NCBI RefSeq assembly: GCF_018780105.1
Contig: NZ_JADMKC010000018.1
Coordinates: 160,160 to 224,159 of the forward strand
DNA: 64,000 bases
Origin: Thiobacillus sp.
GTDB taxonomy: Bacteria > Pseudomonadota > Gammaproteobacteria > Burkholderiales > Thiobacillaceae
Reading direction: 5' to 3'
This document shows, in pieces, positions 1-64,000 of the stretch. Position 1 is the first letter of the stretch. The number at the start of each line of letters is the position of its first letter. The translations under genes were made by a program, and so were the position numbers. Under the pieces are notes generated by a model that was not told the DNA's origin, ran no database searches, and was given only the letters and a program-made list of their open reading frames with translations.

Positions 1-2004
1 GGCACCCGCACCGCCGTTCAGGGTGTCGGTGCCGTCCTGGCCAAACAGCGTGTCGGCGCCTGCGTTGCCGCTGAGATAGTCATTGCCATTTGTGGCAAAT
101 GCGAAATCATCTCCAGCCGTACCATTGAAATTAGCTGACACGCGTAATTTCATTTCATCCAATACCGCATCGACTACCGTGCCGGGTGCGTTACTCATCG
201 CATTTCCCAACATTGTCCAGCCATCCCACCCAGCTCCCGACAGCCCGCTAAATCGATTGAAATCAATCAAATCCTTCAATCCATCCGCAGCACTGGTATC
301 GATCCGTGTCTGCAATGTCTGCTGCACCGCACTGAAATCCAGCTCAATCCCATCCGCCGTCAGCACCAGGCCGATGCTCTCGATCAACGGCTTGAATCGC
401 GTTTGCAACACCAGCGCGCCATAGACCGAATTCTCCAAGGCGGCATAGCTCTGATTCAGCAGGTTCATCTGTCCGCTGCTGATATTCAGGGTGACCGGGG
501 CGGTGCCGGTGGGCACTGTCTGGAAGGTGCGGCCATTGAACCGCTCAAGAACGGTGAGCTTGTCCAGCCATGCCTGATACGCCGCGCTGCCGCTGGTGAT
601 CCCAGCAAAATTGACTGTCAGCGCATGCCCAGCGTAGGCGCCGGTGGCGGTGGTGGCCATGGTGCTGGTGTCGCTCCAGGCTTTGAGCAGAGAATCGAGT
701 TGGGTGATCTGTGCGTCTCGGGTGGCGCCGGCTGCATAGCTGCTCAACGCCGTTACCAGCGAAGCAGACAGGCTGGCAGCCTCGCGCAGGTCGCGCACTT
801 GTCCGCTGCCCTGCATGTCGGGCAAGGCAGCAGCCTGGGCGGTGATCGGTACGCTGTCGGTAAACTGGCTGATGAAGCTGTTCGAGGCAAGATTCACGTC
901 ACCCAGTTGGGCGGTGTCACCGAGGGTGCCAATGCTGCCGTCGGTTTTGGTGTAGGTGCCGAGGTCGGCAATGACGTTGCCGTTGCCCAGCAGGGTGCTG
1001 TTTTGTGTCTTGGTGACGTTGATGGAGGCGATGCCCAGCGCGGCCAGGGTCGAGAGTTCTCCTGCCTGGCTGACACCATCCTGATTAAGATCGCGCCAGA
1101 TGCGCAAGTCGGCAAAGCGGGCATCTGCCGCATTCACCTTGCCATCAAGGTTGGTGTCTTCCTGCACCAGCGCAGCAAAGCCGTCGACTGCATTGCCGCC
1201 TGCGGCCAGGGAGGTGGAATCGCCGAAGAGTTCGCGTCCGCTGTCGATGGTGCCGTTATTGTTGCGGTCGAGGACGAGGAAGCCGTCGTCGGGGGCAACC
1301 CAGCCGGTAGCGGTTTTAACGCCGTCGCCGTTGTGGTCGAAGAGGATGGGGGCGGCGGTGTTGATGCCGACGGTTTCGATGCCGTCGCCGTCGAGGTCGA
1401 AGGTGAGGGGGTCGACTGGTTGGCGAAAGTTGGTGGCGGCGGTTAAATTACCGTCCACGGCTGCATCAATATCGCGATCACGGTGGCGTAGTTTGTTGTA
1501 AGCGTTGCCAAGGAGCCCTCCGCCCCAAGGTCCACCTGCTTCAGGGTCAAAAATATCATCCGGCGATATGTTTACCGAATCCCCTTTTATTTTGATACCC
1601 CCGATACTCATCTCAGGTGTGATTGTTGCAGAAGGGATTGGCGCAGCGTGAGGATCTGTTGGGTGAGGCACCATGGGACCAGACTTGATATTTATCCCCA
1701 CCCCCAACCCGCCAGCCTTATTGCTATATCCGATGGTAATACCATTACCTGTGGTAGTAACCGTTCCATCGGGGGCTGTGGTCGTTGTGGTGCCCCCGGA
1801 TACTTTCACCTTCCCATAAGTCTCTGAGCCATAAGAAGCGCTGGCGCTTCCACTGGTAATTTCCAAGCCGTCACTTGTTTGGCTGACAGAAACGTCATTA
1901 CTGATTGGCCCGGTTTTGATTGAAAAACTGACGGTTCCATCTGGGCTTGCAGTAACTGAACTATTTTTGCCAACGTATGAATAAATGCTTCCCAAAGCCA
2001 TCAT
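1..2004 (-). CDS. RTX-type calcium-binding exoprotein, 5' part (cut by window edge)
   Basis: The frame stays open for 668 codons from ATG 2004 (a second ATG follows at 2001) to the window edge. The start follows an AAGGAG-like site. Residues 1-150 are Gly/Ser/Thr-rich and repetitive. Around residues 200-260 lies the EF-hand-like block typical of haemolysin-related exoproteins (FDLDGDGIET, FDHNGDGVKT, LDRNNNGTIDSGRELFG). A mostly helical stretch follows, and the last visible residues are glycine-rich RTX nonapeptides (GNDYLSGNAGADTLFG). No N-terminal signal peptide is visible, which fits C-terminally signalled type I secretion. The type I exporter is not in the window. The true length and the secretion signal lie beyond position 1. 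It could be an adhesin, protease or S-layer-like protein; the visible part does not decide. Confidence 0.85.
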   Translation of the reverse strand, partial: MMALGSIYSYVGKNSSVTASPDGTVSFSIKTGPISNDVSVSQTSDGLEITSGSASASYGSETYGKVKVSGGTTTTTAPDGTVTTTGNGITIGYSNKAGGLGVGINIKSGPMVPHPTDPHAAPIPSATITPEMSIGGIKIKGDSVNISPDDIFDPEAGGPWGGGLLGNAYNKLRHRDRDIDAAVDGNLTAATNFRQPVDPLTFDLDGDGIETVGINTAAPILFDHNGDGVKTATGWVAPDDGFLVLDRNNNGTIDSGRELFGDSTSLAAGGNAVDGFAALVQEDTNLDGKVNAADARFADLRIWRDLNQDGVSQAGELSTLAALGIASINVTKTQNSTLLGNGNVIADLGTYTKTDGSIGTLGDTAQLGDVNLASNSFISQFTDSVPITAQAAALPDMQGSGQVRDLREAASLSASLVTALSSYAAGATRDAQITQLDSLLKAWSDTSTMATTATGAYAGHALTVNFAGITSGSAAYQAWLDKLTVLERFNGRTFQTVPTGTAPVTLNISSGQMNLLNQSYAALENSVYGALVLQTRFKPLIESIGLVLTADGIELDFSAVQQTLQTRIDTSAADGLKDLIDFNRFSGLSGAGWDGWTMLGNAMSNAPGTVVDAVLDEMKLRVSANFNGTAGDDFAFATNGNDYLSGNAGADTLFGQDGTDTLNGGAGA

Positions 2005-2413
2005 TTTCTCCTTATCGCGAAATAAATACCGAGTGCATCGCATGCATCGGGGTCAGGCCTCAATACTGTTCGTCTAGTTAAAAATCGCTTACGGCACTAA
2101 TGGATAAATGGCGGGATAAATAGGGTCAGTTCAGACACGATTAATCAATTGAGAGGGTAGTTTCAGAGCGTTACAATCAAATTGGCAACGGTGTAGCCAC
2201 TCTCGCGGTCAGTTTGATTTAATCCTCGCCCGCCCTACCCATTGCTTGAATCATTCTTATCTGCCTTCTATTCCAGACTTTGTTCCCACCAAACGTCCAC
2301 CCTCAACATCACATCGCCAGGGTGGGCTACTGCCTCCAGCAAGAGTCCAAGTAAAGACTCAGTTGAGTCTGCACTCTACCCAGCTATCCTCGCCCCCACA
2401 TCGGGAAGATTAC
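2005..2413. other. intergenic region, no gene seen
   Basis: About 410 bp between the start of the RTX gene and the stop of the LuxR-type gene. It is more AT-rich than its surroundings. I see no ORF with family features, no tRNA and no strong terminator. It must hold the RTX promoter, but no confident -35/-10 pair stands out. Confidence 0.4.
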
Positions 2414-2884
2414 CTATATCGCAGCCAGTGATTGAATGGTGTCTACGGACGCAGGCCGGGGCAAAGCTTCCTCTACGTGCCTTGGTATCTGATACCCCAC
2501 ATCCACCTGCATCATGTTGGCAACATCCCCCTTGCTCATTTTGTCCCGGTCACCCATACGTCTGTTACATAGTTGGGCGGGGATATCGGTGGTTCGTATT
2601 TCGATTTGCCTGGCTAACAGCGCCTTTGCGACCGCATGCGTTCGGTTTGTTGCGTTGAGCTTGAGCATGATGTTGCTGACGTGATGGTTGACTGTCTTGA
2701 CGCTTATCAGCAGATCGATAGCAATCTTCTTGTCGCCTTTACCCTGGGCAAGTTGCCGCAGAATCTGTATCTCGCGCGATGTCAGCCCGATGGTTTTCAT
2801 TCCTGCATCCAGGCTTTTATCGATTTCATTGCCGGAACCAACTAAACGAGGCAACTTCGGCTTGTTATTCTTCTCCTTGCTCAT
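2414..2884 (-). CDS. small LuxR-type HTH transcriptional regulator
   Basis: A 156-aa protein with one recognisable domain, a LuxR/GerE helix-turn-helix at about residues 32-95. The core motifs are LTSREIQILRQLAQG and KTVNHHVSNIMLKL. There is no receiver or autoinducer domain ahead of it, so it is a stand-alone DNA-binding protein rather than a full response regulator. An open frame extends upstream to 3073, but its residues are unlike any LuxR partner domain. I prefer ATG 2884, which has GGAGAG about 10 nt upstream. The C-terminal ~55 residues match nothing I know. It lies beside the RTX gene on the same strand and could control it; that is inference. Confidence 0.7.
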   Translation of the reverse strand: MSKEKNNKPKLPRLVGSGNEIDKSLDAGMKTIGLTSREIQILRQLAQGKGDKKIAIDLLISVKTVNHHVSNIMLKLNATNRTHAVAKALLARQIEIRTTDIPAQLCNRRMGDRDKMSKGDVANMMQVDVGYQIPRHVEEALPRPASVDTIQSLAAI

Positions 2885-3328
2885 AGGTAGTGCTCTCCGC
2901 ACAACCGATAAAAGTTGCAGGGACAATGGACACGTTGAGCGGCCCGCGTGTTTTCCACGCGGTGATTGGTACGTATGCGATGCATGGACTCCCCCTGCTT
3001 TTATTAATCCCCAAGTGCTGCACTTAGGGATTTGCTGGACTCTGCAAGAACGTCTTTTGATTTGTCTATACAACTTTAGTTGTATACATCAATATCTTAT
3101 TGATATTATTGATAAATAAGTTTATTTTTCCCGAAATCTATATCGAAATCGATGTCTGCTGTATGAAGCGTGCATTAATCCGTCCATGATCCATAAGCTT
3201 GCGGGCTTGTCTGTTGCGAGCATTCCCTATGGAAATGACGCCGCCCACTAGCTATTTGAATTACAGGTCCCGCAAGAATTCGCCCCCCATTACGGCTTCC
3301 GCCACACACGCATCAACGCGTCATCTGT

Positions 3329-3355
3329 TTGCCTACCCGGCAGCCGCGCTAGAAT
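3329..3355 (+). promoter_or_regulatory. candidate sigma-70 promoter for map-glnD
   Basis: A -10-like TAGAAT (3350-3355) lies 28 bp before the map start codon. A weak -35-like TTGCCT (3329-3334) sits about 15 bp upstream, so the spacing is short. The rest of 2885-3383 is AT-rich with no other supported feature. Confidence 0.4.
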
Positions 3356-3383
3356 GCGGCTTTACTGATTCGCAATTCCCCCC

Positions 3384-4193
3384 ATGACTGTCACCATCAA
3401 AACCGGCGCTGAAATCGAAAGCATGCGCGTTGCGGGCCGCCTTGGCGCGGAAGTGCTCGACTACATCACCCCCTTCGTCAAACCCGGCGTCACCACGGGC
3501 GAGCTTGACCGGCTGTGCCACGACTACATGGTGAACGTACAGGGCACGATCCCGGCGCCGCTGAATTACGCGCCGTCCGGCCATGTGCCTTACCCCAAAT
3601 CCATCTGCACCTCGATCAACAATCAGGTCTGCCACGGCGTGCCGAGCGACAAGGTGCTGAAAAACGGCGACATCGTGAATCTGGACATTACGGTGATCAA
3701 GGACGGCTGGCACGGCGACACCAGCCGCATGTTCGTTGCGGGCGAGACGACGCCGCAGGCGCGGCGGTTGATCCAGATCACGTATGAGGCGATGTGGATC
3801 GGCATCCATCAGGTGAAACCCGGCGCGCGGCTGGGCGACATCGGCCACGCGATCCAGCGTTTTGCCGAAAAGAGCGGCTACAGCGTGGTGCGCGAGTTCT
3901 GCGGCCACGGCATCGGCCGGGGGTTCCACGAAGACCCGCAGGTACTGCACTACGGCAAGCCCGGCACGGGTCTGCTGCTGGAAACCGGCATGACGTTCAC
4001 CATCGAGCCGATGATCAATGCGGGCAGGCGCGATATTCGCCAGATGCCGGACGGCTGGACGATCGTGACCAAGGATCGCAGCCTGTCGGCGCAGTGGGAA
4101 CACACGGTGCTGGTCACCGACAGCGGGTTCGAGGTGATGACGCTATCGGCGGGCAGCCCGGCCGTCCCCGATCTCTCGCGTCTGGCGGTGTGA
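3384..4193 (+). CDS. map: methionine aminopeptidase, type I
   Basis: Removes the initiator methionine from nascent proteins in the cytosol. It is 269 aa, a normal length for type I bacterial enzymes. All five metal ligands can be placed: D101 (in VNLDITV), D112 (GDTSRMF), H175 (GHGIGRGFHE), E208 (FTIEPM) and E239 (WEHTVLV). There is no N-terminal zinc-finger extension. The stop overlaps the glnD start by 4 bp, so the two are probably translationally coupled. Peptide deformylase, the enzyme acting just before it, is encoded in the same window (12943-13476) but in a different operon. Confidence 0.97.
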   Translation: MTVTIKTGAEIESMRVAGRLGAEVLDYITPFVKPGVTTGELDRLCHDYMVNVQGTIPAPLNYAPSGHVPYPKSICTSINNQVCHGVPSDKVLKNGDIVNLDITVIKDGWHGDTSRMFVAGETTPQARRLIQITYEAMWIGIHQVKPGARLGDIGHAIQRFAEKSGYSVVREFCGHGIGRGFHEDPQVLHYGKPGTGLLLETGMTFTIEPMINAGRRDIRQMPDGWTIVTKDRSLSAQWEHTVLVTDSGFEVMTLSAGSPAVPDLSRLAV

Positions 4194-6742
4194 ACCGTCC
4201 GCTGCTTGCCGGCCTGCGCGAACGGCTGAAATCCCGCCGCGCGGCGCTGGTTGCGGCGTATCTCAAAAAACCCGCGGTTTCGCTTTATCTGACGCGCCAC
4301 GCCGGTCTGGTGGACGGCGTGCTGGCGGACATCTGCGCCGGGCTGGCGCTGCCCGGCAGCTTTTGTCTCGCCGCGGTGGGCGGCTACGGGCGCGGCGAGT
4401 TGTTCCCCGGCTCGGACGTCGATCTGTTGCTGCTGCTGCCACATGAGCCCGACGCCGCGCAACAGGCCACGCTGGAAAACTGGGTGCAGGCATGTTGGGA
4501 CATCGGGCTGGAAATCGGCCACAGCGTGCGCACTGTCGAGGCCTGCGTGGCCGAGGCGGCCGCCGATATCACGGTGGAAACCAACCTGCTGGAAGCGCGC
4601 TTCCTGTGGGGCAGCCAGGCCCTGTTCGGCCAATTCGAAAGCGCTTTCCAGGCGCGCTTCGACGCCCAGCCGTTTTTCGACGGCAAGCTGGCCGAGCAGC
4701 GCGCACGCCACGCCCGCTTCGACGACAGCGCCTACAAGCTCGAACCCAACCTGAAAGACAGTCCGGGCGGGCTGCGCGATCTGCACACGATTCACTGGCT
4801 GGCGCAGGCGTGCGGCATCAGCGGCGGCTGGAATGGCCTGGCCTGTGCTGGACTGCTGACCCACGCCGAGGCCCGCCGCATTGCGCAAGCCGAACGCAGC
4901 GTGGCGGCGCTGCGCATCCATCTGCATATTCTGGCCGGGCGGCGCGACGACCGCCTGGCCTTCGACTACCAGACCGAACTTGCCGAACGGCTGGGGCTCG
5001 CCGCCACGGCGCACAAGCGCGCCGGCGAACGCCTGATGCAGACGTATTTCCGGGCAGCCAAGCTGATCCAGCGCGCCAACGACATCCTGATCCAGTCGCT
5101 GCGGGTGCGACTGTTTCCGGTGAACGCGCCGCCGCAGCCGATCGACGCCGATTTCCTGCTGCGCGCCAATCTGCTCGAAGCGCGCGATCCCGAACTGTTC
5201 GAGCGCAAGCCCGACGCCTTGCTGCGCATTTTCATCGTCTACGCGCAGCACCCGCTGGTCGACGGCTTCGAGCCCACGACCCTGCGTGCGCTGTGGCGCG
5301 GCAGCCTGCAGATCAATGCCGCCTTCCGCGCCGATCCTGCACATTGCGCGCTGTTCATGACGCTGCTGCGGCAGCCACTAGGCATTACCCGGGCGCTGCG
5401 CGCGATGCACCGGTTCGGCCTGCTGGCGCGCTATATCCCGGCGTTCGGCCGCATCGTCGGGCAGATGCAGCACGACCTGTTCCACATCTACACCGTGGAT
5501 GAACACATCCTGATGGTGTTGCGCAACATGCGGCGCTTTACGGTGCCCGCACTGGCACACGAATTTCCGCTCGCCAGCCGGTTGATCCAGTCGTTCGACA
5601 AGCCGGAACTGCTTTATCTGGCCGCGCTGTTTCACGATATTGCCAAAGGCCGGGGCGGCGACCATTCCGAGCTCGGGCTGGTCGATGCGCGCCGGTTCTG
5701 CCGCCATCACGGGCTCGACAAGACCGACAGCGAACTGGTCGCCTGGATGGTGGGCATGCATCTGGTGATGTCGCGCACCTCGCAAAAAGAGGACACCAGC
5801 GATCCGGAGGTGATTGCCGCGTTTGCCGCACGCGTGGGCGACAGCCGCCGGCTGACCGCGCTCTACCTGCTGACCGTGGCCGACATCCGCGGCACCAGCC
5901 CCAAGGTCTGGAACGCCTGGAAAGGCAAGCTACTGGAAGATCTCTACCACGCCACGCTGGCCAGCCTGTCAGGCGGCACCCAGGCCATGGCCGGCATCGC
6001 CGCCAAGCAGGCCGAGGCACGCATCAGGCTCGCCCTCTACGGCCTGCCCAACAGTGCAGCCGATGCGCTGTGGCAACACCTCGACGAACGCTATTTCGTG
6101 CGTTACGAGGTCCGCGACATCGCCTGGCAGGCGCGCATGCTGTGGCGTCGCACCCATACCCCGGATGCGGTCGTGCAGGCGCGCCTGTCGCCGGTGGGGG
6201 AAGGCATCCAGGTGCTGGTCTACACGCCCGACCGCCCCGACCTGTTCGCCCGCATCTGCGGCTTTTTCGCGCGCATCCAGTACACCATCCTCGAAGCCAA
6301 GATCCACACCACGCAACATGGCTACGCACTGGATAGTTTTCAGGTGATGGATCTGGCCAACCGCGGCATCCATTACCGCGATTTCCTCAGCTACGTGGAA
6401 CACGAACTTGCGCGCGACCTCGACCCCGCGCGCCCGATGCAGGCCGCGCCGCGCGGCCGCCTGTCGCGCCACCAGCGCCACCACCCCTACCCGGCCACGG
6501 TTCGCCTGGAAGCCGACGCGCAAGGCCGAGGCCATATGCTGAGCATCACCTGTGCCGACCGCGGCGGCTTGCTGTTTGCGGTAGCGGAGGTTTTGATGCG
6601 GCATGAGGTGAGCGTCTATGCCGCCAGGATCGACACGCTGGGCGAGCGCGTCGAAGATACGTTTCTGGTGCGGGGGGAGGTATTGCAGTCGCCTGCCAGC
6701 GTGCAGGCGCTGGAAGCGGAAATACTCGGCGTGTTGCAGTAA
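4190..6742 (+). CDS. glnD: bifunctional uridylyltransferase/uridylyl-removing enzyme GlnD
   Basis: Adds UMP to PII proteins, and removes it, in response to glutamine, so it is the primary nitrogen sensor. The open frame runs back into map. The natural start is GTG 4190, which overlaps the map stop and gives 850 aa, the family length. Domains in order: nucleotidyltransferase with GGYGRGELFPGSDVDLL near residues 64-80; HD hydrolase with FHDIAKGRGGDHSELG near 481; two C-terminal ACT domains (about 665-740 and 780-850) that bind glutamine. Catalytic residues of both activities look intact. No PII gene is in the window. Confidence 0.96.
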   Translation: MNRPLLAGLRERLKSRRAALVAAYLKKPAVSLYLTRHAGLVDGVLADICAGLALPGSFCLAAVGGYGRGELFPGSDVDLLLLLPHEPDAAQQATLENWVQACWDIGLEIGHSVRTVEACVAEAAADITVETNLLEARFLWGSQALFGQFESAFQARFDAQPFFDGKLAEQRARHARFDDSAYKLEPNLKDSPGGLRDLHTIHWLAQACGISGGWNGLACAGLLTHAEARRIAQAERSVAALRIHLHILAGRRDDRLAFDYQTELAERLGLAATAHKRAGERLMQTYFRAAKLIQRANDILIQSLRVRLFPVNAPPQPIDADFLLRANLLEARDPELFERKPDALLRIFIVYAQHPLVDGFEPTTLRALWRGSLQINAAFRADPAHCALFMTLLRQPLGITRALRAMHRFGLLARYIPAFGRIVGQMQHDLFHIYTVDEHILMVLRNMRRFTVPALAHEFPLASRLIQSFDKPELLYLAALFHDIAKGRGGDHSELGLVDARRFCRHHGLDKTDSELVAWMVGMHLVMSRTSQKEDTSDPEVIAAFAARVGDSRRLTALYLLTVADIRGTSPKVWNAWKGKLLEDLYHATLASLSGGTQAMAGIAAKQAEARIRLALYGLPNSAADALWQHLDERYFVRYEVRDIAWQARMLWRRTHTPDAVVQARLSPVGEGIQVLVYTPDRPDLFARICGFFARIQYTILEAKIHTTQHGYALDSFQVMDLANRGIHYRDFLSYVEHELARDLDPARPMQAAPRGRLSRHQRHHPYPATVRLEADAQGRGHMLSITCADRGGLLFAVAEVLMRHEVSVYAARIDTLGERVEDTFLVRGEVLQSPASVQALEAEILGVLQ

Positions 6743-6781
6743 TACCTTGCAGTAATGCGGGGTCAGGCGACCGCGGCGGAA

Positions 6782-7003
6782 TTACGGTGCAGGACTGGCG
6801 TACTCATCCACATAGCGGCCACGCGTCGGCGCCTTGCGCGCCGGGGGGGCTTTCTTGCGCGTGCCTTCGGCCGGTTTTTTGACTTTCGGGTCCAGCCCGG
6901 TTTTCACGCGGGTACCGCTGCGCCCCGGTCGCACTCCGCCGCCCACGGTCGCATCGGCCAGACTGATTTCCCGCTTCATTTCATTCGATTGGGTCGCTTT
7001 CAT
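6782..7003 (-). CDS. small basic protein of unknown function
   Basis: A 73-aa frame whose ATG (7003) overlaps the TGA of the FlaF-like gene in an ATGA arrangement. Translation is therefore probably coupled, which is the main evidence that it is real. The product is rich in Lys, Arg, Gly and Pro (VKKPAEGTRKKAPPARKAPT) and looks disordered. There is no signal peptide, membrane segment or known domain. It could be a nucleic-acid-binding or scaffold peptide. A longer frame starting at 7264 only shadows the gene upstream. Confidence 0.6.
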   Translation of the reverse strand: MKATQSNEMKREISLADATVGGGVRPGRSGTRVKTGLDPKVKKPAEGTRKKAPPARKAPTRGRYVDEYASPAP

Positions 7004-7383
7004 GCTGCTACCCGCCATTCCTTGAGGCTCCCTGCCAGCGTGCGCGTCAGCGCGGCCAGGCTGCCTACCCCCTCGGTGCTGGGTTCGGCTTCGCAGGCGC
7101 TGATCTTGCCGTCGGCATAGACCGAGAGAATCAGGAGGTTGTGCTGCACTTCCAGCGGAACCGCCAGAGCGTTTTCTGCAAGCGCGGTTTGAATGCCATG
7201 CCAGACTTCGCGACTGGCCGCCAGAACATCGGCCAGCTGGCTGACACGGTTGGGGTCGTTCCATTGCTGCTGCACTTTGAGCAGCCGGATCGCGATGTTG
7301 TCCAGCTGCGCCACCTCGCTGATCATCCCTTCATATGGGTGAACACGATGCCGAGCTTGTCCGGTCGAATTTTGCGCGCTCAT
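7000..7383 (-). CDS. FlaF-like protein
   Basis: 127 aa from ATG 7383, which has AAGGA 5 nt upstream; ATG 7326 is an alternative. Residues ~25-105 resemble the FlaF flagellin regulator family: helical, with the pattern REVWHGIQTALAE followed by VPLEVQHNLLILSVYAD, close to the NRxLW...LPxxLxxNLLxLS pattern I know from FlaF. In alphaproteobacteria FlaF works with FlbT on flagellin mRNA and export. Here there is no FlbT and no flagellar gene, so the role is uncertain. The gene lies downstream of def in the same direction and was probably closer to it before the element at 7500-13039 inserted. Confidence 0.55.
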   Translation of the reverse strand: MSAQNSTGQARHRVHPYEGMISEVAQLDNIAIRLLKVQQQWNDPNRVSQLADVLAASREVWHGIQTALAENALAVPLEVQHNLLILSVYADGKISACEAEPSTEGVGSLAALTRTLAGSLKEWRVAA

Positions 7384-7499
7384 TATTGTCCTTGCTGCTT
7401 GCGCCGGGGCACCTTGCCCACGGTTACGCTTCAAGTTAGCGGCAATGCCCTACACAACTTTAGGCATGCTAAATGCGTGCCAGCACACACAAAACCGGG

Positions 7500-7596
7500 T
7501 CAATCGTCCTGCAGGTTCTGTCCGGGAAACAGGGTATCGGTGAAGCCGAAGTAGCGCAGATCGCGTATCCGCATGGGGTACAGCACGCCGTGCAGA
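7500..7596 (-). repeat. left direct repeat (candidate att site), displaced def 3' fragment
   Basis: Identical over 97 bp to 12943-13039. Read on the minus strand it encodes the C-terminal end of peptide deformylase with its stop codon at 7500-7502, but has no start or catalytic part. The next base on each side differs between the copies, so the repeat limits are exact. Confidence 0.93.
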
Positions 7597-7650
7597 GTCT
7601 GGAATAAACCCCATAGAAACAGGGCTTTAGTTCCATGATCGACCTTGATA

Positions 7651-7668
7651 TGTCAACTACGTGCCAAC
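7651..7668 (+). repeat. candidate integrase arm-type site, left
   Basis: The 18-mer TGTCAACTACGTGCCAAC lies 54 bp inside the left repeat. It matches 12832-12849 at 15 of 18 positions in the same orientation. Paired short repeats just inside both ends are typical of arm-type binding sites for tyrosine integrases. This is pattern-based inference. Confidence 0.4.
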
Positions 7669-7681
7669 AGGGGCGTAAATC

Positions 7682-8665
7682 ATGGCTTCAATTCGCAAAC
7701 TTCCATCCGGTAAGTGGAACGTAAGAATCATTCGTCGTGGATCACCTACGATCACTAAAACATTCATCAATAAAGCTGACGCCGATAAGTGGGGAAGAAT
7801 CACTGAATCAGAATTAGATCGCGGTGTATGGGTAGATCGTAGCGAAGCGGAAGCTACAACCCTAGCCAGTGCCCTTGAACGATACCGGCGTGAAGTCACC
7901 CCCAAAAAGAAAGGGGCAATCAGGGAAGATAACCGGATTGCTAAATGGCTTCGATCTGACTTGGCGTGTCGTTCCATCGCTTCGCTCAAACCTTCTGACT
8001 TTGCTGCATATCGGGACAAGCGCCTTGAAGCGAAGGCAGCTGCAGCCACGGTACGTCTAGAACTGGGTGTCATATCTCACCTGTTCACCATTGCAATACA
8101 GGAATGGGGACTGTCTGTGGTCAATCCAATTCAATCAATACGCAAGCCCACTGTGAACAATGCCCGCACAAGGCGATTAGAAGGTGATGAGGAATCACGT
8201 CTTCTTACTGCATGTAGCGAATCAAGAACCCGCCACTTATATTCAATGGTTGTTCTGTCGCTTGAAACGGCTATGAGGCGGGGGGAAATTGTTTCGTTAA
8301 CGTGGTCTGAGATTGACCTTTCCCGGTCGGTCATAAAGAAAGATGACAGCAAAAACGGTGACGGTCGAATTATTCCACTTACAGAAAAGGCTTTAGCTGT
8401 TCTACCCCCAAGGGGAATTGGAAGACTGTTCCGAACATTCCCCCGTAGTGCTTTTGAAGCTGCACTAAAGAAAGCAGGGATTGAGGATTTTCATTGGCAC
8501 GACTTACGCCATGAAGCTGTAAGCCGTCTATTTGAGCGGGACATGAATGTAATGGAAGTCGCGGCGGTGTCAGGGCACAAGACCCTTCAACATTTAAAGC
8601 GGTACACACACCTGAAGCCTGAAGACCTTCTACGAAAAATGAATAGGCAGGCCTCATCGGTCTGA
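7682..8665 (+). CDS. int: tyrosine recombinase/integrase of the element
   Basis: 327 aa. Residues 1-60 form an N-terminal arm-binding-like region (SIRKLPSGKWNVRIIRRG), ~60-150 the SAM-like core-binding domain, and 165-320 the catalytic domain. Catalytic residues: R199 (AMRRGEIVSLTW), K224 in the beta-hairpin (SKNGDGRIIPL), H273 and R276 (HDLRH), H299 (SGHKTLQHL) and Y308 (KRYTHL). All are present, so the enzyme looks active. It begins 85 bp inside the left 97-bp repeat and reads inward, the usual position next to attL. The predicted target is the 3' end of def. Codon use is more AT-rich than in the host genes around it. Confidence 0.93.
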   Translation: MASIRKLPSGKWNVRIIRRGSPTITKTFINKADADKWGRITESELDRGVWVDRSEAEATTLASALERYRREVTPKKKGAIREDNRIAKWLRSDLACRSIASLKPSDFAAYRDKRLEAKAAAATVRLELGVISHLFTIAIQEWGLSVVNPIQSIRKPTVNNARTRRLEGDEESRLLTACSESRTRHLYSMVVLSLETAMRRGEIVSLTWSEIDLSRSVIKKDDSKNGDGRIIPLTEKALAVLPPRGIGRLFRTFPRSAFEAALKKAGIEDFHWHDLRHEAVSRLFERDMNVMEVAAVSGHKTLQHLKRYTHLKPEDLLRKMNRQASSV

Positions 8666-9014
8666 CGACCTTCAGGAATGCTGTTTAGGCTCACTAGGAA
8701 GGCCGCTACGGGGTTTAACTCATGCGGCCCACACTACCCTAGCCGTCAATTATTGCAATTGTCTTTCTGCAATGAATCCTAACCCAAGTTCCCACATACA
8801 AAATATAGCAAGAATGGCTTGTTTAAAGGGATACAGCCTGATTGCCATTCTTATCAACAAACAAATTAAGACAACCGCATCGAAAAATAATAAAAATATT
8901 TGTTGACAAGTCTAATCAGACGTGCTATAATAATAGCTTGTGTAGAAAAGATTACGCCTTTTAGACATATCTTTTGGAATTATTACACATGAAATAGACG
9001 GAGTCAATAAAATA
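8666..9014. other. AT-rich control region of the element
   Basis: About 350 bp with no ORF, between the integrase and the small-gene operon. It holds a 9-bp inverted repeat (AAGAATGGC 8810-8818, GCCATTCTT 8844-8852, 25-bp spacer), a shorter ATTGCA/TGCAAT pair (8752-8757, 8768-8773) and the consensus promoter at 8903-8931. AT-richness and inverted repeats next to a polymerase-like operon make it the best candidate for an origin or regulator-binding region. No iterons are obvious. Confidence 0.5.
8903..8931 (+). promoter_or_regulatory. perfect consensus sigma-70 promoter of the element operon
   Basis: TTGACA (8903-8908) and TATAAT (8926-8931) are both exact consensus hexamers separated by the ideal 17 bp. 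The spacer contains the palindrome GTCT-AATC-AGAC, a possible operator between the two hexamers. The first gene of the operon starts 84 bp downstream at 9015. So strong a promoter on a mobile element would normally need repression, which the palindrome may provide. Confidence 0.85.
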
Positions 9015-9173
9015 ATGAACTTTGGTAACAACTTAAAAAATATGGTTGGGCTTCCCCTAACCGAAGAAGATCAAATTCCCTTTATTGCCATGAAGCGCAA
9101 GGCGGAGGAAATTGAAGCAGAGAAGCAAGCAGCACTAAAACAAAAACAAGATTTGGAGAAGAAACAATCATGA
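9015..9173 (+). CDS. small charged protein, first gene of the element operon
   Basis: A 52-aa frame (begins MNFGNNLKNMVGLPLTEED, ends EKKQS). The C-terminal half is a highly charged Lys/Glu/Gln helix, probably coiled coil. It is the first frame after the consensus promoter, and its TGA overlaps the next ATG (ATGA at 9170-9173). No family recognised. Confidence 0.6.
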   Translation: MNFGNNLKNMVGLPLTEEDQIPFIAMKRKAEEIEAEKQAALKQKQDLEKKQS

Positions 9174-9625
9174 GCGAATACGAATACGACCCCCTCACCG
9201 GACAGCCGGTAGAACCATCCATCTTCACCACACCCGAAGTTGAAGAGCCACCTGCACCGAAGATTGATACCCGCGACAAGCTAGCCAAGAATGCAAGTGC
9301 GTTTCACCAGACAAAGGCAGTTAATAACGGGGAGCCTGACTGGGCAGGCATGTTGCTAAACGCAAAGGATATGGCGGAAAAGTTCCGTATCCGTAGTGCC
9401 CGGGAAGCTTATGTAGCCGAAGTTAAATATCAACGCATGAATGAAATTATGCAGGCAGAAAAAGCGCGGATTGCTGAGGTACTTCGTACCCCTATTCGCA
9501 ACAAATCTTTCTATGCTGAGCTTCAGCGTAATGATGCACCAGCTTACTGGTCTGTTGAGGTGCAACGCCAGATGAAGACGGATAAAGCGCAACTTGGGCT
9601 AGCGTTTCATCTGAAAGGGAAATGA
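9170..9625 (+). CDS. unknown element protein, 151 aa
   Basis: The start overlaps the preceding stop. The N-terminal ~40 residues are acidic and Pro-rich (YDPLTGQPVEP) and look disordered. The C-terminal 100 residues are mainly helical and charged (residues ~60-110), ending in a short LAFHLKGK tail. There is no signal peptide, membrane segment or known motif. Overlaps on both sides (ATGA at 9170, 4 bp at 9622) place it in one translationally coupled series. It could be a replication or partition accessory factor by position only. Confidence 0.65.
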   Translation: MSEYEYDPLTGQPVEPSIFTTPEVEEPPAPKIDTRDKLAKNASAFHQTKAVNNGEPDWAGMLLNAKDMAEKFRIRSAREAYVAEVKYQRMNEIMQAEKARIAEVLRTPIRNKSFYAELQRNDAPAYWSVEVQRQMKTDKAQLGLAFHLKGK

Positions 9626-9846
9626 TCGTGAGCGCCAACGATGAATATCTTATTCCGTTGGTGGCCTTGCTAGCCCGGTCGTTTGGGCAGCATGGGATAG
9701 CCACAATTCTTAACGAACGTGAGATTCCCAATCCATCAAATGGTAAACCGTGGAACCAGACAGCAATTTCTAGATACATGCAGCAAGCGGGGATTGTCCC
9801 CCGTTTTACTTTAAAAATTTCCCCCTATGAAAAACACCCCAACTGA
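9622..9846 (+). CDS. small HTH-like protein, 74 aa
   Basis: Starts at ATG 9622, overlapping the previous stop; GTG 9628 is an alternative. Residues ~14-56 (FGQHGIATILNEREIPNPS, then WNQTAISRYM) resemble the helix-turn-helix segment between catalytic and DNA-binding parts of serine recombinases, where the pattern IAxxLNxxGIPxPxGxxW recurs. No recombinase catalytic domain is present, so this is a stand-alone DNA-binding candidate. It could be the element's own regulator acting on the palindrome in the promoter. Confidence 0.6.
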   Translation: MIVSANDEYLIPLVALLARSFGQHGIATILNEREIPNPSNGKPWNQTAISRYMQQAGIVPRFTLKISPYEKHPN

Positions 9847-10003
9847 GATTACCGAAGAAGAGAAATTACTAGCCAAAATTAAACACACCTTTCGATTAGA
9901 TAGCAGCGCCATTGAACAGCTTCGGCTTGTTCTGCTGTCATTGAAGGCGAAGGACTTACCCATCCAAAAGCATAGCGGTACTACGCGGAGTCGATGGGTA
10001 TGA
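9827..10003 (+). CDS. very small helical protein, 58 aa
   Basis: The ATG (9827) lies inside the end of the preceding gene and the TGA (10001-10003) overlaps the next ATG. The residues (EEEKLLAKIKHTFRLDSSAI, then LVLLSLKAKD) suggest two amphipathic helices. No family recognised. Overlaps at both ends are the main evidence. Confidence 0.5.
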   Translation: MKNTPTEITEEEKLLAKIKHTFRLDSSAIEQLRLVLLSLKAKDLPIQKHSGTTRSRWV

Positions 10004-10494
10004 GTTATCAAACGTCCCGCAATTGGGCTGACGCATACCTACCTCAGCAGAATCAAATAGCGTGTGGGCTGCTTTTGGAGAAGAACCTCATCAGCGTTGT
10101 GTTCACGCCGCCTACCTACGCTGAGGATGCAATATCCGGCGTCGATACGTATATCGATATTTCGCGTCTAAAGCTAGCCTATCGGGTAAGAAAGCAATCC
10201 GACCATGACTATTGGCGAAAAGGTTTCACCCTTCGTACATCAAAGAAAAACGGGCACTTATCTGAGTTGGAAAAGGTGATGGCCCAAAGTGCTGACTATG
10301 CCGACTACTTGTTGTACAGCGTAGCAGACGACGAACCGGGACAACTAATGTGCTCATGTCTTATAGATTTGAAAAGCTGTGGTGCTCAGTTGGTTGCATA
10401 CCCTGAGATTCTGAATAAAGCACACTTTGGGAATGGATTTGTAGACTTGCCCTACGAACTGTTCCCGGATCATATTGTTATGGGGATACATTGA
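10000..10494 (+). CDS. unknown element protein, 164 aa
   Basis: ATG 10000 overlaps the previous TGA (ATGA); an in-frame ATG at 9994 would add two residues. It has mixed alpha/beta composition with a beta-rich centre (TYIDISRLKLAYRVRKQS, then GFTLRTSK) and a helix ending in ADYLLYSVADD. The order of strands and acidic residues is loosely like nuclease or ssDNA-binding folds, but I cannot name a family. There is no signal peptide or membrane segment. Its position two genes before the polymerase-like gene suggests a replication accessory. Confidence 0.6.
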   Translation: MSYQTSRNWADAYLPQQNQIACGLLLEKNLISVVFTPPTYAEDAISGVDTYIDISRLKLAYRVRKQSDHDYWRKGFTLRTSKKNGHLSELEKVMAQSADYADYLLYSVADDEPGQLMCSCLIDLKSCGAQLVAYPEILNKAHFGNGFVDLPYELFPDHIVMGIH

Positions 10495-10700
10495 AAATGG
10501 ATGATCGATACAGAGAGGCGCGGGATGCTGCGCTGTTTAAAGCAAAGCCTGTTGTTAGCACGGCTGTCCCTGAAGAAGAGATAGAACAGCTTCATGATGA
10601 GTGGTGGCCGGGTGAAGACGAAAGTTACCTAACCCCGGAAATGCTGGCAGCACATTGGAAAGAGCTACACCCAGGTACTGAAGAGGACGAAGAACTTTGA
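10491..10700 (+). CDS. small acidic protein, 69 aa
   Basis: Probable TTG start at 10491, overlapping the previous stop; ATG 10497 would give 67 aa. Strongly acidic, with a WWPGEDESY segment and a Glu/Asp tail (TEEDEEL). It may be a DNA-mimic or protein-interaction peptide, which is speculation. The stop overlaps the TTG of the next gene. Confidence 0.55.
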   Translation: MKMDDRYREARDAALFKAKPVVSTAVPEEEIEQLHDEWWPGEDESYLTPEMLAAHWKELHPGTEEDEEL

Positions 10701-11911
10701 GTGACGACCTACGCGAAGCGATTCCGCTACAGGTTCACAGGAAAACGGATTACCCCCCAATGGCTGAGCAGTTGGCTGGATTGTTTGGGGAGGTAGTTGC
10801 ACTGAGGGTGGGACGTAATCAACAACTCAGGAAAGCAGGACGGGTAAAGAAGCATCTAGATGTATTGGTTCTTGATTTGTGGGTGGCCGCGAATTACTAC
10901 CCATCACCATGGCGGATGGTGAGCCGCAACGAAACCGATTACAGACAGGAAACCCGATATAGAAAGCTTTATCTTAAACATGCCCTTTTAATGGGTGTGC
11001 TGGATGACCTAGCGAAGCTTGGTTACATCGAAGAGAAGCGGGGGTTCTTCGATAAGCAGAAAGGCAGAGGATTTCAAACCCGAATCCGGGCAACCAAAAA
11101 GCTGTTAGAGCTTCTTACCGGATTTGATATTGCGAAGATTGAACGCGACCCGGAAGCCCCAGAAGAAGAAGTAATCATTCTTCGGGACAAAGACAAACGG
11201 CAAATAGACTACACAGATGACAGATTCACCGATGAAATGCGGAATGACCTGCATATCTATAACGCCTTCCTTCGACAATCTGACATAAACACGGAAGCGG
11301 TTGATCTACGGGGAGTGGCAGACCCGACAGCCATCACTGTTAAACGGATTTTCCAAGGTGACAGCATTAATGAAGGTGGCGGAAGGTTTTACGGTGGATT
11401 CTGGGAGAACATGCCGAAGCAGGACAGATTAAAGCTGCTGCTGCAAAAAGGGCCAGTTGTCGAACTGGATTACGTGGCGATTCATCCGACGATTGCTTAC
11501 GCCTTCAAAGGCATTCCACTAACGGAAGACCCCTATCTTATTGATGGGTGTGAACGTAGCGACGTAAAGAGAGCATTTCTTGTCCTGTTCAACTGCAAAG
11601 ACCGGGAACATGCCTTGAGAACAGTACGGTCTGAGTTTCACATCAAGGGAGCTGAGTTGTTGCTTTCCATGATTGAACAGAAGCACGAAGCCATTAAGGA
11701 CAGCTTCTACAATCCGGGGTTCGGGATGACGCTACAGAATACAGATGCGTGGCTAGCTGAAAGAATCCTTAAGCGGATGACTGAAGCAGGCATAGCTTGT
11801 TTGCCTATCCACGATTCGTTTATCGTCAGTGAGAAATACGTGATGGAACTACGCGAAGCAATGGACGAAGCTTTCTACAATATCTTTCTGATACATCCTT
11901 CTATTAAGTAA
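10697..11911 (+). CDS. family A polymerase-like palm protein (putative replication protein)
   Basis: 404 aa from TTG 10697, overlapping the preceding stop. Residues ~85-140 look like a winged helix (LMGVLDDLAKLGYIEEK). Residues 228-268 carry GGRFYGGFWENMPKQDR and then VVELDYVAIHPTIAYA, which fits motif A of family A polymerases (metal Asp D258). RSDVKRAFLVLFN (287-299) fits motif B, with R287 and K291. CLPIHDSFIVSE (368-379) fits motif C, with H372 and D373. HDS rather than HDE resembles single-subunit T7-type RNA polymerases. There is no 3'-5' exonuclease, and the protein is far shorter than PolI. It is the last and largest gene of the operon, so replication of the element is the likely role. 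Activity as DNA or RNA polymerase cannot be told from sequence. Confidence 0.65.
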   Translation: MSDDLREAIPLQVHRKTDYPPMAEQLAGLFGEVVALRVGRNQQLRKAGRVKKHLDVLVLDLWVAANYYPSPWRMVSRNETDYRQETRYRKLYLKHALLMGVLDDLAKLGYIEEKRGFFDKQKGRGFQTRIRATKKLLELLTGFDIAKIERDPEAPEEEVIILRDKDKRQIDYTDDRFTDEMRNDLHIYNAFLRQSDINTEAVDLRGVADPTAITVKRIFQGDSINEGGGRFYGGFWENMPKQDRLKLLLQKGPVVELDYVAIHPTIAYAFKGIPLTEDPYLIDGCERSDVKRAFLVLFNCKDREHALRTVRSEFHIKGAELLLSMIEQKHEAIKDSFYNPGFGMTLQNTDAWLAERILKRMTEAGIACLPIHDSFIVSEKYVMELREAMDEAFYNIFLIHPSIK

Positions 11912-11961
11912 CAGGTATCTAGTCGGAAGGTCTTGGTGATCCTCCCTCCATTACTAACGGG

Positions 11962-12597
11962 TTATCTTTTAAAGGTACGGTAAGCAACTAGTCCAAGTCC
12001 GGCTAGGAACATGACGTAGGTTTCAGGTTCAGGGATAGCAGCTACATCACCATCCCTGACAGCCCAAGCGTATCGACTGTTTGGCTCAAATTTGTTATCC
12101 GCATACTGATAGCCATTGGTCATGTAGAAGTTCCATGCCTGACTTGCGTTGTATTCCGTTTCAGACCAGTAAAACTCAGTTTGGATATTCTGGAACAAAT
12201 TGAAGTTGGCATTGTGCGTGGTCACAATTGACTGACCATCTACGCCACCCAGATCAAGGTAAAACAGGTGCCCTAGCTCACTTGCTGTGCAGCCGCCCCC
12301 GTACCCTTGACCCCCTGCTAATTGGCTTGCACACCCAGAATCAGGCTGTGTCGTTGTAGGTAGTCGCCACCCGCTCACGCCACCATAACTAAGGCTTGAA
12401 GCCCAAACCATAGCCTCATTCCATACCATAACGCCATTAGCGTCATACCCAGAAGTCTTGGCGTAGTTGGCATCCTGCAACCAAGTGATGTTCTGCTCAT
12501 CGTCATAGATCAGACCACTACCCCGATCATGCAGGGCAGCATTAGCAGTTCCAGCAAGCATTAAAGCCCCAACGAACAGCACTGTTCTTGTAATCAT
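11962..12597 (-). CDS. PEP-CTERM exoprotein with DUF1566-like domain (cargo)
   Basis: 211 aa from ATG 12597, which follows a GGTGGGGA site; a frame extending to 12675 lacks a signal sequence. Residues 1-21 are a signal peptide (LFVGALMLAGTANA). The central part is DUF1566/Lcl-like: GLIYDDEQNITWLQDANYA, VSGWRLPTT, EFYWSETEY, SRYAWAVRDG. The C-terminus is a PEP-CTERM sorting signal: IPEPETYVMF, a hydrophobic helix and TFKR. Such proteins are processed by an exosortase and placed on the cell surface or in exopolysaccharide; the exosortase must be elsewhere in the genome. It is convergent with the element operon and is the only likely cargo. Confidence 0.88.
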   Translation of the reverse strand: MITRTVLFVGALMLAGTANAALHDRGSGLIYDDEQNITWLQDANYAKTSGYDANGVMVWNEAMVWASSLSYGGVSGWRLPTTTQPDSGCASQLAGGQGYGGGCTASELGHLFYLDLGGVDGQSIVTTHNANFNLFQNIQTEFYWSETEYNASQAWNFYMTNGYQYADNKFEPNSRYAWAVRDGDVAAIPEPETYVMFLAGLGLVAYRTFKR

Positions 12598-12942
12598 TTC
12601 CCCACCCCTTTTCTTTTCGTTGTTTTTCGTTGCTAGGGTAGTGTACCCCCAGCGGTTTAAGTCGCTCAGAATCACTTCTGGTGAGTCCTAGTAGCATTGG
12701 TTCAGGAATTTCTGTAAGAAAAATTAGGGGTCGATTGCAATATATACAGCACAGGCCGGCACCCCCCTTGCCCCCCATACCTGCATTTTCCTGATAACCC
12801 TTTGTCTTCAAACACTTACAGAATAATTCCGTGTCAATTCTGTGCCAACTGTGCTATGGTTTTCTACATATAGGCATAGATAAGCTCTTCGGCTGTCTGT
12901 CTGTATGGGTTCGTCGGAACCTAGCTAAGTAGTTGATTAATA
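12598..12942. other. right-end non-coding region of the element
   Basis: About 345 bp upstream of the PEP-CTERM gene up to the right 97-bp repeat. It carries the right candidate arm-type repeat (12832-12849) and presumably the PEP-CTERM promoter. No ORF is supported; a minus-strand frame at 12542-12811 has no family features. Confidence 0.45.
12832..12849 (+). repeat. candidate integrase arm-type site, right
   Basis: TGTCAATTCTGTGCCAAC is the partner of 7651-7668 (15 of 18 identical, same orientation). It lies 93 bp inside the right 97-bp repeat. Confidence 0.4.
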
Positions 12943-13039
12943 TCAATCGTCCTGCAGGTTCTGTCCGGGAAACAGGGTATCGGTGAAGCCGAAGTAGCGC
13001 AGATCGCGTATCCGCATGGGGTACAGCACGCCGTGCAGA
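12943..13039 (-). repeat. right direct repeat (candidate att site), functional 3' end of def
   Basis: Identical to 7500-7596. It begins exactly at the def stop codon and extends 97 bp into the gene, so integration rebuilds the complete def reading frame. Confidence 0.93.
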
Positions 13040-13476
13040 TGATCGACCTCGTGCTGCACCACGCGCGCATGAAACGCGCTGACGCTGCGGTCGACGGGCT
13101 GTCCCGCGGCGTCGAATCCCTGATAGCGCAAGGCCGTGTGGCGCGGTACCAGGCCGCGCATGCCGGGAACCGACAGGCAGCCTTCCCAGCCGTCTTCCAG
13201 TTCGTCCGACAGCGGCGTGAGCAGCGGATTGATCAGCACGGTATACGGCACGCTTTCAGCGTCCGGGTAGCGGGGATTCGCCGCCACTTCAAATATCACC
13301 ACCTGCAGCCCCACCCCGATTTGCGGTGCAGCCAGCCCCGCGCCGTTCAACGCGCGCATGGTGTCGTGCATGTCGACGATCAGCTGCGCGAGTTCGGGAG
13401 ACGCAAAGTCCTCCACCGGCAAAGCCGGGGCCAGCAGGCGCGGATCGCCCATTTTCAGGACTTCGCGGATGGCCAT
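12943..13476 (-). CDS. def: peptide deformylase
   Basis: Removes the formyl group from N-formylmethionine of new proteins. 177 aa from ATG 13476; a frame running on to 13962 shadows rsuA. The three family motifs are intact: GAGLAAPQ (motif 1), WEGCLSVPG with the metal-ligand Cys (motif 2) and QHEVDHLHG with the HExxH ligands and base (motif 3). The gene overlaps rsuA by 22 bp and is last in the hpt-mtnP-rsuA-def unit. Its last 32 codons, with the stop, are the 97-bp repeat of the element downstream, so the present C-terminus may have been supplied by the element. Confidence 0.96.
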
Positions 13477-14177
13477 GGGGTCTCCAGTTGCTGCAGGTCG
13501 GCGGCTTCCAGCCAGCACCAGCTGCCGGGTGCAAGCGTCGCGGGCAGGGAAAACGCGCCGATGGCGACGCGGTGCAGGCGTTCCACCCGGTTGCCGGTGG
13601 CGGCGATCATGCGTTTGACCTGATGGTATTTGCCTTCCGCCAGGGTCAGCTGCAGGGTGTGCGTATCCAGCGCCTCGCACGCCAGCGCCGCAATCGGCGC
13701 GGGTTCGTCGTTGAGCAGCACGCCATTGCGCAGGGCAGCCAGCGCGGCATCGGTCACCGGGTCGGCACAGGTGGCGCGATAGACCTTGGCGACGCCTTTC
13801 TTCGGCGAAGTCATGCGGTGTATGAACTGACCATCGTCGGACAGCAGCAGCAGGCCGGTGGTGTCCTGATCCAGCCGCCCCACGCATTGCACGTCGCGCT
13901 CGATCAGCGGCGACGGCAACAGGGAATACACGCTGGGATGATGCTTGGGTTTTTGCGAACATTCGTAGCCGGCCGGTTTGTGCAGCAGCACGTAAGCCTT
14001 TTCACGATACGGCCAGGTCACGCCGTCTATGGTCAGTTCCAGACCGGCCGGATCCACTTCGTGTTCGGGGTCGTCGCACACCACGCCGTTGATCGAGACA
14101 GCGCCCGAGCGCACCCGCAATACACAACCTTTGCGTGAACCAAACCCCTGCGATTGCAACGCGCGCGCCAGCCACAT
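13455..14177 (-). CDS. rsuA: 16S rRNA pseudouridine synthase, RsuA family
   Basis: 240 aa. An N-terminal S4-like RNA-binding domain (residues 1-55, [16 protein letters not shown]) is followed by a TruB/RsuA catalytic domain with the motif [17 protein letters not shown], whose second Asp is the nucleophile. The following [16 protein letters not shown] is closest to RsuA, which acts on U516 of 16S rRNA, rather than RluB/E/F. It starts 3 bp after the phosphorylase stop and overlaps def by 22 bp. Confidence 0.9.
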
Positions 14178-14180
14178 GAT

Positions 14181-14942
14181 TCAGACCGCGCACGCAGATG
14201 CGGCGTCGTTGGTCACCACCTGCTCAAGCAGGTGCCGCACCTGCAGCATCGATTCGCCCAGCACCGCCTGGATTTCTTCCATCTGGATGCCGTCGGCCGA
14301 CGAGCCACGCCCTGCCGCATAGTTGACCACCACACCCACTGCGGCATAGCAAAGATCGAGTTCGCGCGCGAGGTAGGCCTCCGGCATGCCGGTCATCCCC
14401 ACCATGTCGGCGCCGTCGCGCTCCATGCGGTTGATTTCGGCGGCTGTTTCCAGACGCGGGCCCTGCACCGCGCCATACACACCGCCGTCGCGCAGCCGGA
14501 TGCCGGCGTCGATCGCGGCCTGCAACAGGGCAGCGCGCATGGCGCCGCAATAGGGAAAAGTGAAATCGAGGTGAGTTACCGGCTTGTCGCCACCAACAAA
14601 ATAAGTCGAGGCGCGGCCATGCGTGTAGTCGATGATCTGGTCCGGGATCACCAGCATGCCGGGGAGCAGTTCGGGATGAATCCCGCCTACCGTCGCCACC
14701 GACACCACGCGGTCCACCCCATGCTCCTTCAAAGCCCACAGATTGGCGCGGTAGTTCACCTCGTGCGGCGGGATCGTGTGACCGTAGCCGTGGCGTGCCA
14801 GAAAAATCACTTCCTGGTCGCAAATATGGCCGAAAGTCAGCGCGCCGGACGGCTCGCCGTAAGGCGTGCGGCCCACCTTGCGGTGAGTGATTTCCAGATT
14901 GGCGAGCTGCGTCAGCCCGGTTCCCCCGATGATTCCCAACAT
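14181..14942 (-). CDS. mtnP: S-methyl-5'-thioinosine/thioadenosine phosphorylase
   Basis: 253 aa, PNP/MTAP family. It carries GIIGGTGL (phosphate loop) near the N-terminus, ARHGYGHTIPPHEVNYRANL, then ATVGGIHPELLPG and VGMTGMPEAYLARE. Where 6-aminopurine-specific MTAPs have Asp residues (SDYD-type), this protein reads VVNYAAGRG, with Asn as in 6-oxopurine phosphorylases. That suggests S-methyl-5'-thioinosine as substrate, releasing hypoxanthine. Hpt, which salvages hypoxanthine, starts the same operon and ends 1 bp away, which supports the reading. MTAP activity cannot be excluded. Confidence 0.85.
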   Translation of the reverse strand: MLGIIGGTGLTQLANLEITHRKVGRTPYGEPSGALTFGHICDQEVIFLARHGYGHTIPPHEVNYRANLWALKEHGVDRVVSVATVGGIHPELLPGMLVIPDQIIDYTHGRASTYFVGGDKPVTHLDFTFPYCGAMRAALLQAAIDAGIRLRDGGVYGAVQGPRLETAAEINRMERDGADMVGMTGMPEAYLARELDLCYAAVGVVVNYAAGRGSSADGIQMEEIQAVLGESMLQVRHLLEQVVTNDAASACAV

Positions 14943-14943
14943 T

Positions 14944-15489
14944 TTATTTATCCTTTAAAGCGTAAATGGCGGGCAGATTGCGCCACATCCCGTAAGCGTC
15001 CATGCCGCAGCCGAACACGTAGCGGTTGGGCACTTCCAGTCCCACGAAATCGGCCCGGATCGGTTTGTCCAGGCCATTGATTTTATCGGTCAGCACCGCC
15101 GACCACACCCGGGCGGCGCCCATTTCCAGCAGCTTGTCGCGGATCGCCGCCAGCGTTTCGCCCTCGTCCAGAATATCGTCAAGCACCAGCACATGGCGGC
15201 CCGCCACGCTCTGTCCCGGCAACACCTTCCATTCGATCTCGCCGCCGTGGGTCTTGCCGCGATAGCGGGTGACATGCAGATAATCGAACTCCAGCGGAAA
15301 GTCCAGCTTCGGCAGCAACTGCCCGGCAAATACCACCGCGCCCCCCATCACCGGCAGCACCAGCGGAAACGCCTCACCCAGGGCCAGGGCGATTTCGCCC
15401 GCCAGACGATCCAGCGCAGCCTGCACATCCGATTCCGGCACGATGCATTCAGCACCCTCCAGCAGTTGTTGCGCTTCAAGCGGAGACAT
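14944..15489 (-). CDS. hpt: hypoxanthine-guanine phosphoribosyltransferase
   Basis: 181 aa from ATG 15489 (MSPLEAQQLLEGAE); an in-frame ATG further upstream (15543) gives a basic extension unlike the family. The PRPP-binding motif is HVLVLDDILDEGETL. The flexible-loop region includes YLHVTRYRG, and a C-terminal ADFVGLEVPNRYVFGCGMD matches the purine-binding end of HGPRTs. It converts hypoxanthine or guanine plus PRPP to IMP or GMP. It is first in the minus-strand unit hpt-mtnP-rsuA-def. Confidence 0.92.
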   Translation of the reverse strand: MSPLEAQQLLEGAECIVPESDVQAALDRLAGEIALALGEAFPLVLPVMGGAVVFAGQLLPKLDFPLEFDYLHVTRYRGKTHGGEIEWKVLPGQSVAGRHVLVLDDILDEGETLAAIRDKLLEMGAARVWSAVLTDKINGLDKPIRADFVGLEVPNRYVFGCGMDAYGMWRNLPAIYALKDK

Positions 15490-15567
15490 GACGGACTCGT
15501 AATTCGACGAAAGCCGGAAGTCTAAGCGAAGTTTCCGGGGCATGCGCGGGTCGGGTAAGCTTGAGCC

Positions 15568-16128
15568 ATGCCTGCTCCTCCTTTCGCACCTGACCGTTTC
15601 GATGCCGCTGGCTGGCTGGTCGGCGCCCACCAGCTGCCTTCGCCCAACTGCGACGCCCGTCCTGACGGCACGGCCATCGAGCTTATCGTCATCCACAACA
15701 TCTCGCTGCCGCCCGGCGTGTTCGACGGCGATGCGGTGATCGAGCTGTTCTTAAATCAGCTCGACTGGGACGCGCATCCGTATTACCAGGGCATCCGCGG
15801 TATCAAGGTGTCGGCGCATTTTTTCATCCGCCGCGACGGCAGCCTGATCCAGTTTGTGCCGTGTGGCCTGCGCGCCTGGCATGCCGGTGTATCGAGCTGG
15901 TGCGAGCGTGAACGCTGCAATGATTTTTCCATCGGCATTGAGCTGGAAGGCACGGATGATCAGCCCTTTACCGAAGCGCAGTACGCCAGCCTGATCCCGT
16001 TGCTGCAATCGATTAAAGAGGCTTATCCGATTCGGGCGGTGGTGGGGCATAGCGAGATTGCGCCGGGGCGCAAGACGGATCCGGGGGTGTGTTTTGAGTG
16101 GGAACGGGTGCGGGGATTGGACGCTTGA
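15568..16128 (+). CDS. ampD: 1,6-anhydro-N-acetylmuramyl-L-alanine amidase AmpD
   Basis: 186 aa, cytosolic zinc amidase of cell-wall recycling that also keeps inducers of AmpR-type systems low. Amidase_2 features: zinc His in IVIHNISLPPG, SAHFFIRRDGSLIQFV, RAWHAGVSSWCER, then IGIELEG (catalytic Glu) and VVGHSEIAPGRKTDPG with the remaining zinc ligands His and Asp. No signal peptide, as expected for AmpD rather than AmiD. Divergent from hpt with ~80 bp between the starts. No ampR or ampG is in the window. Confidence 0.94.
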   Translation: MPAPPFAPDRFDAAGWLVGAHQLPSPNCDARPDGTAIELIVIHNISLPPGVFDGDAVIELFLNQLDWDAHPYYQGIRGIKVSAHFFIRRDGSLIQFVPCGLRAWHAGVSSWCERERCNDFSIGIELEGTDDQPFTEAQYASLIPLLQSIKEAYPIRAVVGHSEIAPGRKTDPGVCFEWERVRGLDA

Positions 16129-16170
16129 GACGTTTGGCCTGATTGTGGTGCTATTACTTGGCGACGGCTG

Positions 16171-16456
16171 GTTGGCCGGGGGTAGCCCGGCAGCTAGTCA
16201 CTTTCTTTGTCAATGCGACAAAGAAAGTAACCAAAGAAAACGCACCCCGACATCCCCGAAACCCCGGAAACCGAGCCCGCCGGGCGGGCGGCAAAGAACT
16301 CGCCCCGCTTTTGCTGTTTTTAATTTGATTTTTTGTGAGCGGGGCTCAAACACCTTTGCCGCTGAGCCACCCAACAGGCTCAATTTCCGGCGGGGCTGAG
16401 AGGGGAGGCAGGTCAAAACCAAGGCGGTGGTAACGAGACGTTTGTGGTTACTATTT
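16171..16456 (+). repeat. left arm of a ~285-bp inverted repeat
   Basis: Aligns end to end with the reverse complement of 17061-17343, at roughly 80-85% identity by eye. Conserved blocks: GGCCGGGGGTAGCCCGGC, an AAAGAAAGTAACCAAAGAAA segment, CCCCGAAACCCCGGAAA, CAAAGAACTCGCCCCGCTTT, TTTGCCGCTGA, CGGCGGGGCTGAGAGGG and CGTTTGTGGTTA. It follows ampD by about 40 bp. Not protein-coding. Confidence 0.88.
16200..16228 (+). other. hairpin inside the left repeat arm
   Basis: Perfect 12-bp stem ACTTTCTTTGTC / GACAAAGAAAGT with the 5-nt loop AATGC. Its partner at 17286-17314 has different bases at the top of the stem but still pairs perfectly. There is no T-tract, so it is not a simple terminator. Confidence 0.7.
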
Positions 16457-16499
16457 AAACTTCACTCATCCGGCACTGCGGCTATACGCCCTACGCAGG

Positions 16500-16984
16500 C
16501 TAAGCTGCTTGTCCGCCGGCAGCGAGACCGTCGTCTTGAGCACCTGGTTGGGCCGATACTGACTCAAGCTCACTCTTGCTGTCGGGACCATAGATGTCTA
16601 GAGACAGCTCAATACCGCGTTCTCCGAGGGCACGCATTGTTGCTGTTGAAATGGAAACGCCTTCATTAGAGCCCTCCATAAACCACCCGCAGAACAAATC
16701 TACTTGGAAGCGCTGCGCCAGCGCGGACCATATTCTTAGATCGCTTGTGAGTTTTGTGAGCAACTCTGAAACTTGGCCATCCAAGTTTTCTGGCTCAGTG
16801 TCACTTGCATGCAGGAGCCAGCCACCAGCTTTTTTGACGAAATCACGTCCGGACATACTTACTTCGACATGGCCTTTTAACCATGCTTTCGTTGGTGCGC
16901 ACCCAAGCAACTTGGAAATTTTTCAGGCTGGAGGTCATCGCCAAAGAGACGCAGTGAAGCTCGGGAGCGTGAGAGCTGAGCCAT
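16500..16984 (-). pseudogene. DUF4279 protein, frameshifted
   Basis: The 3' frame (stop at 16500) reads LLGCAPTKAWLKGH, SGRDFVKKAGGWLLHAS, ALAQRFQVDLFCGW and GIELSLDIYGPD, a good DUF4279 match lacking its first strand. That strand lies directly upstream in another frame: ATG 16984, MAQLSRSRASLRLFGDDLQP. The two join if one A is added to the A5 run near 16920, giving EKISKLLGCAPT. So a single-base deletion (or a base-calling error in a homopolymer) breaks the gene. Both flanks are the inverted repeat arms. DUF4279 function is unknown; some members act as immunity proteins of contact-dependent toxins. Confidence 0.75.
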
Positions 16985-17060
16985 TTTCGTTAGATCCAAC
17001 GTTAATCCAGCGGCAAAATTACCATGTAACCAGTTCGCCTAATGAGCCGATATGATGCCC

Positions 17061-17343
17061 AAATAATAACCACAAACGCCCAGTCATCACCGCCCTGGTT
17101 TTGACCTTCCCCCTCTCAGCCCCGCCGAAAATTGAGCCTGTCGGGTGGATCAGCGGCAAAGGTGTCTGAAGCCCCGCTCACAAAATCAATCAATATTACA
17201 AAAGCGGGGCGAGTTCTTTGACGCCCACCCGGCAGGCTCAATTTCCGGGGTTTCGGGGATGAGCGGGGTCGCCTTTTCTTTGGTTACTTTCTTTTGGCGA
17301 AACCAAAAGAAAGTGACTAGCCGCCGGGCTACCCCCGGCCAAC
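17061..17343 (-). repeat. right arm of the ~285-bp inverted repeat
   Basis: Reverse complement of the 16171-16456 type, ending 70 bp before purT. Together the arms enclose about 600 bp with the broken DUF4279 gene. No transposase is present between or beside them. Confidence 0.88.
17286..17314 (-). other. hairpin inside the right repeat arm, covarying with the left one
   Basis: Stem ACTTTCTTTTGG / CCAAAAGAAAGT, loop CGAAA. Compared with 16200-16228 the three apical stem bases changed on both sides (GTC/GAC to TGG/CCA) with pairing kept. Confidence 0.7.
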
Positions 17344-17412
17344 GACCCCCAGCCCAACGAAACACCCCCCACCCACGTTAAAATCCCTCCTCCAAACATC
17401 AGGATTCCCCCC

Positions 17413-18609
17413 ATGCGTCTAGGCACCCCGCTCTCGCCCTCCGCCACCCGCGTCATGCTGCTGGGCGCAGGTGAACTCGGCAAGGAAGTCATCATCGCCC
17501 TGCAGCGGCTAGGGGTTGAGGTCATTGCAGTGGACCGTTACGCGAATGCGCCCGGCCATCAGGTCGCGCACCGCGCACACGTGATCGACATGAGCGACGG
17601 CAAAGCTTTGCGCGCACTGATCGAAGCAGAAAAACCGCATCTGGTGGTCCCAGAAATCGAGGCCATCGCCACCGAAACCCTGTTGGAAATCGAAGCAGCG
17701 GGTCTGGCAGAAATCATCCCTACTGCGCGTGCAACCAATCTGACGATGAACCGCGAAGGCATCCGCCGGCTGGCCGCCGAGACGCTGGGGCTGCCGACCT
17801 CGCCCTATGTGTTTGCCGATAGTCTGGCCGACATGCGCGCAGCGGCAGAAAAGTTGGGCTATCCGGTGATTATCAAGCCGGTCATGTCGTCCTCCGGCAA
17901 GGGGCAGTCGCGGGTGGACGCGACCGGCCAACTGCAAGCTGCGTGGGACTATGCGGCCAGCGGCGGGCGGGTGGACAAGGGCCGCGTCATCGTCGAAGGC
18001 GTGATCGACTTCGACTACGAAATCACGCTGCTGACGGTGCGGGCGCGCAATCGCGAGGGGCAGACTGAAACGTATTTCTGTGCGCCCATCGGCCATGTGC
18101 AGGTGAAGGGCGACTACGTCGAATCGTGGCAGCCGCAGCCGATGTCGCCTGCTGCCCTCAAGCGCGCGCAGGACATCGCCGCCGCCGTCACCGGCAATCT
18201 CGGCGGGCGCGGCCTGTTCGGCGTGGAACTGTTCGTCAAAGGCGACGTCGTATGGTTTTCCGAAGTCAGCCCGCGTCCGCACGACACCGGCATGGTGACC
18301 ATGACCACCCAGCGCCAGAACGAATTCGAGCTGCACGCGCGGGCCATACTCGGCCTGCCGGTCGATGTGAGCTTGCGCGAAGCGGGCGCTTCTGCGGTGA
18401 TTTACGGTGGCCTGGACGCGGCCGGCATTGCCTTTGACGGCGTGGCCGAGGCGCTCGCTGCACCGGGTATCGACATCCGGCTGTTTGGCAAGCCCGAAAG
18501 CTTCACCCGCCGCCGCATGGGGGTGGCGCTCGCCACCGCAGCCACGACCGATGGCGCGCGCGAACGCGCCAAGGCCGCAGCCGCCTGTGTCAAACCGGTG
18601 AAACCCTGA
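17413..18609 (+). CDS. purT: formate-dependent phosphoribosylglycinamide formyltransferase
   Basis: 398 aa, ATP-grasp enzyme that formylates GAR with formate and ATP in purine synthesis, bypassing 10-formyl-THF. Features: N-terminal [24 protein letters not shown] (formate/GAR region); [18 protein letters not shown] (ATP-grasp loop); [13 protein letters not shown], then [16 protein letters not shown] (metal ligands). Full length. The window also encodes PurU (46699-47559), which makes formate from 10-formyl-THF and could supply it. Confidence 0.97.
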
Positions 18610-18618
18610 GTTTTCCAA

Positions 18619-19005
18619 ATGAACATGCAAACCCATTACGAACGCATCGGTGGCAGCGCGGTCATTCGCCGGCTGGTCGATCGCTTTTACGACCTGATGG
18701 ACGAAGACCCGGACTACTACGGCATCCGCAAGCTGCATCCGCAAGACCTCGGCGAATCGCGCAACAAACTGGCGTGGTTCCTCAACGGCTGGATGGGCGG
18801 ACCGCCGGATTATGTCGACCGCTTCGGCCATCCATTCCTGCGCCGTCGGCATCTGCCATTTGCGGTTGGCGTGAGCGAGCGCGACCAGTGGATGGGCTGC
18901 ATGCTGCGCGCCATGCAGGATGTGGATCTGGACGCAGCCATGCAACAGGAACTGGCTGATGCATTTTTCCAAACCGCCGATTTCATGCGCAACCAGCCCG
19001 AATGA
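18619..19005 (+). CDS. group II truncated haemoglobin
   Basis: 128 aa 2/2 globin. The N-terminal THYERIGGSAVIRRLVDRFYDLM is typical, with the helix-B Tyr in RFYDLM. MGGPPDYVDRFGHPFLRRRHLPFAVG carries the proximal His (in RRRHLPF), and ERDQWMGCM carries Trp G8, a marker of group II. Likely roles are O2, NO or sulfide binding in redox protection. It begins 10 bp after purT, and its stop overlaps the next start (ATGA). Confidence 0.92.
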   Translation: MNMQTHYERIGGSAVIRRLVDRFYDLMDEDPDYYGIRKLHPQDLGESRNKLAWFLNGWMGGPPDYVDRFGHPFLRRRHLPFAVGVSERDQWMGCMLRAMQDVDLDAAMQQELADAFFQTADFMRNQPE

Positions 19006-20258
19006 GACGCCTGTTCGCCTGGAGCGTGCTGTTTGCCGTATTGGCCGCATTGACCGTGCTGCCCTGGCTGATGCTGGACAACGCACCGGCGATCGAGCCA
19101 CCGGCCGAGTTTCAGCGCACGGATCTGGCAGGAATCAAATCCCTGTTCCAGAAACACGACCCGCGCCGGCAAACGCCCGACATGCTGCACAGCATCCGGC
19201 TCGACGAGGCCGAACTCAATCGCGTGCTCAATTACGCGATGAAACTGCCCCGCGTCAGCGGCATTGCCGCCGAGCTCACGCCCGGCCAGGCTACGCTCAC
19301 AGCCACCCTGACCGTGCCAGATAATCCGTTTGGCCGATACCTGAACATCACGGCCGAAGTGGCAGAAGCGCCCGGCGGCATCCAGATCCAGAGCCTGCAA
19401 CTGGGCAGCCTGCCCTTGCCGGGCGCACTGGCCGACTGGGTTGCCCGCCAGTTTCACCGCCAGTTGTTGCGGGATTCCACCTATGCCGCGATGGCCGACG
19501 CGTTTTCCCGGGTGGACTTTGCCGAAAATCAGGCCACGCTGGATTACCGCTGGCATCCCGAATTGCTGACCCGACTCGAGCGCAAGAGCGTCGAGCTCCT
19601 GATCCCCGCGGAAGACCAGGCGCGCATGCTGGTCTATGCCGAGCAGTTGAACGTGCTGCTGAAACCCTACCCGCACGGCAGCAAGATTCCGCTGGCGCAG
19701 ATCGTCTCGCCGCTGTTCGCGCATGCCCTGCAAGCCGGCGGCGACCCGCGCATCGAAAACCGTGCGGCCTTGACCGCGCTGGCAGCCTATCTGGGCGGCG
19801 TCAGCCTGCCCAGGCTGCTAGCCGGCGATAGCCGCTCGATCTACCGTGCGCCGCCGGTGCTGTTGTCGCTCTACGGGCGGCGCGACCTGGCCGAGCATTT
19901 CACCCTGTCTGCCGCGCTCAGCATCAACGGCGGCAGCCAACTGGCCAAAGCCATCGGCTTGATGAAGGAGGAAGAGGATGCGGGCAAAGGTTCCGGCTTC
20001 AGCTTCACCGATCTGGCTGCCGACCTCGCCGGGGTGCGCCTGGGCGAGCGCGCCACCGGCGACACGGCAGCACGCGTCCGCCAGCAACTCGCCGCCGCCC
20101 GCACCGATGCCGATCTTTTGCCGGATATACGCGACCTGCCTGAATTCATGCCGCAAGCAGAATTCGACCGCCGCTTCGGCCCGGTCGGCAGCGCGCGCTA
20201 TCAAGCCGTCATCGCCAGCATCGACGCCCGGCTCGACGCGCATCCACTGACACAATAA
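19002..20258 (+). CDS. membrane-anchored protein of unknown function, 418 aa
   Basis: Residues ~5-25 are a single membrane anchor (WSVLFAVLAALTVLPWLML) with no cleavage site, so the rest should lie in the periplasm. The body alternates beta-rich stretches (ATLTATLTVPDNPFGRYLNI) and helices, with a conserved-looking YAEQLNVLLKPYPHGSKIPL. The C-terminal half (AEHFTLSAALSINGGSQLAK, FSFTDLAADLAGVRLGE) resembles nothing I can name with confidence. The start overlaps the haemoglobin stop by 4 bp, so the two are coupled. Confidence 0.75.
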   Translation: MRRLFAWSVLFAVLAALTVLPWLMLDNAPAIEPPAEFQRTDLAGIKSLFQKHDPRRQTPDMLHSIRLDEAELNRVLNYAMKLPRVSGIAAELTPGQATLTATLTVPDNPFGRYLNITAEVAEAPGGIQIQSLQLGSLPLPGALADWVARQFHRQLLRDSTYAAMADAFSRVDFAENQATLDYRWHPELLTRLERKSVELLIPAEDQARMLVYAEQLNVLLKPYPHGSKIPLAQIVSPLFAHALQAGGDPRIENRAALTALAAYLGGVSLPRLLAGDSRSIYRAPPVLLSLYGRRDLAEHFTLSAALSINGGSQLAKAIGLMKEEEDAGKGSGFSFTDLAADLAGVRLGERATGDTAARVRQQLAAARTDADLLPDIRDLPEFMPQAEFDRRFGPVGSARYQAVIASIDARLDAHPLTQ

Positions 20259-20276
20259 GAAGTCAGACAAGCCTGT

Positions 20277-20282
20277 TATAAT
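20277..20282 (+). promoter_or_regulatory. candidate -10 element for typA
   Basis: An exact TATAAT 29 bp before the typA ATG. No clear -35 hexamer stands at 17 bp. Confidence 0.55.
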
Positions 20283-20311
20283 GCCGGGTTTTCCGTAATC
20301 CGACCGTCATC

Positions 20312-22138
20312 ATGTCCCGCAAACTCCGCAACATCGCCATCATCGCGCACGTCGACCATGGCAAAACCACGCTGGTCGACCAGCTCCTCAAGCAATCCGG
20401 CACCTTCCGCGAAAACCAGGCAGTCGACGAGCGCGTGATGGACTCGAACGATCTGGAGAAGGAACGCGGCATCACCATTCTGGCGAAGAACACCGCCATT
20501 ACGTACGGCGAATACCACATCAATATCGTCGACACCCCGGGCCACGCCGACTTCGGCGGCGAAGTCGAGCGCGTGCTCGGCATGGTCGACGGCGTGGTAC
20601 TGCTGGTCGATGCGGTCGAAGGCCCGATGCCGCAGACCCGCTTCGTCACCAAGAAAGCGCTGGCGCTGGGCTTGAAGCCGATCGTCGTGATCAACAAGGT
20701 GGACCGCCCCGGCGCACGTCCGGACTGGGTTGTCGATCAAACCTTTGACCTGTTCGACAAACTGCACGCTACCGACGAGCAACTCGATTTCCCGATCATC
20801 TACGCCTCCGGCCTCAATGGCTGGGCCTGTCTGGATCTGAAGGACGCCCCCTCGCAAGGTGGCTCGGCCGACAACATGACGACCCTGTTCGACACCGTGA
20901 TCGCGCACGTCCCGACTCCGCCCGGCTCGCCCGACGCGCCGTTGCAACTGCAAATCGCCGCGCTGGACTACTCGACCTACACCGGTCGTCTCGGCGTTGG
21001 CCGCGTGCTCAACGGCCGCATCAAACCCGGCATGCCGGTCGCGGTGATGAACCACGAAGAACAGGTTGCCACCGGCCGTATCAATCAGGTCATGGGTTTC
21101 CGCGGCCTGGAACGCGTACTGGTTGACGAAGCCGAAGCCGGCGACATCATCATCATTTCCGGACTCGATGACATCGGCATCGGCGTCACCATTTGCGACA
21201 AGGACAATCCAGTTGGCCTGCCGGTGTTGCCGGTCGACGAGCCGACACTCAACATGGACTTCATGGTCAACTCCTCGCCGCTGGCCGGCACCGAGGGCAA
21301 GTTCGTCACCACCCGCCAGATCCGCGATCGTCTGACCAAGGAGCTGCTAGTCAACGTCGCGCTGCGCGTCGACGAAACCGGCGAGGCCGACATCTTCCGC
21401 GTCTCCGGTCGCGGCGAACTCCACCTGACCATCCTGCTGGAGAACATGCGCCGCGAAGGCTTCGAAATGGCTGTCGGCAAGCCGCGTGTGGTCTACAAGG
21501 AAATCGACGGCGAGAAGTGCGAGCCCTACGAAAACCTCACCATCGACCTGGAAGACGACACCCAGGGCGCGGTGATGGAAGAAATCGGCCGCCGTCGCGG
21601 CGAACTGACCAACATGGAATCGGACGGCAACGGCCGTACCCGCCTCGAATACCACATTCCCGCACGCGGTCTGATCGGCTTCCAGTCCGACTTCATGACC
21701 ATGACGCGCGGCACCGGCCTGATGAGCCACGTGTTCGACGACTACGGTCCGGTGAAAGCCGACCTGCCCGGTCGCCACAACGGCGTGCTGATTTCGCAGG
21801 ACAACGGCGAAGCCGTGGCCTACGCGCTGTGGAAACTGGAAGATCGCGGCCGCATGTTCGTCTCGCCCGGCGACAAGCTGTATGAAGGCATGATCATCGG
21901 CATCCACAGCCGCGACAACGACCTGGTGGTCAACCCGATCAAGGGCAAACAGCTGACCAACGTGCGCTCCTCGGGCACCGACGAAGCCGTGCGCCTGACC
22001 ACGCCGATCAAGCTGACGCTGGAATCCGCGGTGGAATTCATCGACGACGACGAACTGGTCGAAATCACGCCGAAGTCGATCCGTATCCGCAAGCGCTTCC
22101 TGCAGGAGCATGAGCGCAAGAAAGCGAATCGCGGTTAA
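20312..22138 (+). CDS. typA: ribosome-associated GTPase TypA/BipA
   Basis: 608 aa translational GTPase of the EF-G type that binds 70S ribosomes under stress and aids 50S assembly. G1 AHVDHGKTT (12-20), switch ERGITI, G3 [15 protein letters not shown]4 [11 protein letters not shown]. Domain II (about 200-300), domains III/V ([20 protein letters not shown]) and the BipA-specific C-terminal domain ([20 protein letters not shown]) are all present. Full family length. It is followed by a strong hairpin terminator. Confidence 0.98.
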
Positions 22139-22170
22139 TAATCTGCTGGCGCTTGCGCCTGCAGGCCAAA

Positions 22171-22200
22171 CAAAAAACCCGGTATCAGCCGGGTTTTTTG
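22171..22200. terminator. bidirectional rho-independent terminator
   Basis: Perfect 12-bp stem CAAAAAACCCGG / CCGGGTTTTTTG with a 6-nt loop, A-tract on one side and T-tract on the other. It sits between convergent typA and the Gly/Cys-rich protein gene and can serve both. Confidence 0.92.
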
Positions 22201-22213
22201 TTGTCTGCCGGGA

Positions 22214-22873
22214 TCAATCCCCGCCGCCACATCCCCCTCCACCGTCGCCACCGCTGCCGCAACCGGCGCCTGTACTATCTGATACGCTGCCCCCACCACA
22301 CCCCGAACCGCAGCCGATATCGCTGGCGCAATAACTGCCCGAGCCCGGTCTGCAGCGCGTGTCGTAACGAAAACCATTCGGAATAGACAGTGCGCCATCC
22401 AGGGCAAACAGTCGCGGTAGGCGACTCGGCTGCTCCGGATTGATCTTCTCTAATGCGCAAGCCAAGCGCCAGGCCCGCCGGATTCCTTCGGTCGCCAGCG
22501 TCGGCGTTCTCATGGCTTCGGCCGGCGTGTGGTGCAGAAAGCGGCCAAAGGCCTTGTTGCAGAAATCCTGATACACCCGCGTGTGCAAAATGAACGCGTG
22601 CCAGGCATCGTCCGCGACCTGCGACGGCATCGAAACAAAGCGGCCCCGCGCCTGTGCGCACAGGATGAAATAATCGCGCAATCCTTCGAATACCTGTTGC
22701 TCCTGAGCCGAATCGAGATCGGGTCGCACGTCGCGAAATTTCAGCCGCATCGACTGCGAAAACGGGTAGGCACGGATCATCTCCAGCCGTACCTGCTGCG
22801 CATGATTACGCCAGACGCGCTGAGCGACGATGCCCGCTGTCAGCAGCAATAAAGTAAACAGAATCAGCTTCAT
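22214..22873 (-). CDS. GRDP-like protein with N-terminal anchor and Gly/Cys-rich tail
   Basis: 219 aa from ATG 22873 (MKLILFTLLLLTAG). The N-terminus is a membrane anchor. The middle carries VADDAWHAFILHTRVYQDFC and FGRFLHHTP, the pattern of glycine-rich-domain proteins, with conserved Asp/Trp-His and His-His. The last ~45 residues are almost only Gly, Cys and Ser (IGCGSGCGGGS to GGGGCGGGD). Such Cys/Gly tails are seen in membrane proteins of unknown role and may bind metal. The longer frame to 23005 crosses the rmuC start and is less likely. Confidence 0.75.
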   Translation of the reverse strand: MKLILFTLLLLTAGIVAQRVWRNHAQQVRLEMIRAYPFSQSMRLKFRDVRPDLDSAQEQQVFEGLRDYFILCAQARGRFVSMPSQVADDAWHAFILHTRVYQDFCNKAFGRFLHHTPAEAMRTPTLATEGIRRAWRLACALEKINPEQPSRLPRLFALDGALSIPNGFRYDTRCRPGSGSYCASDIGCGSGCGGGSVSDSTGAGCGSGGDGGGGCGGGD

Positions 22874-22959
22874 CGGCACTCCTTGCCTGGGTTTTTCCGA
22901 GGATATCAATAATCCGTTGCAGGGGTCTTCCGCACGCGCGAGCGCCCTGCCCTGCGCCG

Positions 22960-22965
22960 TATAAT
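22960..22965 (+). promoter_or_regulatory. TATAAT very close to the rmuC start
   Basis: An exact -10 hexamer only 6 bp before the rmuC ATG (22972), with no Shine-Dalgarno between. If used, transcription would begin at or next to the A of the start codon. Confidence 0.4.
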
Positions 22966-22971
22966 CCGGCC

Positions 22972-24267
22972 ATGCCCATCGCCACACTTGCCCTGCTTGC
23001 CGCACTCATTCTGCTGATCGTGCTGGTCCTGGCACTGCTCGGATTCCAGCGCCAGCAACAGCGCAGCCTTAACCAGTTTCCTGCCCAGCTTGCGCAGGAC
23101 ATGGAAGCCCGCCACCGCGCCGTGCTGACCGACCTGCACAGCGGGCTGTCGCAGCAGTCCGACCGCATGCAGACGCAACTGGCTAGCTTGCAAGTGGCAC
23201 AGACCGAGCGGCTGGCGGAAACGCGTGAAACCGTCACCGGACAGTTCAGCCAGTTCCAGACCGCCATGCTGGAAAAACTGATCGAACAGGGGCGTGCCGA
23301 GCAAAGTCTGCTGCAGGACACGCTGAAAGGCATGACGGCGCACTTCAACGAACGGGTGCAACAACTCTCGCAAACGGTCGATGGCCGACTCAATGAAATC
23401 TCCGGCAAGGTGGCCGAGCGGCTCGACGAAGGCTTCAAGAAAACCAATGAAACCTTCACCTCGGTGATGTCGCGGCTGGCAGTGATCGACGAAGCGCAGA
23501 AAAAGATCGAGGGCCTGGCGAGCAACGTCGTGTCGCTGCAGGAAATCCTGGGCGACAAGCGCTCGCGCGGCGCCTTCGGCGAAGTCCAGCTCGAAGCGCT
23601 GGTGCGCAACAGCCTGCCGCCCGACGCCTATGCCTTCCAGCACACGCTGAAAAGCGGCGCGCGAGCCGACTGCGTGCTGATCCTGCCGGAGCCGACCGGA
23701 ACCGTATGCGTCGATTCCAAATTTCCGCTGGAAAACTACAGCCGCATGTTCGACGACAGCCTGGCGGCAGTGGAACGCGACGGTGCACGCCGGCAGTTCA
23801 AGATGGACGTAAAGAAGCATGTCGACGATATCGCCGCCAAGTACATCGTCGCGGGCGAAACCTCCGACGGCGCCGTGATGTTCCTGCCCGCCGAAGCGGT
23901 GTTCGCCGAGATCCACGCCTATCACCCCGACCTGGTCGAGCACGCACAGAAAAGGCGCGTCTGGCTCACCTCGCCCACCACGCTGATGGCGGTGCTGAAC
24001 ACCGCGCGCGCGGTGATCCGCGATTCGGAAACCCGTCGCATGGCACACGTGATCAAGGACGAACTCGGCAAACTGGCGAAGGACTTCGCGCGCTTCGACG
24101 AGCGCATGAAAAAGCTCGCCTCCCACATCGATCAGGCCAGCAAGGATGTCGGCGAAGTACGCATCTCCAGCGACAAGATCAGCAAACGCTTCGCACAGAT
24201 CGAACGGGTTGAACTCGACCATCCCCCGGTGGGTGTCGCCCTGCCGCACCCCGACAGCGACGAATGA
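22972..24267 (+). CDS. rmuC: DNA recombination protein RmuC
   Basis: 431 aa. Residues 1-25 are a membrane anchor (IATLALLAALILLIVLVLAL), ~30-190 a long coiled coil, and ~190-410 the RmuC nuclease-like domain: GDKRSRGAFGEVQLEALVRN, ADCVLILP, CVDSKFPLENY, MFLPAEAVFAEI. RmuC limits recombination between short inverted repeats and belongs near the PD-(D/E)XK nucleases (VDSK). The stop overlaps mtfA by 4 bp. It is divergent from the Gly/Cys-rich protein gene. Confidence 0.95.
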   Translation: MPIATLALLAALILLIVLVLALLGFQRQQQRSLNQFPAQLAQDMEARHRAVLTDLHSGLSQQSDRMQTQLASLQVAQTERLAETRETVTGQFSQFQTAMLEKLIEQGRAEQSLLQDTLKGMTAHFNERVQQLSQTVDGRLNEISGKVAERLDEGFKKTNETFTSVMSRLAVIDEAQKKIEGLASNVVSLQEILGDKRSRGAFGEVQLEALVRNSLPPDAYAFQHTLKSGARADCVLILPEPTGTVCVDSKFPLENYSRMFDDSLAAVERDGARRQFKMDVKKHVDDIAAKYIVAGETSDGAVMFLPAEAVFAEIHAYHPDLVEHAQKRRVWLTSPTTLMAVLNTARAVIRDSETRRMAHVIKDELGKLAKDFARFDERMKKLASHIDQASKDVGEVRISSDKISKRFAQIERVELDHPPVGVALPHPDSDE

Positions 24268-25049
24268 ACTGGTTTGCCCGCTGGCGCCGCACCCGCATCC
24301 TCAAACGCCACCCCGTTCCACGCGCCGACTTCGAGACGGCAGTCGGGCAACTACCGATCCTGCACGGCCTGTCTGCGGCCGAGCTGAATCACCTGCACGA
24401 AACCACCAGCCTGTTCCTCCACGGCAAAAGTTTTGCGGCGGCGGGGGGCGCAGAAGTCGACACCACCACTCAACTCAAGATCGCCCTCCAAGCCTGCCTG
24501 ATGATCCTGCAGCTGGACGAAGCCAGCTACCGGAGCTGGAATGAAATCATTCTCTATCCGGACGAGTTTCTGCGACTGCGTGAAGAAGTCGACGAGGCCG
24601 GCATCGTGCACCATTCGCGCGACATCCTGGCCGGCGAATCCTGGCTTGGCGGCCCGCTGGTGCTGTCGATTGCCGACGTCGAAGCCAGCGGGCAGGCCGA
24701 TGGCGTCAACGTTGTGCTGCACGAATTCGCCCACAAGCTCGACATGCTCAATGGCGACGCCAACGGCTTTCCGCCGCTGCATCGCGGCATGGATGCGGCT
24801 ACCTGGGCACGCGATTTCAGCACGGCCTATGCAGACCTGTGCGCGCGCATCGACGCCGGAGAAGACACCGAGATCGACCCTTACGCAGCCTCCGACCCGG
24901 CGGAATTTTTTGCCGTGCTGAGCGAGGTGTTCTTCGAAACTCCCGCCTTGCTGCAACAGGAATACCCGGCGGTTTACCAGCAGATGTGCCTGTTTTACCG
25001 CCAGCACCCGCTGCTACGACTACCTGATGGAATAGGGAGATCAGCATGA
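24264..25049 (+). CDS. mtfA: MtfA-type zinc peptidase
   Basis: 261 aa. MtfA in E. coli binds the repressor Mlc and has aminopeptidase activity. Zinc motif HEFAHKLDMLNG (HExxH), with the downstream Glu in PAEFFAVLSEVFFE. VLSIADVEASG precedes the motif as in the family. N-terminal WFARWRRTRIL and HETTSLFLHGKSF also fit. It overlaps both neighbours by 4 bp (rmuC-mtfA-aminotransferase unit). Confidence 0.93.
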   Translation: MNWFARWRRTRILKRHPVPRADFETAVGQLPILHGLSAAELNHLHETTSLFLHGKSFAAAGGAEVDTTTQLKIALQACLMILQLDEASYRSWNEIILYPDEFLRLREEVDEAGIVHHSRDILAGESWLGGPLVLSIADVEASGQADGVNVVLHEFAHKLDMLNGDANGFPPLHRGMDAATWARDFSTAYADLCARIDAGEDTEIDPYAASDPAEFFAVLSEVFFETPALLQQEYPAVYQQMCLFYRQHPLLRLPDGIGRSA

Positions 25050-26200
25050 AAACGGCTGCCCGCATGGATGGCATTGCGCCATTCCACGTCATGGATATTC
25101 TGGCGCGCGCCCAGACGCTGCAAGCTGCCGGGCGCGACATCATCCATCTGGAAATCGGCGAGCCCGACTTTGCCACACCGCAGCCCATCATTGAGGCGGG
25201 GATCGCCGCCTTGCGCGCAGGCCACACGCACTACACCGGCGCACTCGGCCTGCCCGCCCTGCGTGAAGCGATCGCCGGGTTTTATGACACGCGCTGGCAG
25301 GCAACCGTCGCGCCGACGCACATCCTCGTCACCCCGGGCGCATCCGGCGCCCTGTTGCTGGCCTTGGGTTTGCTGGCCGGGCCAGGCGACGACGTGCTGA
25401 TGGCCGACCCCGGCTACCCCTGCAACCGTCATTTCGCCCAGTTTTGCGATGCCCGCGCCATCACCATCCCGGTCGATGCCGACAGCGGCTTTCAGCTCAC
25501 GCTGCAGCACATCGAGCGACACGCCACCCCCGCCACGCGCGCCGTACTCATTGCCAGCCCGTCCAACCCCACCGGGACCGCCATCTCCGCTGCAGAACTT
25601 GCACGCATCCATGACTGGTGCGGTGCACATGGCGTGGCCTTGATCGTGGACGAGATTTATCTGGCGCTGACCTACGACGGCGACGAACACAGTGCCGCTC
25701 GCTGGGACGATGTCTTTATCGTCAACAGCTTCTCGAAATACTTCCTGATGACTGGCTGGCGGCTGGGCTGGCTGGTGGCGCCCGCCTGGGCCTTGGAGGG
25801 CCTGGAAAGGCTGGCGCAAAACCTGTTTCTGGCTGCCTCCACCCCGGCGCAGCATGCTGCCCTGGCGGCATTCTCAAGTGCCAGCCTTAAAGAGCTCGAA
25901 AGCCGCAAAGCCGAACTGCATGCACGTCGTGATTACTTGATGCCGGCATTGCGTGCCTGCGGATTCGGCATACCGGTACAGCCGCAAGGTGCTTTTTATA
26001 TATATGCAGACTGCCGGACGTTAACGGAGGACAGTTTCATTCTGGCCCAGACCCTGCTTGAAACAATCGGGGTAGCGACCACCCCGGGACTGGACTTCGG
26101 CCAGCATCACGCGCAGCACTATCTGCGGATTGCCTATACCCAGCCGCTTCCGCGTCTGAAAGAAGCCATCGCAAGACTCGAAAACTTCCTGGCCCGCTGA
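25046..26200 (+). CDS. PLP-dependent class I/II aminotransferase
   Basis: 384 aa, AAT-I fold. HLEIGEPDFATP and HYTGALGLPALREAI at the N-terminus, TPGASGALLLALGLL, ASPSNPTGT, DEIYLALTYD (PLP Asp), NSFSKYFLMTGWRLGW with the Schiff-base Lys near residue 231, and a C-terminal YLRIAY with the substrate-carboxylate Arg. Closest to the aspartate/alanine aminotransferase-like group; substrate not predictable. Last in the rmuC-mtfA unit. Its stop abuts that of the convergent PEP-CTERM gene with no spacer. Confidence 0.92.
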   Translation: MKTAARMDGIAPFHVMDILARAQTLQAAGRDIIHLEIGEPDFATPQPIIEAGIAALRAGHTHYTGALGLPALREAIAGFYDTRWQATVAPTHILVTPGASGALLLALGLLAGPGDDVLMADPGYPCNRHFAQFCDARAITIPVDADSGFQLTLQHIERHATPATRAVLIASPSNPTGTAISAAELARIHDWCGAHGVALIVDEIYLALTYDGDEHSAARWDDVFIVNSFSKYFLMTGWRLGWLVAPAWALEGLERLAQNLFLAASTPAQHAALAAFSSASLKELESRKAELHARRDYLMPALRACGFGIPVQPQGAFYIYADCRTLTEDSFILAQTLLETIGVATTPGLDFGQHHAQHYLRIAYTQPLPRLKEAIARLENFLAR

Positions 26201-26977
26201 TCAGCCGCGACGGCGACGCGCCAGTCCGAAAATGCCCAGCAAACCCAGCGGCAACAATGCCAGCGTACCGGGTTCGGGAACGTGGGCGTCTGGAACCGGA
26301 TCGACGATCAGCGAATCGTTAGCGCAATTCATCGTCCAGTGCGCAGCGAAGGCCTCCCCGTTTCCCCAATACGAACCGAAAAGCGCAACCGGAATGCGCG
26401 CCTCGTAGAAGTAATGCTTGTCGGAAATGTACGTACCCATATTGGCCACGCCAACTGTGCTGTATTCCACTTCGCCCATCCCGAGCAGGGTGCCATTCAG
26501 AACGGAAGTCGGTCCCTCGTTCGCCGCTCCCCACAAACCTGCACCCCATGTACTCACCGCGTACAGGCCGCCTGAAACTTTCCCATTGCTGCCCGTTGTT
26601 TCCAGGCCGAATTCATAGCTGCCATCCCGACCAAAATCGATGCCGAAGTCGCCTGGCGCATAGTTCCCGCCGCTATTGGACGTCAGCGGACTGTGACCTG
26701 TCACCAGCGCCAGATACAGATAGGAAGCGTCGTAATCGACATACAAGGCCTCGACATCGTAATCCTGCCCTCCATATCCAGGGGTCAGATATATCCCCCG
26801 GCCGCCAGTCTGGTCCTCAACCGTCCAGGCCTTGGCCAGCGCATGAGGCGTCCAGTCCGCTACGTTGCCGTTTCGCTGCAAACCCCAGTCAGACAGATCG
26901 GCATCGATCGTATAAGCCGCAGCCGGCATCGCAAAGGCCATGGTGAGCACAGCGGACAAAATGGAAAGCAGGCGCAT
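26201..26977 (-). CDS. PEP-CTERM sorted exoprotein, 258 aa
   Basis: Start ATG 26977 gives a clean signal peptide (LLSILSAVLTMAFAMPAAA, cleaved near residue 22). The mature part has a bacterial carbohydrate-binding/adhesin look: DADLSDWG, DYDVEALYVDYDASYLYLAL, GDFGIDFG, YFYEARIPVALFG, as in DOMON/CBM9-like surface proteins. The C-terminus is HVPEPGTLALLPLGLLG, a hydrophobic helix and ARRRRG, a canonical PEP-CTERM signal. The frame upstream to 27079 lacks any signal and is not used. Confidence 0.92.
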   Translation of the reverse strand: MRLLSILSAVLTMAFAMPAAAYTIDADLSDWGLQRNGNVADWTPHALAKAWTVEDQTGGRGIYLTPGYGGQDYDVEALYVDYDASYLYLALVTGHSPLTSNSGGNYAPGDFGIDFGRDGSYEFGLETTGSNGKVSGGLYAVSTWGAGLWGAANEGPTSVLNGTLLGMGEVEYSTVGVANMGTYISDKHYFYEARIPVALFGSYWGNGEAFAAHWTMNCANDSLIVDPVPDAHVPEPGTLALLPLGLLGIFGLARRRRG

Positions 26978-27164
26978 GGCAGCCCTTTGAGTCAATGTGA
27001 TTGATAGCTTGGGCTCAGCGAAACGCAGGCCAGACGAGAATGAACTGCCAAACTTGCCGTTTGGGGATATTGCTGCCATGTGCTTCTGCCGTATCGATCA
27101 CGGCATGGCAAGAAGCGTTGGGCTTTCAGCAGAAACGTTGATCTTCACCCGGCGTACAGACGAA

Positions 27165-27195
27165 AAAAAAACCGGCCCAAAGGCCGGTTTCTTTA
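27165..27195 (-). terminator. rho-independent terminator after the lipoprotein gene
   Basis: On the minus strand AACCGGCC-TTTG-GGCCGGTT is followed by a T run of about eight (genomic stem arms 27170-27177 and 27182-27189). It lies 15 bp after the lipoprotein stop. Confidence 0.9.
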
Positions 27196-27210
27196 TTCCT
27201 TAGCCCGGAA

Positions 27211-27444
27211 TTACTGGGCAGCGGGAGCGGGAGCAGCAGGTGCAGCGGCATCAGCAGCAGGTGCAGCAGCGTCAGCAGGTGCAGCTTCAGCGGGAGCAGC
27301 TTCAGCAGGTGCAGCTTCCACCGGAGCAGCAGCTTCAGCAGCCGGCGCTTCAACAGCAGGCGCTTCAGCAGCAGGCGCTTCTTCTTTGGAACAAGCGGTC
27401 ATGGAAACAGCCAGCAGAGCAGCCAGGAGGACGGAATATTTCAT
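27211..27444 (-). CDS. small Ala/Pro/Glu-rich lipoprotein
   Basis: 77 aa from ATG 27444. N-terminal LLAALLAVSMTACSKEEAP carries a lipobox (SMTAC), so the Cys should be lipidated. Everything after is a low-complexity array of APAEA and APAAEA-type units, negatively charged near the front. Such proteins may span or crowd the periplasm. Single-gene unit with its own terminator. The repeats are codon-level (GCWGCW-rich), so length may vary between strains. Confidence 0.85.
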   Translation of the reverse strand: MKYSVLLAALLAVSMTACSKEEAPAAEAPAVEAPAAEAAAPVEAAPAEAAPAEAAPADAAAPAADAAAPAAPAPAAQ

Positions 27445-27647
27445 TGTATTTCCCTTTTCGTACACATATATAAAAACCCACACCAGAGATCGGTCCGGGA
27501 CTTGAGATCCAGCCGACGCGCGGAATTTTAACAAATCGGCCCGACAATTCCACTATCTATTGAACTTCTTCTGCTTCACCGCGAATGCGTTGTTTTATTA
27601 CAACTCAAAAACGCTTTTTGGGTAAATAGGTCTGGTTGCGATTCCGA

Positions 27648-28703
27648 TCAAGCGGTTTTTTTCTGTAAAAAATCGATCACTTCGGGCTTGAAATCACCCC
27701 GTTCCAGTGCTTTTCGATAAGCCACCCGCGCCTCGTCCATCCGTCCCAGCGCTTCGAGCGCCAAGCCCAGACCCAGCAGCCACCCACCCTGGCTGGGGTC
27801 GGCTGCCAGTGCACGCTGATAGGCCCTCGCCGACTCTTCGTAGCGCTGCATTTGCGAAAGCAAGGCACCCATCAAGGCAATATCCGCCGGACGCATGCCC
27901 GCCTGCCCGCGCTTCAGCCAGTTCAGCGCTTCTTCGCGCTGCCCCTGATCCGCCAGCATGCGCCCTGCCGCAATAGCCAATGCGTCATCGGGCTGTTGCT
28001 CATAACCGGTCGTCAGAACCAGTAAGGCCTTATCGAACTGACCCGCATCCTGTAGCAGTCCTGCCAGTTGGAGCCGTGCGGAACGCATCCCGGGATCGCG
28101 TATCAGGGCCTTCCGGTATTTGCCGATGGCGGCTTCGGTTTGACCGGCACGGCGCAAAACCTGGGCCTCGTCGAACAACTGCTGCGCCTCCGCCTCTGGA
28201 GACAGCTCGGTCATTTTCTTGACCACCGAGGATTTTTTGCTGTCTGCAGGCTCGGATTGCGCCCGGACAGGCAAATATGCAGGCGACGAAACAGGCAGCC
28301 CTGCTTTGGCGGCAGGCTGGGACGGGACAATAGACAGTGAAGTGGCCATCTGGATCAGCGGAATATTCGCCGGCCCGGGCTTTCCGATCGTATCTCTCTT
28401 CACAGCACGCGGCACAGGTGAGGGATTCGGGCTGTCTGCTGGCGGCACGCGTGCACGCGGTGCGGGCGGCGCATCCGGCAGATGGGGCAAGGTCGGTATG
28501 GCTGCGACGGACTCATGCCGTTGCGGGGGTGGATTCAGCATCCAGTATCCGAGGCCCACGACTAGCGCCAGCAACAACCCCATAGCCGCCAGTTTGCGTG
28601 AACTGCGGGGAGACGCCGGAGCGCGTGCCAGCGTCTCTGGCGCATCGCTGGACGCGCTCCCGCGGGCATCCAGCTCGCGCAACATTTGATTGATGACGCT
28701 CAT
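27648..28703 (-). CDS. mshN: MSHA biogenesis protein MshN (TPR protein)
   Basis: 351 aa. Begins MSVINQMLRELDARG, the classic MshN start. A single inner-membrane helix at about residues 38-56 (LAAMGLLLALVVGLGYWML) and a Pro-rich linker follow. From about residue 170 come tandem tetratricopeptide repeats (AQVLRRAGQTEAAIGKYRKA, AYQRALAADPSQGGWLLGLG, LEALGRMDEARVAYRKAL). It probably scaffolds secretin or pilus assembly in the periplasm. Last gene of the msh cluster as transcribed; starts 15 bp after mshM. Confidence 0.9.
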   Translation of the reverse strand: MSVINQMLRELDARGSASSDAPETLARAPASPRSSRKLAAMGLLLALVVGLGYWMLNPPPQRHESVAAIPTLPHLPDAPPAPRARVPPADSPNPSPVPRAVKRDTIGKPGPANIPLIQMATSLSIVPSQPAAKAGLPVSSPAYLPVRAQSEPADSKKSSVVKKMTELSPEAEAQQLFDEAQVLRRAGQTEAAIGKYRKALIRDPGMRSARLQLAGLLQDAGQFDKALLVLTTGYEQQPDDALAIAAGRMLADQGQREEALNWLKRGQAGMRPADIALMGALLSQMQRYEESARAYQRALAADPSQGGWLLGLGLALEALGRMDEARVAYRKALERGDFKPEVIDFLQKKTA

Positions 28704-28718
28704 CGCCTCGTCCCGCTC

Positions 28719-29612
28719 CTATCCCAACGCACGCATGATGCTGAGCATTGCAACCGTCAAACCGAGCAAACCCGCCATCCACAACCACGGCAACCAAGCG
28801 TGCTTGCGGGTAGCCAGAGTGTCGCGGGCTGCGCCGAGCACATGTCTGCAATTGACCTGCGCTACCCCACGCCCGTACGCCAGCATCATGGCTTTGGCCG
28901 CGAGGATGTTGATTAGGCGCGGCAAGCCCCTCGATGCGCGCCAGAGCGCGAACAGGGCGCAACGGGTAAACACGGCATGATCGCTGCCTGCCACCTGCAA
29001 GCGATGCCGTACATACGCCGCCACTTCATGTCTCACGAGTGGGCGCAAAGCCGCATGAAAGCTGATTCGGGTCAGTATCTGCCGGGTGCTTTGCCCGCTC
29101 AGGCGCACCATCAACTCAGGCTGGCCAAACAGCACGACTTGCAACAGCTTGCGTTTTTCGGTTTCCAGATTGGTCAGCAAGCGCACGGCCTCCAGCGTAT
29201 CGGCCGGCAGGGCCTGCGCTTCATCGATCAGCACAACCGGCTGCCGGTCGTTTTGCGCCAGCGAGATGAAATGGCGTTCCAGGCGATGCAGCAACACTTC
29301 GCTGCCTCCTTCGCCCGGCAAGCCGAATTCAAGTGCGATGGCGGCGTATAAACCGCGCGGATCAAGTCCGGGATTGGGAACGAAAGCCGCCTGCAGGCGC
29401 GGCGGGAGACTGTTCAACAAGCGCCGCAGCAGCAGGGTTTTCCCGGTTCCGACTTCGCCCTCGACGACCAGAAACCCTTCCCCTGCATTCAATGCGTATA
29501 GCAGGGTTTCATGGGCATCCCGATGCGGCAGTGCCGGAAAATAGAAGCTGGTATCCGGAGTCAGTCCAAACGCCGGCTCACGCAGGCCAAAATGCCCCCA
29601 CCAGCTGGTCAT
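28719..29612 (-). CDS. mshM: MSHA biogenesis ATPase MshM (ExeA/GspA-like)
   Basis: 297 aa. Begins MTSWWGHFGLREPAFGLTPD, typical of MshM/ExeA. AAA+ core: Walker A GEVGTGKTLL (52-61), Walker B VVLIDEAQALP, a sensor-like LLQVVLFGQPEL and RGLPRLINILA. A C-terminal hydrophobic helix (WLPWLWMAGLLGLTVAML) anchors it in the inner membrane. ExeA relatives help place the secretin through peptidoglycan. The ATG overlaps the mshL stop by 4 bp. Confidence 0.93.
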   Translation of the reverse strand: MTSWWGHFGLREPAFGLTPDTSFYFPALPHRDAHETLLYALNAGEGFLVVEGEVGTGKTLLLRRLLNSLPPRLQAAFVPNPGLDPRGLYAAIALEFGLPGEGGSEVLLHRLERHFISLAQNDRQPVVLIDEAQALPADTLEAVRLLTNLETEKRKLLQVVLFGQPELMVRLSGQSTRQILTRISFHAALRPLVRHEVAAYVRHRLQVAGSDHAVFTRCALFALWRASRGLPRLINILAAKAMMLAYGRGVAQVNCRHVLGAARDTLATRKHAWLPWLWMAGLLGLTVAMLSIMRALG

Positions 29613-31261
29613 TCGGGAAAGGGCTGGGAATCCGGAAGATCGTAGGTTTTGAAGCGCCGCTGGGTGTCATTCAGGTCGCGGTTCCAATCCTGACTGTCAC
29701 GAATCAGCGTGGTTTTAATCAATACCACCATCTCGCGTTTGCGGTTGGCGCGGCTGGTATTGCCGAACAGCTGGCCAAAATAGGGGATATCGCCCAGTAG
29801 CGGAACCCGGTTGTCACTATCGTCGTTAACCTGACTCATCAGACCGCCTATGGCCACGATCTGACCGTCCTTGAGACGCACCACGCTATCGGTTTCAGAA
29901 ATGGTGCTGGATGCCAATGGCAGGACAAGCGTGCCGCCCTGCACGCCCAAGTTGACTGTTTTAGTCTTCTCCACAACCTTGCTGACCGATGGGCGCACGT
30001 GCAGCGTAATGTTGTCCTTGTCGTCGATTTGCGGGGTGACATCCAGCGCAACCCCCGAAAAGAACGGTTCAACCGTTACCGTCGAAGGCGTGGCTGTAAC
30101 GGTTTGGGTTCCCGCCGTACCCACTGTCACCTCGGTGACAAAAAAGTCATCGGTTCCTACGCGCAACACGGCTTTCTGATTGTTGATGGTCGCAATACGC
30201 GGACTGGACAAAACATGCACCGCACCTTGGGTTTTCAACAAATTGATGACCACGCCAAAATTTCCATCGTTGAAGGACACACCAAACAAGCTGCCAGCGG
30301 CACCCGGTATCGCACCCGCCAGCATGTTCGTGATGGACCCGCTAACGGTCACCCCGTTCACCGTCCCCACATTGAGTCCATCCTGACCGACTGCGGTTTG
30401 GCCATTGTTATTCAGTCCTGCCCAGTTGATGCCCGACTGGAAGCCATCGTTCAATTCCACTTCCAGAATCTTGGCTTCCAGCATTACCTGGCGGGCACTT
30501 ATCAGTTCTGATGCGCGCAAATATTTCTCCACCATGAACAGGTTGGCCGGTGCCGCTTTCACAATGATGATGCCGGACTGCGGACTGACCACGACGCTGC
30601 CCGCTTCGCCGACCAGCGTTTGCAGTGAGTTGGTGATCTCTTCCCAAAACTTGGAATCAGTCGAGGTTTGCACACTGCTGGTTTCCAGTGATTTGGACGC
30701 ACTGGCAGGTGCTGAGTCGGTTCCGCCGCCCCCACCCCCGCCATTGCTCAGGCTGACCGAGCCGGACACCACGCGCGTGTCCGATTTGCCCTGGCGCAGC
30801 ATCGCAAGGGCATTCAACTGATACACGCGGGCCTGCATGGCGGGCGATGGCACGATGATGCGCTTGCCCTGAACCTCGTATTCGTAGCCATACAGAGAGC
30901 GCACGGCTTCCATCGCCTCGGGCACCGTCACGTTTTTCAGATTGAGCGTCAGGTTGCCACTTACATCCGGGTGGACCAGCATGCTGTAAGGCGTGCCCGT
31001 CACCATCCCCATGAAAACCTCGGACGCCTTGGCATTGTTCACGTTCAAACTAAAGCGCGGCTCGCTGCCAGCGGGTTTTGCAGCAACCGGCTTGTCGCGC
31101 ACGGCGTCCATCACCGCCTGCTGCACGGAAGCCGGCGGCGCGGCAACCGGCGCTGTTGCCGGCAGGTCAAGCGCTGCCTGGATGGCTTCAGCACCTTGCT
31201 GCCCGACCGGGGTGGCACATCCCGTCAAAACCAGACAAGCCAAGACGATGTATTTATTCAT
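29609..31261 (-). CDS. mshL: MSHA outer-membrane secretin MshL
   Basis: 550 aa from ATG 31261 with a lipoprotein signal (IVLACLVLTGC). N-terminal STN/N0-type domain (FSLNVNNAKASEVFMGMV, MLVHPDVSGNLTLNL). A Gly/Ser-rich insertion is followed by an N1-like domain (LFMVEKYLRASELISARQVM) and the secretin barrel: VLSSPRIATINNQKAVLRVG and VALDVTPQIDDKDNITLHVRP. The C-terminal signature is VPLLGDIPYFGQLF. Forms the pilus exit pore. Confidence 0.95.
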   Translation of the reverse strand: MNKYIVLACLVLTGCATPVGQQGAEAIQAALDLPATAPVAAPPASVQQAVMDAVRDKPVAAKPAGSEPRFSLNVNNAKASEVFMGMVTGTPYSMLVHPDVSGNLTLNLKNVTVPEAMEAVRSLYGYEYEVQGKRIIVPSPAMQARVYQLNALAMLRQGKSDTRVVSGSVSLSNGGGGGGGTDSAPASASKSLETSSVQTSTDSKFWEEITNSLQTLVGEAGSVVVSPQSGIIIVKAAPANLFMVEKYLRASELISARQVMLEAKILEVELNDGFQSGINWAGLNNNGQTAVGQDGLNVGTVNGVTVSGSITNMLAGAIPGAAGSLFGVSFNDGNFGVVINLLKTQGAVHVLSSPRIATINNQKAVLRVGTDDFFVTEVTVGTAGTQTVTATPSTVTVEPFFSGVALDVTPQIDDKDNITLHVRPSVSKVVEKTKTVNLGVQGGTLVLPLASSTISETDSVVRLKDGQIVAIGGLMSQVNDDSDNRVPLLGDIPYFGQLFGNTSRANRKREMVVLIKTTLIRDSQDWNRDLNDTQRRFKTYDLPDSQPFPE

Positions 31262-31306
31262 TATGTTCAGTTCCCCGTTTCTTCTGCGCGTATCCATCTG
31301 CGCGTA

Positions 31307-31627
31307 TCAATGCATGCGTTCGAGCAGATAGATTGTGCGGCTTCCGCCCTTACCCGAAATGACAATATGATCTTCACGGATGGCGCTTACCCGACCGCCG
31401 TTGACCGCATCCCCCACCCTGACCGCTGCCCCGCCATACCAGGCGATGGACTGCCGTCCATTCATCCGTATCCAGGCCAACGTACTGTCTTGTGGGACCG
31501 CGGCGGCTGTTGCCGAAGTCGTGGGCGGCGCCATCGGGTCGAATGCCGCCTCAGCCCAGGCCGTTGCCAGCGCAAGCAGCAGCGCCAAATGGAATTGCCG
31601 GCTTGACTGCTTCACAGCCGCGCCCAT
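31307..31627 (-). CDS. mshK: MSHA biogenesis protein MshK (PilP-like)
   Basis: 106 aa from ATG 31627, which has GGAGG 4 nt upstream. Signal peptide-like N-terminus (FHLALLLALATAWAEA), then FDPMAPP and a small beta domain: AWIRMNGRQSIAWYGGAAVRVGD and VSAIREDHIVISGKGG. This is the GspC/PilP-like homology region that docks the inner ring to the secretin. It overlaps mshJ by 16 bp. Short for PilP but normal for MshK. Confidence 0.85.
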   Translation of the reverse strand: MGAAVKQSSRQFHLALLLALATAWAEAAFDPMAPPTTSATAAAVPQDSTLAWIRMNGRQSIAWYGGAAVRVGDAVNGGRVSAIREDHIVISGKGGSRTIYLLERMH

Positions 31628-32292
31628 GTCGCCTCCCGGCTCAGCGTATTCAGTTTGAGCGTGAGCTCGATCCGCGGATGCGCATTCGCATCCAGACGCA
31701 CCGACTCCCATTGCAGGGTCCAGGGCAAGGCCTCCAGCCGCTCCACGTAACGCGTCAGTTCGGCATAGCTGCCTTGCAGGCGCAAGGTGACGCCGTGCGT
31801 GTAGTACAGTTCGACGGGAAGCGGGGGCGGAGCAGGCGTGTCGGTGGTCGCATCAGTATCGCTTGTCGTCACGGCAGGTTTGCCGGGCACGTTTTCCAGG
31901 GAAACGAGCGTCAAACCTGACTGGTCTGACATCAAGGTCTTGAGCGCCGCAATCATTTTTTCCGGCCCGATCAGGCCGCTTTCACGGGCCTTGACCTGTT
32001 GCTCGATCAGTTTGGCCTGCGCGCGCAAGCGTCCCAGTTCGGTATTGGCGCCGCTTTGATTCGCCGGATCAAGACTGGCCAGTTGCCCGCGCAGGGTGAA
32101 AATTTCTTCCTGCAAGGCCGCGCTGTTCATCAGCATCTGCTCCTGGCGCTTGAGCGCAGGCTCGATCAAGCCGACAAACATCAGGCTCATGGCCACGCCC
32201 GCCACCGCCACAAACACCAGGATGCGTTCGCGAAAGCTCATCGCGTCGATCCGCATCGACCAGGTTTTCCAGGCCAGCTTGAGCGAATCCAT
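31612..32292 (-). CDS. mshJ: MSHA biogenesis protein MshJ (PilO-like)
   Basis: 226 aa. One membrane helix near residues 25-45 (RILVFVAVAGVAMSLMFVGL) is followed by a coiled coil to about residue 105 and a ferredoxin-like periplasmic domain (TLRLQGSYAELTRYVERLEA, ARIELTLKLNTL-like end). With the PilN-like protein it forms the inner-membrane alignment ring. Its start shares one base with the PilN-like stop. Confidence 0.9.
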   Translation of the reverse strand: MDSLKLAWKTWSMRIDAMSFRERILVFVAVAGVAMSLMFVGLIEPALKRQEQMLMNSAALQEEIFTLRGQLASLDPANQSGANTELGRLRAQAKLIEQQVKARESGLIGPEKMIAALKTLMSDQSGLTLVSLENVPGKPAVTTSDTDATTDTPAPPPLPVELYYTHGVTLRLQGSYAELTRYVERLEALPWTLQWESVRLDANAHPRIELTLKLNTLSREATWARL

Positions 32293-32906
32293 TATTCGGC
32301 TTCCCCTGATTGGTTGACCGCAAAGGCAACGCCCGGGACAGCCACCGTCTCGCCGGTCTCCTCATTGCGCGGCAGAATGTCGAAGCGGCTCAGCGGCAAA
32401 TCCTGCAAGCCCGGCTGCCGTGACAGCAACGCCAGGTAATCGGGAATGCGTGCCGGCTCCAGTGCGCGCCCCATCAGGTGAAAATCCGCACGGCCGAATT
32501 CGATGTCGGTCAGCCACACGCCGGTTAAACCCTCGTTGGCCAAAGCGTGCAAACGCGCGGAAAACCCGACTTCGCCCTTCACTCCGCCCAGCGCCATCTG
32601 CAACTTCTGCAATTGCACCAGCCGGCGCTTTTCTTCAGCAACCGCCTGACTGTGCTGGTCTTCCGGCGTGACGCCCTCCTCGGATGGCTGGCTTTGCGCA
32701 TCGATCTTGGCCTGCAATTCGTCGCGCACCGCTTGCACCTTGTCCTGCTGTTGCTGGATGTCGCCGGCATTGCGCTCCACCCAGCCGTAAACCAGCAGGC
32801 CAACCGCCACCACGCCCAGCAGCATCCACGCGATGGTTTTGCTGGAAAAGGCAACCTGCGGCGTGAGCAGCTGCGGGTTCAGCAGATTGATCTGTTGCAG
32901 GCTCAC
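32292..32906 (-). CDS. PilN-like MSHA protein (MshI2)
   Basis: 204 aa. Starts MSLQQINLLNPQL, the PilN cytosolic motif (INLLP/NP) that contacts the PilM-like partner. A single TM helix at about 25-44 (TIAWMLLGVVAVGLLVYGWV) is followed by a Gln-rich coiled coil and a small domain ending FDILPRNEETGETVAV. In Vibrio this is often annotated as a second MshI protein. Overlaps mshI by 4 bp and mshJ by 1 bp. Confidence 0.88.
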   Translation of the reverse strand: MSLQQINLLNPQLLTPQVAFSSKTIAWMLLGVVAVGLLVYGWVERNAGDIQQQQDKVQAVRDELQAKIDAQSQPSEEGVTPEDQHSQAVAEEKRRLVQLQKLQMALGGVKGEVGFSARLHALANEGLTGVWLTDIEFGRADFHLMGRALEPARIPDYLALLSRQPGLQDLPLSRFDILPRNEETGETVAVPGVAFAVNQSGEAE

Positions 32907-33826
32907 AGCGCCTTATCCTCGCGTCGCAATGCACCGCCCAGCGCAAACCAGCACGCTGAAAGCTTGTCTGCATCGTCCGGGAGCTGGCCGGGAAACAGCG
33001 CAGCAAGATCGGCCAGTTCGAGCGGCAAATAAAGCTGCTGCCGCAGGTAGTCTGCCATCCCGGGGACGACGGGCGGCGGCGCCAGCACGATCTTGTCGAG
33101 GTGCCAGCCGCTGTGCTGCCGTTCGATGTGATCGAGACTGCGCTGCAGCTCCAGCGCGAGGCGATCGAACACCACGCTGCGGCGCTCGGCATCCTGCTCC
33201 ATCAACTCAACCGGATTGCACTCCAGCCGGCGGTGGAAACACAGCTCGCCGTTACGGGTCACCGTCAGCAGGCCGCCCTGCGGAGTGAACGAGAGCAGCG
33301 CCAGCACCCGGTCCGGGGTTTCCAGCAGCGCCGCGATATTGCGCTGTGCCAGTTCGGGAATATCGATCGCCACCAGATTGAAGTGGGCGCGCTCGGACAG
33401 TTCCATGTATTTTTTCAGCACGCGGTTGTGCGCTACCACGGCGAGCAGCTTGCCGCTCGCCTCCGCGCCCGATTCCAGGCGGATCACGTCCACCGTGGCG
33501 TCGTCGACTGGGAATTCGATTTGATCCTTGATTTTCCAGCGCACCGCCATTTTCATTTCTTCCGGCGGAACCGGCGGCGCATCGATCGGCAGCAGCTGAT
33601 ACTCGCCCGCCGACAGCACCACCCCAACCGGCACCGGCGAACTGCCGAACACGCTCCAGCTTTTCACCAAATCGCCATCTTCCGGACGGCTGATGCATGA
33701 ATTCAGATTCGGGCGGCCATTTTGCCAACTCAGTTCAGCATGGGATAGCAAACCCGCCCCGGCCTGAATCGCCAGATAGCCGTTCTGCTGCTTGCGTTTG
33801 AACCAGGTCAACAAACGAGAAGTCAT
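32903..33826 (-). CDS. mshI: MSHA biogenesis protein MshI (PilM-like)
   Basis: 307 aa, cytosolic actin-like protein. Residues ~70-125 (YQLLPIDAPPVPPEEMKMAV, WKIKDQIEFPVDDATVD) match the PilM/GspL pattern. VAIDIPELAQRNIAALL and SFTPQGGLLTVTRNGELCFH continue the ASKHA fold. No TM helix. Binds the N-terminus of the PilN-like partner encoded next. Separated from mshP by a 52-bp gap, the largest within this second half of the cluster. Confidence 0.88.
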   Translation of the reverse strand: MTSRLLTWFKRKQQNGYLAIQAGAGLLSHAELSWQNGRPNLNSCISRPEDGDLVKSWSVFGSSPVPVGVVLSAGEYQLLPIDAPPVPPEEMKMAVRWKIKDQIEFPVDDATVDVIRLESGAEASGKLLAVVAHNRVLKKYMELSERAHFNLVAIDIPELAQRNIAALLETPDRVLALLSFTPQGGLLTVTRNGELCFHRRLECNPVELMEQDAERRSVVFDRLALELQRSLDHIERQHSGWHLDKIVLAPPPVVPGMADYLRQQLYLPLELADLAALFPGQLPDDADKLSACWFALGGALRREDKAL

Positions 33827-33878
33827 GGATGGGGATAAGTGCTGGCGAGTATAACAAGCATGATCAGGTTTGCGTCCT

Positions 33879-34292
33879 TCACGGGAAGACCGCCGTTTTG
33901 ACGCGTTCCACGTAATTCAGACCCGCCGGACTCGCAGGCGCGTCAAAGATGGCAGTGGCGGTAATCTGGTAAGTCGCTGGCACCGCCCCCGGCGCGCAGC
34001 TCACCGCAACCGTCATTCCAACGGGCGTGCCCGGCACGGAAAGCGGTTGCACGGCAGGTACAAAGGGGCAAACGCCAGGAGACTGTCGCAACACCTGATA
34101 CGCTCCCCACTCCACCCCGGTTTGTGCAGCTCGATCCGCCACCCCAGACATGCGTTCGAGTTGTTGTCCAGCACTTTGCCCGGACACCATCGTCGCCACA
34201 AAACCAGCCATTGCGGCCAGAATCACGATCAGCACAATGGCAGCAATCAGCGCAAATCCTTGCTCGGAGCGTTTCAATTGTCGAAGCTTCAT
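33879..34292 (-). CDS. mshP: minor pilin-like MshP (PilX-like)
   Basis: 137 aa. Short leader ending SEQG, then FALIAAIVLIVILAAMAGFV. The +5 position is not Glu, as usual for PilX/GspK-like tip pilins. The mature part is short, with two Cys (VCPFVP, SCAPG) that may pair. Overlaps mshO by 4 bp. No mshQ follows; the next gene is mshI. Confidence 0.87.
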   Translation of the reverse strand: MKLRQLKRSEQGFALIAAIVLIVILAAMAGFVATMVSGQSAGQQLERMSGVADRAAQTGVEWGAYQVLRQSPGVCPFVPAVQPLSVPGTPVGMTVAVSCAPGAVPATYQITATAIFDAPASPAGLNYVERVKTAVFP

Positions 34293-34813
34293 GGCAAATC
34301 AATACGTATGGTGTGATAAAGCGTCAAACGATCTCCCGCGCTATCGAAACCGAGCACGAGCGTGACCCAGCGCGCAGGCGTACCGGCAGCGGGGAAGCGA
34401 CGTGCCTGACAAGTGACAAGGTTGGTAGCCAGCAATGCGTTACCTGGATTTCGGCGTAGATCGCGTCGCCCCGGGTTGATCGCACTTGCAACACAGCTAT
34501 AAGTTATTGGCTGAGCCGGGTTCAAGCGTGGAACAAAAGTCAAAGGGAAGCCGCTCGCGCCTGCAACCGTAACGTTGACGTTGTTTGCAGGTTCTGCACG
34601 AGCAATATCCTGCGTCAGTTTCTCCATTGCCAGCCCCCCCGCATCCGAAAGATCGACCCGTCGTTCAGTATCGAAATAACTGGTTATCGGCCCACGCAGG
34701 AATACCGCCGCGGAGCCACTCAGAACCCCCAGTACGGTGATCGCCACGACCATTTCGATGAGCGAAAAGCCAGCGCAGCGTTTGGAGTCAAATCGCCTCA
34801 TCACGCGCTTCAT
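34289..34813 (-). CDS. mshO: minor prepilin MshO
   Basis: 174 aa. Class III signal RCAG|FSLIEMVVAITVLGVLSG, with Gly -1, Phe +1 and Glu +5. The following DTERRVDLSDAGGLAMEKLT is typical of PilW/GspJ-type minor pilins. Two Cys lie in the C-terminal half (SCVAS, TCQARRFP). Overlaps mshD and mshP by 4 bp each. Confidence 0.9.
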   Translation of the reverse strand: MKRVMRRFDSKRCAGFSLIEMVVAITVLGVLSGSAAVFLRGPITSYFDTERRVDLSDAGGLAMEKLTQDIARAEPANNVNVTVAGASGFPLTFVPRLNPAQPITYSCVASAINPGRRDLRRNPGNALLATNLVTCQARRFPAAGTPARWVTLVLGFDSAGDRLTLYHTIRIDLP

Positions 34814-35391
34814 ATCGAGTTGGGCGCATAGCGAATGCGCACGCCTTGGAGTTGTGCTGTCGCCCCATTCAGCCCGGTAACGACTACGGTGACCCGCAAA
34901 GCGTCATTCGGCGCTACATTGGGCAGTGCATTGGTAGGCGCAACTGTTATCCGATAGGTGTAATTGGGTAAGCCCGCCAAAGCCGTTGCGCCCGTGGCTG
35001 GCAGTTGATTTGGAAGAACAACGGGAAGATCTACCCCACTGTTGTAATCATTGACATTATCGAAGCGTGATGGCCCGGTGCGGGTTTCACCAGGCTCTGA
35101 AGTCATAGGGGTTTCCGGATCGGCACAACCGCCAGGTGCTGCAGCGGTAGGCGCAGCCGGATCGTTTGGATCGCAAAAGGTAAATGGCTGTGCCAGGACT
35201 TCTTGCAGCATGCTGGCGGCGATGGCTTGCGCCTGCTTGTCCGGCAGCAGGCTAGCAGAACTGCGGGTGAGGTTGCCGAACACACCCAAAATAGCCGTCG
35301 CCGCAACGCCGACGATGACAATGAATATGAGTAGCTCGATCAGCGTAAGACCGCGCTGGACAACTTTCCGGATCGGCGAATCAGTGCACAT
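34810..35391 (-). CDS. mshD: minor prepilin MshD
   Basis: 193 aa. Prepilin signal VQRG|LTLIELLIFIVIVGVAATA (Leu at +1, Glu +5). Then LPDKQAQAIAASMLQEVLAQ, the PilV/GspI-like helix, and a Pro/Ala/Thr-rich variable region with Cys pairs (FCDPNDP, GGCADPE). Overlaps mshC by 11 bp and mshO by 4 bp. Confidence 0.9.
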   Translation of the reverse strand: MCTDSPIRKVVQRGLTLIELLIFIVIVGVAATAILGVFGNLTRSSASLLPDKQAQAIAASMLQEVLAQPFTFCDPNDPAAPTAAAPGGCADPETPMTSEPGETRTGPSRFDNVNDYNSGVDLPVVLPNQLPATGATALAGLPNYTYRITVAPTNALPNVAPNDALRVTVVVTGLNGATAQLQGVRIRYAPNSI

Positions 35392-35881
35392 AACCGGTAT
35401 CCGGCTCCACTGTTACCGGCGCGCTACCGCCCACGGTCAAATTTACGATGCCATTGGGGTTGGGGCTCCCCATGCGGTCGAAGCTGAAATTGGGCACAGA
35501 ATAGGTCAGACCAATCCCGGCAGGCAGCGTCACCGTATAGGTTGTCACAGAAGGCGGAGGGGGCGTAGGGGAAGGATTGCCACCGATACGTTGCACATCC
35601 TGAGTGCAGATAGTGGCCCCAGGCACCACGGGTTCCTCCAGCATCAGTGCCAAACCCGTGGGCATCAGGGTCACGCACACCTCGCGATTTTTTGCCAGCG
35701 CCAGTTTTTGCGCATAGCGCAAGGCGGTGCGGATTTCAGCTGCACCACCGTGCGTCTGGAATGCCGTGCGATCGACCATGCGCGGCCCCGCTACCGCCGC
35801 CAGCACACCTGCGATGGTCAGCACCAGAACCAGTTCCACGAAGGTAAAACCGCGGCATGCGCCGCGGTTCAGATTGAACAT
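35381..35881 (-). CDS. mshC: minor prepilin MshC (GspH/FimT-like)
   Basis: 166 aa. Prepilin signal ACRG|FTFVELVLVLTIAGVLAAV (Phe +1, Glu +5). The helix ends AEIRTALRYAQKLALAKNRE, the GspH/FimT signature. A Pro-rich stretch (NPSPTPPPPS) follows. 11 bp after mshA. Confidence 0.9.
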   Translation of the reverse strand: MFNLNRGACRGFTFVELVLVLTIAGVLAAVAGPRMVDRTAFQTHGGAAEIRTALRYAQKLALAKNREVCVTLMPTGLALMLEEPVVPGATICTQDVQRIGGNPSPTPPPPSVTTYTVTLPAGIGLTYSVPNFSFDRMGSPNPNGIVNLTVGGSAPVTVEPDTGYVH

Positions 35882-35892
35882 GACAGCCTCGG

Positions 35893-36456
35893 TCAGCAGC
35901 CAGCGATGTTGACTGCACTGATTGCAGGTGCACCATTCAGCGGCGCGTTGGTATACGTAAACGAGCAGTTGGCCGGGACTGGGCCGCCTAATACCTGAAA
36001 TGTGCCGGTACCGGGTGCATAGTTGTAACCCTCATTATTGAGGCCACCGGCGCCGGCATTAGCCGTAACCCATTGCGAAGTCAGCCCGGCAGCGTTGACG
36101 ATACCGTTCCATCCTGCGCGAGTAGGGTAAAAGTTAGCAAGCTGAACCCGGCCGCTTTGGGTGCAGACCGTGCCGTTTGCGGCATTGTTAGCCAAACCTG
36201 CGAAACCCGCCCCAGCGCAAGCTCCCGCATCAGGAATCCCGCCGCGTGCCTGCACCGTGCCATAAACCATCGCCGCCGCCGCCTGCACCGCACCGCGTGC
36301 CGCATTAAGCTTGGCAATCCGCGCATCGCGCTGGATGTTGGTAAAGCGCGGCAATGCGACCGCAGCCAGAATACCGAGAATGACGATCACCACGATGAGT
36401 TCGATCATGGTGAAACCACGCATCCGATGGCCTTGAGTAAGCGATTGAATCTTCAT
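35893..36456 (-). CDS. mshA: major MSHA-type pilin
   Basis: 187 aa. Leader of 14 residues ending MRG, then FTMIELIVVIVILGILAAVA and LPRFTNIQRDARIAKLNAAR, the MshA-type N-terminal helix (Phe +1, Glu +5). A C-terminal disulfide loop is likely (NCSFTY to IAGC), plus a second Cys pair (ACAGAG, VCTQSG). Start preceded by GGAGA. Only one such gene is present, whereas Vibrio has mshB and mshA. The upstream hairpin at 36551-36577 may set its expression apart from mshG. Confidence 0.88.
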   Translation of the reverse strand: MKIQSLTQGHRMRGFTMIELIVVIVILGILAAVALPRFTNIQRDARIAKLNAARGAVQAAAAMVYGTVQARGGIPDAGACAGAGFAGLANNAANGTVCTQSGRVQLANFYPTRAGWNGIVNAAGLTSQWVTANAGAGGLNNEGYNYAPGTGTFQVLGGPVPANCSFTYTNAPLNGAPAISAVNIAGC

Positions 36457-36550
36457 TGCGTTCTCCGAAATTTATCCACACCCATACGGTGCATGGAAGT
36501 CTTATCGGCGACGCTGCAAGGGACTTGAGGCTTTTTCAGTGCGCTCCGGC

Positions 36551-36577
36551 AAAACAGGCACGGAAAATGCGTGCCTG
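36551..36577 (-). terminator. weak hairpin between mshG and mshA (partial terminator or processing site)
   Basis: 8-bp stem CAGGCACG / CGTGCCTG with a 7-nt loop, followed on the minus strand by TTTTG. The T-tract is short, so read-through is likely. It lies in the only sizeable gap (134 bp) of the pilin part and precedes the major pilin gene. Confidence 0.45.
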
Positions 36578-36590
36578 CATTCGAAACGGT

Positions 36591-37826
36591 TTAATGACCG
36601 AAGGTTTTCGATCCCATATCCCAGATCGGCAGGAAAACCCCCAAGGCCAGCACCAGCACCATCGCGCCCAGCGCGGTGATGAGAATGGGCTCGATCTGCT
36701 GCGACAGGGTGGAAATTTCGTATTCGACTTCCTGCTCGTACATGACGGCGATTTCCTGCAGCAGGTTGTCGAGTTCGCCGGTTTCTTCGCCGACGGCCAG
36801 CATCTGCAGCACCACCGGGGTAAAGACGCCGGTCAGGGTAGCGGTACGCAGCAGCGATTCGCCGCGCTCGATGCCTTCGCGCATGTTGCCGATCTTGTCG
36901 GCGTAGTAGCGATTGTCGGCGACGGCGGCGACCACGGTCAGCACCTGCAGGATCGGCACGCCCGATTTGGAGGCCAGCGCGAAGCTGCGGGCAAAACGTG
37001 CCAGCGCCGATTTGCGCAGGATTTTGCCGACGATGGGTATCCTCAGCTTGAAGCGGTCCCAGTTGTAGCGTCCCCGGTCGGTGCCTCTCCAGCCGATGAA
37101 GCCAAGCAGCGCCATGCCTGCCCCGGCAATCAGGAAATGAATGTATTCCCGGGTAAACGTGGACGTGGCGATCAGGAAGCGCGTCATAAGCGGCAGTTCG
37201 GCATTCATCCCGGCATAGACCTTGGAAAACGCGGGAATGACGAACAGATTGATCACCAGCATGGCCACCATCAGCGCGATGACGACGAACAGCGGATAGC
37301 GGATCGCGCCTTTCACCATTTCGCGTGCGCGGCGTTCGAAATCCAGATGCACGGCGAGACGGTCCAGCACGTTGTCGAGGCGGCCAGTCATTTCGCCGAC
37401 GCGGACCATCGCCAGATAAAAGCTGTCGAAAATCTTGGGGTGGCGCGCCAGGCACATCGACAGTTCGCGCCCCTGCCCCAGACCATCGTTGATGTCGGCC
37501 AGCACGCGGGCGAACCCGGGATTGATACTGGACTCGCGCAAGCTGGTCAGCGCGCGCAAGATCGGCACGCCGGCGCGCAGCATGGTGTGAAGCTGGCGCG
37601 AAAACAGCTGCAATTCGACGATGCCGATCGACTGCGCGCGGTTCTTGCCCAGCACTTCGCCGAGGTTGAATTCAACCGGATCGGGCAAGGCACTGATATC
37701 GACTGGAATCAGGCCGGCAGCCAGCAAATGGTCGGCCACTTCGGCCGAATTGGCACCCTCAAAACGGCCTTTTTGCAGTTCTCCCTTACCCGTGCGTGCC
37801 TGATAATGAAACAGCCCCATACTCAA
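36591..37826 (-). CDS. mshG: inner-membrane platform protein MshG (GspF/PilC family)
   Basis: 411 aa. Starts at TTG 37826, overlapping the mshE stop (TTGA) with AGGGTG at good spacing, or at ATG 37820. Two T2SSF domains (about 70-195 and 275-400), with LFSRQLHTMLRAGVPILRAL and FARSFALASKSGVPILQVLT. Three TM helices: YPLFVVIALMVAMLVINLFV, FLIAGAGMALLGFIGW and the C-terminal LGAMVLVLALGVFLPIWDMG. Connects the MshE motor to pilin insertion. Confidence 0.95.
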   Translation of the reverse strand: MSMGLFHYQARTGKGELQKGRFEGANSAEVADHLLAAGLIPVDISALPDPVEFNLGEVLGKNRAQSIGIVELQLFSRQLHTMLRAGVPILRALTSLRESSINPGFARVLADINDGLGQGRELSMCLARHPKIFDSFYLAMVRVGEMTGRLDNVLDRLAVHLDFERRAREMVKGAIRYPLFVVIALMVAMLVINLFVIPAFSKVYAGMNAELPLMTRFLIATSTFTREYIHFLIAGAGMALLGFIGWRGTDRGRYNWDRFKLRIPIVGKILRKSALARFARSFALASKSGVPILQVLTVVAAVADNRYYADKIGNMREGIERGESLLRTATLTGVFTPVVLQMLAVGEETGELDNLLQEIAVMYEQEVEYEISTLSQQIEPILITALGAMVLVLALGVFLPIWDMGSKTFGH

Positions 37827-39526
37827 TCGTCACCCTGATTGCTGACCTTAGCGGCTTCGGCCAGACTGGTTTTTCCGCTGCGCGCCAGCGCCAGCGCGTG
37901 GTGTCCAAGGGTCTGCCCTGCCATTGCCAGCCGTGCGGCGGTAAGAAACTCGCGCGGATCGGGCTGGTTGGCGGCTTGCGCCAAGGCAGACGTCATTTCC
38001 AGCATTTCGTACACCGCCATGCGGCCACGATAGCCGGTGTGATTGCATTGTTGGCAACCGGCGCCCACCGTGAATCCGGTGGGATCAGCTCCTGCGCCCA
38101 TGCTTTCGAGCCAGTTCATTTCATGCGGGGTGGGTGTATGCGGCTGCCCGCAATGCCAGCACACTTGCCGCACCAGCCGCTGCGCCACCACCGCCTGCAG
38201 GGCTGTGGCCACCATGAAACGCGGCGCGCCCATGTCGATCAGCCGCACGGGGGTGCTGGCGGCGTCGTTGGTGTGCAGGGTGGAAAACACCAGGTGACCG
38301 GTCAGTGCGGCGCGCAAACCGATTTGCGCAGTTTCCGCATCGCGCATTTCGCCGATAAGCACGACGTCGGGGTCCTGCCGCAGGATGGAGCGCAACGCGC
38401 GCGAAAAACTCATGTCGATTTTTTCGTTGACCTGCACCTGCATCACGCCGGGCAGGCGGTATTCGACCGGGTCTTCGACCGTGATGAGCTTGCTATCCAC
38501 CTTGTTCAACGTGTTCAGCGAGGCGTAGAGCGTGGTGGTTTTACCGCTGCCGGTGGGGCCGGTCACCAGGACCAGACCGTTGGGGCGGGCGATGATGCTG
38601 CGATAGCGGGCCAGCATGGCATCGGGCATGCCGATGCGTTCCAGATCCAGCATGCCGCCATCGGTTGCCAGCAGGCGCATGACGATCGATTCGCCATGCT
38701 GGGTCGGCAGCGTCGACAGGCGGATATCGAGCGGCCGCCCCTTGATGGTGAGGTGGAAGCGGCCATCCTGCGGCAGGCGCTTTTCCGAGATGTCCAGCCC
38801 CGAGATGATTTTCAGGCGCATCGACAAGGCCTGTGCCACGGTGGGCTCGGCCTCGGTCTGCACATGCAGGATGCCGTCGATGCGGAAGCGGATGATCAGC
38901 TTCTTTTCCTGGGGTTCGATATGGATGTCGGAGGCGCGCACCTGCAGTGCATCCTCGAATAGGGTCTGGATCAGGCGCACCACCGGCGCGTCGAGCGAAC
39001 CGGCTTCGGCGTTCAGCGCATCCAGCAGGGTGTCGTCGCTGCCTTTGAGCGATTGCTCCAGTTCCTTGGCGTAGCCGCCGATTTCCTCGGTGCGGCGGTA
39101 GTGTCGGTCGTAGGCGGTCAGCAGGTCGCTTTCGGTGACCACGGCGACATGGATGTCGAGATTGGTGAGGCGCGCCAGCTCGTCGTAGGCGAACAGGTCG
39201 CCGGGATCGGACATGCCGACCAGCAGGCCTTCCGGCAGCACCTTGAGCGGCATCACGCGCAAGCGCCGCGCGGGGCTTTCGGGCAGCAGCTTCAGCGCAG
39301 CCGGATCGACCGGCGATTGCTTGAGGTCGACAAAGGGCGCGCCCAGCTGGCGCGCCAGCGCCTTGCCGATCGCCTCTTCGGTGACCAGCATGGAATCGAC
39401 CAGCACCCGCCCCAGCCGCCGTCCCGATTTTTTCTGCTCGGCCAGCGCCGTGTCCAGAACGGCCGACGAAATCAGGCCTTCCTTAACCAGCAAATCACCA
39501 AGACGAATTTTTTCGGGGCGCGCCAT
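37823..39526 (-). CDS. mshE: pilus assembly ATPase MshE with c-di-GMP-binding N-terminus
   Basis: 567 aa. Residues ~7-70 are an MshEN domain with both c-di-GMP motifs: RLGDLLVKEGLISSAVL and RLGRVLVDSMLVTEEAIGKA, the latter running into LARQLGAPFVDL. Then the GspE/PilB core: Walker A GPTGSGKTTTLYASL near residue 320, Asp box DPVEYRLPG, Walker B DPDVVLIGEMRDAETA, His box VFSTLHTNDAA. A four-Cys zinc site is present (CWHCGQ, CQQCNHTGYRGR). Drives pilus extension and is predicted to be switched on by c-di-GMP. First gene of the msh cluster. Confidence 0.96.
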   Translation of the reverse strand: MARPEKIRLGDLLVKEGLISSAVLDTALAEQKKSGRRLGRVLVDSMLVTEEAIGKALARQLGAPFVDLKQSPVDPAALKLLPESPARRLRVMPLKVLPEGLLVGMSDPGDLFAYDELARLTNLDIHVAVVTESDLLTAYDRHYRRTEEIGGYAKELEQSLKGSDDTLLDALNAEAGSLDAPVVRLIQTLFEDALQVRASDIHIEPQEKKLIIRFRIDGILHVQTEAEPTVAQALSMRLKIISGLDISEKRLPQDGRFHLTIKGRPLDIRLSTLPTQHGESIVMRLLATDGGMLDLERIGMPDAMLARYRSIIARPNGLVLVTGPTGSGKTTTLYASLNTLNKVDSKLITVEDPVEYRLPGVMQVQVNEKIDMSFSRALRSILRQDPDVVLIGEMRDAETAQIGLRAALTGHLVFSTLHTNDAASTPVRLIDMGAPRFMVATALQAVVAQRLVRQVCWHCGQPHTPTPHEMNWLESMGAGADPTGFTVGAGCQQCNHTGYRGRMAVYEMLEMTSALAQAANQPDPREFLTAARLAMAGQTLGHHALALARSGKTSLAEAAKVSNQGDD

Positions 39527-39578
39527 GCATCAGATCCAGATCATTGTGATGAATGGCCGCGAAACGCGCGCCATCCGG

Positions 39579-39863
39579 TTAGCGGGACTGCTGTTCGATA
39601 ATCTCGCCGGGATGCGTACCCGGGCGCAACTTGCCTTGGTAAATAAAGCCCGAGCCGTAACGGCGCTGGCCGCCTGGCGAGGTCAGGAGCTCGTTTTCGC
39701 TCCAGACCCAGACATGGCCGTCACGGGTATCGACAATCAGCGCCCGTCCGCCGCCTTTGCCGCCGTCGGCAACTGCCAGCGGCAAGGCTTCATAACGTCC
39801 ATCTTCAGCCAGCGCTTGAGTTGCAAGTGCCAGCAATCCCAACATCAGCCCATGTTTAAGCAT
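39579..39863 (-). CDS. small exported protein of unknown function
   Basis: 94 aa with a signal peptide (LKHGLMLGLLALATQALA, cleaved near residue 19). The mature part is beta-rich (GRALIVDTRDGHVWVWSENE, YGSGFIYQGKLRPGTHPGE). Lies 52 bp before mshE on the same strand and 58 bp after hslO. No family recognised; it could belong to the pilus operon by position. Confidence 0.7.
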   Translation of the reverse strand: MLKHGLMLGLLALATQALAEDGRYEALPLAVADGGKGGGRALIVDTRDGHVWVWSENELLTSPGGQRRYGSGFIYQGKLRPGTHPGEIIEQQSR

Positions 39864-39921
39864 CGCGCGTCCTTTCGTTCAAGTCCGGCTGCAGCCTGTG
39901 CGGCCTGTCCGGGATGGCGAA

Positions 39922-40794
39922 TCAATCGGGTGCCGGCGCGAACAGGGCAGCCACCGCGGCCGCATCCAGCACGTAGGAATGGTTGCAAATATCGTCATGC
40001 ACGCGGATTTCACCCTGTTCGGCCAGGATGGATTCGCATTCGGCCTGCCCCACGCTTTGCAGCATCGACTCCACCTTGGCCAGATCATACGGGCAGTGGT
40101 AACTGACCGGGCGCGGGTCGTATACCCGCACGTCCTCTTCCGGGAACAGGCGCTCGATCAACTTGATCGACCCCAAGCCCAGCAATTCCTCCGGCTGCAC
40201 CGTGCCGGCCAGGATCTGCACCCGGTTCCAGCCGTCGGCATCGCGCAGCGCGGCGCCCGGCAAGGCCTGCAGGAACAGGCCCGCTGCCGTTTCATGGTTG
40301 GCCGCCAACCACAAACGGGTGGGCTGCTGTTCGGATTGTTCCAGGTAATGTTCGAACACCGCCGCCAGGGTATCGCCCTGCAGGGGCACATGGCTTTGAT
40401 AAGGCTGGCGCATGCCTTCGGTATCGAGCGTCAGGGTCAGCGCGCCGTCGCCCAGCAAGGCGGACAGGCTACCGGCCGGCAGGCGCGCCGCCGTATGAAC
40501 CATGCCGCGCAGACGCAATTGCTCGTCGCAATCCATCACCAGCTGGGAGATTTTCCCTGCGCCGCGCAGCTGAAAACCGAGCCGCCCGCGCTGCTTGAGA
40601 TTGGCGCCGAGCAGCGTCGTCACGGCCGCCAGCTGGCCCAGCAGATCCAGCGCAGGTTCCGGATAATTGCGTCCGGCAGTCATCTCGCGCCAGGCCGGGC
40701 CCAGTTGCACCCAGGCGCCGCGGATGTCGAGCTGCTCGAAAAAGAAGCTGCGGACGCGACTGGACGAAGCGATCGCGTGTGTGGATTCTGGCAT
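39922..40794 (-). CDS. hslO: Hsp33-family chaperone with incomplete zinc site
   Basis: 290 aa from ATG 40794. Hsp33 fold throughout: SSRVRSFFFEQLDIRGAWVQ, LGQLAAVTTLLGANLKQRGR, QVMDCDEQLRLRG-like core, LFPEEDVRVYDPRPVSYHC, QGEIRVHDDICNHSYVLDA. Normal Hsp33 has CxC and CxxC ligands near the C-terminus. Here they read HCPY and DDIC, so only two of four cysteines remain. The redox switch that activates the holdase is probably altered or lost. Lies 14 bp after the VWA/metallopeptidase gene. Identity as Hsp33 is firm; activity is not. Confidence 0.9.
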   Translation of the reverse strand: MPESTHAIASSSRVRSFFFEQLDIRGAWVQLGPAWREMTAGRNYPEPALDLLGQLAAVTTLLGANLKQRGRLGFQLRGAGKISQLVMDCDEQLRLRGMVHTAARLPAGSLSALLGDGALTLTLDTEGMRQPYQSHVPLQGDTLAAVFEHYLEQSEQQPTRLWLAANHETAAGLFLQALPGAALRDADGWNRVQILAGTVQPEELLGLGSIKLIERLFPEEDVRVYDPRPVSYHCPYDLAKVESMLQSVGQAECESILAEQGEIRVHDDICNHSYVLDAAAVAALFAPAPD

Positions 40795-40808
40795 CAGGTT
40801 TTCTGCGT

Positions 40809-42065
40809 TCAATTGAGTTGTACCCGTTCGCCCCAGGGCACGCCGCCCTTGCCCTTCACCAGCCAGATCACCGGGTAGTTTGGCGGCGTTTTCGGAAAAT
40901 CGCCTTCTGCATCGGTGAAATACACCAGGATGTTGGGGCTGCGGTTTTCGGCTTCGACCCACTCGAACACCGGGCGGAAATCGGTGCCGCCGCCGCCTTC
41001 GATATCGTTCGGCAGCTGCATGGCATCCCAGGGTTCGAATTCCCACGGTGCATTGTCGGCGACATGGTTGTCACAGGCCAGCAGCGTGACCCTGGCGCGT
41101 ACCTGGCCTTTGAGCGCATCGAGTTCGCTGACGAATTCGCGCAGTTCGTCGTCGTTGATCGAGCCGCTGGTGTCGATCGCGGCAATCACTTCCAGTCCTT
41201 CGCTCGACAGCCGCGGCAGGATCGCTGCGCCTTCGCGGCGCGAAGGCCGCCGCCACGAATAATCGTCGCGCTGGTTGACCGCGAAAAAACGCGCCAGCAG
41301 TGCGCGCCACGGCAAGCTGGGCGCCAGCAGGCCGTCGACCCAGCGTTGCATCGACTGTGACAGCTTGCCCGCCTGGCGTGCCGACTGCGCAGCGGCGGCG
41401 AGCCGGTTTTTCCACTGCTCGGCCAGTTCCTCGCGCTCGCTTTGCGACAGCGGATCGGGCTTTTGCGAAACCTGGCTGCCGCTGCCCTCGCGTTCCTCGG
41501 CCTCGCTCTGGCCTTCCTTGCCCTGCCCGCCCGAACTGCCGGCGTCCGGATCGTCCTGGCGCTGATTCTCGTCGGGGCTGGCGCCAGTCTCGTTGTCGCT
41601 GTCGAACAGATGCTCGTCGAAGGATTCTTCCGGCGTGTCTTCGGGGATCAGCGGATAGATTTCCTCCGCCGACAGCGTCATGAAATTCTGGTCGGCGAGA
41701 ATGCCGTGCAGCGGCGGCTTCATGCCGTCCTCGATCAGGATCAGGTTGACCGCGTGTTCGCACGCCACGTCCCAGCGCCGCTTGATGCGCCCGTTGCGGC
41801 GGTGGTCGTGACCCATCGCGCAGTGCATGGCCTCATGCGCCAGCACGAACTGCGTCTGCGCGAGGCTGAGGTTGTCGATGAAAACGGGATTGAAATAGAA
41901 CGCCTTGGCATCGGTGCCGGTGGTTTTGCACCACTCGGGCGCGGGTTTCAGCGGCAGATGCATCACCAGCGAACCGAGAAAAGGCCGCTCCATGATGAGC
42001 CGCGTGCGGGCGGCCGCAAGCTTGGTGAGGATCGGCGCGAGTGCGGCGTCGTCAGCGTCAGACAT
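40809..42065 (-). CDS. VWA-like/metallopeptidase domain protein (DUF2201 type)
   Basis: 418 aa. The N-terminal part is a zinc-peptidase-like domain with FVLAHEAMHCAMGHDHR (HExxH at 77-81). A long acidic linker at about 150-215 (SSGGQGKEGQSEAEEREGSG) follows. The C-terminal VWA-like domain has the MIDAS motif AIDTSGSINDDEL near 297 and ending strands such as ILVYFTDAEGDFP. Members pair with MoxR-type AAA ATPases, and such a gene lies two genes upstream. Likely a chaperone-like machine; substrate unknown. Confidence 0.88.
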   Translation of the reverse strand: MSDADDAALAPILTKLAAARTRLIMERPFLGSLVMHLPLKPAPEWCKTTGTDAKAFYFNPVFIDNLSLAQTQFVLAHEAMHCAMGHDHRRNGRIKRRWDVACEHAVNLILIEDGMKPPLHGILADQNFMTLSAEEIYPLIPEDTPEESFDEHLFDSDNETGASPDENQRQDDPDAGSSGGQGKEGQSEAEEREGSGSQVSQKPDPLSQSEREELAEQWKNRLAAAAQSARQAGKLSQSMQRWVDGLLAPSLPWRALLARFFAVNQRDDYSWRRPSRREGAAILPRLSSEGLEVIAAIDTSGSINDDELREFVSELDALKGQVRARVTLLACDNHVADNAPWEFEPWDAMQLPNDIEGGGGTDFRPVFEWVEAENRSPNILVYFTDAEGDFPKTPPNYPVIWLVKGKGGVPWGERVQLN

Positions 42066-42130
42066 CGTTTGAGTTAAGGGGCGCGCTTTAGCGCGTCCCG
42101 CTTGAAAAATGATGAGTTAGCAGGCATAGC

Positions 42131-42472
42131 TCACGTTGGCACAGTAAACCAAATGGCTGCGACGATAATTACCAAGAACACCAAGCCGACAACAAGGCCA
42201 CGCCGCTCATCAGGCGCTATATCGACCTCAAAGTGAAAGATGGCGTTGATCGTGTCGCCGATTACATTGGCTAAGCGTTGGCGAAATAAAAAACCAATAG
42301 CCGCAAAGGCCCACCCGGCGTATGTGACCCAATGCCGTAGGACTGGATCGATACTTGGGCCATGGTAATTCAGGGAGTGTGCGAGGCCATAGAGCCACCA
42401 ACAAGCAACACCAACGAGAGCCCCAAACAGGGCCCCAATGAGTGCGTAGGTGATTCGATCAACAATGGCCAT
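42131..42472 (-). CDS. small integral membrane protein of unknown function
   Basis: 113 aa with about three TM helices: YALIGALFGALVGVACWWLY, VTYAGWAFAAIGFLF and GLVVGLVFLVIIVAAIWF. Lies between the MoxR-like and VWA genes, 16 bp after the former and 65 bp before the latter. No family name. Lower GC than its neighbours (AATTACCAAGAACACCAAGC-type sequence), so it may be a later arrival. Confidence 0.7.
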   Translation of the reverse strand: MAIVDRITYALIGALFGALVGVACWWLYGLAHSLNYHGPSIDPVLRHWVTYAGWAFAAIGFLFRQRLANVIGDTINAIFHFEVDIAPDERRGLVVGLVFLVIIVAAIWFTVPT

Positions 42473-42488
42473 GAGTGTGGCGACTCAC

Positions 42489-43532
42489 TCAGTGTTCGTA
42501 GAGAACGAGGTCGGCAATGCTGTTCGCCCATTCGGCGAAGGCCGGCACGGCGAACAGCGGCCGGCCGACAGCGCGATGGAGGTCGGACACCAGCATCACG
42601 CCCAGTTCGCGCTGCGGGAACCGGTGCGCGTACTTCAGGATGTTGCCGTAGATGGTCGCCGCATTGCCGCTGTCGGCGGCCTGCACCGCCTTGCGCACCA
42701 GCGCGGCGGCGACGCCGTATTGCAGGTCGACACCCTGCGGCACCTCGGCGTCCTGGCCGTCGATGATCGCGTCGATGTCGGGCATCTGCGCCATGTTGTC
42801 GACGAAGGTTTTCAGCTCCAGTCCGGCCGATTGCCCCACGCAGGCGACGAGCGAATCGGCGAGCAAGGTGGTCTTGTCGAATTTTTGCAGCGCGCGGTGC
42901 GCGTATTCCCACGAACGCGGGCTGGGAAAGGCGATCGGCGTATGCGCCGGATCGAAGCTGAACAGCAGATCGGGGCGGAAGCGCAGGAAAGCGATCACGC
43001 GCGGATCGATGTCCTCGCTGTTCGCCCAGTCCACCCAGTCGTCGAGGTTCACTTCGACTTCGTAGTGGGTGAAGCGGTTGGCCAGCGGCGCCGGCATGGC
43101 GTAGGTCACGCCGCGATCGCCCTGACGGTTGCCCGCCGCGAAGATCACCCAACCGTCGGGTACCCGGTATTCGCCGAGGCGACGGTCGAGGATCAGCTGA
43201 TACGCGGCGGCCGATACGGTCGGCGGCGCCGAGGTGATCTCGTCGAGAAACAGAATGCCGGCCGGGCCGTGGCGTTCGGCATCCGGCAGCACCGAGGGGA
43301 TCGACCATTCGACCAGATCGCCGTTGCGAAACGGAATCCCGCGCAGGTCGGTCGGCTCCATCTGCGACAGCCGGATATCGATCAACGGCACGCTGTGCTG
43401 CTGGGCAATCTTGGCGACGATCTGCGACTTGCCAACGCCGGGCGGACCCCACAGCATCACGGGCGTATGGTGGCCGTCGGCCGCGCTTTCGAATTCGCGG
43501 TCGAGGATGATTTCAATATGTGAGGGGCGCAT
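42489..43532 (-). CDS. MoxR-like AAA+ ATPase
   Basis: 347 aa. Walker A MLWGPPGVGKSQ (about 27-38), RLSQMEPTDLRGIPF, Walker B GILFLDEITSAPP, sensor 1 WVIFAAGNRQGD, and MPAPLANRFTHYEV with the arginine-finger region. This is the MoxR-type subgroup that works with VWA proteins, here the gene at 40809-42065. First gene of the minus-strand unit; the promoter must lie in 43533-43718. Confidence 0.92.
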   Translation of the reverse strand: MRPSHIEIILDREFESAADGHHTPVMLWGPPGVGKSQIVAKIAQQHSVPLIDIRLSQMEPTDLRGIPFRNGDLVEWSIPSVLPDAERHGPAGILFLDEITSAPPTVSAAAYQLILDRRLGEYRVPDGWVIFAAGNRQGDRGVTYAMPAPLANRFTHYEVEVNLDDWVDWANSEDIDPRVIAFLRFRPDLLFSFDPAHTPIAFPSPRSWEYAHRALQKFDKTTLLADSLVACVGQSAGLELKTFVDNMAQMPDIDAIIDGQDAEVPQGVDLQYGVAAALVRKAVQAADSGNAATIYGNILKYAHRFPQRELGVMLVSDLHRAVGRPLFAVPAFAEWANSIADLVLYEH

Positions 43533-43718
43533 GGTATCGGTTCAAGACAGCGAGGGTCAGGACAGCAAAGGTGTGCCGAATGATAAACGCTCGCCGGTTT
43601 GGGTGGAACCCAAAACCCGCCGGCCGGTACGGGTAACACCCACTGGCATGTCGATCATCCAGCCCGCGCCCGACGGGGTTAAACTCGCTGCCCCACCCGC
43701 CCGACAGCAGAATCCAGC

Positions 43719-43937
43719 ATGAACACCCAGGAATTCAAACTCAGCGGCGAATACATCGCGCTGTGCGATCTGCTCAAACTGATCGGCATCGCCGACAGCG
43801 GCGGCCAGGCCAAGCTCATGATCGCCAACGGCGAAGCGACGGTCGACGGCCAGCCCGAGAGCCGCAAAACCGCCAAAATCCGCGCCAACCAGACCGTGCG
43901 CTGCCTCGGACAGGAGATTCGGGTCGTCGCTGCTTAA
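43719..43937 (+). CDS. S4-domain RNA-binding protein (YbcJ-like)
   Basis: 72 aa, one S4 domain: YIALCDLLKLIGIADSGGQA, KLMIANGEATVDGQPESRKT, RANQTVRCLGQEIRV. Same length as YbcJ/YaaA-type proteins that bind structured RNA. Divergent from the MoxR gene; its stop overlaps that of the convergent DUF2069 gene by 4 bp. Confidence 0.9.
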   Translation: MNTQEFKLSGEYIALCDLLKLIGIADSGGQAKLMIANGEATVDGQPESRKTAKIRANQTVRCLGQEIRVVAA

Positions 43938-44293
43938 ACTTGATGCGGCGATGCTTGCCGCGACGGCGCGCTGAATTTGGCGTAGTAGATCGCGGCAAAG
44001 AAAAACACCACGGACAGCACGACCTCGGCCAAGCCCAGTTGCGCCGACAAGCCACTATCGCTCCAGGCACGCATCACGCCTTCGCTGAAATAGAACAGCA
44101 GCAGCATCGGCGCCCATTGGTAGGTGTAGCGGCGGCCTTTGAGGATGCCCATCAGCGGCACCAGCAAGGGCAGGGTTTTCAGCACCAACCAGGAGCCGCC
44201 CGGGCGCACCGGCGCCAGCCACAACTCCCATGCCAGGCAGAGAAAGATCAGCCCGATCAGGCTGACGCTTGAAATCATTTGCAAGGCTTTCAT
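43934..44293 (-). CDS. DUF2069 membrane protein
   Basis: 119 aa, four predicted TM helices, including VSLIGLIFLCLAWELWLAP, LPLLVPLMGILKGRRYTYQW and VVLSVVFFFAAIYYAKF. GRRYTYQWAPMLLLFYFSEG is the DUF2069 signature. Function unknown; it commonly lies next to wrbA in beta- and gammaproteobacteria, as here (4 bp after wrbA). Confidence 0.9.
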   Translation of the reverse strand: MKALQMISSVSLIGLIFLCLAWELWLAPVRPGGSWLVLKTLPLLVPLMGILKGRRYTYQWAPMLLLFYFSEGVMRAWSDSGLSAQLGLAEVVLSVVFFFAAIYYAKFSAPSRQASPHQV

Positions 44294-44297
44294 GCGT

Positions 44298-45123
<826 letters not shown>

Positions 45124-45124
<1 letters not shown>

Positions 45125-46692
45125 CATGTAGGAAGGTCGGCAAAAATCGTGAAGTCGATCAGGTCGAAGCTCGGCGTATGTTCGAAACGCTTGCCGAAAG
45201 TCAGCATGTAGCGATGGTGGGCGTGCACGACCTCGGCGTCCATCCCGACCTGATAGAGATGATGGGGCAGCAACAGGCGGTCATTTTGCCTGAGTGCGGC
45301 AAGTCCGGGAACGAATAAAGCGGGCTCCGCCAGTTTGCCGCCACGCAAGGGGCGCACCCACGCCGGCTCGACCTGCGGCGCAAGCCGCTCGACACCAAGC
45401 TCGACCTGCTGCGCGTCGCGCATCCGGCTCCAGCGAATCACGCCCAGCGACCAGTCTGCGGCATTGCCTACGCGCACCGCCAGCGCATCGCCCACTTTCA
45501 GGTTCAAAGGCACGTCCGGCGCACCGTTGAGGGCCAGCCCCACGGCGCTGTCGTTGCTGCTGATCCAGTGGGCCGTGCTGGCGCCAGCCGCTCCGGCGAA
45601 CGAAGGTTCGATGATGTGGATATGGTGCGCATCCGATTCCAGCGATGCGGGCCGTCTCGCCTGCGCCGCTTTTTCCAGCAGACGGTGTATGGCGCTCACC
45701 CCCGCCACCGTCTGTGCCGCGCGGCCAGGCGTGGGGTAGCGCTTGTAAGTGCGCGCGGCCCCGCTGCTCCATTGCTTGAGCAAGCGGATGCAGGTGCTCA
45801 GGCTGAATTCGGCTTCCATTTCCGGCGCCAGCCCCACCCGGCGCAGCGACGCGCCGTCACGCAGTTCGAGGACGGTTTCGTGCAACTGGAAGCACAGCGT
45901 CTCGGTGTCGAGCCAGGCACTGCCGGAATGGCGGCCCGGTGCGTAATGGCTGGGGGCGGCGTCGCCCGCGGTCGGAACCGCAAAACCGCGATGCCGGTCG
46001 ACGGGCGCGTCGCACAACTGCGCCAGCCCGGCGAATCGATCCAGCACGTGACGGGTGAAGGTAATCTCGGCGTGACGCATGCGTGGCGGATCGGCCAACG
46101 CCATCAACACAGCCTGCCGGTAAGCCAGACTGAGGGCAGGCGTATCGTTTGTCGCGCTGTCGGCCAGCCTGGCGGTCTGCGCATAGGCGTAAAGCGCATG
46201 CAGTTCCTGCCACAGCCCGGGCGTGGTCAGGGTACGGGTCAGCTGGCAGGCGGTCTGGATGTCGCGCAACGCAGCCATCAGCTGCGCCGAGATTTCGGCC
46301 AGCAGTCTGGCGTTGACACGGCCCGAGCGCGGCTGGATCTGCGCCAGCAGCAGGTGTTTGTAGCCGATGCTGTGTTCGATCTGCAATTCGCGCAGCAATA
46401 CGCCAAGCTGCCGTTGCTGGGTACGCGGCGGCACGCCAAAGCCGGCGAGCAGCGTTTCCAGATTCCTGCACACGCGCACCACGACTGGGCGATACAGCTG
46501 CATCAGGGTGTAACGCACGGTCTCGCCCAGCGGGCTGCGATTGAGCGCGTACAAAGCGGTGACCAGCTGCTGGGCGCTTTCCATCGGACTGGCGAAAGGC
46601 AGGCACTCCAGCCATGCCGCCACCGCCTTCGGCCGGGTGTCGACCGTGCGCGAAATCGACAGATCGATGCGGGGAACGCCGAGCGTGAGCAT
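45124..46692 (-). CDS. large protein with C-terminal PilZ-like domain
   Basis: 522 aa. Residues ~1-390 are mostly helical (LVTALYALNRSPLGETVRYT, LLRELQIEHSIGYKHLLLAQ). The C-terminal ~110 residues resemble PilZ folds: SAVGLALNGAPDVPLNLKVG, DWSLGVIRWSRMRD, QVELGVERLAP. The usual RxxxR c-di-GMP motif is not obvious, so ligand binding is doubtful. No TM or signal. The stop touches the 238-bp repeat; 6 bp separate its start from the purU stop. Confidence 0.7.
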
Positions 46693-46698
46693 GCGTCC

Positions 46699-47559
46699 TC
46701 AGTCGAACACGACCGTCTTGTTGGCGTACACCAGCACGCGGTTGTCCAGATGCCATTTCACCGCGCGCGACAGCACCACCTTTTCCAGATCGGCGCCCTT
46801 GTTGATGAGGTCGCCGAGGCTGTCGCGATGCGACATGCGCGCCACGTCCTGCTCGATGATGGGGCCGTCGTCGAGGGTTTCGGTGACGTAGTGCGCCGTG
46901 GCGCCGATCAGTTTGACGCCGCGCTCGAAGGCGCGGTGGTAGGGCTTGGCGCCGTGGAAAGCCGGCAGGAAAGAATGGTGGATGTTGATGATGCGGTTGG
47001 GGTAATGCCGGATGAACTCGGGTGACAGCACCTGCATGTAGCGCGCCAGCACGATGAAATCGATTTTCTGGTCGCGCAGGATCGCCAGCTGGATCTGCTC
47101 GGTTTCATGCTTGGCGTCCTTTTTCACTTCCAGATACTGATAGGGAATGTGGTACGCCTCGGCCAGCCAGCGCGTGTCTTCGTGGTTGGACACGATGATC
47201 GGCAGCTCGCAGTGCAGTTCGCCGCTCTGGTAGCGATACAGCAGATCGGCCAGGCAATGATCGAACTTGGACACGAACACGGCCAGCCGGGGCTTGCGGC
47301 TGGATTCGGCGAGGCGCCAGGTCATCCCGAAGCGTTCGGCGATGGGCTGGAATGCCGCAGAAAACGCGTCCAGCGCCAGCTGGAAGCCATGCAGATCCCA
47401 TTCCACCCGCATCAGAAACAGCTTCAGCTCGGCATCCTGGTGCTGGTCGGCGTGCAGGATGTTGGCATCGTGGCGCAGCAGGAATTCCGCAATCGCGGCT
47501 ACCAGGCCTTTCTGGTCGGGGCAGGAAATCAGCAGGACGGCGGTGTGGGGCTGGGACAT
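46699..47559 (-). CDS. purU: formyltetrahydrofolate deformylase
   Basis: 286 aa from ATG 47559. Hydrolyses 10-formyl-THF to THF and formate. The N-terminal ACT domain (AVLLISCPDQKGLVAAIAEF, ILHADQHQD) senses amino acids. The C-terminal formyltransferase-like domain has LPIIVSNHEDTRWLAEA, VLARYMQVLSPEF, NIHHSFLPAFHGAKPYHRAF (Asn/His catalytic) and TLDDGPIIEQD (Asp). The formate could feed PurT encoded in this window. Confidence 0.95.
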   Translation of the reverse strand: MSQPHTAVLLISCPDQKGLVAAIAEFLLRHDANILHADQHQDAELKLFLMRVEWDLHGFQLALDAFSAAFQPIAERFGMTWRLAESSRKPRLAVFVSKFDHCLADLLYRYQSGELHCELPIIVSNHEDTRWLAEAYHIPYQYLEVKKDAKHETEQIQLAILRDQKIDFIVLARYMQVLSPEFIRHYPNRIINIHHSFLPAFHGAKPYHRAFERGVKLIGATAHYVTETLDDGPIIEQDVARMSHRDSLGDLINKGADLEKVVLSRAVKWHLDNRVLVYANKTVVFD

Positions 47560-47707
47560 GGCGGCAGGACATATATAGACAGGGTTTGCGCAATCATAAC
47601 CATAATCCCATGGCATGCGCAGGGGCGCTTGGGCGGGTGAAATGCGTCACTGCCTGCGCAAAATTCGGCGCCCCCTAGCCGCAGGCGGCGGCTATCGTGG
47701 AAAATAG

Positions 47708-49018
<1,311 letters not shown>

Positions 49019-49034
49019 ACCCTGAACGGGATCA

Positions 49035-49099
49035 CCCCGGCGGCGCGTCAGCGTCGCTGCATTGGTTGGATTAACCCGGCGACGCGTCCGCGTCGCTGC
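49035..49099. repeat. two ~25-bp GC-rich direct repeats after serS
   Basis: CCCGGCGGCGCGTCAGCGTC followed by GCTGC (49036-49060), and CCCGGCGACGCGTCCGCGTC followed by GCTGC (49075-49099), about 39 bp apart. The second copy encodes the last residues of MltF. Possibly a local duplication. Confidence 0.5.
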
Positions 49100-50483
49100 G
49101 CCGGCCCAGATTGAACAGGGGTTTGTACTCCGGCTCCAGCCGCAGCAGGATGTCGTAATAGCTGCGGATGTTCTCGGCAAAATGCAGCGCTTCGCCGCCG
49201 CGCGCATAGCCGTATTTCATCGCCGCGGCATAGGTGCCCCGGCTCAGGTAAGGCAGAGCTTCTTTCACGTCCGCCCAGCTGTCGGGACTGCCCTTGCGCG
49301 CCTGCGTGATGCGGCGCGCATCCTCCATGTGGCCCTGACCCTGGTTATACGCGGCCAGCGCGAGCCAGGTGCGGTCCGGCTCGGGAATCCGGGGCGGCAG
49401 GGCTTCTTTCATCATCACCAGATAACGCGCGCCCCCCAGAATGCTCTGCCGCGCATCCAGGCGGTCGCTCACTCCCATGCGATCGGCGGTTTCCCCGGTC
49501 AGCATCATCAGACCGCGCACCCCGGTCGGCGAGGTGGCGAACGCGTTCCACTGCGATTCCTGATAACCGATCGCGGCCAGCAGTCGCCAGTCGATTCCGG
49601 TCAGCGTTTGCGCTTCCTGGAAATGTCGCCGCAGCCCGGGCAGGCGCGTCGGGCGGCGCTCCAGAATGCCGAGAATGTCGCTGCTGTCGAGCCGTTTGAG
49701 ATGGCCAAAATAGCGTTCGTAAATGCGCTTGATCGTGCCATCCGCGCGCGCCTTTTCGATAAAGCGCGCCAGCCCGTTGCGCAGCGCTTGCGAACTGGTT
49801 TTCGGCAGGGCCCAGACGATCTGCTGCTTGTCGGGCAGATCGAACGCCACCCCAAGTTCCGGGTAGACATGGCGCATCGGGTCGAAATCCATGCCGTTGA
49901 TCACCACCGCGTCGTATTTGCCCGCTTGCAACTGCACCAGCAATTCCTCAGGCCAGACGTTTTCCAGCGCGGCCCAGCTCAGCTTGGGATGCTTGCGCTT
50001 CAGCCGCATCAACATCGGGCTGTGGCCGGATCCAATGATCAGCGCAACTTTTTTACCCGCCAATTGGGCCACGTTGCGCGGCGGCCTCTCGCCGGCGCGG
50101 GTCACGATATGCACCGGCGACTCGAACAGAATCGGCCCCGCGATCAGGTGGCGATCCCGGACCACCGCGCGCGGCAACGCCGCTGCCGCGAGATTGATGC
50201 GATGGGCGTCAAGCAGCTCGAACAAATCATTGGGATGCGGCTCTTCGGTCCACTCGATCGACCAGTCCTGTGACCGGGCAAACGCCACCAGCAGATCGTG
50301 CTCGAACCCGGCCGGCTCACCGTCGGGCGCCACAAAATACGTTGTCGGTGAATTGCGCACCCCTGCCTGCAACACGCCGGTTGTCTCCGGCGCAGGCGCG
50401 GGACGACCGCAGCCAGCCAGTGCGACAATCAGCACCAGTGCAGCCAGTCTCCCGAACAATCCCGTTATTTTTATCAGGGGCAT
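49071..50483 (-). CDS. mltF: membrane-bound lytic murein transglycosylase F
   Basis: 470 aa lipoprotein (LVLIVALAGCG lipobox). The N-terminal half is a solute-binding-protein-like regulatory domain (TYFVAPDGEPAGFEHDLLVA, VALIIGSGHS, WALPKTSSQALRNGLARFIE). From about 300, an SLT/lysozyme-like domain with catalytic Glu in IGYQESQWNAFATSPTGVRG, then MMLTGETADRMG and AAYNQGQGHMEDARR. Cleaves peptidoglycan glycan strands. Convergent with serS; the C-terminus reads through the second short repeat. Confidence 0.95.
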   Translation of the reverse strand: MPLIKITGLFGRLAALVLIVALAGCGRPAPAPETTGVLQAGVRNSPTTYFVAPDGEPAGFEHDLLVAFARSQDWSIEWTEEPHPNDLFELLDAHRINLAAAALPRAVVRDRHLIAGPILFESPVHIVTRAGERPPRNVAQLAGKKVALIIGSGHSPMLMRLKRKHPKLSWAALENVWPEELLVQLQAGKYDAVVINGMDFDPMRHVYPELGVAFDLPDKQQIVWALPKTSSQALRNGLARFIEKARADGTIKRIYERYFGHLKRLDSSDILGILERRPTRLPGLRRHFQEAQTLTGIDWRLLAAIGYQESQWNAFATSPTGVRGLMMLTGETADRMGVSDRLDARQSILGGARYLVMMKEALPPRIPEPDRTWLALAAYNQGQGHMEDARRITQARKGSPDSWADVKEALPYLSRGTYAAAMKYGYARGGEALHFAENIRSYYDILLRLEPEYKPLFNLGRRSDADASPG

Positions 50484-50537
50484 GCACGCAGTCTGAACGA
50501 GAGTGATTTTTTCGTCCAGTAAAGCGCCCGGCTCGGG

Positions 50538-50543
50538 TACAAT
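50538..50543 (+). promoter_or_regulatory. candidate -10 of the tRNA-Ser promoter
   Basis: TACAAT, 10 bp before the tRNA 5' end. The -35 region is weak. Confidence 0.4.
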
Positions 50544-50552
50544 GCGCGTCCC

Positions 50553-50642
<90 letters not shown>

Positions 50643-50655
50643 ACATTCAATAATC

Positions 50656-50680
50656 AAGCGCCTTTCGGGGCGCTTTTTTA
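50656..50680 (+). terminator. rho-independent terminator after tRNA-Ser
   Basis: Stem AAGCGCC / GGCGCTT (7 bp) with a 6-nt loop, then TTTTTA. 13 bp after the tRNA CCA end. Confidence 0.9.
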
Positions 50681-50875
50681 TTGGCTCCATTCTTTAGCGC
50701 CAGCCAAAATTGCGGCCGCGTGCTGTCGTACCTTCACTTCCATGCCGAACTCGTCTAGTTTTATTAGACAGTGTTCGAATTGATCCCATGATCGATACTC
50801 AGGATCGCACGGTCCAGCCCTATGCCTCACAGAGGTCGTGCGTGATTTCCCAGCCAACTCAAATCGGAGTCCATC

Positions 50876-51214
50876 ATGAAACAGGCACGCTCGTACCAAT
50901 CCCTTTCCCTGCTGGCTGCTTCGGCACTTTTTGTTGCATTGCTGGGCGGATGCGCCTCAACCGATAGCGTGACCCGGGCGCAAGCCACGGCAGACAGCGC
51001 ATTAAGCAAGGCCAATGAAGCCAGCGCCAGCGCCAGTGCAGCCAAGGCAGACGCCGCCCAGGCATCGCAGAAAGCGGATCAGGCAAAAACCTCTGCCGCC
51101 GCTGCCGAGTCGACGGCCGCCGAAGCCAAAGCGACGGCCGATGCGGCAAAAGCCGAAGTCGACAGGCTGGCCGAGAAAATCGACCGCATGTTCAAGAAGA
51201 CGATGCAGAAGTAG
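50876..51214 (+). CDS. Lpp/OprI-like alanine-rich lipoprotein
   Basis: 112 aa. Lipobox ALLGGC after a signal peptide, then heptads rich in Ala (ADSALSKANEASASASAAKA and further) that form an alanine-zipper coiled coil. The C-terminus is basic (RMFKKTMQK), ending in Lys as in Lpp, whose terminal Lys is cross-linked to peptidoglycan. L,D-transpeptidases that could do this are encoded next door (51251-52906). Promoter somewhere in 50681-50875; not resolved. Confidence 0.85.
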   Translation: MKQARSYQSLSLLAASALFVALLGGCASTDSVTRAQATADSALSKANEASASASAAKADAAQASQKADQAKTSAAAAESTAAEAKATADAAKAEVDRLAEKIDRMFKKTMQK

Positions 51215-51250
51215 CAGTCAGGCCTGCGTGATGCAGCAGGCCGGCCGGCT

Positions 51251-51886
51251 TCAGTTGACGACGACCCGGGTGCCGATGCGCACCCAGCGCGCAAGCTGCC
51301 GGATTTGCGGATTGGTCAATGCCACGCAACCGTCGGTCCAGTTGACGGCTCGATGGATATCGGGGTCGCCGTTGCCGAGGCCATGAATGCCCAGGCGGCC
51401 GCCAAGCGGGGTGTTCTGGGGCGGAACGCGATGCTGCTGCAGGGCCTCGATGATGGCATCGCGCTGCGCTTGACTGATGCTGCCTTCGGCATGGGCGCGG
51501 CGGGCGATGGCCTCCGAAGGATAATCGAAACCGTAGAAGGTGCCGTAACGGCTGTGGCGATCGACCCAGGCTACGTGGAAAACACCGAGCGGCGTGGTTT
51601 CGTCGCCGCGGCGATGGATTTCGGCAGCGCCGCCGCTGCCGATGGAAATATTGCTGAAACGGGCCAGGACTTGATTGCCGGCGGAAAAAACCGTCAGGGT
51701 CAGCGTCCGGGTATCCACCTGAATCCAGGGCTGCGGCGCCTGAGCCCAGCTGGCTGCGGGCGCCCACAAGCTGGCTGCGACAATCAGGGCGACGAGCCCA
51801 TGTTTGAGGGCTTGCGTGATTTGACGATGAAAATGCCATGCCTTCCAGGCGCAGCAAACGCGGTGCGAATACTTTTCAGTCTGCAT
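51251..51886 (-). CDS. L,D-transpeptidase (YkuD) family protein
   Basis: 211 aa from ATG 51886, the only in-frame start before the hydrophobic segment (GLVALIVAASLWAPAASWAQ), which suggests periplasmic export. YkuD features: PWIQVDTRTLTLTVFSAG, ISIGSGG, TPLGVFHVAWVD, LGIHGLGNGDPDIHRAVNWT and DGCVALTN (catalytic Cys, His). ErfK-like subgroup. The 5' end overlaps the divergent gene at 51863. Could attach the neighbouring Lpp-like lipoprotein to peptidoglycan. Confidence 0.85.
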   Translation of the reverse strand: MQTEKYSHRVCCAWKAWHFHRQITQALKHGLVALIVAASLWAPAASWAQAPQPWIQVDTRTLTLTVFSAGNQVLARFSNISIGSGGAAEIHRRGDETTPLGVFHVAWVDRHSRYGTFYGFDYPSEAIARRAHAEGSISQAQRDAIIEALQQHRVPPQNTPLGGRLGIHGLGNGDPDIHRAVNWTDGCVALTNPQIRQLARWVRIGTRVVVN

Positions 51887-52906
51887 ATTCTGCTGCTTGC
51901 ATGTTGGATTTCCCCCGCCCGGAGCGCGACCTTTGTGCTGCCCACCGATGGCAGCAATATCGTCGGACAGCTGCAGGTCGTGACCGCCGACGCCCGCAAT
52001 ACCCTGCTGGACATTGGCCGACATTATGAGCTCGGCTACGAGGAAATCACCCTCGCCAACCCCAGCGTTTCGGTCTGGCTGCCAGGTGAAGGCACCCCGA
52101 TCGTCGTGCCCGGCCAATTCATCCTGCCGCCCCCGCCCTGGACCGGCATCATCGTCAACATCCCGCAGCGACGGCTGTTCTATTTTCCCCGCCGCACGGG
52201 CAAGCAGCCGGCGACCGTGGTGACGTTCCCGATCGGAATTGCACGCCCGGGCTGGCCGACGCCGCTGGGCACCACCCGCATCACCGGCAAGCACAAGGAC
52301 CCTGCCTGGTTCGTGCCCAAAAGCATCCAGGCGGAACAACACAGCCAGGGCGAGCTGGATTTTCCGGAATATTTTCCGCCCGGTCCCAACAATCCCATGG
52401 GCATGCTGGCCCTGGAAACCGGCTTCGCAAAGATTTTCATCCACGGCACCAACCGCCCATGGGGCGTGGGCATGCGCGTCAGTCACGGCTGCCTGCATCT
52501 GTATCCCGAGCATGCCGCCGATTTCTTTGCGCAGATTGCGGTCGGCACGCCGGTGCGCTTCATCAACCAGGCGGTGCTGGCCGGCGCACGTGACGGGCAG
52601 CTGTATCTCAGCGTGTTCGAACCCGTCGATGGTTATCCCGAAAGCCAGGTCAGCCTGCTCGCACAGGCGATGGATGCGCTGGCCATTCACGATGCGCCGG
52701 TCGACTGGAAGCGCGTGGAACAGGCGATCGATGCCAAGCGTGTTGTGCCCATGCCTGTCAGTGTGGGTGCCCCCAGCCTCGACGAAAGCCTGGCGCGAAT
52801 CCAGCCGGCGCAATACGACTTCGAGCCCTACGGCATCGAGGCCAACGACGCCATGCCGCCCGACATGCCGCGCAGACCGGTTACTGACGCGCCCGCAGCA
52901 CCTTGA
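51863..52906 (+). CDS. L,D-transpeptidase with LysM-like N-terminus (ErfK/YbiS type)
   Basis: About 347 aa from GTG 51863, which puts a signal peptide (ILFSLHILLLACWISPARS) at the very N-terminus; ATG 51827 or 51800 are alternatives. LysM-like segment LQVVTADARNTLLDIGRHYE, then IVNIPQRRLFYFPR and TPLGTTRITGKHKDPAWFVP. Catalytic region IFIHGTNRPWGVGMRVSHGC with Leu-His-Leu after (Cys, His). Acts in the periplasm on peptidoglycan or Lpp. Overlaps the divergent YkuD gene at its start and the convergent atpD by 26 bp at its end. Confidence 0.88.
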   Translation: MRILFSLHILLLACWISPARSATFVLPTDGSNIVGQLQVVTADARNTLLDIGRHYELGYEEITLANPSVSVWLPGEGTPIVVPGQFILPPPPWTGIIVNIPQRRLFYFPRRTGKQPATVVTFPIGIARPGWPTPLGTTRITGKHKDPAWFVPKSIQAEQHSQGELDFPEYFPPGPNNPMGMLALETGFAKIFIHGTNRPWGVGMRVSHGCLHLYPEHAADFFAQIAVGTPVRFINQAVLAGARDGQLYLSVFEPVDGYPESQVSLLAQAMDALAIHDAPVDWKRVEQAIDAKRVVPMPVSVGAPSLDESLARIQPAQYDFEPYGIEANDAMPPDMPRRPVTDAPAAP

Positions 52907-53495
52907 TCTGGAACAGCGTATTGCGCTCGTCTTCTTCCAGCGCAGCGCGGATGTGCTGCACCGTCGCCTGGTAGCGCGGGATGATGTTGTACTTCAGCGC
53001 GTTGACGCGTTTCTGCGTCTTGCGGCTGGCGGCCAGCAAACGCCACAACGCATTTTCCGCCTCGCCCAGCCGTGCCAGCGTGACGGTCAAATCGCGCAGG
53101 CACAGACGCGCTTCGTCGAAACTGACGTCGGTCCACATCAGTCCCACGGGCTGCAAAGGCAGCGGTTCGGCCGTCACGCTGGGGTATTCGACGCCGACGC
53201 TGGAACGCGCCACCACTTTGATCGTCACCGCCTGTTTCAGCCCTACCGATGCCTGATGCAGCATCTGTTCGCCCATGCGCATCTGCACGATGCCAAGCCA
53301 GTGATAGGCCTCGGTGAGTTCACGCTGGGTCTGCGCGCGCAGCTCGCGGTATTGCGCCAGCCGCTCGTACACCAGGCGGGTCAGCAAGTCGCGTTTTTTC
53401 TCCAGCATCTGCCGGCCCTGATCCAGGAAGCGTGCCTGGCGGCCCACCTGCAGCAACGCGCTTTTGGTCGGCGGAACGGAGAGGCGTTTTTTCAT
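52881..53495 (-). CDS. ntpD: V/A-type ATPase subunit D
   Basis: 204 aa central-stalk subunit that rotates inside the A3B3 ring. RLSVPPTKSALLQVGRQARF, LLTRLVYERLAQYRELRAQT and VNALKYNIIPRYQATVQHIR are typical, forming two long antiparallel helices. Last gene of the ATPase operon, about 95 bp after ntpB across a repeat block. Confidence 0.93.
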   Translation of the reverse strand: MKKRLSVPPTKSALLQVGRQARFLDQGRQMLEKKRDLLTRLVYERLAQYRELRAQTQRELTEAYHWLGIVQMRMGEQMLHQASVGLKQAVTIKVVARSSVGVEYPSVTAEPLPLQPVGLMWTDVSFDEARLCLRDLTVTLARLGEAENALWRLLAASRKTQKRVNALKYNIIPRYQATVQHIRAALEEDERNTLFQIKVLRARQ

Positions 53496-53499
53496 TGTT

Positions 53500-53586
53500 G
53501 GTGAAGGGTAAGCGGTGAGCGGTGAGCGGAAAGGGCGGCACCGAGATTGGGGCTTCCGCTCCCCCCTACCCGCTCACTGCTCACCC
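53500..53586. repeat. GGTGAGC-type imperfect inverted repeat between ntpB and ntpD
   Basis: GGTGAAGGGTAAGCGGTGAG on one side and CCCGCTCACTGCTCACC on the other form an imperfect dyad. The same family appears at 58822-58920. Confidence 0.65.
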
Positions 53587-53589
53587 GTT

Positions 53590-54972
53590 TCACGCTGCCC
53601 CCTTGTGATACTTCGCCAGCTCGACTTCCGAAACACGGATCAACGTGTCCGGCGGCAGCATCGACAACAGATCCCAGGCGAGATTAAGCGTTTCATGGAT
53701 GCTGCGGTCCTCGTCCTCGCCCTGGCCGATGAAACGGCGCTCGAAGGCGTCGGCAAATTCCAGGGTACGGCGGTCGGCGTCACTCAATTCCTCGGCGCCG
53801 ATGATGGCAGCCAGCCCCCTTACTTCCAGCGCTTTGGCATAACTGGAAAACAGCTGGCTGGCGACGTGCGGGTGATCCTCGCGGGTGAAGTTCTTGCCGA
53901 TGCCGTCCTTCATCAATCGTGACAGGGACGGCAACACGGTCACCGGCGGGTACACGCCCTGGTTGGCGAGCTCGCGCCCGAGCACGATCTGTCCTTCGGT
54001 GATGTAGCCGGTGAGGTCGGGGATCGGGTGGGTAATGTCGTCGGACGGCATCGACAGCACCGGGATCATGGTGATCGAGCCGCGCCGGTTCTTGATGCGC
54101 CCGGCCCGCTCGTAAAGCTCGGCGAGATCGGAATACAGATAACCCGGATAGCCCTTGCGCGCCGGCACGTCGCCGCGCAGCACCGCCACTTCGCGCAACG
54201 CTTCGGCGTAGGCGGTCATGTCGGTCATCACCACCAGCACGTGGTAGTCGAGGTCGAAGGCCAGGTATTCGGCGGCGGTGAGCGCGGCGCGCGGGGTCAG
54301 CAGGCGTTCGATCACCGGCTCGTCGGCCAGGTTGAGGAACATCACCACCTTGTTCAGCACCCCGCTTTCCTCGAAACTTTCCTGGAAAAAGCGCGCGTCG
54401 GCGTGCGAGGCGCCAAAGGCGGCGAACACCACCACAAATTCGGCGGCCTCCTCGCCCAGCAGCCTAGCCTGGCGCACGATCTGCGCCGCCACCCGGTTGT
54501 GCGGCAGCCCGCCGCCGGAAAAGATCGGCAGCTTCTGTCCGCGCGTCAGCGAATTCATGCCGTCGATGGCGGAAATGCCGGTCTGGATAAATTCGCGCGG
54601 ATAAGCGCGCGCCGCCGGATTGAGCGGCTCGCCATTGATGTCGCGGCGGTCGGCGGAAATGATCGGCGGCCGGCCGTCGCGCGGCAGACCTGAACCGTTG
54701 AATACGCGGCCCATGATGTCGCGCGACAGCGGCAGCTTGAACGGCTCGTCGAGGAAGCGCACCCAGGTATTTTCCAGATCGAGTGCGTCGGTCCCCTCGA
54801 ACACTTCCACCAGCACTGCATCGTCGGCCGCGCGGATCACCAGGCCGGAACGAATGCGTCCCGCATGATCGCGCAATTGCACGCGTGAACCGGCCGCCAC
54901 ACCGGGCACGCCGCCCATGACGACGAGGCCCCCCTGGGCGGAGGTGGCGGTACGGAATTCGATATTTTTCAT
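53590..54972 (-). CDS. ntpB: V/A-type ATPase subunit B
   Basis: 460 aa non-catalytic ring subunit. YPREFIQTGISAIDGMNSLT, GQKLPIFSGGGLPHNRVAAQ (degenerate P-loop), RKGYPGYLYSDLAELYERAG, PSDDITHPIPDLTGYITEGQ and LPSLSRLMKDGIG are diagnostic. Overlaps the DUF559 gene by 4 bp, not ntpA directly as is usual. Full length. Confidence 0.97.
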   Translation of the reverse strand: MKNIEFRTATSAQGGLVVMGGVPGVAAGSRVQLRDHAGRIRSGLVIRAADDAVLVEVFEGTDALDLENTWVRFLDEPFKLPLSRDIMGRVFNGSGLPRDGRPPIISADRRDINGEPLNPAARAYPREFIQTGISAIDGMNSLTRGQKLPIFSGGGLPHNRVAAQIVRQARLLGEEAAEFVVVFAAFGASHADARFFQESFEESGVLNKVVMFLNLADEPVIERLLTPRAALTAAEYLAFDLDYHVLVVMTDMTAYAEALREVAVLRGDVPARKGYPGYLYSDLAELYERAGRIKNRRGSITMIPVLSMPSDDITHPIPDLTGYITEGQIVLGRELANQGVYPPVTVLPSLSRLMKDGIGKNFTREDHPHVASQLFSSYAKALEVRGLAAIIGAEELSDADRRTLEFADAFERRFIGQGEDEDRSIHETLNLAWDLLSMLPPDTLIRVSEVELAKYHKGAA

Positions 54973-55457
54973 GGCGTGGCCCCACCCTCTCCCCCGGCCC
55001 CTCCCCCCTCAAGGGGGAGGGGAGAAATTGGCTCATTGCCAGTGTTTTTCTCCTCGCCATGGATGGCAGTACTAGCCCCTCTCCCTTGAGGGGAGAGGGG
55101 TTGGGGAGAGGGTGAGGCCTCGGCGAAAACGCCCGCCATTCGGCCAATATCCTCCAGCACCTCCTCCAGATTGCCCATCACCTCGTTGTTCCAGTAACGC
55201 AACACCACATACCCCTCCGATTTCAGCCAAGCATCGCGAGCCGCGTCATATTCAATTCGTTCCTGATGCTGCCCGCCATCCAGTTCCACGATCAGCTTCT
55301 TGTCTGCACATAGAAAATCCACGATATAGACCCCGATGGGTTGTTGGCGACGGAATTTCAATCCGGACAGGCGATGCGCGCGTAAGTGCAACCAAAGAAG
55401 GCTCTCGCTATCGGTCTGCGTGGTGCGAAGTTGGCGGGCGAAGTCGAGTGATCTCAT
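54969..55457 (-). CDS. DUF559 (restriction-endonuclease-like) protein inside the ATPase operon
   Basis: 162 aa. Residues 1-110 are a DUF559/Vsr-like domain: LRTTQTDSESLLWLHLRAHR, GLKFRRQQPIGVYIVDFLC, KLIVELDGGQH, GYVVLRYWNNEV. The VDF, ELD and Q pattern matches a PD-(D/E)XK-type site. The last ~50 residues are encoded by two inverted GC-rich palindromic repeats (SPSPQPLSPQGRG, SPLPLEGGGAGGEG). ATG overlaps the ntpA stop by 4 bp and TGA overlaps ntpB by 4 bp. Not an ATPase part; looks like an insertion adapted to the operon. Confidence 0.88.
   Translation of the reverse strand: MRSLDFARQLRTTQTDSESLLWLHLRAHRLSGLKFRRQQPIGVYIVDFLCADKKLIVELDGGQHQERIEYDAARDAWLKSEGYVVLRYWNNEVMGNLEEVLEDIGRMAGVFAEASPSPQPLSPQGRGASTAIHGEEKNTGNEPISPLPLEGGGAGGEGGATP
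54983..55024 (-). repeat. CCCTCTCCC/CTCAAGGG palindromic repeat, copy 1
   Basis: About 42 bp (CACCCTCTCCCCCGG, CCCCTCAAGGGGGAGGGG), inside the 3' end of the DUF559 gene. Inverted relative to copy 2. Confidence 0.8.
55076..55117 (+). repeat. CCCTCTCCC/CTCAAGGG palindromic repeat, copy 2
   Basis: CCCCTCTCCCTTGAGGGGAG then AGGGGTTGGGGAGAGGG. With copy 1 it makes an inverted pair about 50 bp apart, like a BIME. Confidence 0.8.
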
Positions 55458-57286
55458 GTTTGCGATCCAGGCGCTTGCGCGCTCACCCTCTCCCCCTGCC
55501 CCTCTCCCCTCAAGGGAGAGGGGTGGTGCGCGTATTCCTGCAGCAGTGGCTCGAATGCGTCAGGGATGGCGGCAATCTTAGCCTTCAATGCAGCGAGCTC
55601 ATCCGAGCTGTGCTGGCTTTTCCAGCGCCGCGCCTGGGACAACAGCGGCATCTGGATCAGTCTTCTCGCGGGCGCGCCGAGCTTCACCAGTTTCAGACCG
55701 TGGCGATAGATTTCCAGCAGTGCTGCCAGCAGCGCATATTGTTTTTCCGGCGAAGCGAAGCTGTCCACTTCATCGGTGGCCGCCTGCTGTAGCAAGCCTT
55801 CCTTGATCAGACCCGCCGCTTCCAGCGTCCAGCGCTGTTCGCTCGATAGCGCTTCGACACCCACCAGATTGACGATGCGCTGTAACTCTTCGGACGCGGC
55901 GAGCAAATCCAGCGCTTCGGCGCGATCGCGTTCCCAATTCGGATCAACGTGTTGCGCCCACCACTTGGCAGCCGAACCCACGTAACCGGAAAAGCTTTCC
56001 AGCCAGTCCACCGCCGGGTAATGACGCGCATCGGCGAGCTCCTTCGACAGCGCCCAGAAGGTCTGGATGATTTCCTTGGTGTGGCTGGTCACCGGTTCGG
56101 AGAAGTCGCCACCAGGCGGCGACACTGCACCGATCAGCGTCACCGAACCGTGGTCGCCGGCGCAGGTTTCCACCCGCCCGGCGCGCTCGTAGAACGCCGC
56201 GAGCCGCGAGCCGAGGTAAGCCGGATAACCTTCCTCCACCGGCATCTGCCCCAGCCGTCCGGCGACTTCGCGCAGCGCTTCGGCCCAGCGGCTGGTCGAA
56301 TCGGCCACCATCACCACGTCGTAGCCCTGGTCGCGGAAATATTCGGCAATCGTGATGCCGACGTAGATCGACGCTTCGCGCGCGACCACCGGCATGTTGG
56401 AGGTGTTGGCCACCAGCAGCGTGCGTTCCATCAGCGGGCGTCCAGTGTGCGGGTCGGTCAGCAAGGGCATCGATTCGAGCACGTCGGTCAGTTCGTTGCC
56501 GCGCTCGCCACAGCCGACGTAGATGACGATTTCGGCATTGCACCAGCGCGCGATCTGTTGCTGCAGCATGGTCTTGCCGGCGCCGAAGGGGCCGGGGATC
56601 GCCGCCTTGCCGCCCTTGAGCAGCGGGTAGAAAGTATCGAGGATGCGCTGACCGGTGATCAGCGGCACCACCGCATGGTCGCGCTGCCTGAACGGACGCG
56701 GGGTGCGCACCGGCCAACGATGGAACAGGTAGAGTTTTTCTATGCGGCCGTCGGCGAGCTTGACCCGGCCGATCGCTTCTTCCAGGCTGTAATCGCCTTC
56801 CGGCGCCAGTTCCAGCAGTTCGCCCCGGATCAGCGGCGGGGTCAGGATGCGGTGCCGGATCGATTCGGTTTCCTGCACGCTGCCCAGCACGTCGCCGCCG
56901 ATCAGCGCGCTGCCGGCCTGGCGAGCCGGCTCCGGTACGAAATGCCAGCGGGTGTCGCGCGGCAGCGCAGGAACCGCCACGCCGCGCGCGATGCGGTCGC
57001 CGCTTTGTTCCCACACTGCCTGCAGCGGCCGCTGCACCCCGTCGAAAATGGCGCCGAGTAGCCCCGGGCCAAGCTCCACCGACAGCGGCCACCCCAGGCC
57101 CTCCGCCACTTCGCCGGGACGCAGGCCGGCGGTGTCCTCGTACAGCTGCGCCAGCGCCGTGTCGCCGTCACGGCCGATCACTTCGCCGACCAGCCCCATG
57201 CGCCCCACCCGCACCTGCTCGCCGATCACCGTCTGCGGCAGTTCGAGTTTGACCAGAGGGCCGTTGATTTCGAGAATTTTGCCCAT
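55454..57286 (-). CDS. ntpA: V/A-type ATPase catalytic subunit A
   Basis: 610 aa. Walker A GPFGAGKTMLQQQIARW near residue 228, the non-homologous insertion (SVELGPGLLGAIFDGVQRPL region), VYVGCGERGNELTDVL-like segment, YVGITIAEYFRDQGYDVVMV, DSTSRWAEALREVAGRL, EEGYPAYLGSRLAAFYERAG and SGYVGSAAKWWAQ. Catalytic ATP site intact. The last ~25 residues (PSPLRGEGQGERVSA) are encoded by palindromic repeat copy 3, which extends the C-terminus. Confidence 0.97.
   Translation of the reverse strand: MGKILEINGPLVKLELPQTVIGEQVRVGRMGLVGEVIGRDGDTALAQLYEDTAGLRPGEVAEGLGWPLSVELGPGLLGAIFDGVQRPLQAVWEQSGDRIARGVAVPALPRDTRWHFVPEPARQAGSALIGGDVLGSVQETESIRHRILTPPLIRGELLELAPEGDYSLEEAIGRVKLADGRIEKLYLFHRWPVRTPRPFRQRDHAVVPLITGQRILDTFYPLLKGGKAAIPGPFGAGKTMLQQQIARWCNAEIVIYVGCGERGNELTDVLESMPLLTDPHTGRPLMERTLLVANTSNMPVVAREASIYVGITIAEYFRDQGYDVVMVADSTSRWAEALREVAGRLGQMPVEEGYPAYLGSRLAAFYERAGRVETCAGDHGSVTLIGAVSPPGGDFSEPVTSHTKEIIQTFWALSKELADARHYPAVDWLESFSGYVGSAAKWWAQHVDPNWERDRAEALDLLAASEELQRIVNLVGVEALSSEQRWTLEAAGLIKEGLLQQAATDEVDSFASPEKQYALLAALLEIYRHGLKLVKLGAPARRLIQMPLLSQARRWKSQHSSDELAALKAKIAAIPDAFEPLLQEYAHHPSPLRGEGQGERVSAQAPGSQT
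55482..55523 (-). repeat. CCCTCTCCC/CTCAAGGG palindromic repeat, copy 3
   Basis: CTCACCCTCTCCCCCTGCCC then CTCTCCCCTCAAGGGAGAGG; same orientation as copy 1, within the 3' end of ntpA. Confidence 0.8.
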
Positions 57287-57290
57287 GTTC

Positions 57291-57941
57291 CTATCCGTGA
57301 ATGAGCGTGCCGAGATCAGGTGCGCTGGCGAACAGGCGCTCCATCGTCACCCGTGCCAACTCGTCGGCGAGACGTGCCTGCCGCGCCTCGAAAGTCTGAT
57401 CGAGCTGCGCACGGTTATCCGCCAGCCGCACGCGGATGCCGCCTTCGCTCGGCTGGCTGTGGCTGGTCAGCTTGAGCACGCGTCCGGGTGCGGCGCGCGC
57501 GCTGATGTCGTCCCACAGCGGCAACAAGCGTTTTTCATCTTCCGGCCGCACTTCCGCCAGCAACTCGCCCGCTGGCAGTGCCTGGGCCGCCGCTGCCAAC
57601 CAGGCTTCGAGTACCGCGAGATAGCGCGCCTCGTCCTGCACCAGTTGATGGAAACGGCTCTTGACTGCGGACAGCGTGGCTTCGGTGAGCGCCCAGCGCA
57701 GCCGGTCAAGCTCGGCGGCCAGCCGCGTTTCAGCCGCCTGGGTTTGCCGTCGAACCAGACGCTCGGCCTCGACCCGGGCGACAAGAATCTCGCGTTCTTC
57801 CGCAAGCTTCAGCTTGTCTGCCGACTCGGCAAGGATGCGTGCACGCGCGGATTCCGCGTTCTGCAAGGCTTCGCGCGCCAGCGTCCCGGCCTGCTGGATC
57901 AGTGCCTGTTCGAGTTGGGAAACCTGCGCATCCGCTTCCAT
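57291..57941 (-). CDS. ntpE: V/A-type ATPase subunit E (peripheral stalk)
   Basis: 216 aa. Residues 1-115 are a long charged helix (LEQALIQQAGTLAREALQNA, EILVARVEAERLVRRQTQAA); the C-terminal half is an alpha/beta head (PEDEKRLLPLWDDI, GGIRVRLADNRAQLDQTFEA). Weakly conserved family; assignment rests on size, helix and position 4 bp before ntpA. Confidence 0.82.
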   Translation of the reverse strand: MEADAQVSQLEQALIQQAGTLAREALQNAESARARILAESADKLKLAEEREILVARVEAERLVRRQTQAAETRLAAELDRLRWALTEATLSAVKSRFHQLVQDEARYLAVLEAWLAAAAQALPAGELLAEVRPEDEKRLLPLWDDISARAAPGRVLKLTSHSQPSEGGIRVRLADNRAQLDQTFEARQARLADELARVTMERLFASAPDLGTLIHG

Positions 57942-57954
57942 TTATTGCTCCAAA

Positions 57955-58026
57955 AAAACATTTGAGAGGCAAGAGTCAAGAATCAAGCAACTTCTCATCT
58001 CACTTCTCGCATCCTGAATCTTGCAT
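57955..58026. repeat. short dyad-rich spacer between ntpF and ntpE
   Basis: Contains GAGTCAAGAATCAAGCAACT and, inverted, CTTCTCGCATCCTGAATCTTGC. A third small repeat family in this operon's gaps. Confidence 0.4.
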
Positions 58027-58365
58027 CTACTTCAAGGCATCCGGCCCCAGCACCGCGCGCACCACCGCGTCCACCGCCGGTGCGTAATCCTGCGGCGCCG
58101 GCAAAGGGGGCAGTTCGGTGATGACGATACGGCCGCCTTCATTGCGCAGCCGGTTCAGCCAGTAACCATCGGCATGTGCCAGATGGGTTTCCAGCAGCAC
58201 CAGTGCCGCGTCGCCGCTTTGCGCCAGTTGTTCGAGCACGATTTCCACGGTGGCTGCATCGGCGTCGACATGCACTTCGGCGCCGATCAGGTTGAACCCC
58301 CCCGCGAGGCCCGCGCTGCCCAGCACCACCAGACGCGCACTGCCAGTTTCATGCGCCCCGTGCAT
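58027..58365 (-). CDS. ntpF: V/A-type ATPase subunit F
   Basis: 112 aa from ATG 58365; the frame upstream to 58479 shadows ntpK. RLVVLGSAGLAGGFNLIGAE at the N-terminus and GRIVITELPPLPAP in the second half match the F/NtpF Rossmann-like fold. Sits on the central stalk. 4 bp after ntpK. Small and weakly conserved, so context matters. Confidence 0.82.
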   Translation of the reverse strand: MHGAHETGSARLVVLGSAGLAGGFNLIGAEVHVDADAATVEIVLEQLAQSGDAALVLLETHLAHADGYWLNRLRNEGGRIVITELPPLPAPQDYAPAVDAVVRAVLGPDALK

Positions 58366-58369
58366 CGAC

Positions 58370-58807
58370 TCAGAGTTTGCCGAGCAACAGGATGGACATG
58401 ACCAGCCCGTAAATCGCGATCCCTTCGGCCAGCCCCATATACACCAGGGTGCGGCCGAACATCTCGGGTTTTTCGGCAATGACTGCGAGCGAGGCCGAGC
58501 CGATCGGACCCAGCGCGAGGGCAGCGGCGATCGCGGCCAGCCCTGTCGGCAGGCCGATGCCCAACAACGCCAGCCCCTTGCCCAGCGTAATCTCCACGCC
58601 AGCGCCGGCCGCAGGTTCGGCCGCCATCACCTCCTGCACCCCCAGCAGCATCACCCCGGCAAGCCCCAGTCCGAACAGGACAAGATTGGCCAGCACGCCG
58701 CCCTTCAGCCACGCTGTCGGCATGCACCGCGGCCTGAACGTCAGCCAGAGGCCCGCGCCCAGCGTCGCCGCCACCGGCAGGCTCATCAATGCAATCATCC
58801 AGTTCAT
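58370..58807 (-). CDS. ntpK: V/A-type ATPase rotor-ring subunit K
   Basis: 145 aa from ATG 58807, four TM helices (two fused hairpins). TM3-4: GLAAIAAALALGPIGSASLA and VYMGLAEGIAIYGLVMSILL, with the ion-binding Glu in LAEGIAIYGL. The first hairpin (LMSLPVAATLGAGLWLTF, VLANLVLFGLGLAGVMLLG) has no acidic residue. No Gln stands in TM2 where Na+-type rings have one, which leans towards H+; this is inference. Confidence 0.9.
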   Translation of the reverse strand: MNWMIALMSLPVAATLGAGLWLTFRPRCMPTAWLKGGVLANLVLFGLGLAGVMLLGVQEVMAAEPAAGAGVEITLGKGLALLGIGLPTGLAAIAAALALGPIGSASLAVIAEKPEMFGRTLVYMGLAEGIAIYGLVMSILLLGKL

Positions 58808-58821
58808 GTTTTCTCCTTTTT

Positions 58822-58920
58822 TGGTAAACGGTGAGCGGTAAGCGGTGAGGCGGAATGCCTCTCCGCCCACGGCTCACTGCTCACAATTTTCCCCTCACCC
58901 CTCACCGCTTCCCGCTCACC
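58822..58920. repeat. GGTGAGC-type imperfect inverted repeat between ntpI and ntpK
   Basis: GGTAAACGGTGAGCGGTAAG and GCGGTGAGGCGG on one side; GGCTCACTGCTCAC and CCCCTCACCCCTCACCG on the other. Same family as 53500-53586. It fills the 108-bp ntpI-ntpK gap and touches the ntpI stop. Confidence 0.65.
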
Positions 58921-60799
58921 CCTCACCCAGCCGCAAGGGCACGAACGCCCGGCCATCGCCGTTGAAAAAGCGCGAGAAGCCTTCGTAATACATCAGCCTC
59001 AGCGCCTGGATGGCGACGATGCCGCCTTCGAGCACGATGATCACGCTATTGCCCAGCACGATCGCGACGGCATGACCGGCCGTCTCCAGTCCATTGGCGA
59101 TGGTAAACACCGCCAGTGCCAGCGCCACGTGGTTGAGACTGAACGCTGCCACGCGCATGAATGACAGGGTGTTGGAAAACTGGCTGATCGCCATTTCCAG
59201 CGTCTCGATCAGCGTCACCATGATGCGTTCGCCCGTCCCGCCCGGCGCCTCGTGCCATTTGTAGCCCGCCACGACAGCGATACCCGCGCCCGCCAGCAGC
59301 CAGAACGGCAGCGCGACATCGAGCACGCCGACCAGACTGGCCAGTCCACCGATGGCGCCCAGAAAAAACACCAGCCCGGCGAGTCCGTTCGAATCGAGCA
59401 CGGCTGCAGCGGTCCGGCCTGCCGCCCATCGGTTGCCTGTGTTGACCAGCAGGGTGAATGCGATAAAGCCGACGCCGAAGGCCACCGCTATCCCCAGCAC
59501 CCGGACCGGGTCGTGCATCGGCGACTGCCAGAGCGGCCGGATCACCTCCTCGTAACCAAAGACGCTGCCGTACAAAAGCCCGAACAGCATCGACACTGCG
59601 CCAGCCGCAACACCGACCCAGGCGATACGCCCGAAGCGCCGGCCCAGAAAGGCAGCCAGCAACAGGATCACCGCGCCATGCCCGACATCGCCAAACATGG
59701 CGCCAAACAGCAACAGGTAGGCAAAAGCAAATGGCAAAGCCGGGTCGAATTCGCCGTAGCGCGGCACCCCATAGCTTTTCACCAGCGGGATAAAAGGCTG
59801 AAGCCAGCCGGGGTAGCGCATCAGCGACGGCACGTCGGCGCGTTCTCCCGCGACGGGTTCGCGCAGATCGAGCCAGTACCGCCCATGAAAACGGGTGTCC
59901 AGCAGGGCGCGCAGCACATGCACGTGCCGCCGGGGAACCCAGCCCGACAGGGCGGTCAATCCGCCCTTGCCGCGCACGCTGGCCAAAGCGGCCTCGGCCA
60001 GCGGCCGCGCCAGCGCAAGCCGCAGCCGTGCTTCGTGCAGACGCGGGCCGAAACGCTCGCGCAAACCGGCCATGAGCTGACAGGTGGTGCCCGATTCAGC
60101 ATCCATCCGGACGCGCTCGGCTTCGAGCCAGGCGCGGGCTGCCTGCGGGCGCGTGCGCAGTTCGTCCGGCACCGGCAGTTGGCGCCAGCCTGCCTGGGCC
60201 AGCAGGCCGCGCACCTCCGCCTGGCGGGATCGCGGGCCGGCAATGACCGCAAACACCTGCTCGCCAAGCTGATCGAAACGCGTGACCAGATGTCCGGTCA
60301 TCGCCAGTGCCTCGGTCACGCGCTTGAGCTCCGTCACCGGCAGGCTGCCGATGTTGAGTGCCAGCAGGCTGTCGGCGCGCAGCAGGTGGGCAAGATCGAC
60401 ATTCAGGTGCTCCAGTTTGGCGAGCGTGTCTTCCAGCACGTCGAGATGACTGCGTGCCTCCGCGACCTGAATTTCGCTTTCGTGACAGGCAAGACAGGCC
60501 GTCCACACCTCTTTCAGCCAGCCGTTCAATTCCTGCAGGTCGGCCAGCGCCGGCGCTTCGGCATCAGCAGGCAACTGCAGCGGGCCGCTATTGCCGCATT
60601 GTTCCAGCAGTTTGGACAGGCGGGCCTCGGCCTCCAGCCAGGCTTCGCGGTAGGTGGCGGCGGGCGATTCCGCCAGCGCGTCGAGACTGCAGGGCGCGGG
60701 ATTGAACACACCGAAGCGCGCCAGTTCCAGCGCGGCATCCTGCGTTTCGGAGGCCAGCAGCAGCACATGCATCCTGAGCATGGGTTCGGTACGCAGCAT
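58916..60799 (-). CDS. ntpI: V/A-type ATPase stator subunit I (a subunit)
   Basis: 627 aa. N-terminal cytosolic half (residues 1-310) is helical and collar-forming (LTALSGWVPRRHVHVLRALL). C-terminal half has about seven TM helices: FAFAYLLLFGAMFGDVGHGA, AVSMLFGLLYGSVFGYEE, and ETLEMAISQFSNTLSFMRVA with the conserved channel Arg in SFMRVAAFSLNH. Carries the half-channels next to the K ring. Starts at ATG 60799, which shares a base with the ntpC stop. Confidence 0.93.
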   Translation of the reverse strand: MLRTEPMLRMHVLLLASETQDAALELARFGVFNPAPCSLDALAESPAATYREAWLEAEARLSKLLEQCGNSGPLQLPADAEAPALADLQELNGWLKEVWTACLACHESEIQVAEARSHLDVLEDTLAKLEHLNVDLAHLLRADSLLALNIGSLPVTELKRVTEALAMTGHLVTRFDQLGEQVFAVIAGPRSRQAEVRGLLAQAGWRQLPVPDELRTRPQAARAWLEAERVRMDAESGTTCQLMAGLRERFGPRLHEARLRLALARPLAEAALASVRGKGGLTALSGWVPRRHVHVLRALLDTRFHGRYWLDLREPVAGERADVPSLMRYPGWLQPFIPLVKSYGVPRYGEFDPALPFAFAYLLLFGAMFGDVGHGAVILLLAAFLGRRFGRIAWVGVAAGAVSMLFGLLYGSVFGYEEVIRPLWQSPMHDPVRVLGIAVAFGVGFIAFTLLVNTGNRWAAGRTAAAVLDSNGLAGLVFFLGAIGGLASLVGVLDVALPFWLLAGAGIAVVAGYKWHEAPGGTGERIMVTLIETLEMAISQFSNTLSFMRVAAFSLNHVALALAVFTIANGLETAGHAVAIVLGNSVIIVLEGGIVAIQALRLMYYEGFSRFFNGDGRAFVPLRLGEG

Positions 60800-61836
60800 C
60801 AGGCCGCCTCGGGTACGCGCTGCAAGGCCTGGCGAATGTCGCCTGCTGCAAGGCCCAGATGGCGGCCGCGCAGCACCGCGCGCAGCGCACGCAGATCGCG
60901 TTCGCGCAGGATCAGGTAGGCGAACGCGCGCGCAATCGCGGGGGCGCGCGAACGCAGCACCTTCTGTGCCTCGCTGGCGGCCAGACGCTCCATGCGGGCG
61001 AACACCCCGGGAATATCGACCGCGCCGGACAAGGGCGTCCGCCAGACCCGGGGCAAGGCAGCCAGCACAGCCTGCAAGCTGTCGAGCGCGGCCAGCTCCT
61101 GCAAGCGCGCGCTGGGCAGGCTGTAACGAGAACCGATCAGCAGGTAATACACCTGTGCCGGTGGCAATTTGTAATTGAAACGATAGCGCAGCAGCCACAC
61201 CAGGTTGATGCGGTCGATGAGCCGGGCCATCAGGGTGTGGAACGGCGCACCCACCGTGTCTTCCAGGGGTTTCGCGCGCAGGGCCAGGCCTTCGTAATAA
61301 GCGTGATCCAGCGCCGCATCCAGGCTGAACGGATCATGGCTCTGCTCGAAGGCACGCCGGGCATGGCGCACGATGTCGGCATAGGGACCGGCCTCCAGCC
61401 GTCTCAATAGCTCGCCCACGTCCTCGGCATGCGCCAGATTCTGGATATCGAGCCGGCCGAAGCTGCCCATCGGCGTCAGCCGGGCCAGCACGGCGGCGGG
61501 CCGCTCGCCGGTCATCTTGCTGCGCAGCAGGGTCTTGACGTTGGAAATCTCGAAACGCGCCGTCCAGAAAGTCAGAAAACTGCGCGCATCGCCGGACAGC
61601 GGCCGGATCAGCACCCGCGTCTCGTCGAGCACCTCGGCAATGATGCGCTGCTCCAGCGAGCGGGCATTCTGCCGGTCGGCCGGGTTGACGAAGCCTGCCG
61701 CCAGCTGCGGCAGGCCGCGCTGCATCAGCGCGCCGGCAATTTCCGCATCCGGTGCGGCGACCAGTGCATCGAGCGCCACGTCCTGCCACAGGCGGCTGGC
61801 ATACAGGCTGACACGGGTATCGAGGTAGGCGGACAT
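60799..61836 (-). CDS. ntpC: V/A-type ATPase subunit C (d-like)
   Basis: 345 aa, helical funnel joining the rotor ring to the central stalk. FEISNVKTLLRSKMTGERPA, YYEGLALRAKPLEDTVG, RLIDRINLVWLLRYRFNYKL and YYLLIGSRYSL follow the vATP-synt_AC39 pattern. Overlaps ntpI by one base; 85 bp after the small stalk gene. Confidence 0.9.
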   Translation of the reverse strand: MSAYLDTRVSLYASRLWQDVALDALVAAPDAEIAGALMQRGLPQLAAGFVNPADRQNARSLEQRIIAEVLDETRVLIRPLSGDARSFLTFWTARFEISNVKTLLRSKMTGERPAAVLARLTPMGSFGRLDIQNLAHAEDVGELLRRLEAGPYADIVRHARRAFEQSHDPFSLDAALDHAYYEGLALRAKPLEDTVGAPFHTLMARLIDRINLVWLLRYRFNYKLPPAQVYYLLIGSRYSLPSARLQELAALDSLQAVLAALPRVWRTPLSGAVDIPGVFARMERLAASEAQKVLRSRAPAIARAFAYLILRERDLRALRAVLRGRHLGLAAGDIRQALQRVPEAA

Positions 61837-61921
61837 GAAGAGGGGAAATCGCGTTCGGATCGGGGCATTGGCGGGGCATTAGCCCCCCTACCCCGCTTGT
61901 CCGCTCAGCAAGGACAAACGC

Positions 61922-62239
61922 TCATACGGAAGGATCCAGCAACAGGGCGAACGCCGCATTCACCGCCTCGGTTTCGTGGCGCGCCGCCAGTTCACGCAGG
62001 CTGCGCTGACGCTCGCCGTATTTGCGGCTGATTTCGGCCACGGCCTGATCGGCGCGCCCGTGCGCCTCGTTCAGGTAAGGCGCCCGCAGTTCGGCACGAC
62101 GGGCGTCGAAGCGCGCCTCGGCAGTGCGCACCGCCTCCAGTGCATCGTCGATAATGCGCTGGCGTTCAATGCCGGCAGCGTCGATCACCGCTTGTGCACG
62201 GGCTTCGGCTTCCAGCAGGCGCTGCAGCTGATCGTCCAC
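61922..62239 (-). CDS. small stalk subunit (G/H-like) of the V/A-type ATPase
   Basis: 105 aa from GTG 62239. Almost entirely one charged helix (LLEAEARAQAVIDAAGIERQ, AISRKYGERQRSL-like) as in subunit G/H, which pairs with E in the peripheral stalk. 3 bp after hupE. Named by size, coiled coil and position. Confidence 0.75.
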   Translation of the reverse strand: MDDQLQRLLEAEARAQAVIDAAGIERQRIIDDALEAVRTAEARFDARRAELRAPYLNEAHGRADQAVAEISRKYGERQRSLRELAARHETEAVNAAFALLLDPSV

Positions 62240-62242
62240 CGT

Positions 62243-62818
62243 TCACATTCCGAACAGCATTGCCAGACCGCTGGCCGCAATCGCGGCGCCTGCCAGCTGC
62301 ATGGCATAGCGCCCGATCAGGCTGCCGGCGATACCGACGCCATGCAGGCAAGCCGTCGCCAGCACAAAGCCCAGGGCATACAACATGGGCGAGGCGGCTT
62401 GCGGCATTTCGAGCCCATGGGCGTAGCCGTGAAAAACCGCAAACCCCGCGGCAATCGCCATGCCGGCCAGCACGGCCCATTGGCGCTGCGTGGCGATCAG
62501 CAAGCCCAGCACCAGCACCGAGACGGCTATGCCGGTTTCGGCCTGCGGCAGCACCCAACCCGCCAAGGCGAGTCCGCCGCCCAACACCATCGCGCCGACA
62601 AACGCGGCCGGCACCGCCCACACTGCGCGCCCGCCCTGCTGCGCCGCCCACAGTCCGATCGCGATCATCGCGAGCAAATGATCCAGTCCGAACAGCGGAT
62701 GGCTCAAGCCGCTGACAAAACCGGTCACCGCATGGCTGCCGGTATGCGCGGATGCGCTGCCCGCGACCAGACAGAGGGCGCCCAGGACGAGCGTGCGTAC
62801 AGGATTCATGTGTTTCAT
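62243..62818 (-). CDS. hupE: HupE/UreJ-type protein (putative nickel permease)
   Basis: 191 aa; ATG 62818 has TGGAGA 7 nt upstream. Signal-like first helix (LVLGALCLVAGSASAHTG), then six TM helices. Conserved HPLFGLDHLLAMIAIGLWA (HxxxxxDH Ni motif) and FAVFHGYAHGLEMP (second His motif). HupE imports Ni2+ for hydrogenase maturation. 33 bp after the hydrogenase large-subunit gene and 3 bp before the ATPase stalk gene. Confidence 0.94.
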   Translation of the reverse strand: MKHMNPVRTLVLGALCLVAGSASAHTGSHAVTGFVSGLSHPLFGLDHLLAMIAIGLWAAQQGGRAVWAVPAAFVGAMVLGGGLALAGWVLPQAETGIAVSVLVLGLLIATQRQWAVLAGMAIAAGFAVFHGYAHGLEMPQAASPMLYALGFVLATACLHGVGIAGSLIGRYAMQLAGAAIAASGLAMLFGM

Positions 62819-62851
62819 TCGTGGTCTCCAGAATTCAAATGCGCGGGCGGA

Positions 62852-64000
62852 TTACTTGATCTTCACCTGCACCAGTTCCTCGCCGTCCGGGTCGGTCACG
62901 TGCACCGCGCAGGCGATGCAGGGGTCGAAGGAGTGGATGGTGCGCAGGATCTCGATCGGCTGTTTCGGGTCGGCCATCACGTGGTTGTCCTGCAGCGCGG
63001 CTTCGTAGGCGCCGGGCTGGCCTTTTGCATCGCGCGGACCGGCGTTCCAGGTACTCGGCACCACCGCCTGGTAGTTGCTGATCTTGGCGTCGTCGATGAC
63101 GATCCAGTGCGACAGCCCGCCGCGCGGCGCTTCCATCAGGCCGACGCCCTGCATGTGTTTGGGCCAGGTCGACGGTTCCCAGTACTGGTCGTTGAACGTG
63201 CGCACATCGCCCGCCTTGATGTTGGCGATGAGCTGGTCGTACCAGCCCTGCATGGCGTCGGCGATGATCTTCGATTCCAGCGTGCGCGCCGCAGTGCGGC
63301 CCAGCGTCGAGAACAGCGCATCGACCGGCACATCGAGCGTTTTCAGCGTGACGCCCACCAGTTCCTTCGCCTGTTCGTTGCCGCTGGCGTACATCATCAG
63401 CACGCGGGCCAGCGGGCCGACTTCCATCGACTTGCCCTGCCAGCGCGGCGATTTCATCCAGGAATATTTCTGGTCCACATTGAGGTGTTCGTAAGGCGGC
63501 TTCGGCCCGGTGTAGTTGAGCTCGGTCTCGCCCTTGAACGGATGCAGACCTTGGGCATCGCCCTGGCTGTACTTGTACCAGGAGTGGCTGACGAACTCCT
63601 GGATCTCGTTGTCCGCATCGAGGTCGATCGGGTGAACTTTGCTCAGGTCGCGGTTAAGGATGACGCCGCGCGGGATGAGGAAGGAATCGGTGTCCCAAAA
63701 GCCTTTCGACGGCAGATCGCCGAACGACAGGAAATTGCCGAGGCCCTCGCCGCGCCCGCCCCAGTCCTTGTAGAAGCCGGCAATCGCCAGGGTGTCCGGC
63801 AGATAGACCTGATCGACAAACTCGCGCATCTGCTTGATGACGTTCTGCACCGTCTGCAGACCCACGATATTGAGCGCAGTGGCATCCTGGCCGCCGCCGC
63901 TGGTGTGCACCGATATGGCCGATGGCACGCCGCCGACCACGAAGTTGGGGTGCGGGTTCTTGCCGCCGAAAATGGCGTGCAGCTTGACCACGTCGCGCTG
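62852..64000 (-). CDS. hyaB: uptake [NiFe] hydrogenase large subunit, C-terminal part (cut by window edge)
   Basis: 383 codons visible; the frame is open to position 64000. Group 1 features: VVKLHAIFGGKNPHPNFVVG, GVPSAISVHTSGGGQDATAL, GVGLMEAPRGGLSHWIVIDD, and the C-terminal L2 motif DPCIACAVH with the two Ni-binding Cys. A short tail (VTDPDGEELVQVKIK) after His is the piece removed by the HyaD/HupD protease. The L1 motif lies outside the window. Oxidises H2 at the periplasmic face of the inner membrane. The small-subunit gene is presumably just upstream; no cytochrome b gene follows. Confidence 0.97.
   Translation of the reverse strand, partial: QRDVVKLHAIFGGKNPHPNFVVGGVPSAISVHTSGGGQDATALNIVGLQTVQNVIKQMREFVDQVYLPDTLAIAGFYKDWGGRGEGLGNFLSFGDLPSKGFWDTDSFLIPRGVILNRDLSKVHPIDLDADNEIQEFVSHSWYKYSQGDAQGLHPFKGETELNYTGPKPPYEHLNVDQKYSWMKSPRWQGKSMEVGPLARVLMMYASGNEQAKELVGVTLKTLDVPVDALFSTLGRTAARTLESKIIADAMQGWYDQLIANIKAGDVRTFNDQYWEPSTWPKHMQGVGLMEAPRGGLSHWIVIDDAKISNYQAVVPSTWNAGPRDAKGQPGAYEAALQDNHVMADPKQPIEILRTIHSFDPCIACAVHVTDPDGEELVQVKIK

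Follow-up and report, generated by a model that had tools for sequence, protein, structure and literature searches.

Organization of the locus

The window, meaning the whole 64,000-nucleotide stretch of Thiobacillus sp. DNA that we analyzed, carries on its minus strand a gene for a peptide deformylase of 177 amino acids (aa) (def paralog, 12943-13476; PF01327, Pep_deformylase, E = 1.4e-46), the product of which is 99% identical to the protein of the related genome G035. The end of this gene recurs at a distance: two minus-strand copies, identical over all 97 bp, form a direct repeat whose coordinates are exactly 7500-7596 and 12943-13039. Its first base is the third position of the codon for the second His in the HEVDH motif, it ends exactly with the def stop codon, and it comprises one base, 31 sense codons, and the stop codon. 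The first-pass annotation had rightly taken it for the end of def including the stop but had counted 32 codons plus stop. At the settings used, the repeat was the sole direct-repeat family in 6500-14500, and in the host genome the 97-bp sequence was found in these two places only; a chance origin of such a perfect repeat is ruled out. The copies enclose 5,346 bp (7597-12942) with a GC content of 46.8%, compared to 61.5% in about 10 kb of flanking DNA. The repeat-flanked element is thereby confirmed, as is its initial description as 5.35 kb of AT-richer DNA within a perfect repeat. Past the left copy lies a FlaF-like gene (7000-7434, minus strand; PF07309, E = 1.7e-6, above the cut-off of the family), the native downstream neighbor of def.

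The left edge of the element is occupied by a tyrosine integrase gene (7682-8665, plus strand; PF00589, E = 2.5e-26; PHROG 1, integrase, E = 2.1e-54). Its 327-aa frame is open, in agreement with the earlier description of an intact integrase, and the active-site motifs RRGE, HDLRH, GHKT, and RYTH were found by eye. A promoter-like site (8903-8931, plus strand), perfect in both its -35 and its -10 hexamer (12/12 consensus match, TG before the -10), lies ahead of a cluster of replication genes, and by eye the palindrome GTCTAATCAGAC sits between its two hexamers. The count of promoter-like sites in the region was unremarkable (9, versus 6.7 in shuffles), terminators gave no signal (4 versus 6.7 in shuffles), and no RNA family reached the gathering threshold in 7000-13600.

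The cluster itself is read from the plus strand. It begins with a small ORF of 52 aa (9015-9173; weak Pfam match only, E = 0.055) and a 151-aa protein (9170-9625) that had no family match below E = 0.01 but is conserved in two sister elements, L249 and L139, with 40 to 41% identity. The next gene encodes a 74-aa protein with a recombinase-like helix-turn-helix (9622-9846; PF07508, E = 0.0098, below the cut-off), whose L249 homologue scores above the cut-off for the same family (E = 4.8e-5); we regard this protein as a candidate directionality factor or regulator. After a 58-aa ORF (9827-10003) comes a 166-aa protein (9994-10494), which adjoins the polymerase in sister elements too (69% identity in L249, 54% in L139, and 27 to 28% in L149 and L150). 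It had no match of note in Pfam, NCBIfam, PHROG, or PDB sequences, matched only the host itself among 369 genomes of the class, and gave no viral relative. An OB-fold check on this protein had only a single-sequence model to draw on, which was unusable (pLDDT of 31), and a nuclease-like motif noticed by eye was dropped. A small acidic ORF of 69 aa (10491-10700) precedes the polymerase gene described below. On the minus strand, 11962-12675 encodes an Lcl_C-domain protein (PF07603, E = 4.3e-12) with a PEP-CTERM sorting signal (PF07589, E = 1.1e-5), so that the cargo of the element would be one exported protein. No capsid, terminase, relaxase, or helicase was recognized among the ORFs scanned, which were all but the smallest. 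With regard to defense, the one match from PADLOC was weak and spanned 53 residues, pairing the polymerase with PDC-M38B (E = 0.0053).

A putative TV-Pol-type polymerase

The gene at 10697-11911 (plus strand) encodes a 404-aa protein that matched PHROG 4756 (E = 9.1e-54), but neither a PDB sequence nor a polymerase-specific Pfam family. Residues D258, D373, R230, R287, and K291 did not vary across the 12 aligned relatives; in another alignment of eight sequences, D258, D373, R230, and K291 were invariant and R287 was not listed as such. The predicted structure had a pLDDT of 81, and all 11 PDB structures retrieved by Foldseek with E ≤ 0.001 were family-A DNA polymerases, a match with low TM-scores (0.29 to 0.34) that concerns the core only. 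For TV-Pols, Iyer, Abhiman and Aravind (2008, PMC2579912) name two palm aspartates, a hairpin arginine, and an RxxxK motif in the fingers. From its motifs, predicted fold, and element context, we assign the 404-aa protein provisionally to the TV-Pol type. We think it quite unlikely that it is no replication or priming enzyme but an RNA polymerase of the phage type or an inactive relative: a T7-like RNA polymerase PHROG was matched weakly (E = 0.022), and mitochondrial RNA polymerases came up in Foldseek, together with DNA polymerase theta, but only after the 11 significant matches, which were DNA polymerases without exception, and the protein has the residues named for TV-Pols.

Empty def loci in related genomes

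The first-pass annotation had called for a search for empty sites in related strains. The def paralog was found at 54 further loci in the genus (53 genomes). The element was missing from all of them, and at 51 of them the FlaF-like gene was found 55 to 318 bp past def. We then compared the two nearest relatives, G035 and G025, with the flanks of the element joined through one repeat copy (600 bp). The joined flanks aligned without gaps, with 98.7% identity to G035 and 96.5% to G025, and in both genomes the empty site is precise to the base; this evidence comes from relatives within the genus, among which no element-free strain of the same species was seen. Outside the left copy we found the post-stop sequence of the relatives, and outside the right copy foreign sequence. 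The native DNA beyond the left copy identifies that copy (7500-7596) as the leftover of the original def 3' end and indicates that the right copy (12943-13039), which completes the def frame and is followed past the stop by non-native DNA, came with the element. The leftover had already been called a displaced remnant in the initial annotation, and its place beside native DNA bears this out.

Integrase-free relatives that keep both 97-bp copies, which would have spoken against an integrative element, were looked for and not found in the 54 loci. In other species of the genus, the 97-bp stretch averages about 84% identity and is identical at none of the 54 loci. The two closest relatives are element free at def and had no integrase match better than 4.1e-4. 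A 39-aa def tail matched 102 of 369 genomes of the class, and a displaced tail was present only in the host (G000), with all remaining matches lying in open frames of at least 158 aa; diverged tails in the 267 unmatched genomes would escape this search. No viral contig contained the 33-base piece of the tail that we searched for exactly. In the genomes searched we found no second element in def, and the case stands alone.

The occupied gene is a paralog, since the host has a canonical deformylase gene in a def-fmt-rsmB cluster on another contig. The first-pass annotation had reasoned that def is essential and that a faithful copy of its end must therefore be part of the element; with the second gene in hand, we dropped this premise, and the occupied paralog may be dispensable. 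The identity of the two tails, silent sites included, exceeds what restoration of the gene requires.

Related integrases at tRNA genes and at moaC

In a phylogenetic tree, the integrase of the window clustered with those of L249 and L139 (support 100/99). L249 has a 72.5%-identical integrase, homologues of the three middle genes and of the polymerase in unchanged order, and a 51-bp perfect repeat at tRNA-Met; the repeat of a sister element extends two bases beyond the 3' end of the tRNA. Genome G026 has a 71%-identical integrase, without a polymerase being found, and at least 59 bp of tRNA-Leu sequence that it shares with an intact tRNA-Leu at the beginning of another contig. L149 and L150 combine an integrase, a polymerase, and 57-bp repeats at tRNA-Met. 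In L249, L149, and L150, the integrase adjoins the completed tRNA gene; here, it adjoins the leftover tail. The presence of sister elements in tRNA-Met and tRNA-Leu genes implies that the lineage has changed its target gene. We saw by eye no convincing core sequence shared by the def tail and the tRNA sites.

The same integrase family also occurs at a protein gene. A moaC 3' end was found 82 to 173 bp before the integrase match at 10 of 80 loci, two of which have both copies of the moaC tail. In L068, the two moaC tails differ (86% identity over 134 bp).

Origin of the element in def

We consider it highly probable that site-specific recombination brought a 5.35-kb integrative element into the 3' end of the paralogous def and that the element supplied a replacement end, as first proposed; the empty sites in relatives and the leftover tail beside native DNA both uphold this proposal. 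The integrase would have crossed an attachment site of the element with the matching stretch of def. Because the tails match at every position, they do not reveal where in the 97 bp the crossover fell; it probably lay close to the upstream repeat edge, given that the element has to provide the whole stretch between this point and the stop codon. The intact def would now end in element DNA, with its original tail stranded beside the FlaF-like gene. The operon of the TV-Pol-type polymerase probably serves to copy the excised circle.

The repeat could alternatively derive from the host, the end of def having been duplicated during insertion or through homologous recombination. Duplication accounts simply for 97 identical positions out of 97, given the average of about 84% in other species. 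Nevertheless, the repeat halts exactly at the def stop, much as the sister repeat stops just past its tRNA, and the divergent moaC tails of L068 are as expected of copies carried by elements of this integrase family. Long target duplications are not known from tyrosine integrases, and we judge a host-derived repeat very improbable. That the element is a dead, immobile remnant of a single insertion, now a fixture, seems to us rather unlikely. Its very limited spread, the lack of a recognized relaxase, capsid, or helicase among the ORFs scanned, and the fact that no excised circle was observed fit such a remnant, but the integrase and polymerase frames are open, the repeats are perfect, and the empty def and poor integrase matches of the two closest relatives suggest a recent arrival.

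Tentatively, and with somewhat less than even confidence, we propose that the element only recently exchanged a tRNA gene for a protein gene as its target: an ancestor residing in a tRNA gene would have entered the spare def and gained 97 bp of the host def end by imprecise excision. In such a switch, the second def would be dispensable because the canonical def exists elsewhere, and the tails would show no silent differences because the restoring tail was matched to this one species. The routes by which integrases acquire new target genes are for the most part reconstructed in retrospect. Three sister elements of one genus, with integrases 71 to 73% identical, here occupy three different genes (def, tRNA-Met, and tRNA-Leu), and the member in the protein gene carries a tail that matches the host at every silent site, which makes target switching testable. 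A gene that is duplicated and perhaps spare can, as this case suggests, serve as a stepping stone from tRNA to protein-gene targets. If true, a recent switch would catch integrases in the course of acquiring new protein-gene targets.

Comparison with known elements

The element resembles the mobile elements with TV-Pols (PMC2579912) in its small size, its phage-type integrase, its direct repeats, and a stand-alone family-A-type polymerase with two palm aspartates, a hairpin arginine, and RxxxK. It differs from them in that no D5-like helicase gene was recognized and in its target, the 3' end of a protein gene, and thus adds a gene-end context for TV-Pol elements. As in the PolA-SSB (CcPol-MP) primases of staphylococcal cassettes (Rice 2023, PMC10061031), a family-A polymerase lies beside a small protein with no recognized domain; the recombinase is a tyrosine recombinase here versus a large serine recombinase there, and no helicase was recognized here. 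The closest likeness in integrase clade is to the tRNA-end elements L249, L149, L150, and that of G026, and L249 agrees in gene order and is of almost equal size, whereas the target is a protein gene here and a tRNA gene in those.

Integrative elements are known at the ends of the protein genes icd, guaA, and prfC. A further such gene in the literature searched is trmE. Among the literature matches listed, from a search that did not extend to the main catalogue of integration sites, none described integration into def, in line with the initial remark that def is not an established target; moaC was likewise not among the matches listed. Within the literature searched, the kind of element is known, and def is apparently new among its target genes: as at icd, guaA, prfC, and trmE, the 3' end of the gene is replaced by an element-borne copy, and it is the target, def, that differs.

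Insertion of an element into the 3' end of a def paralog

A perfect 97-bp direct repeat (100% identity) occupies positions 7500-7596 and 12943-13039, exactly where the first-pass annotation had located it when proposing an integrative element that rebuilds def. It was the sole direct-repeat family reported by a direct-repeat search within 6500-14500, and in the host genome the repeat occurs only at these two places. The intervening 5,346 bp (7597-12942) have a GC content of 46.8%, compared with 61.5% across ~10 kb of flank. The right copy forms the end of an open def gene (12943-13476, minus strand, 177 aa). Read in the def direction, the repeat begins with the final base of the codon for the second His in HEVDH, runs through 31 sense codons and finishes precisely with the def stop codon. 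By eye, we also noted a palindrome, TTGATTAATATCAA, at 12930-12945, which spans the def stop codon at the junction and is built from both element and def sequence; it may be a binding site or a chance occurrence.

By sequence, the occupied def is a paralog, since the host has another deformylase gene followed by fmt and rsmB on contig C31 (37% identity over the aligned part). The occupied def is thus not the only one of the host and may be dispensable, and the earlier premise that the target is essential is not supported.

In order to find the unoccupied site, we searched 56 genomes of the genus. The def paralog was present at 54 places in 53 genomes besides the host, one relative (G035) holding a second, less similar copy, and two genomes (G012 and G352) had the canonical def only. 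The empty sites anticipated in the first-pass annotation were found: all 54 places (55 rows, locus L251 duplicating L090) lacked an integrase, a polymerase or a match to the element, most of the loci covering ~1.5 kb or more beyond def. Two tails without an integrase were also looked for, and each of the 54 places had a single tail. As had been expected for unoccupied sites, def was followed by a FlaF-like gene at 51 places, with a gap of 55-318 bp; at the three others, the sequence either stops 176 bases beyond def (L095) or has other native flank nearby (L093 and L100). Furthermore, when 300 bp of each window flank were fused via one repeat copy, the resulting 600 bp aligned without gaps to G035 (98.7%, 8 mismatches) and to a second relative, G025 (96.5%, 21 mismatches).

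Origin of the two tails

The DNA outside the left copy agrees at nearly every base with the sequence that follows the def stop codon in G035 and G025, whereas the DNA outside the right copy has no match to it. Because only the outer flank of the left copy matches the post-stop DNA of relatives, sequence comparison identifies the left copy as the original tail of the host, now stranded, and the tail that completes def as that of the element. In the 54 other loci, the 97-bp stretch has a mean identity of 84% to that of the window and is identical in none. The two window tails are identical at every silent site; either the element recently captured the tail from this species or the copies were homogenized through recombination.

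Another protein gene looks like a restored target, used by a branch of the same integrase family. In 10 of 80 loci with an integrase of the same family, the 3' end of moaC lies 82-173 bp ahead of the integrase match (L040, L050, L057, L060, L063, L068, L074, L075, L077 and L081). The moaC tails of L081 (37-126 and 6963-7052) are identical over 90 bp, and those of L068 (7732-7865 and 16782-16915; MoaC identified by Pfam, E=3.5e-46) are 86% identical over 134 bp. The repeat could in principle be a simple duplication, but the carried moaC tail of L068 differs from that of its host, and this is the strongest comparison opposing such an explanation.

Related elements use tRNA genes

Integrase matches at E<=1e-60 were obtained in 8 of the 56 genus genomes, and two besides the host exceeded 70% identity, G345 (73%) and G026 (71%). 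In the G345 element (L249), homologues of the integrase, of three of the middle genes and of the polymerase (37%) keep the order found in the window element. The L249 element measures 5,436 bp from one repeat start to the next and has a 51-bp perfect repeat at tRNA-Met. The G026 element reaches the contig end; at least 59 bp adjoining its integrase recur as an intact tRNA-Leu(CAA) that starts another contig, and a search for the polymerase in G026 found none. Two loci, L149 and L150, from a different family within the order combine an integrase (51-52%), a polymerase and 57-bp repeats at tRNA-Met. Relatives of the polymerase were found in 3 of the 56 genomes searched in the genus and in 6 of 300 from the order, host included in both.

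After 12 of 91 rows had been left out for stops in the translated segment, the remaining 79 integrases gave a tree in which that of the window clusters with those of L249 and another locus, L139 (support 100/99). Among the 69 rows from the 80 integrase loci that could be scored, a tRNA gene lies <=600 bp ahead of the integrase in 40 and is absent in 29, 5 of which had <300 bp viewable. The window integrase adjoins the leftover tail, not the completed gene as in L249, L149 and L150, and the site is therefore used in the opposite orientation. On a Rhodospirillaceae contig (L070), two matches (4811-6085 and 11431-12726) resembling TV-Pol, a class of stand-alone family-A-type polymerases of mobile elements, flank an integrase of the same family.

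Genes of the element

The integrase belongs to the PHROG 1 family. Downstream of it and several small genes lies a 404-aa protein (10697-11911, plus strand) matching PHROG 4756 (E=9.1e-54), an uncharacterised family matched by 8/8 members of alignment A1. Across 12 aligned relatives, D258, D373 and R230 are invariant, as is the pair R287-K291; an 8-row alignment lists D258, D373, R230 and K291 as invariant, but not R287. The structure model (mean pLDDT 81) matched 11 PDB structures at E<=0.001, all family-A DNA polymerases, with low TM-scores (0.29-0.34). The polymerase profile gave no match among PDB sequences, and Pfam assigned no specific family. Among 50,697 phage and 72,556 plasmid records, tblastn detected relatives in 100 and 3, respectively, all <60% identical.

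A promoter-like site with perfect -35 and -10 hexamers and a TG preceding the -10 lies ahead of the replication genes (8903-8931), and a palindrome, GTCTAATCAGAC, is visible by eye between the hexamers; the site may be a repressed promoter.

As cargo, the element carries a PEP-CTERM protein that has an Lcl_C domain, and the element end past the polymerase is a variable cargo slot. Beyond the polymerase, exported-looking proteins (signal sequences by eye) vary by element (11962-12675 in the window, 478-870 in L249 and 7309-8041 in L149).

Proposed mechanism and comparison with known elements

Our results establish the insertion site, the empty site, the origin of each tail and the open genes. 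In the mechanism we propose, the attachment site of the element would recombine with the def end, with a crossover probably near the upstream repeat edge, since the element must supply everything from there to the stop codon. The excised circle may then be copied by TV-Pol. The element is of an ordinary kind; we came across no description of integration into def in the open-licence papers covered, and we do not claim priority. The main value of this system is that sister elements show target switching within one genus. PMC2579912 describes two aspartates, an arginine and an R/K pair as features of TV-Pols, and these correspond to the invariant residues of the 404-aa protein.
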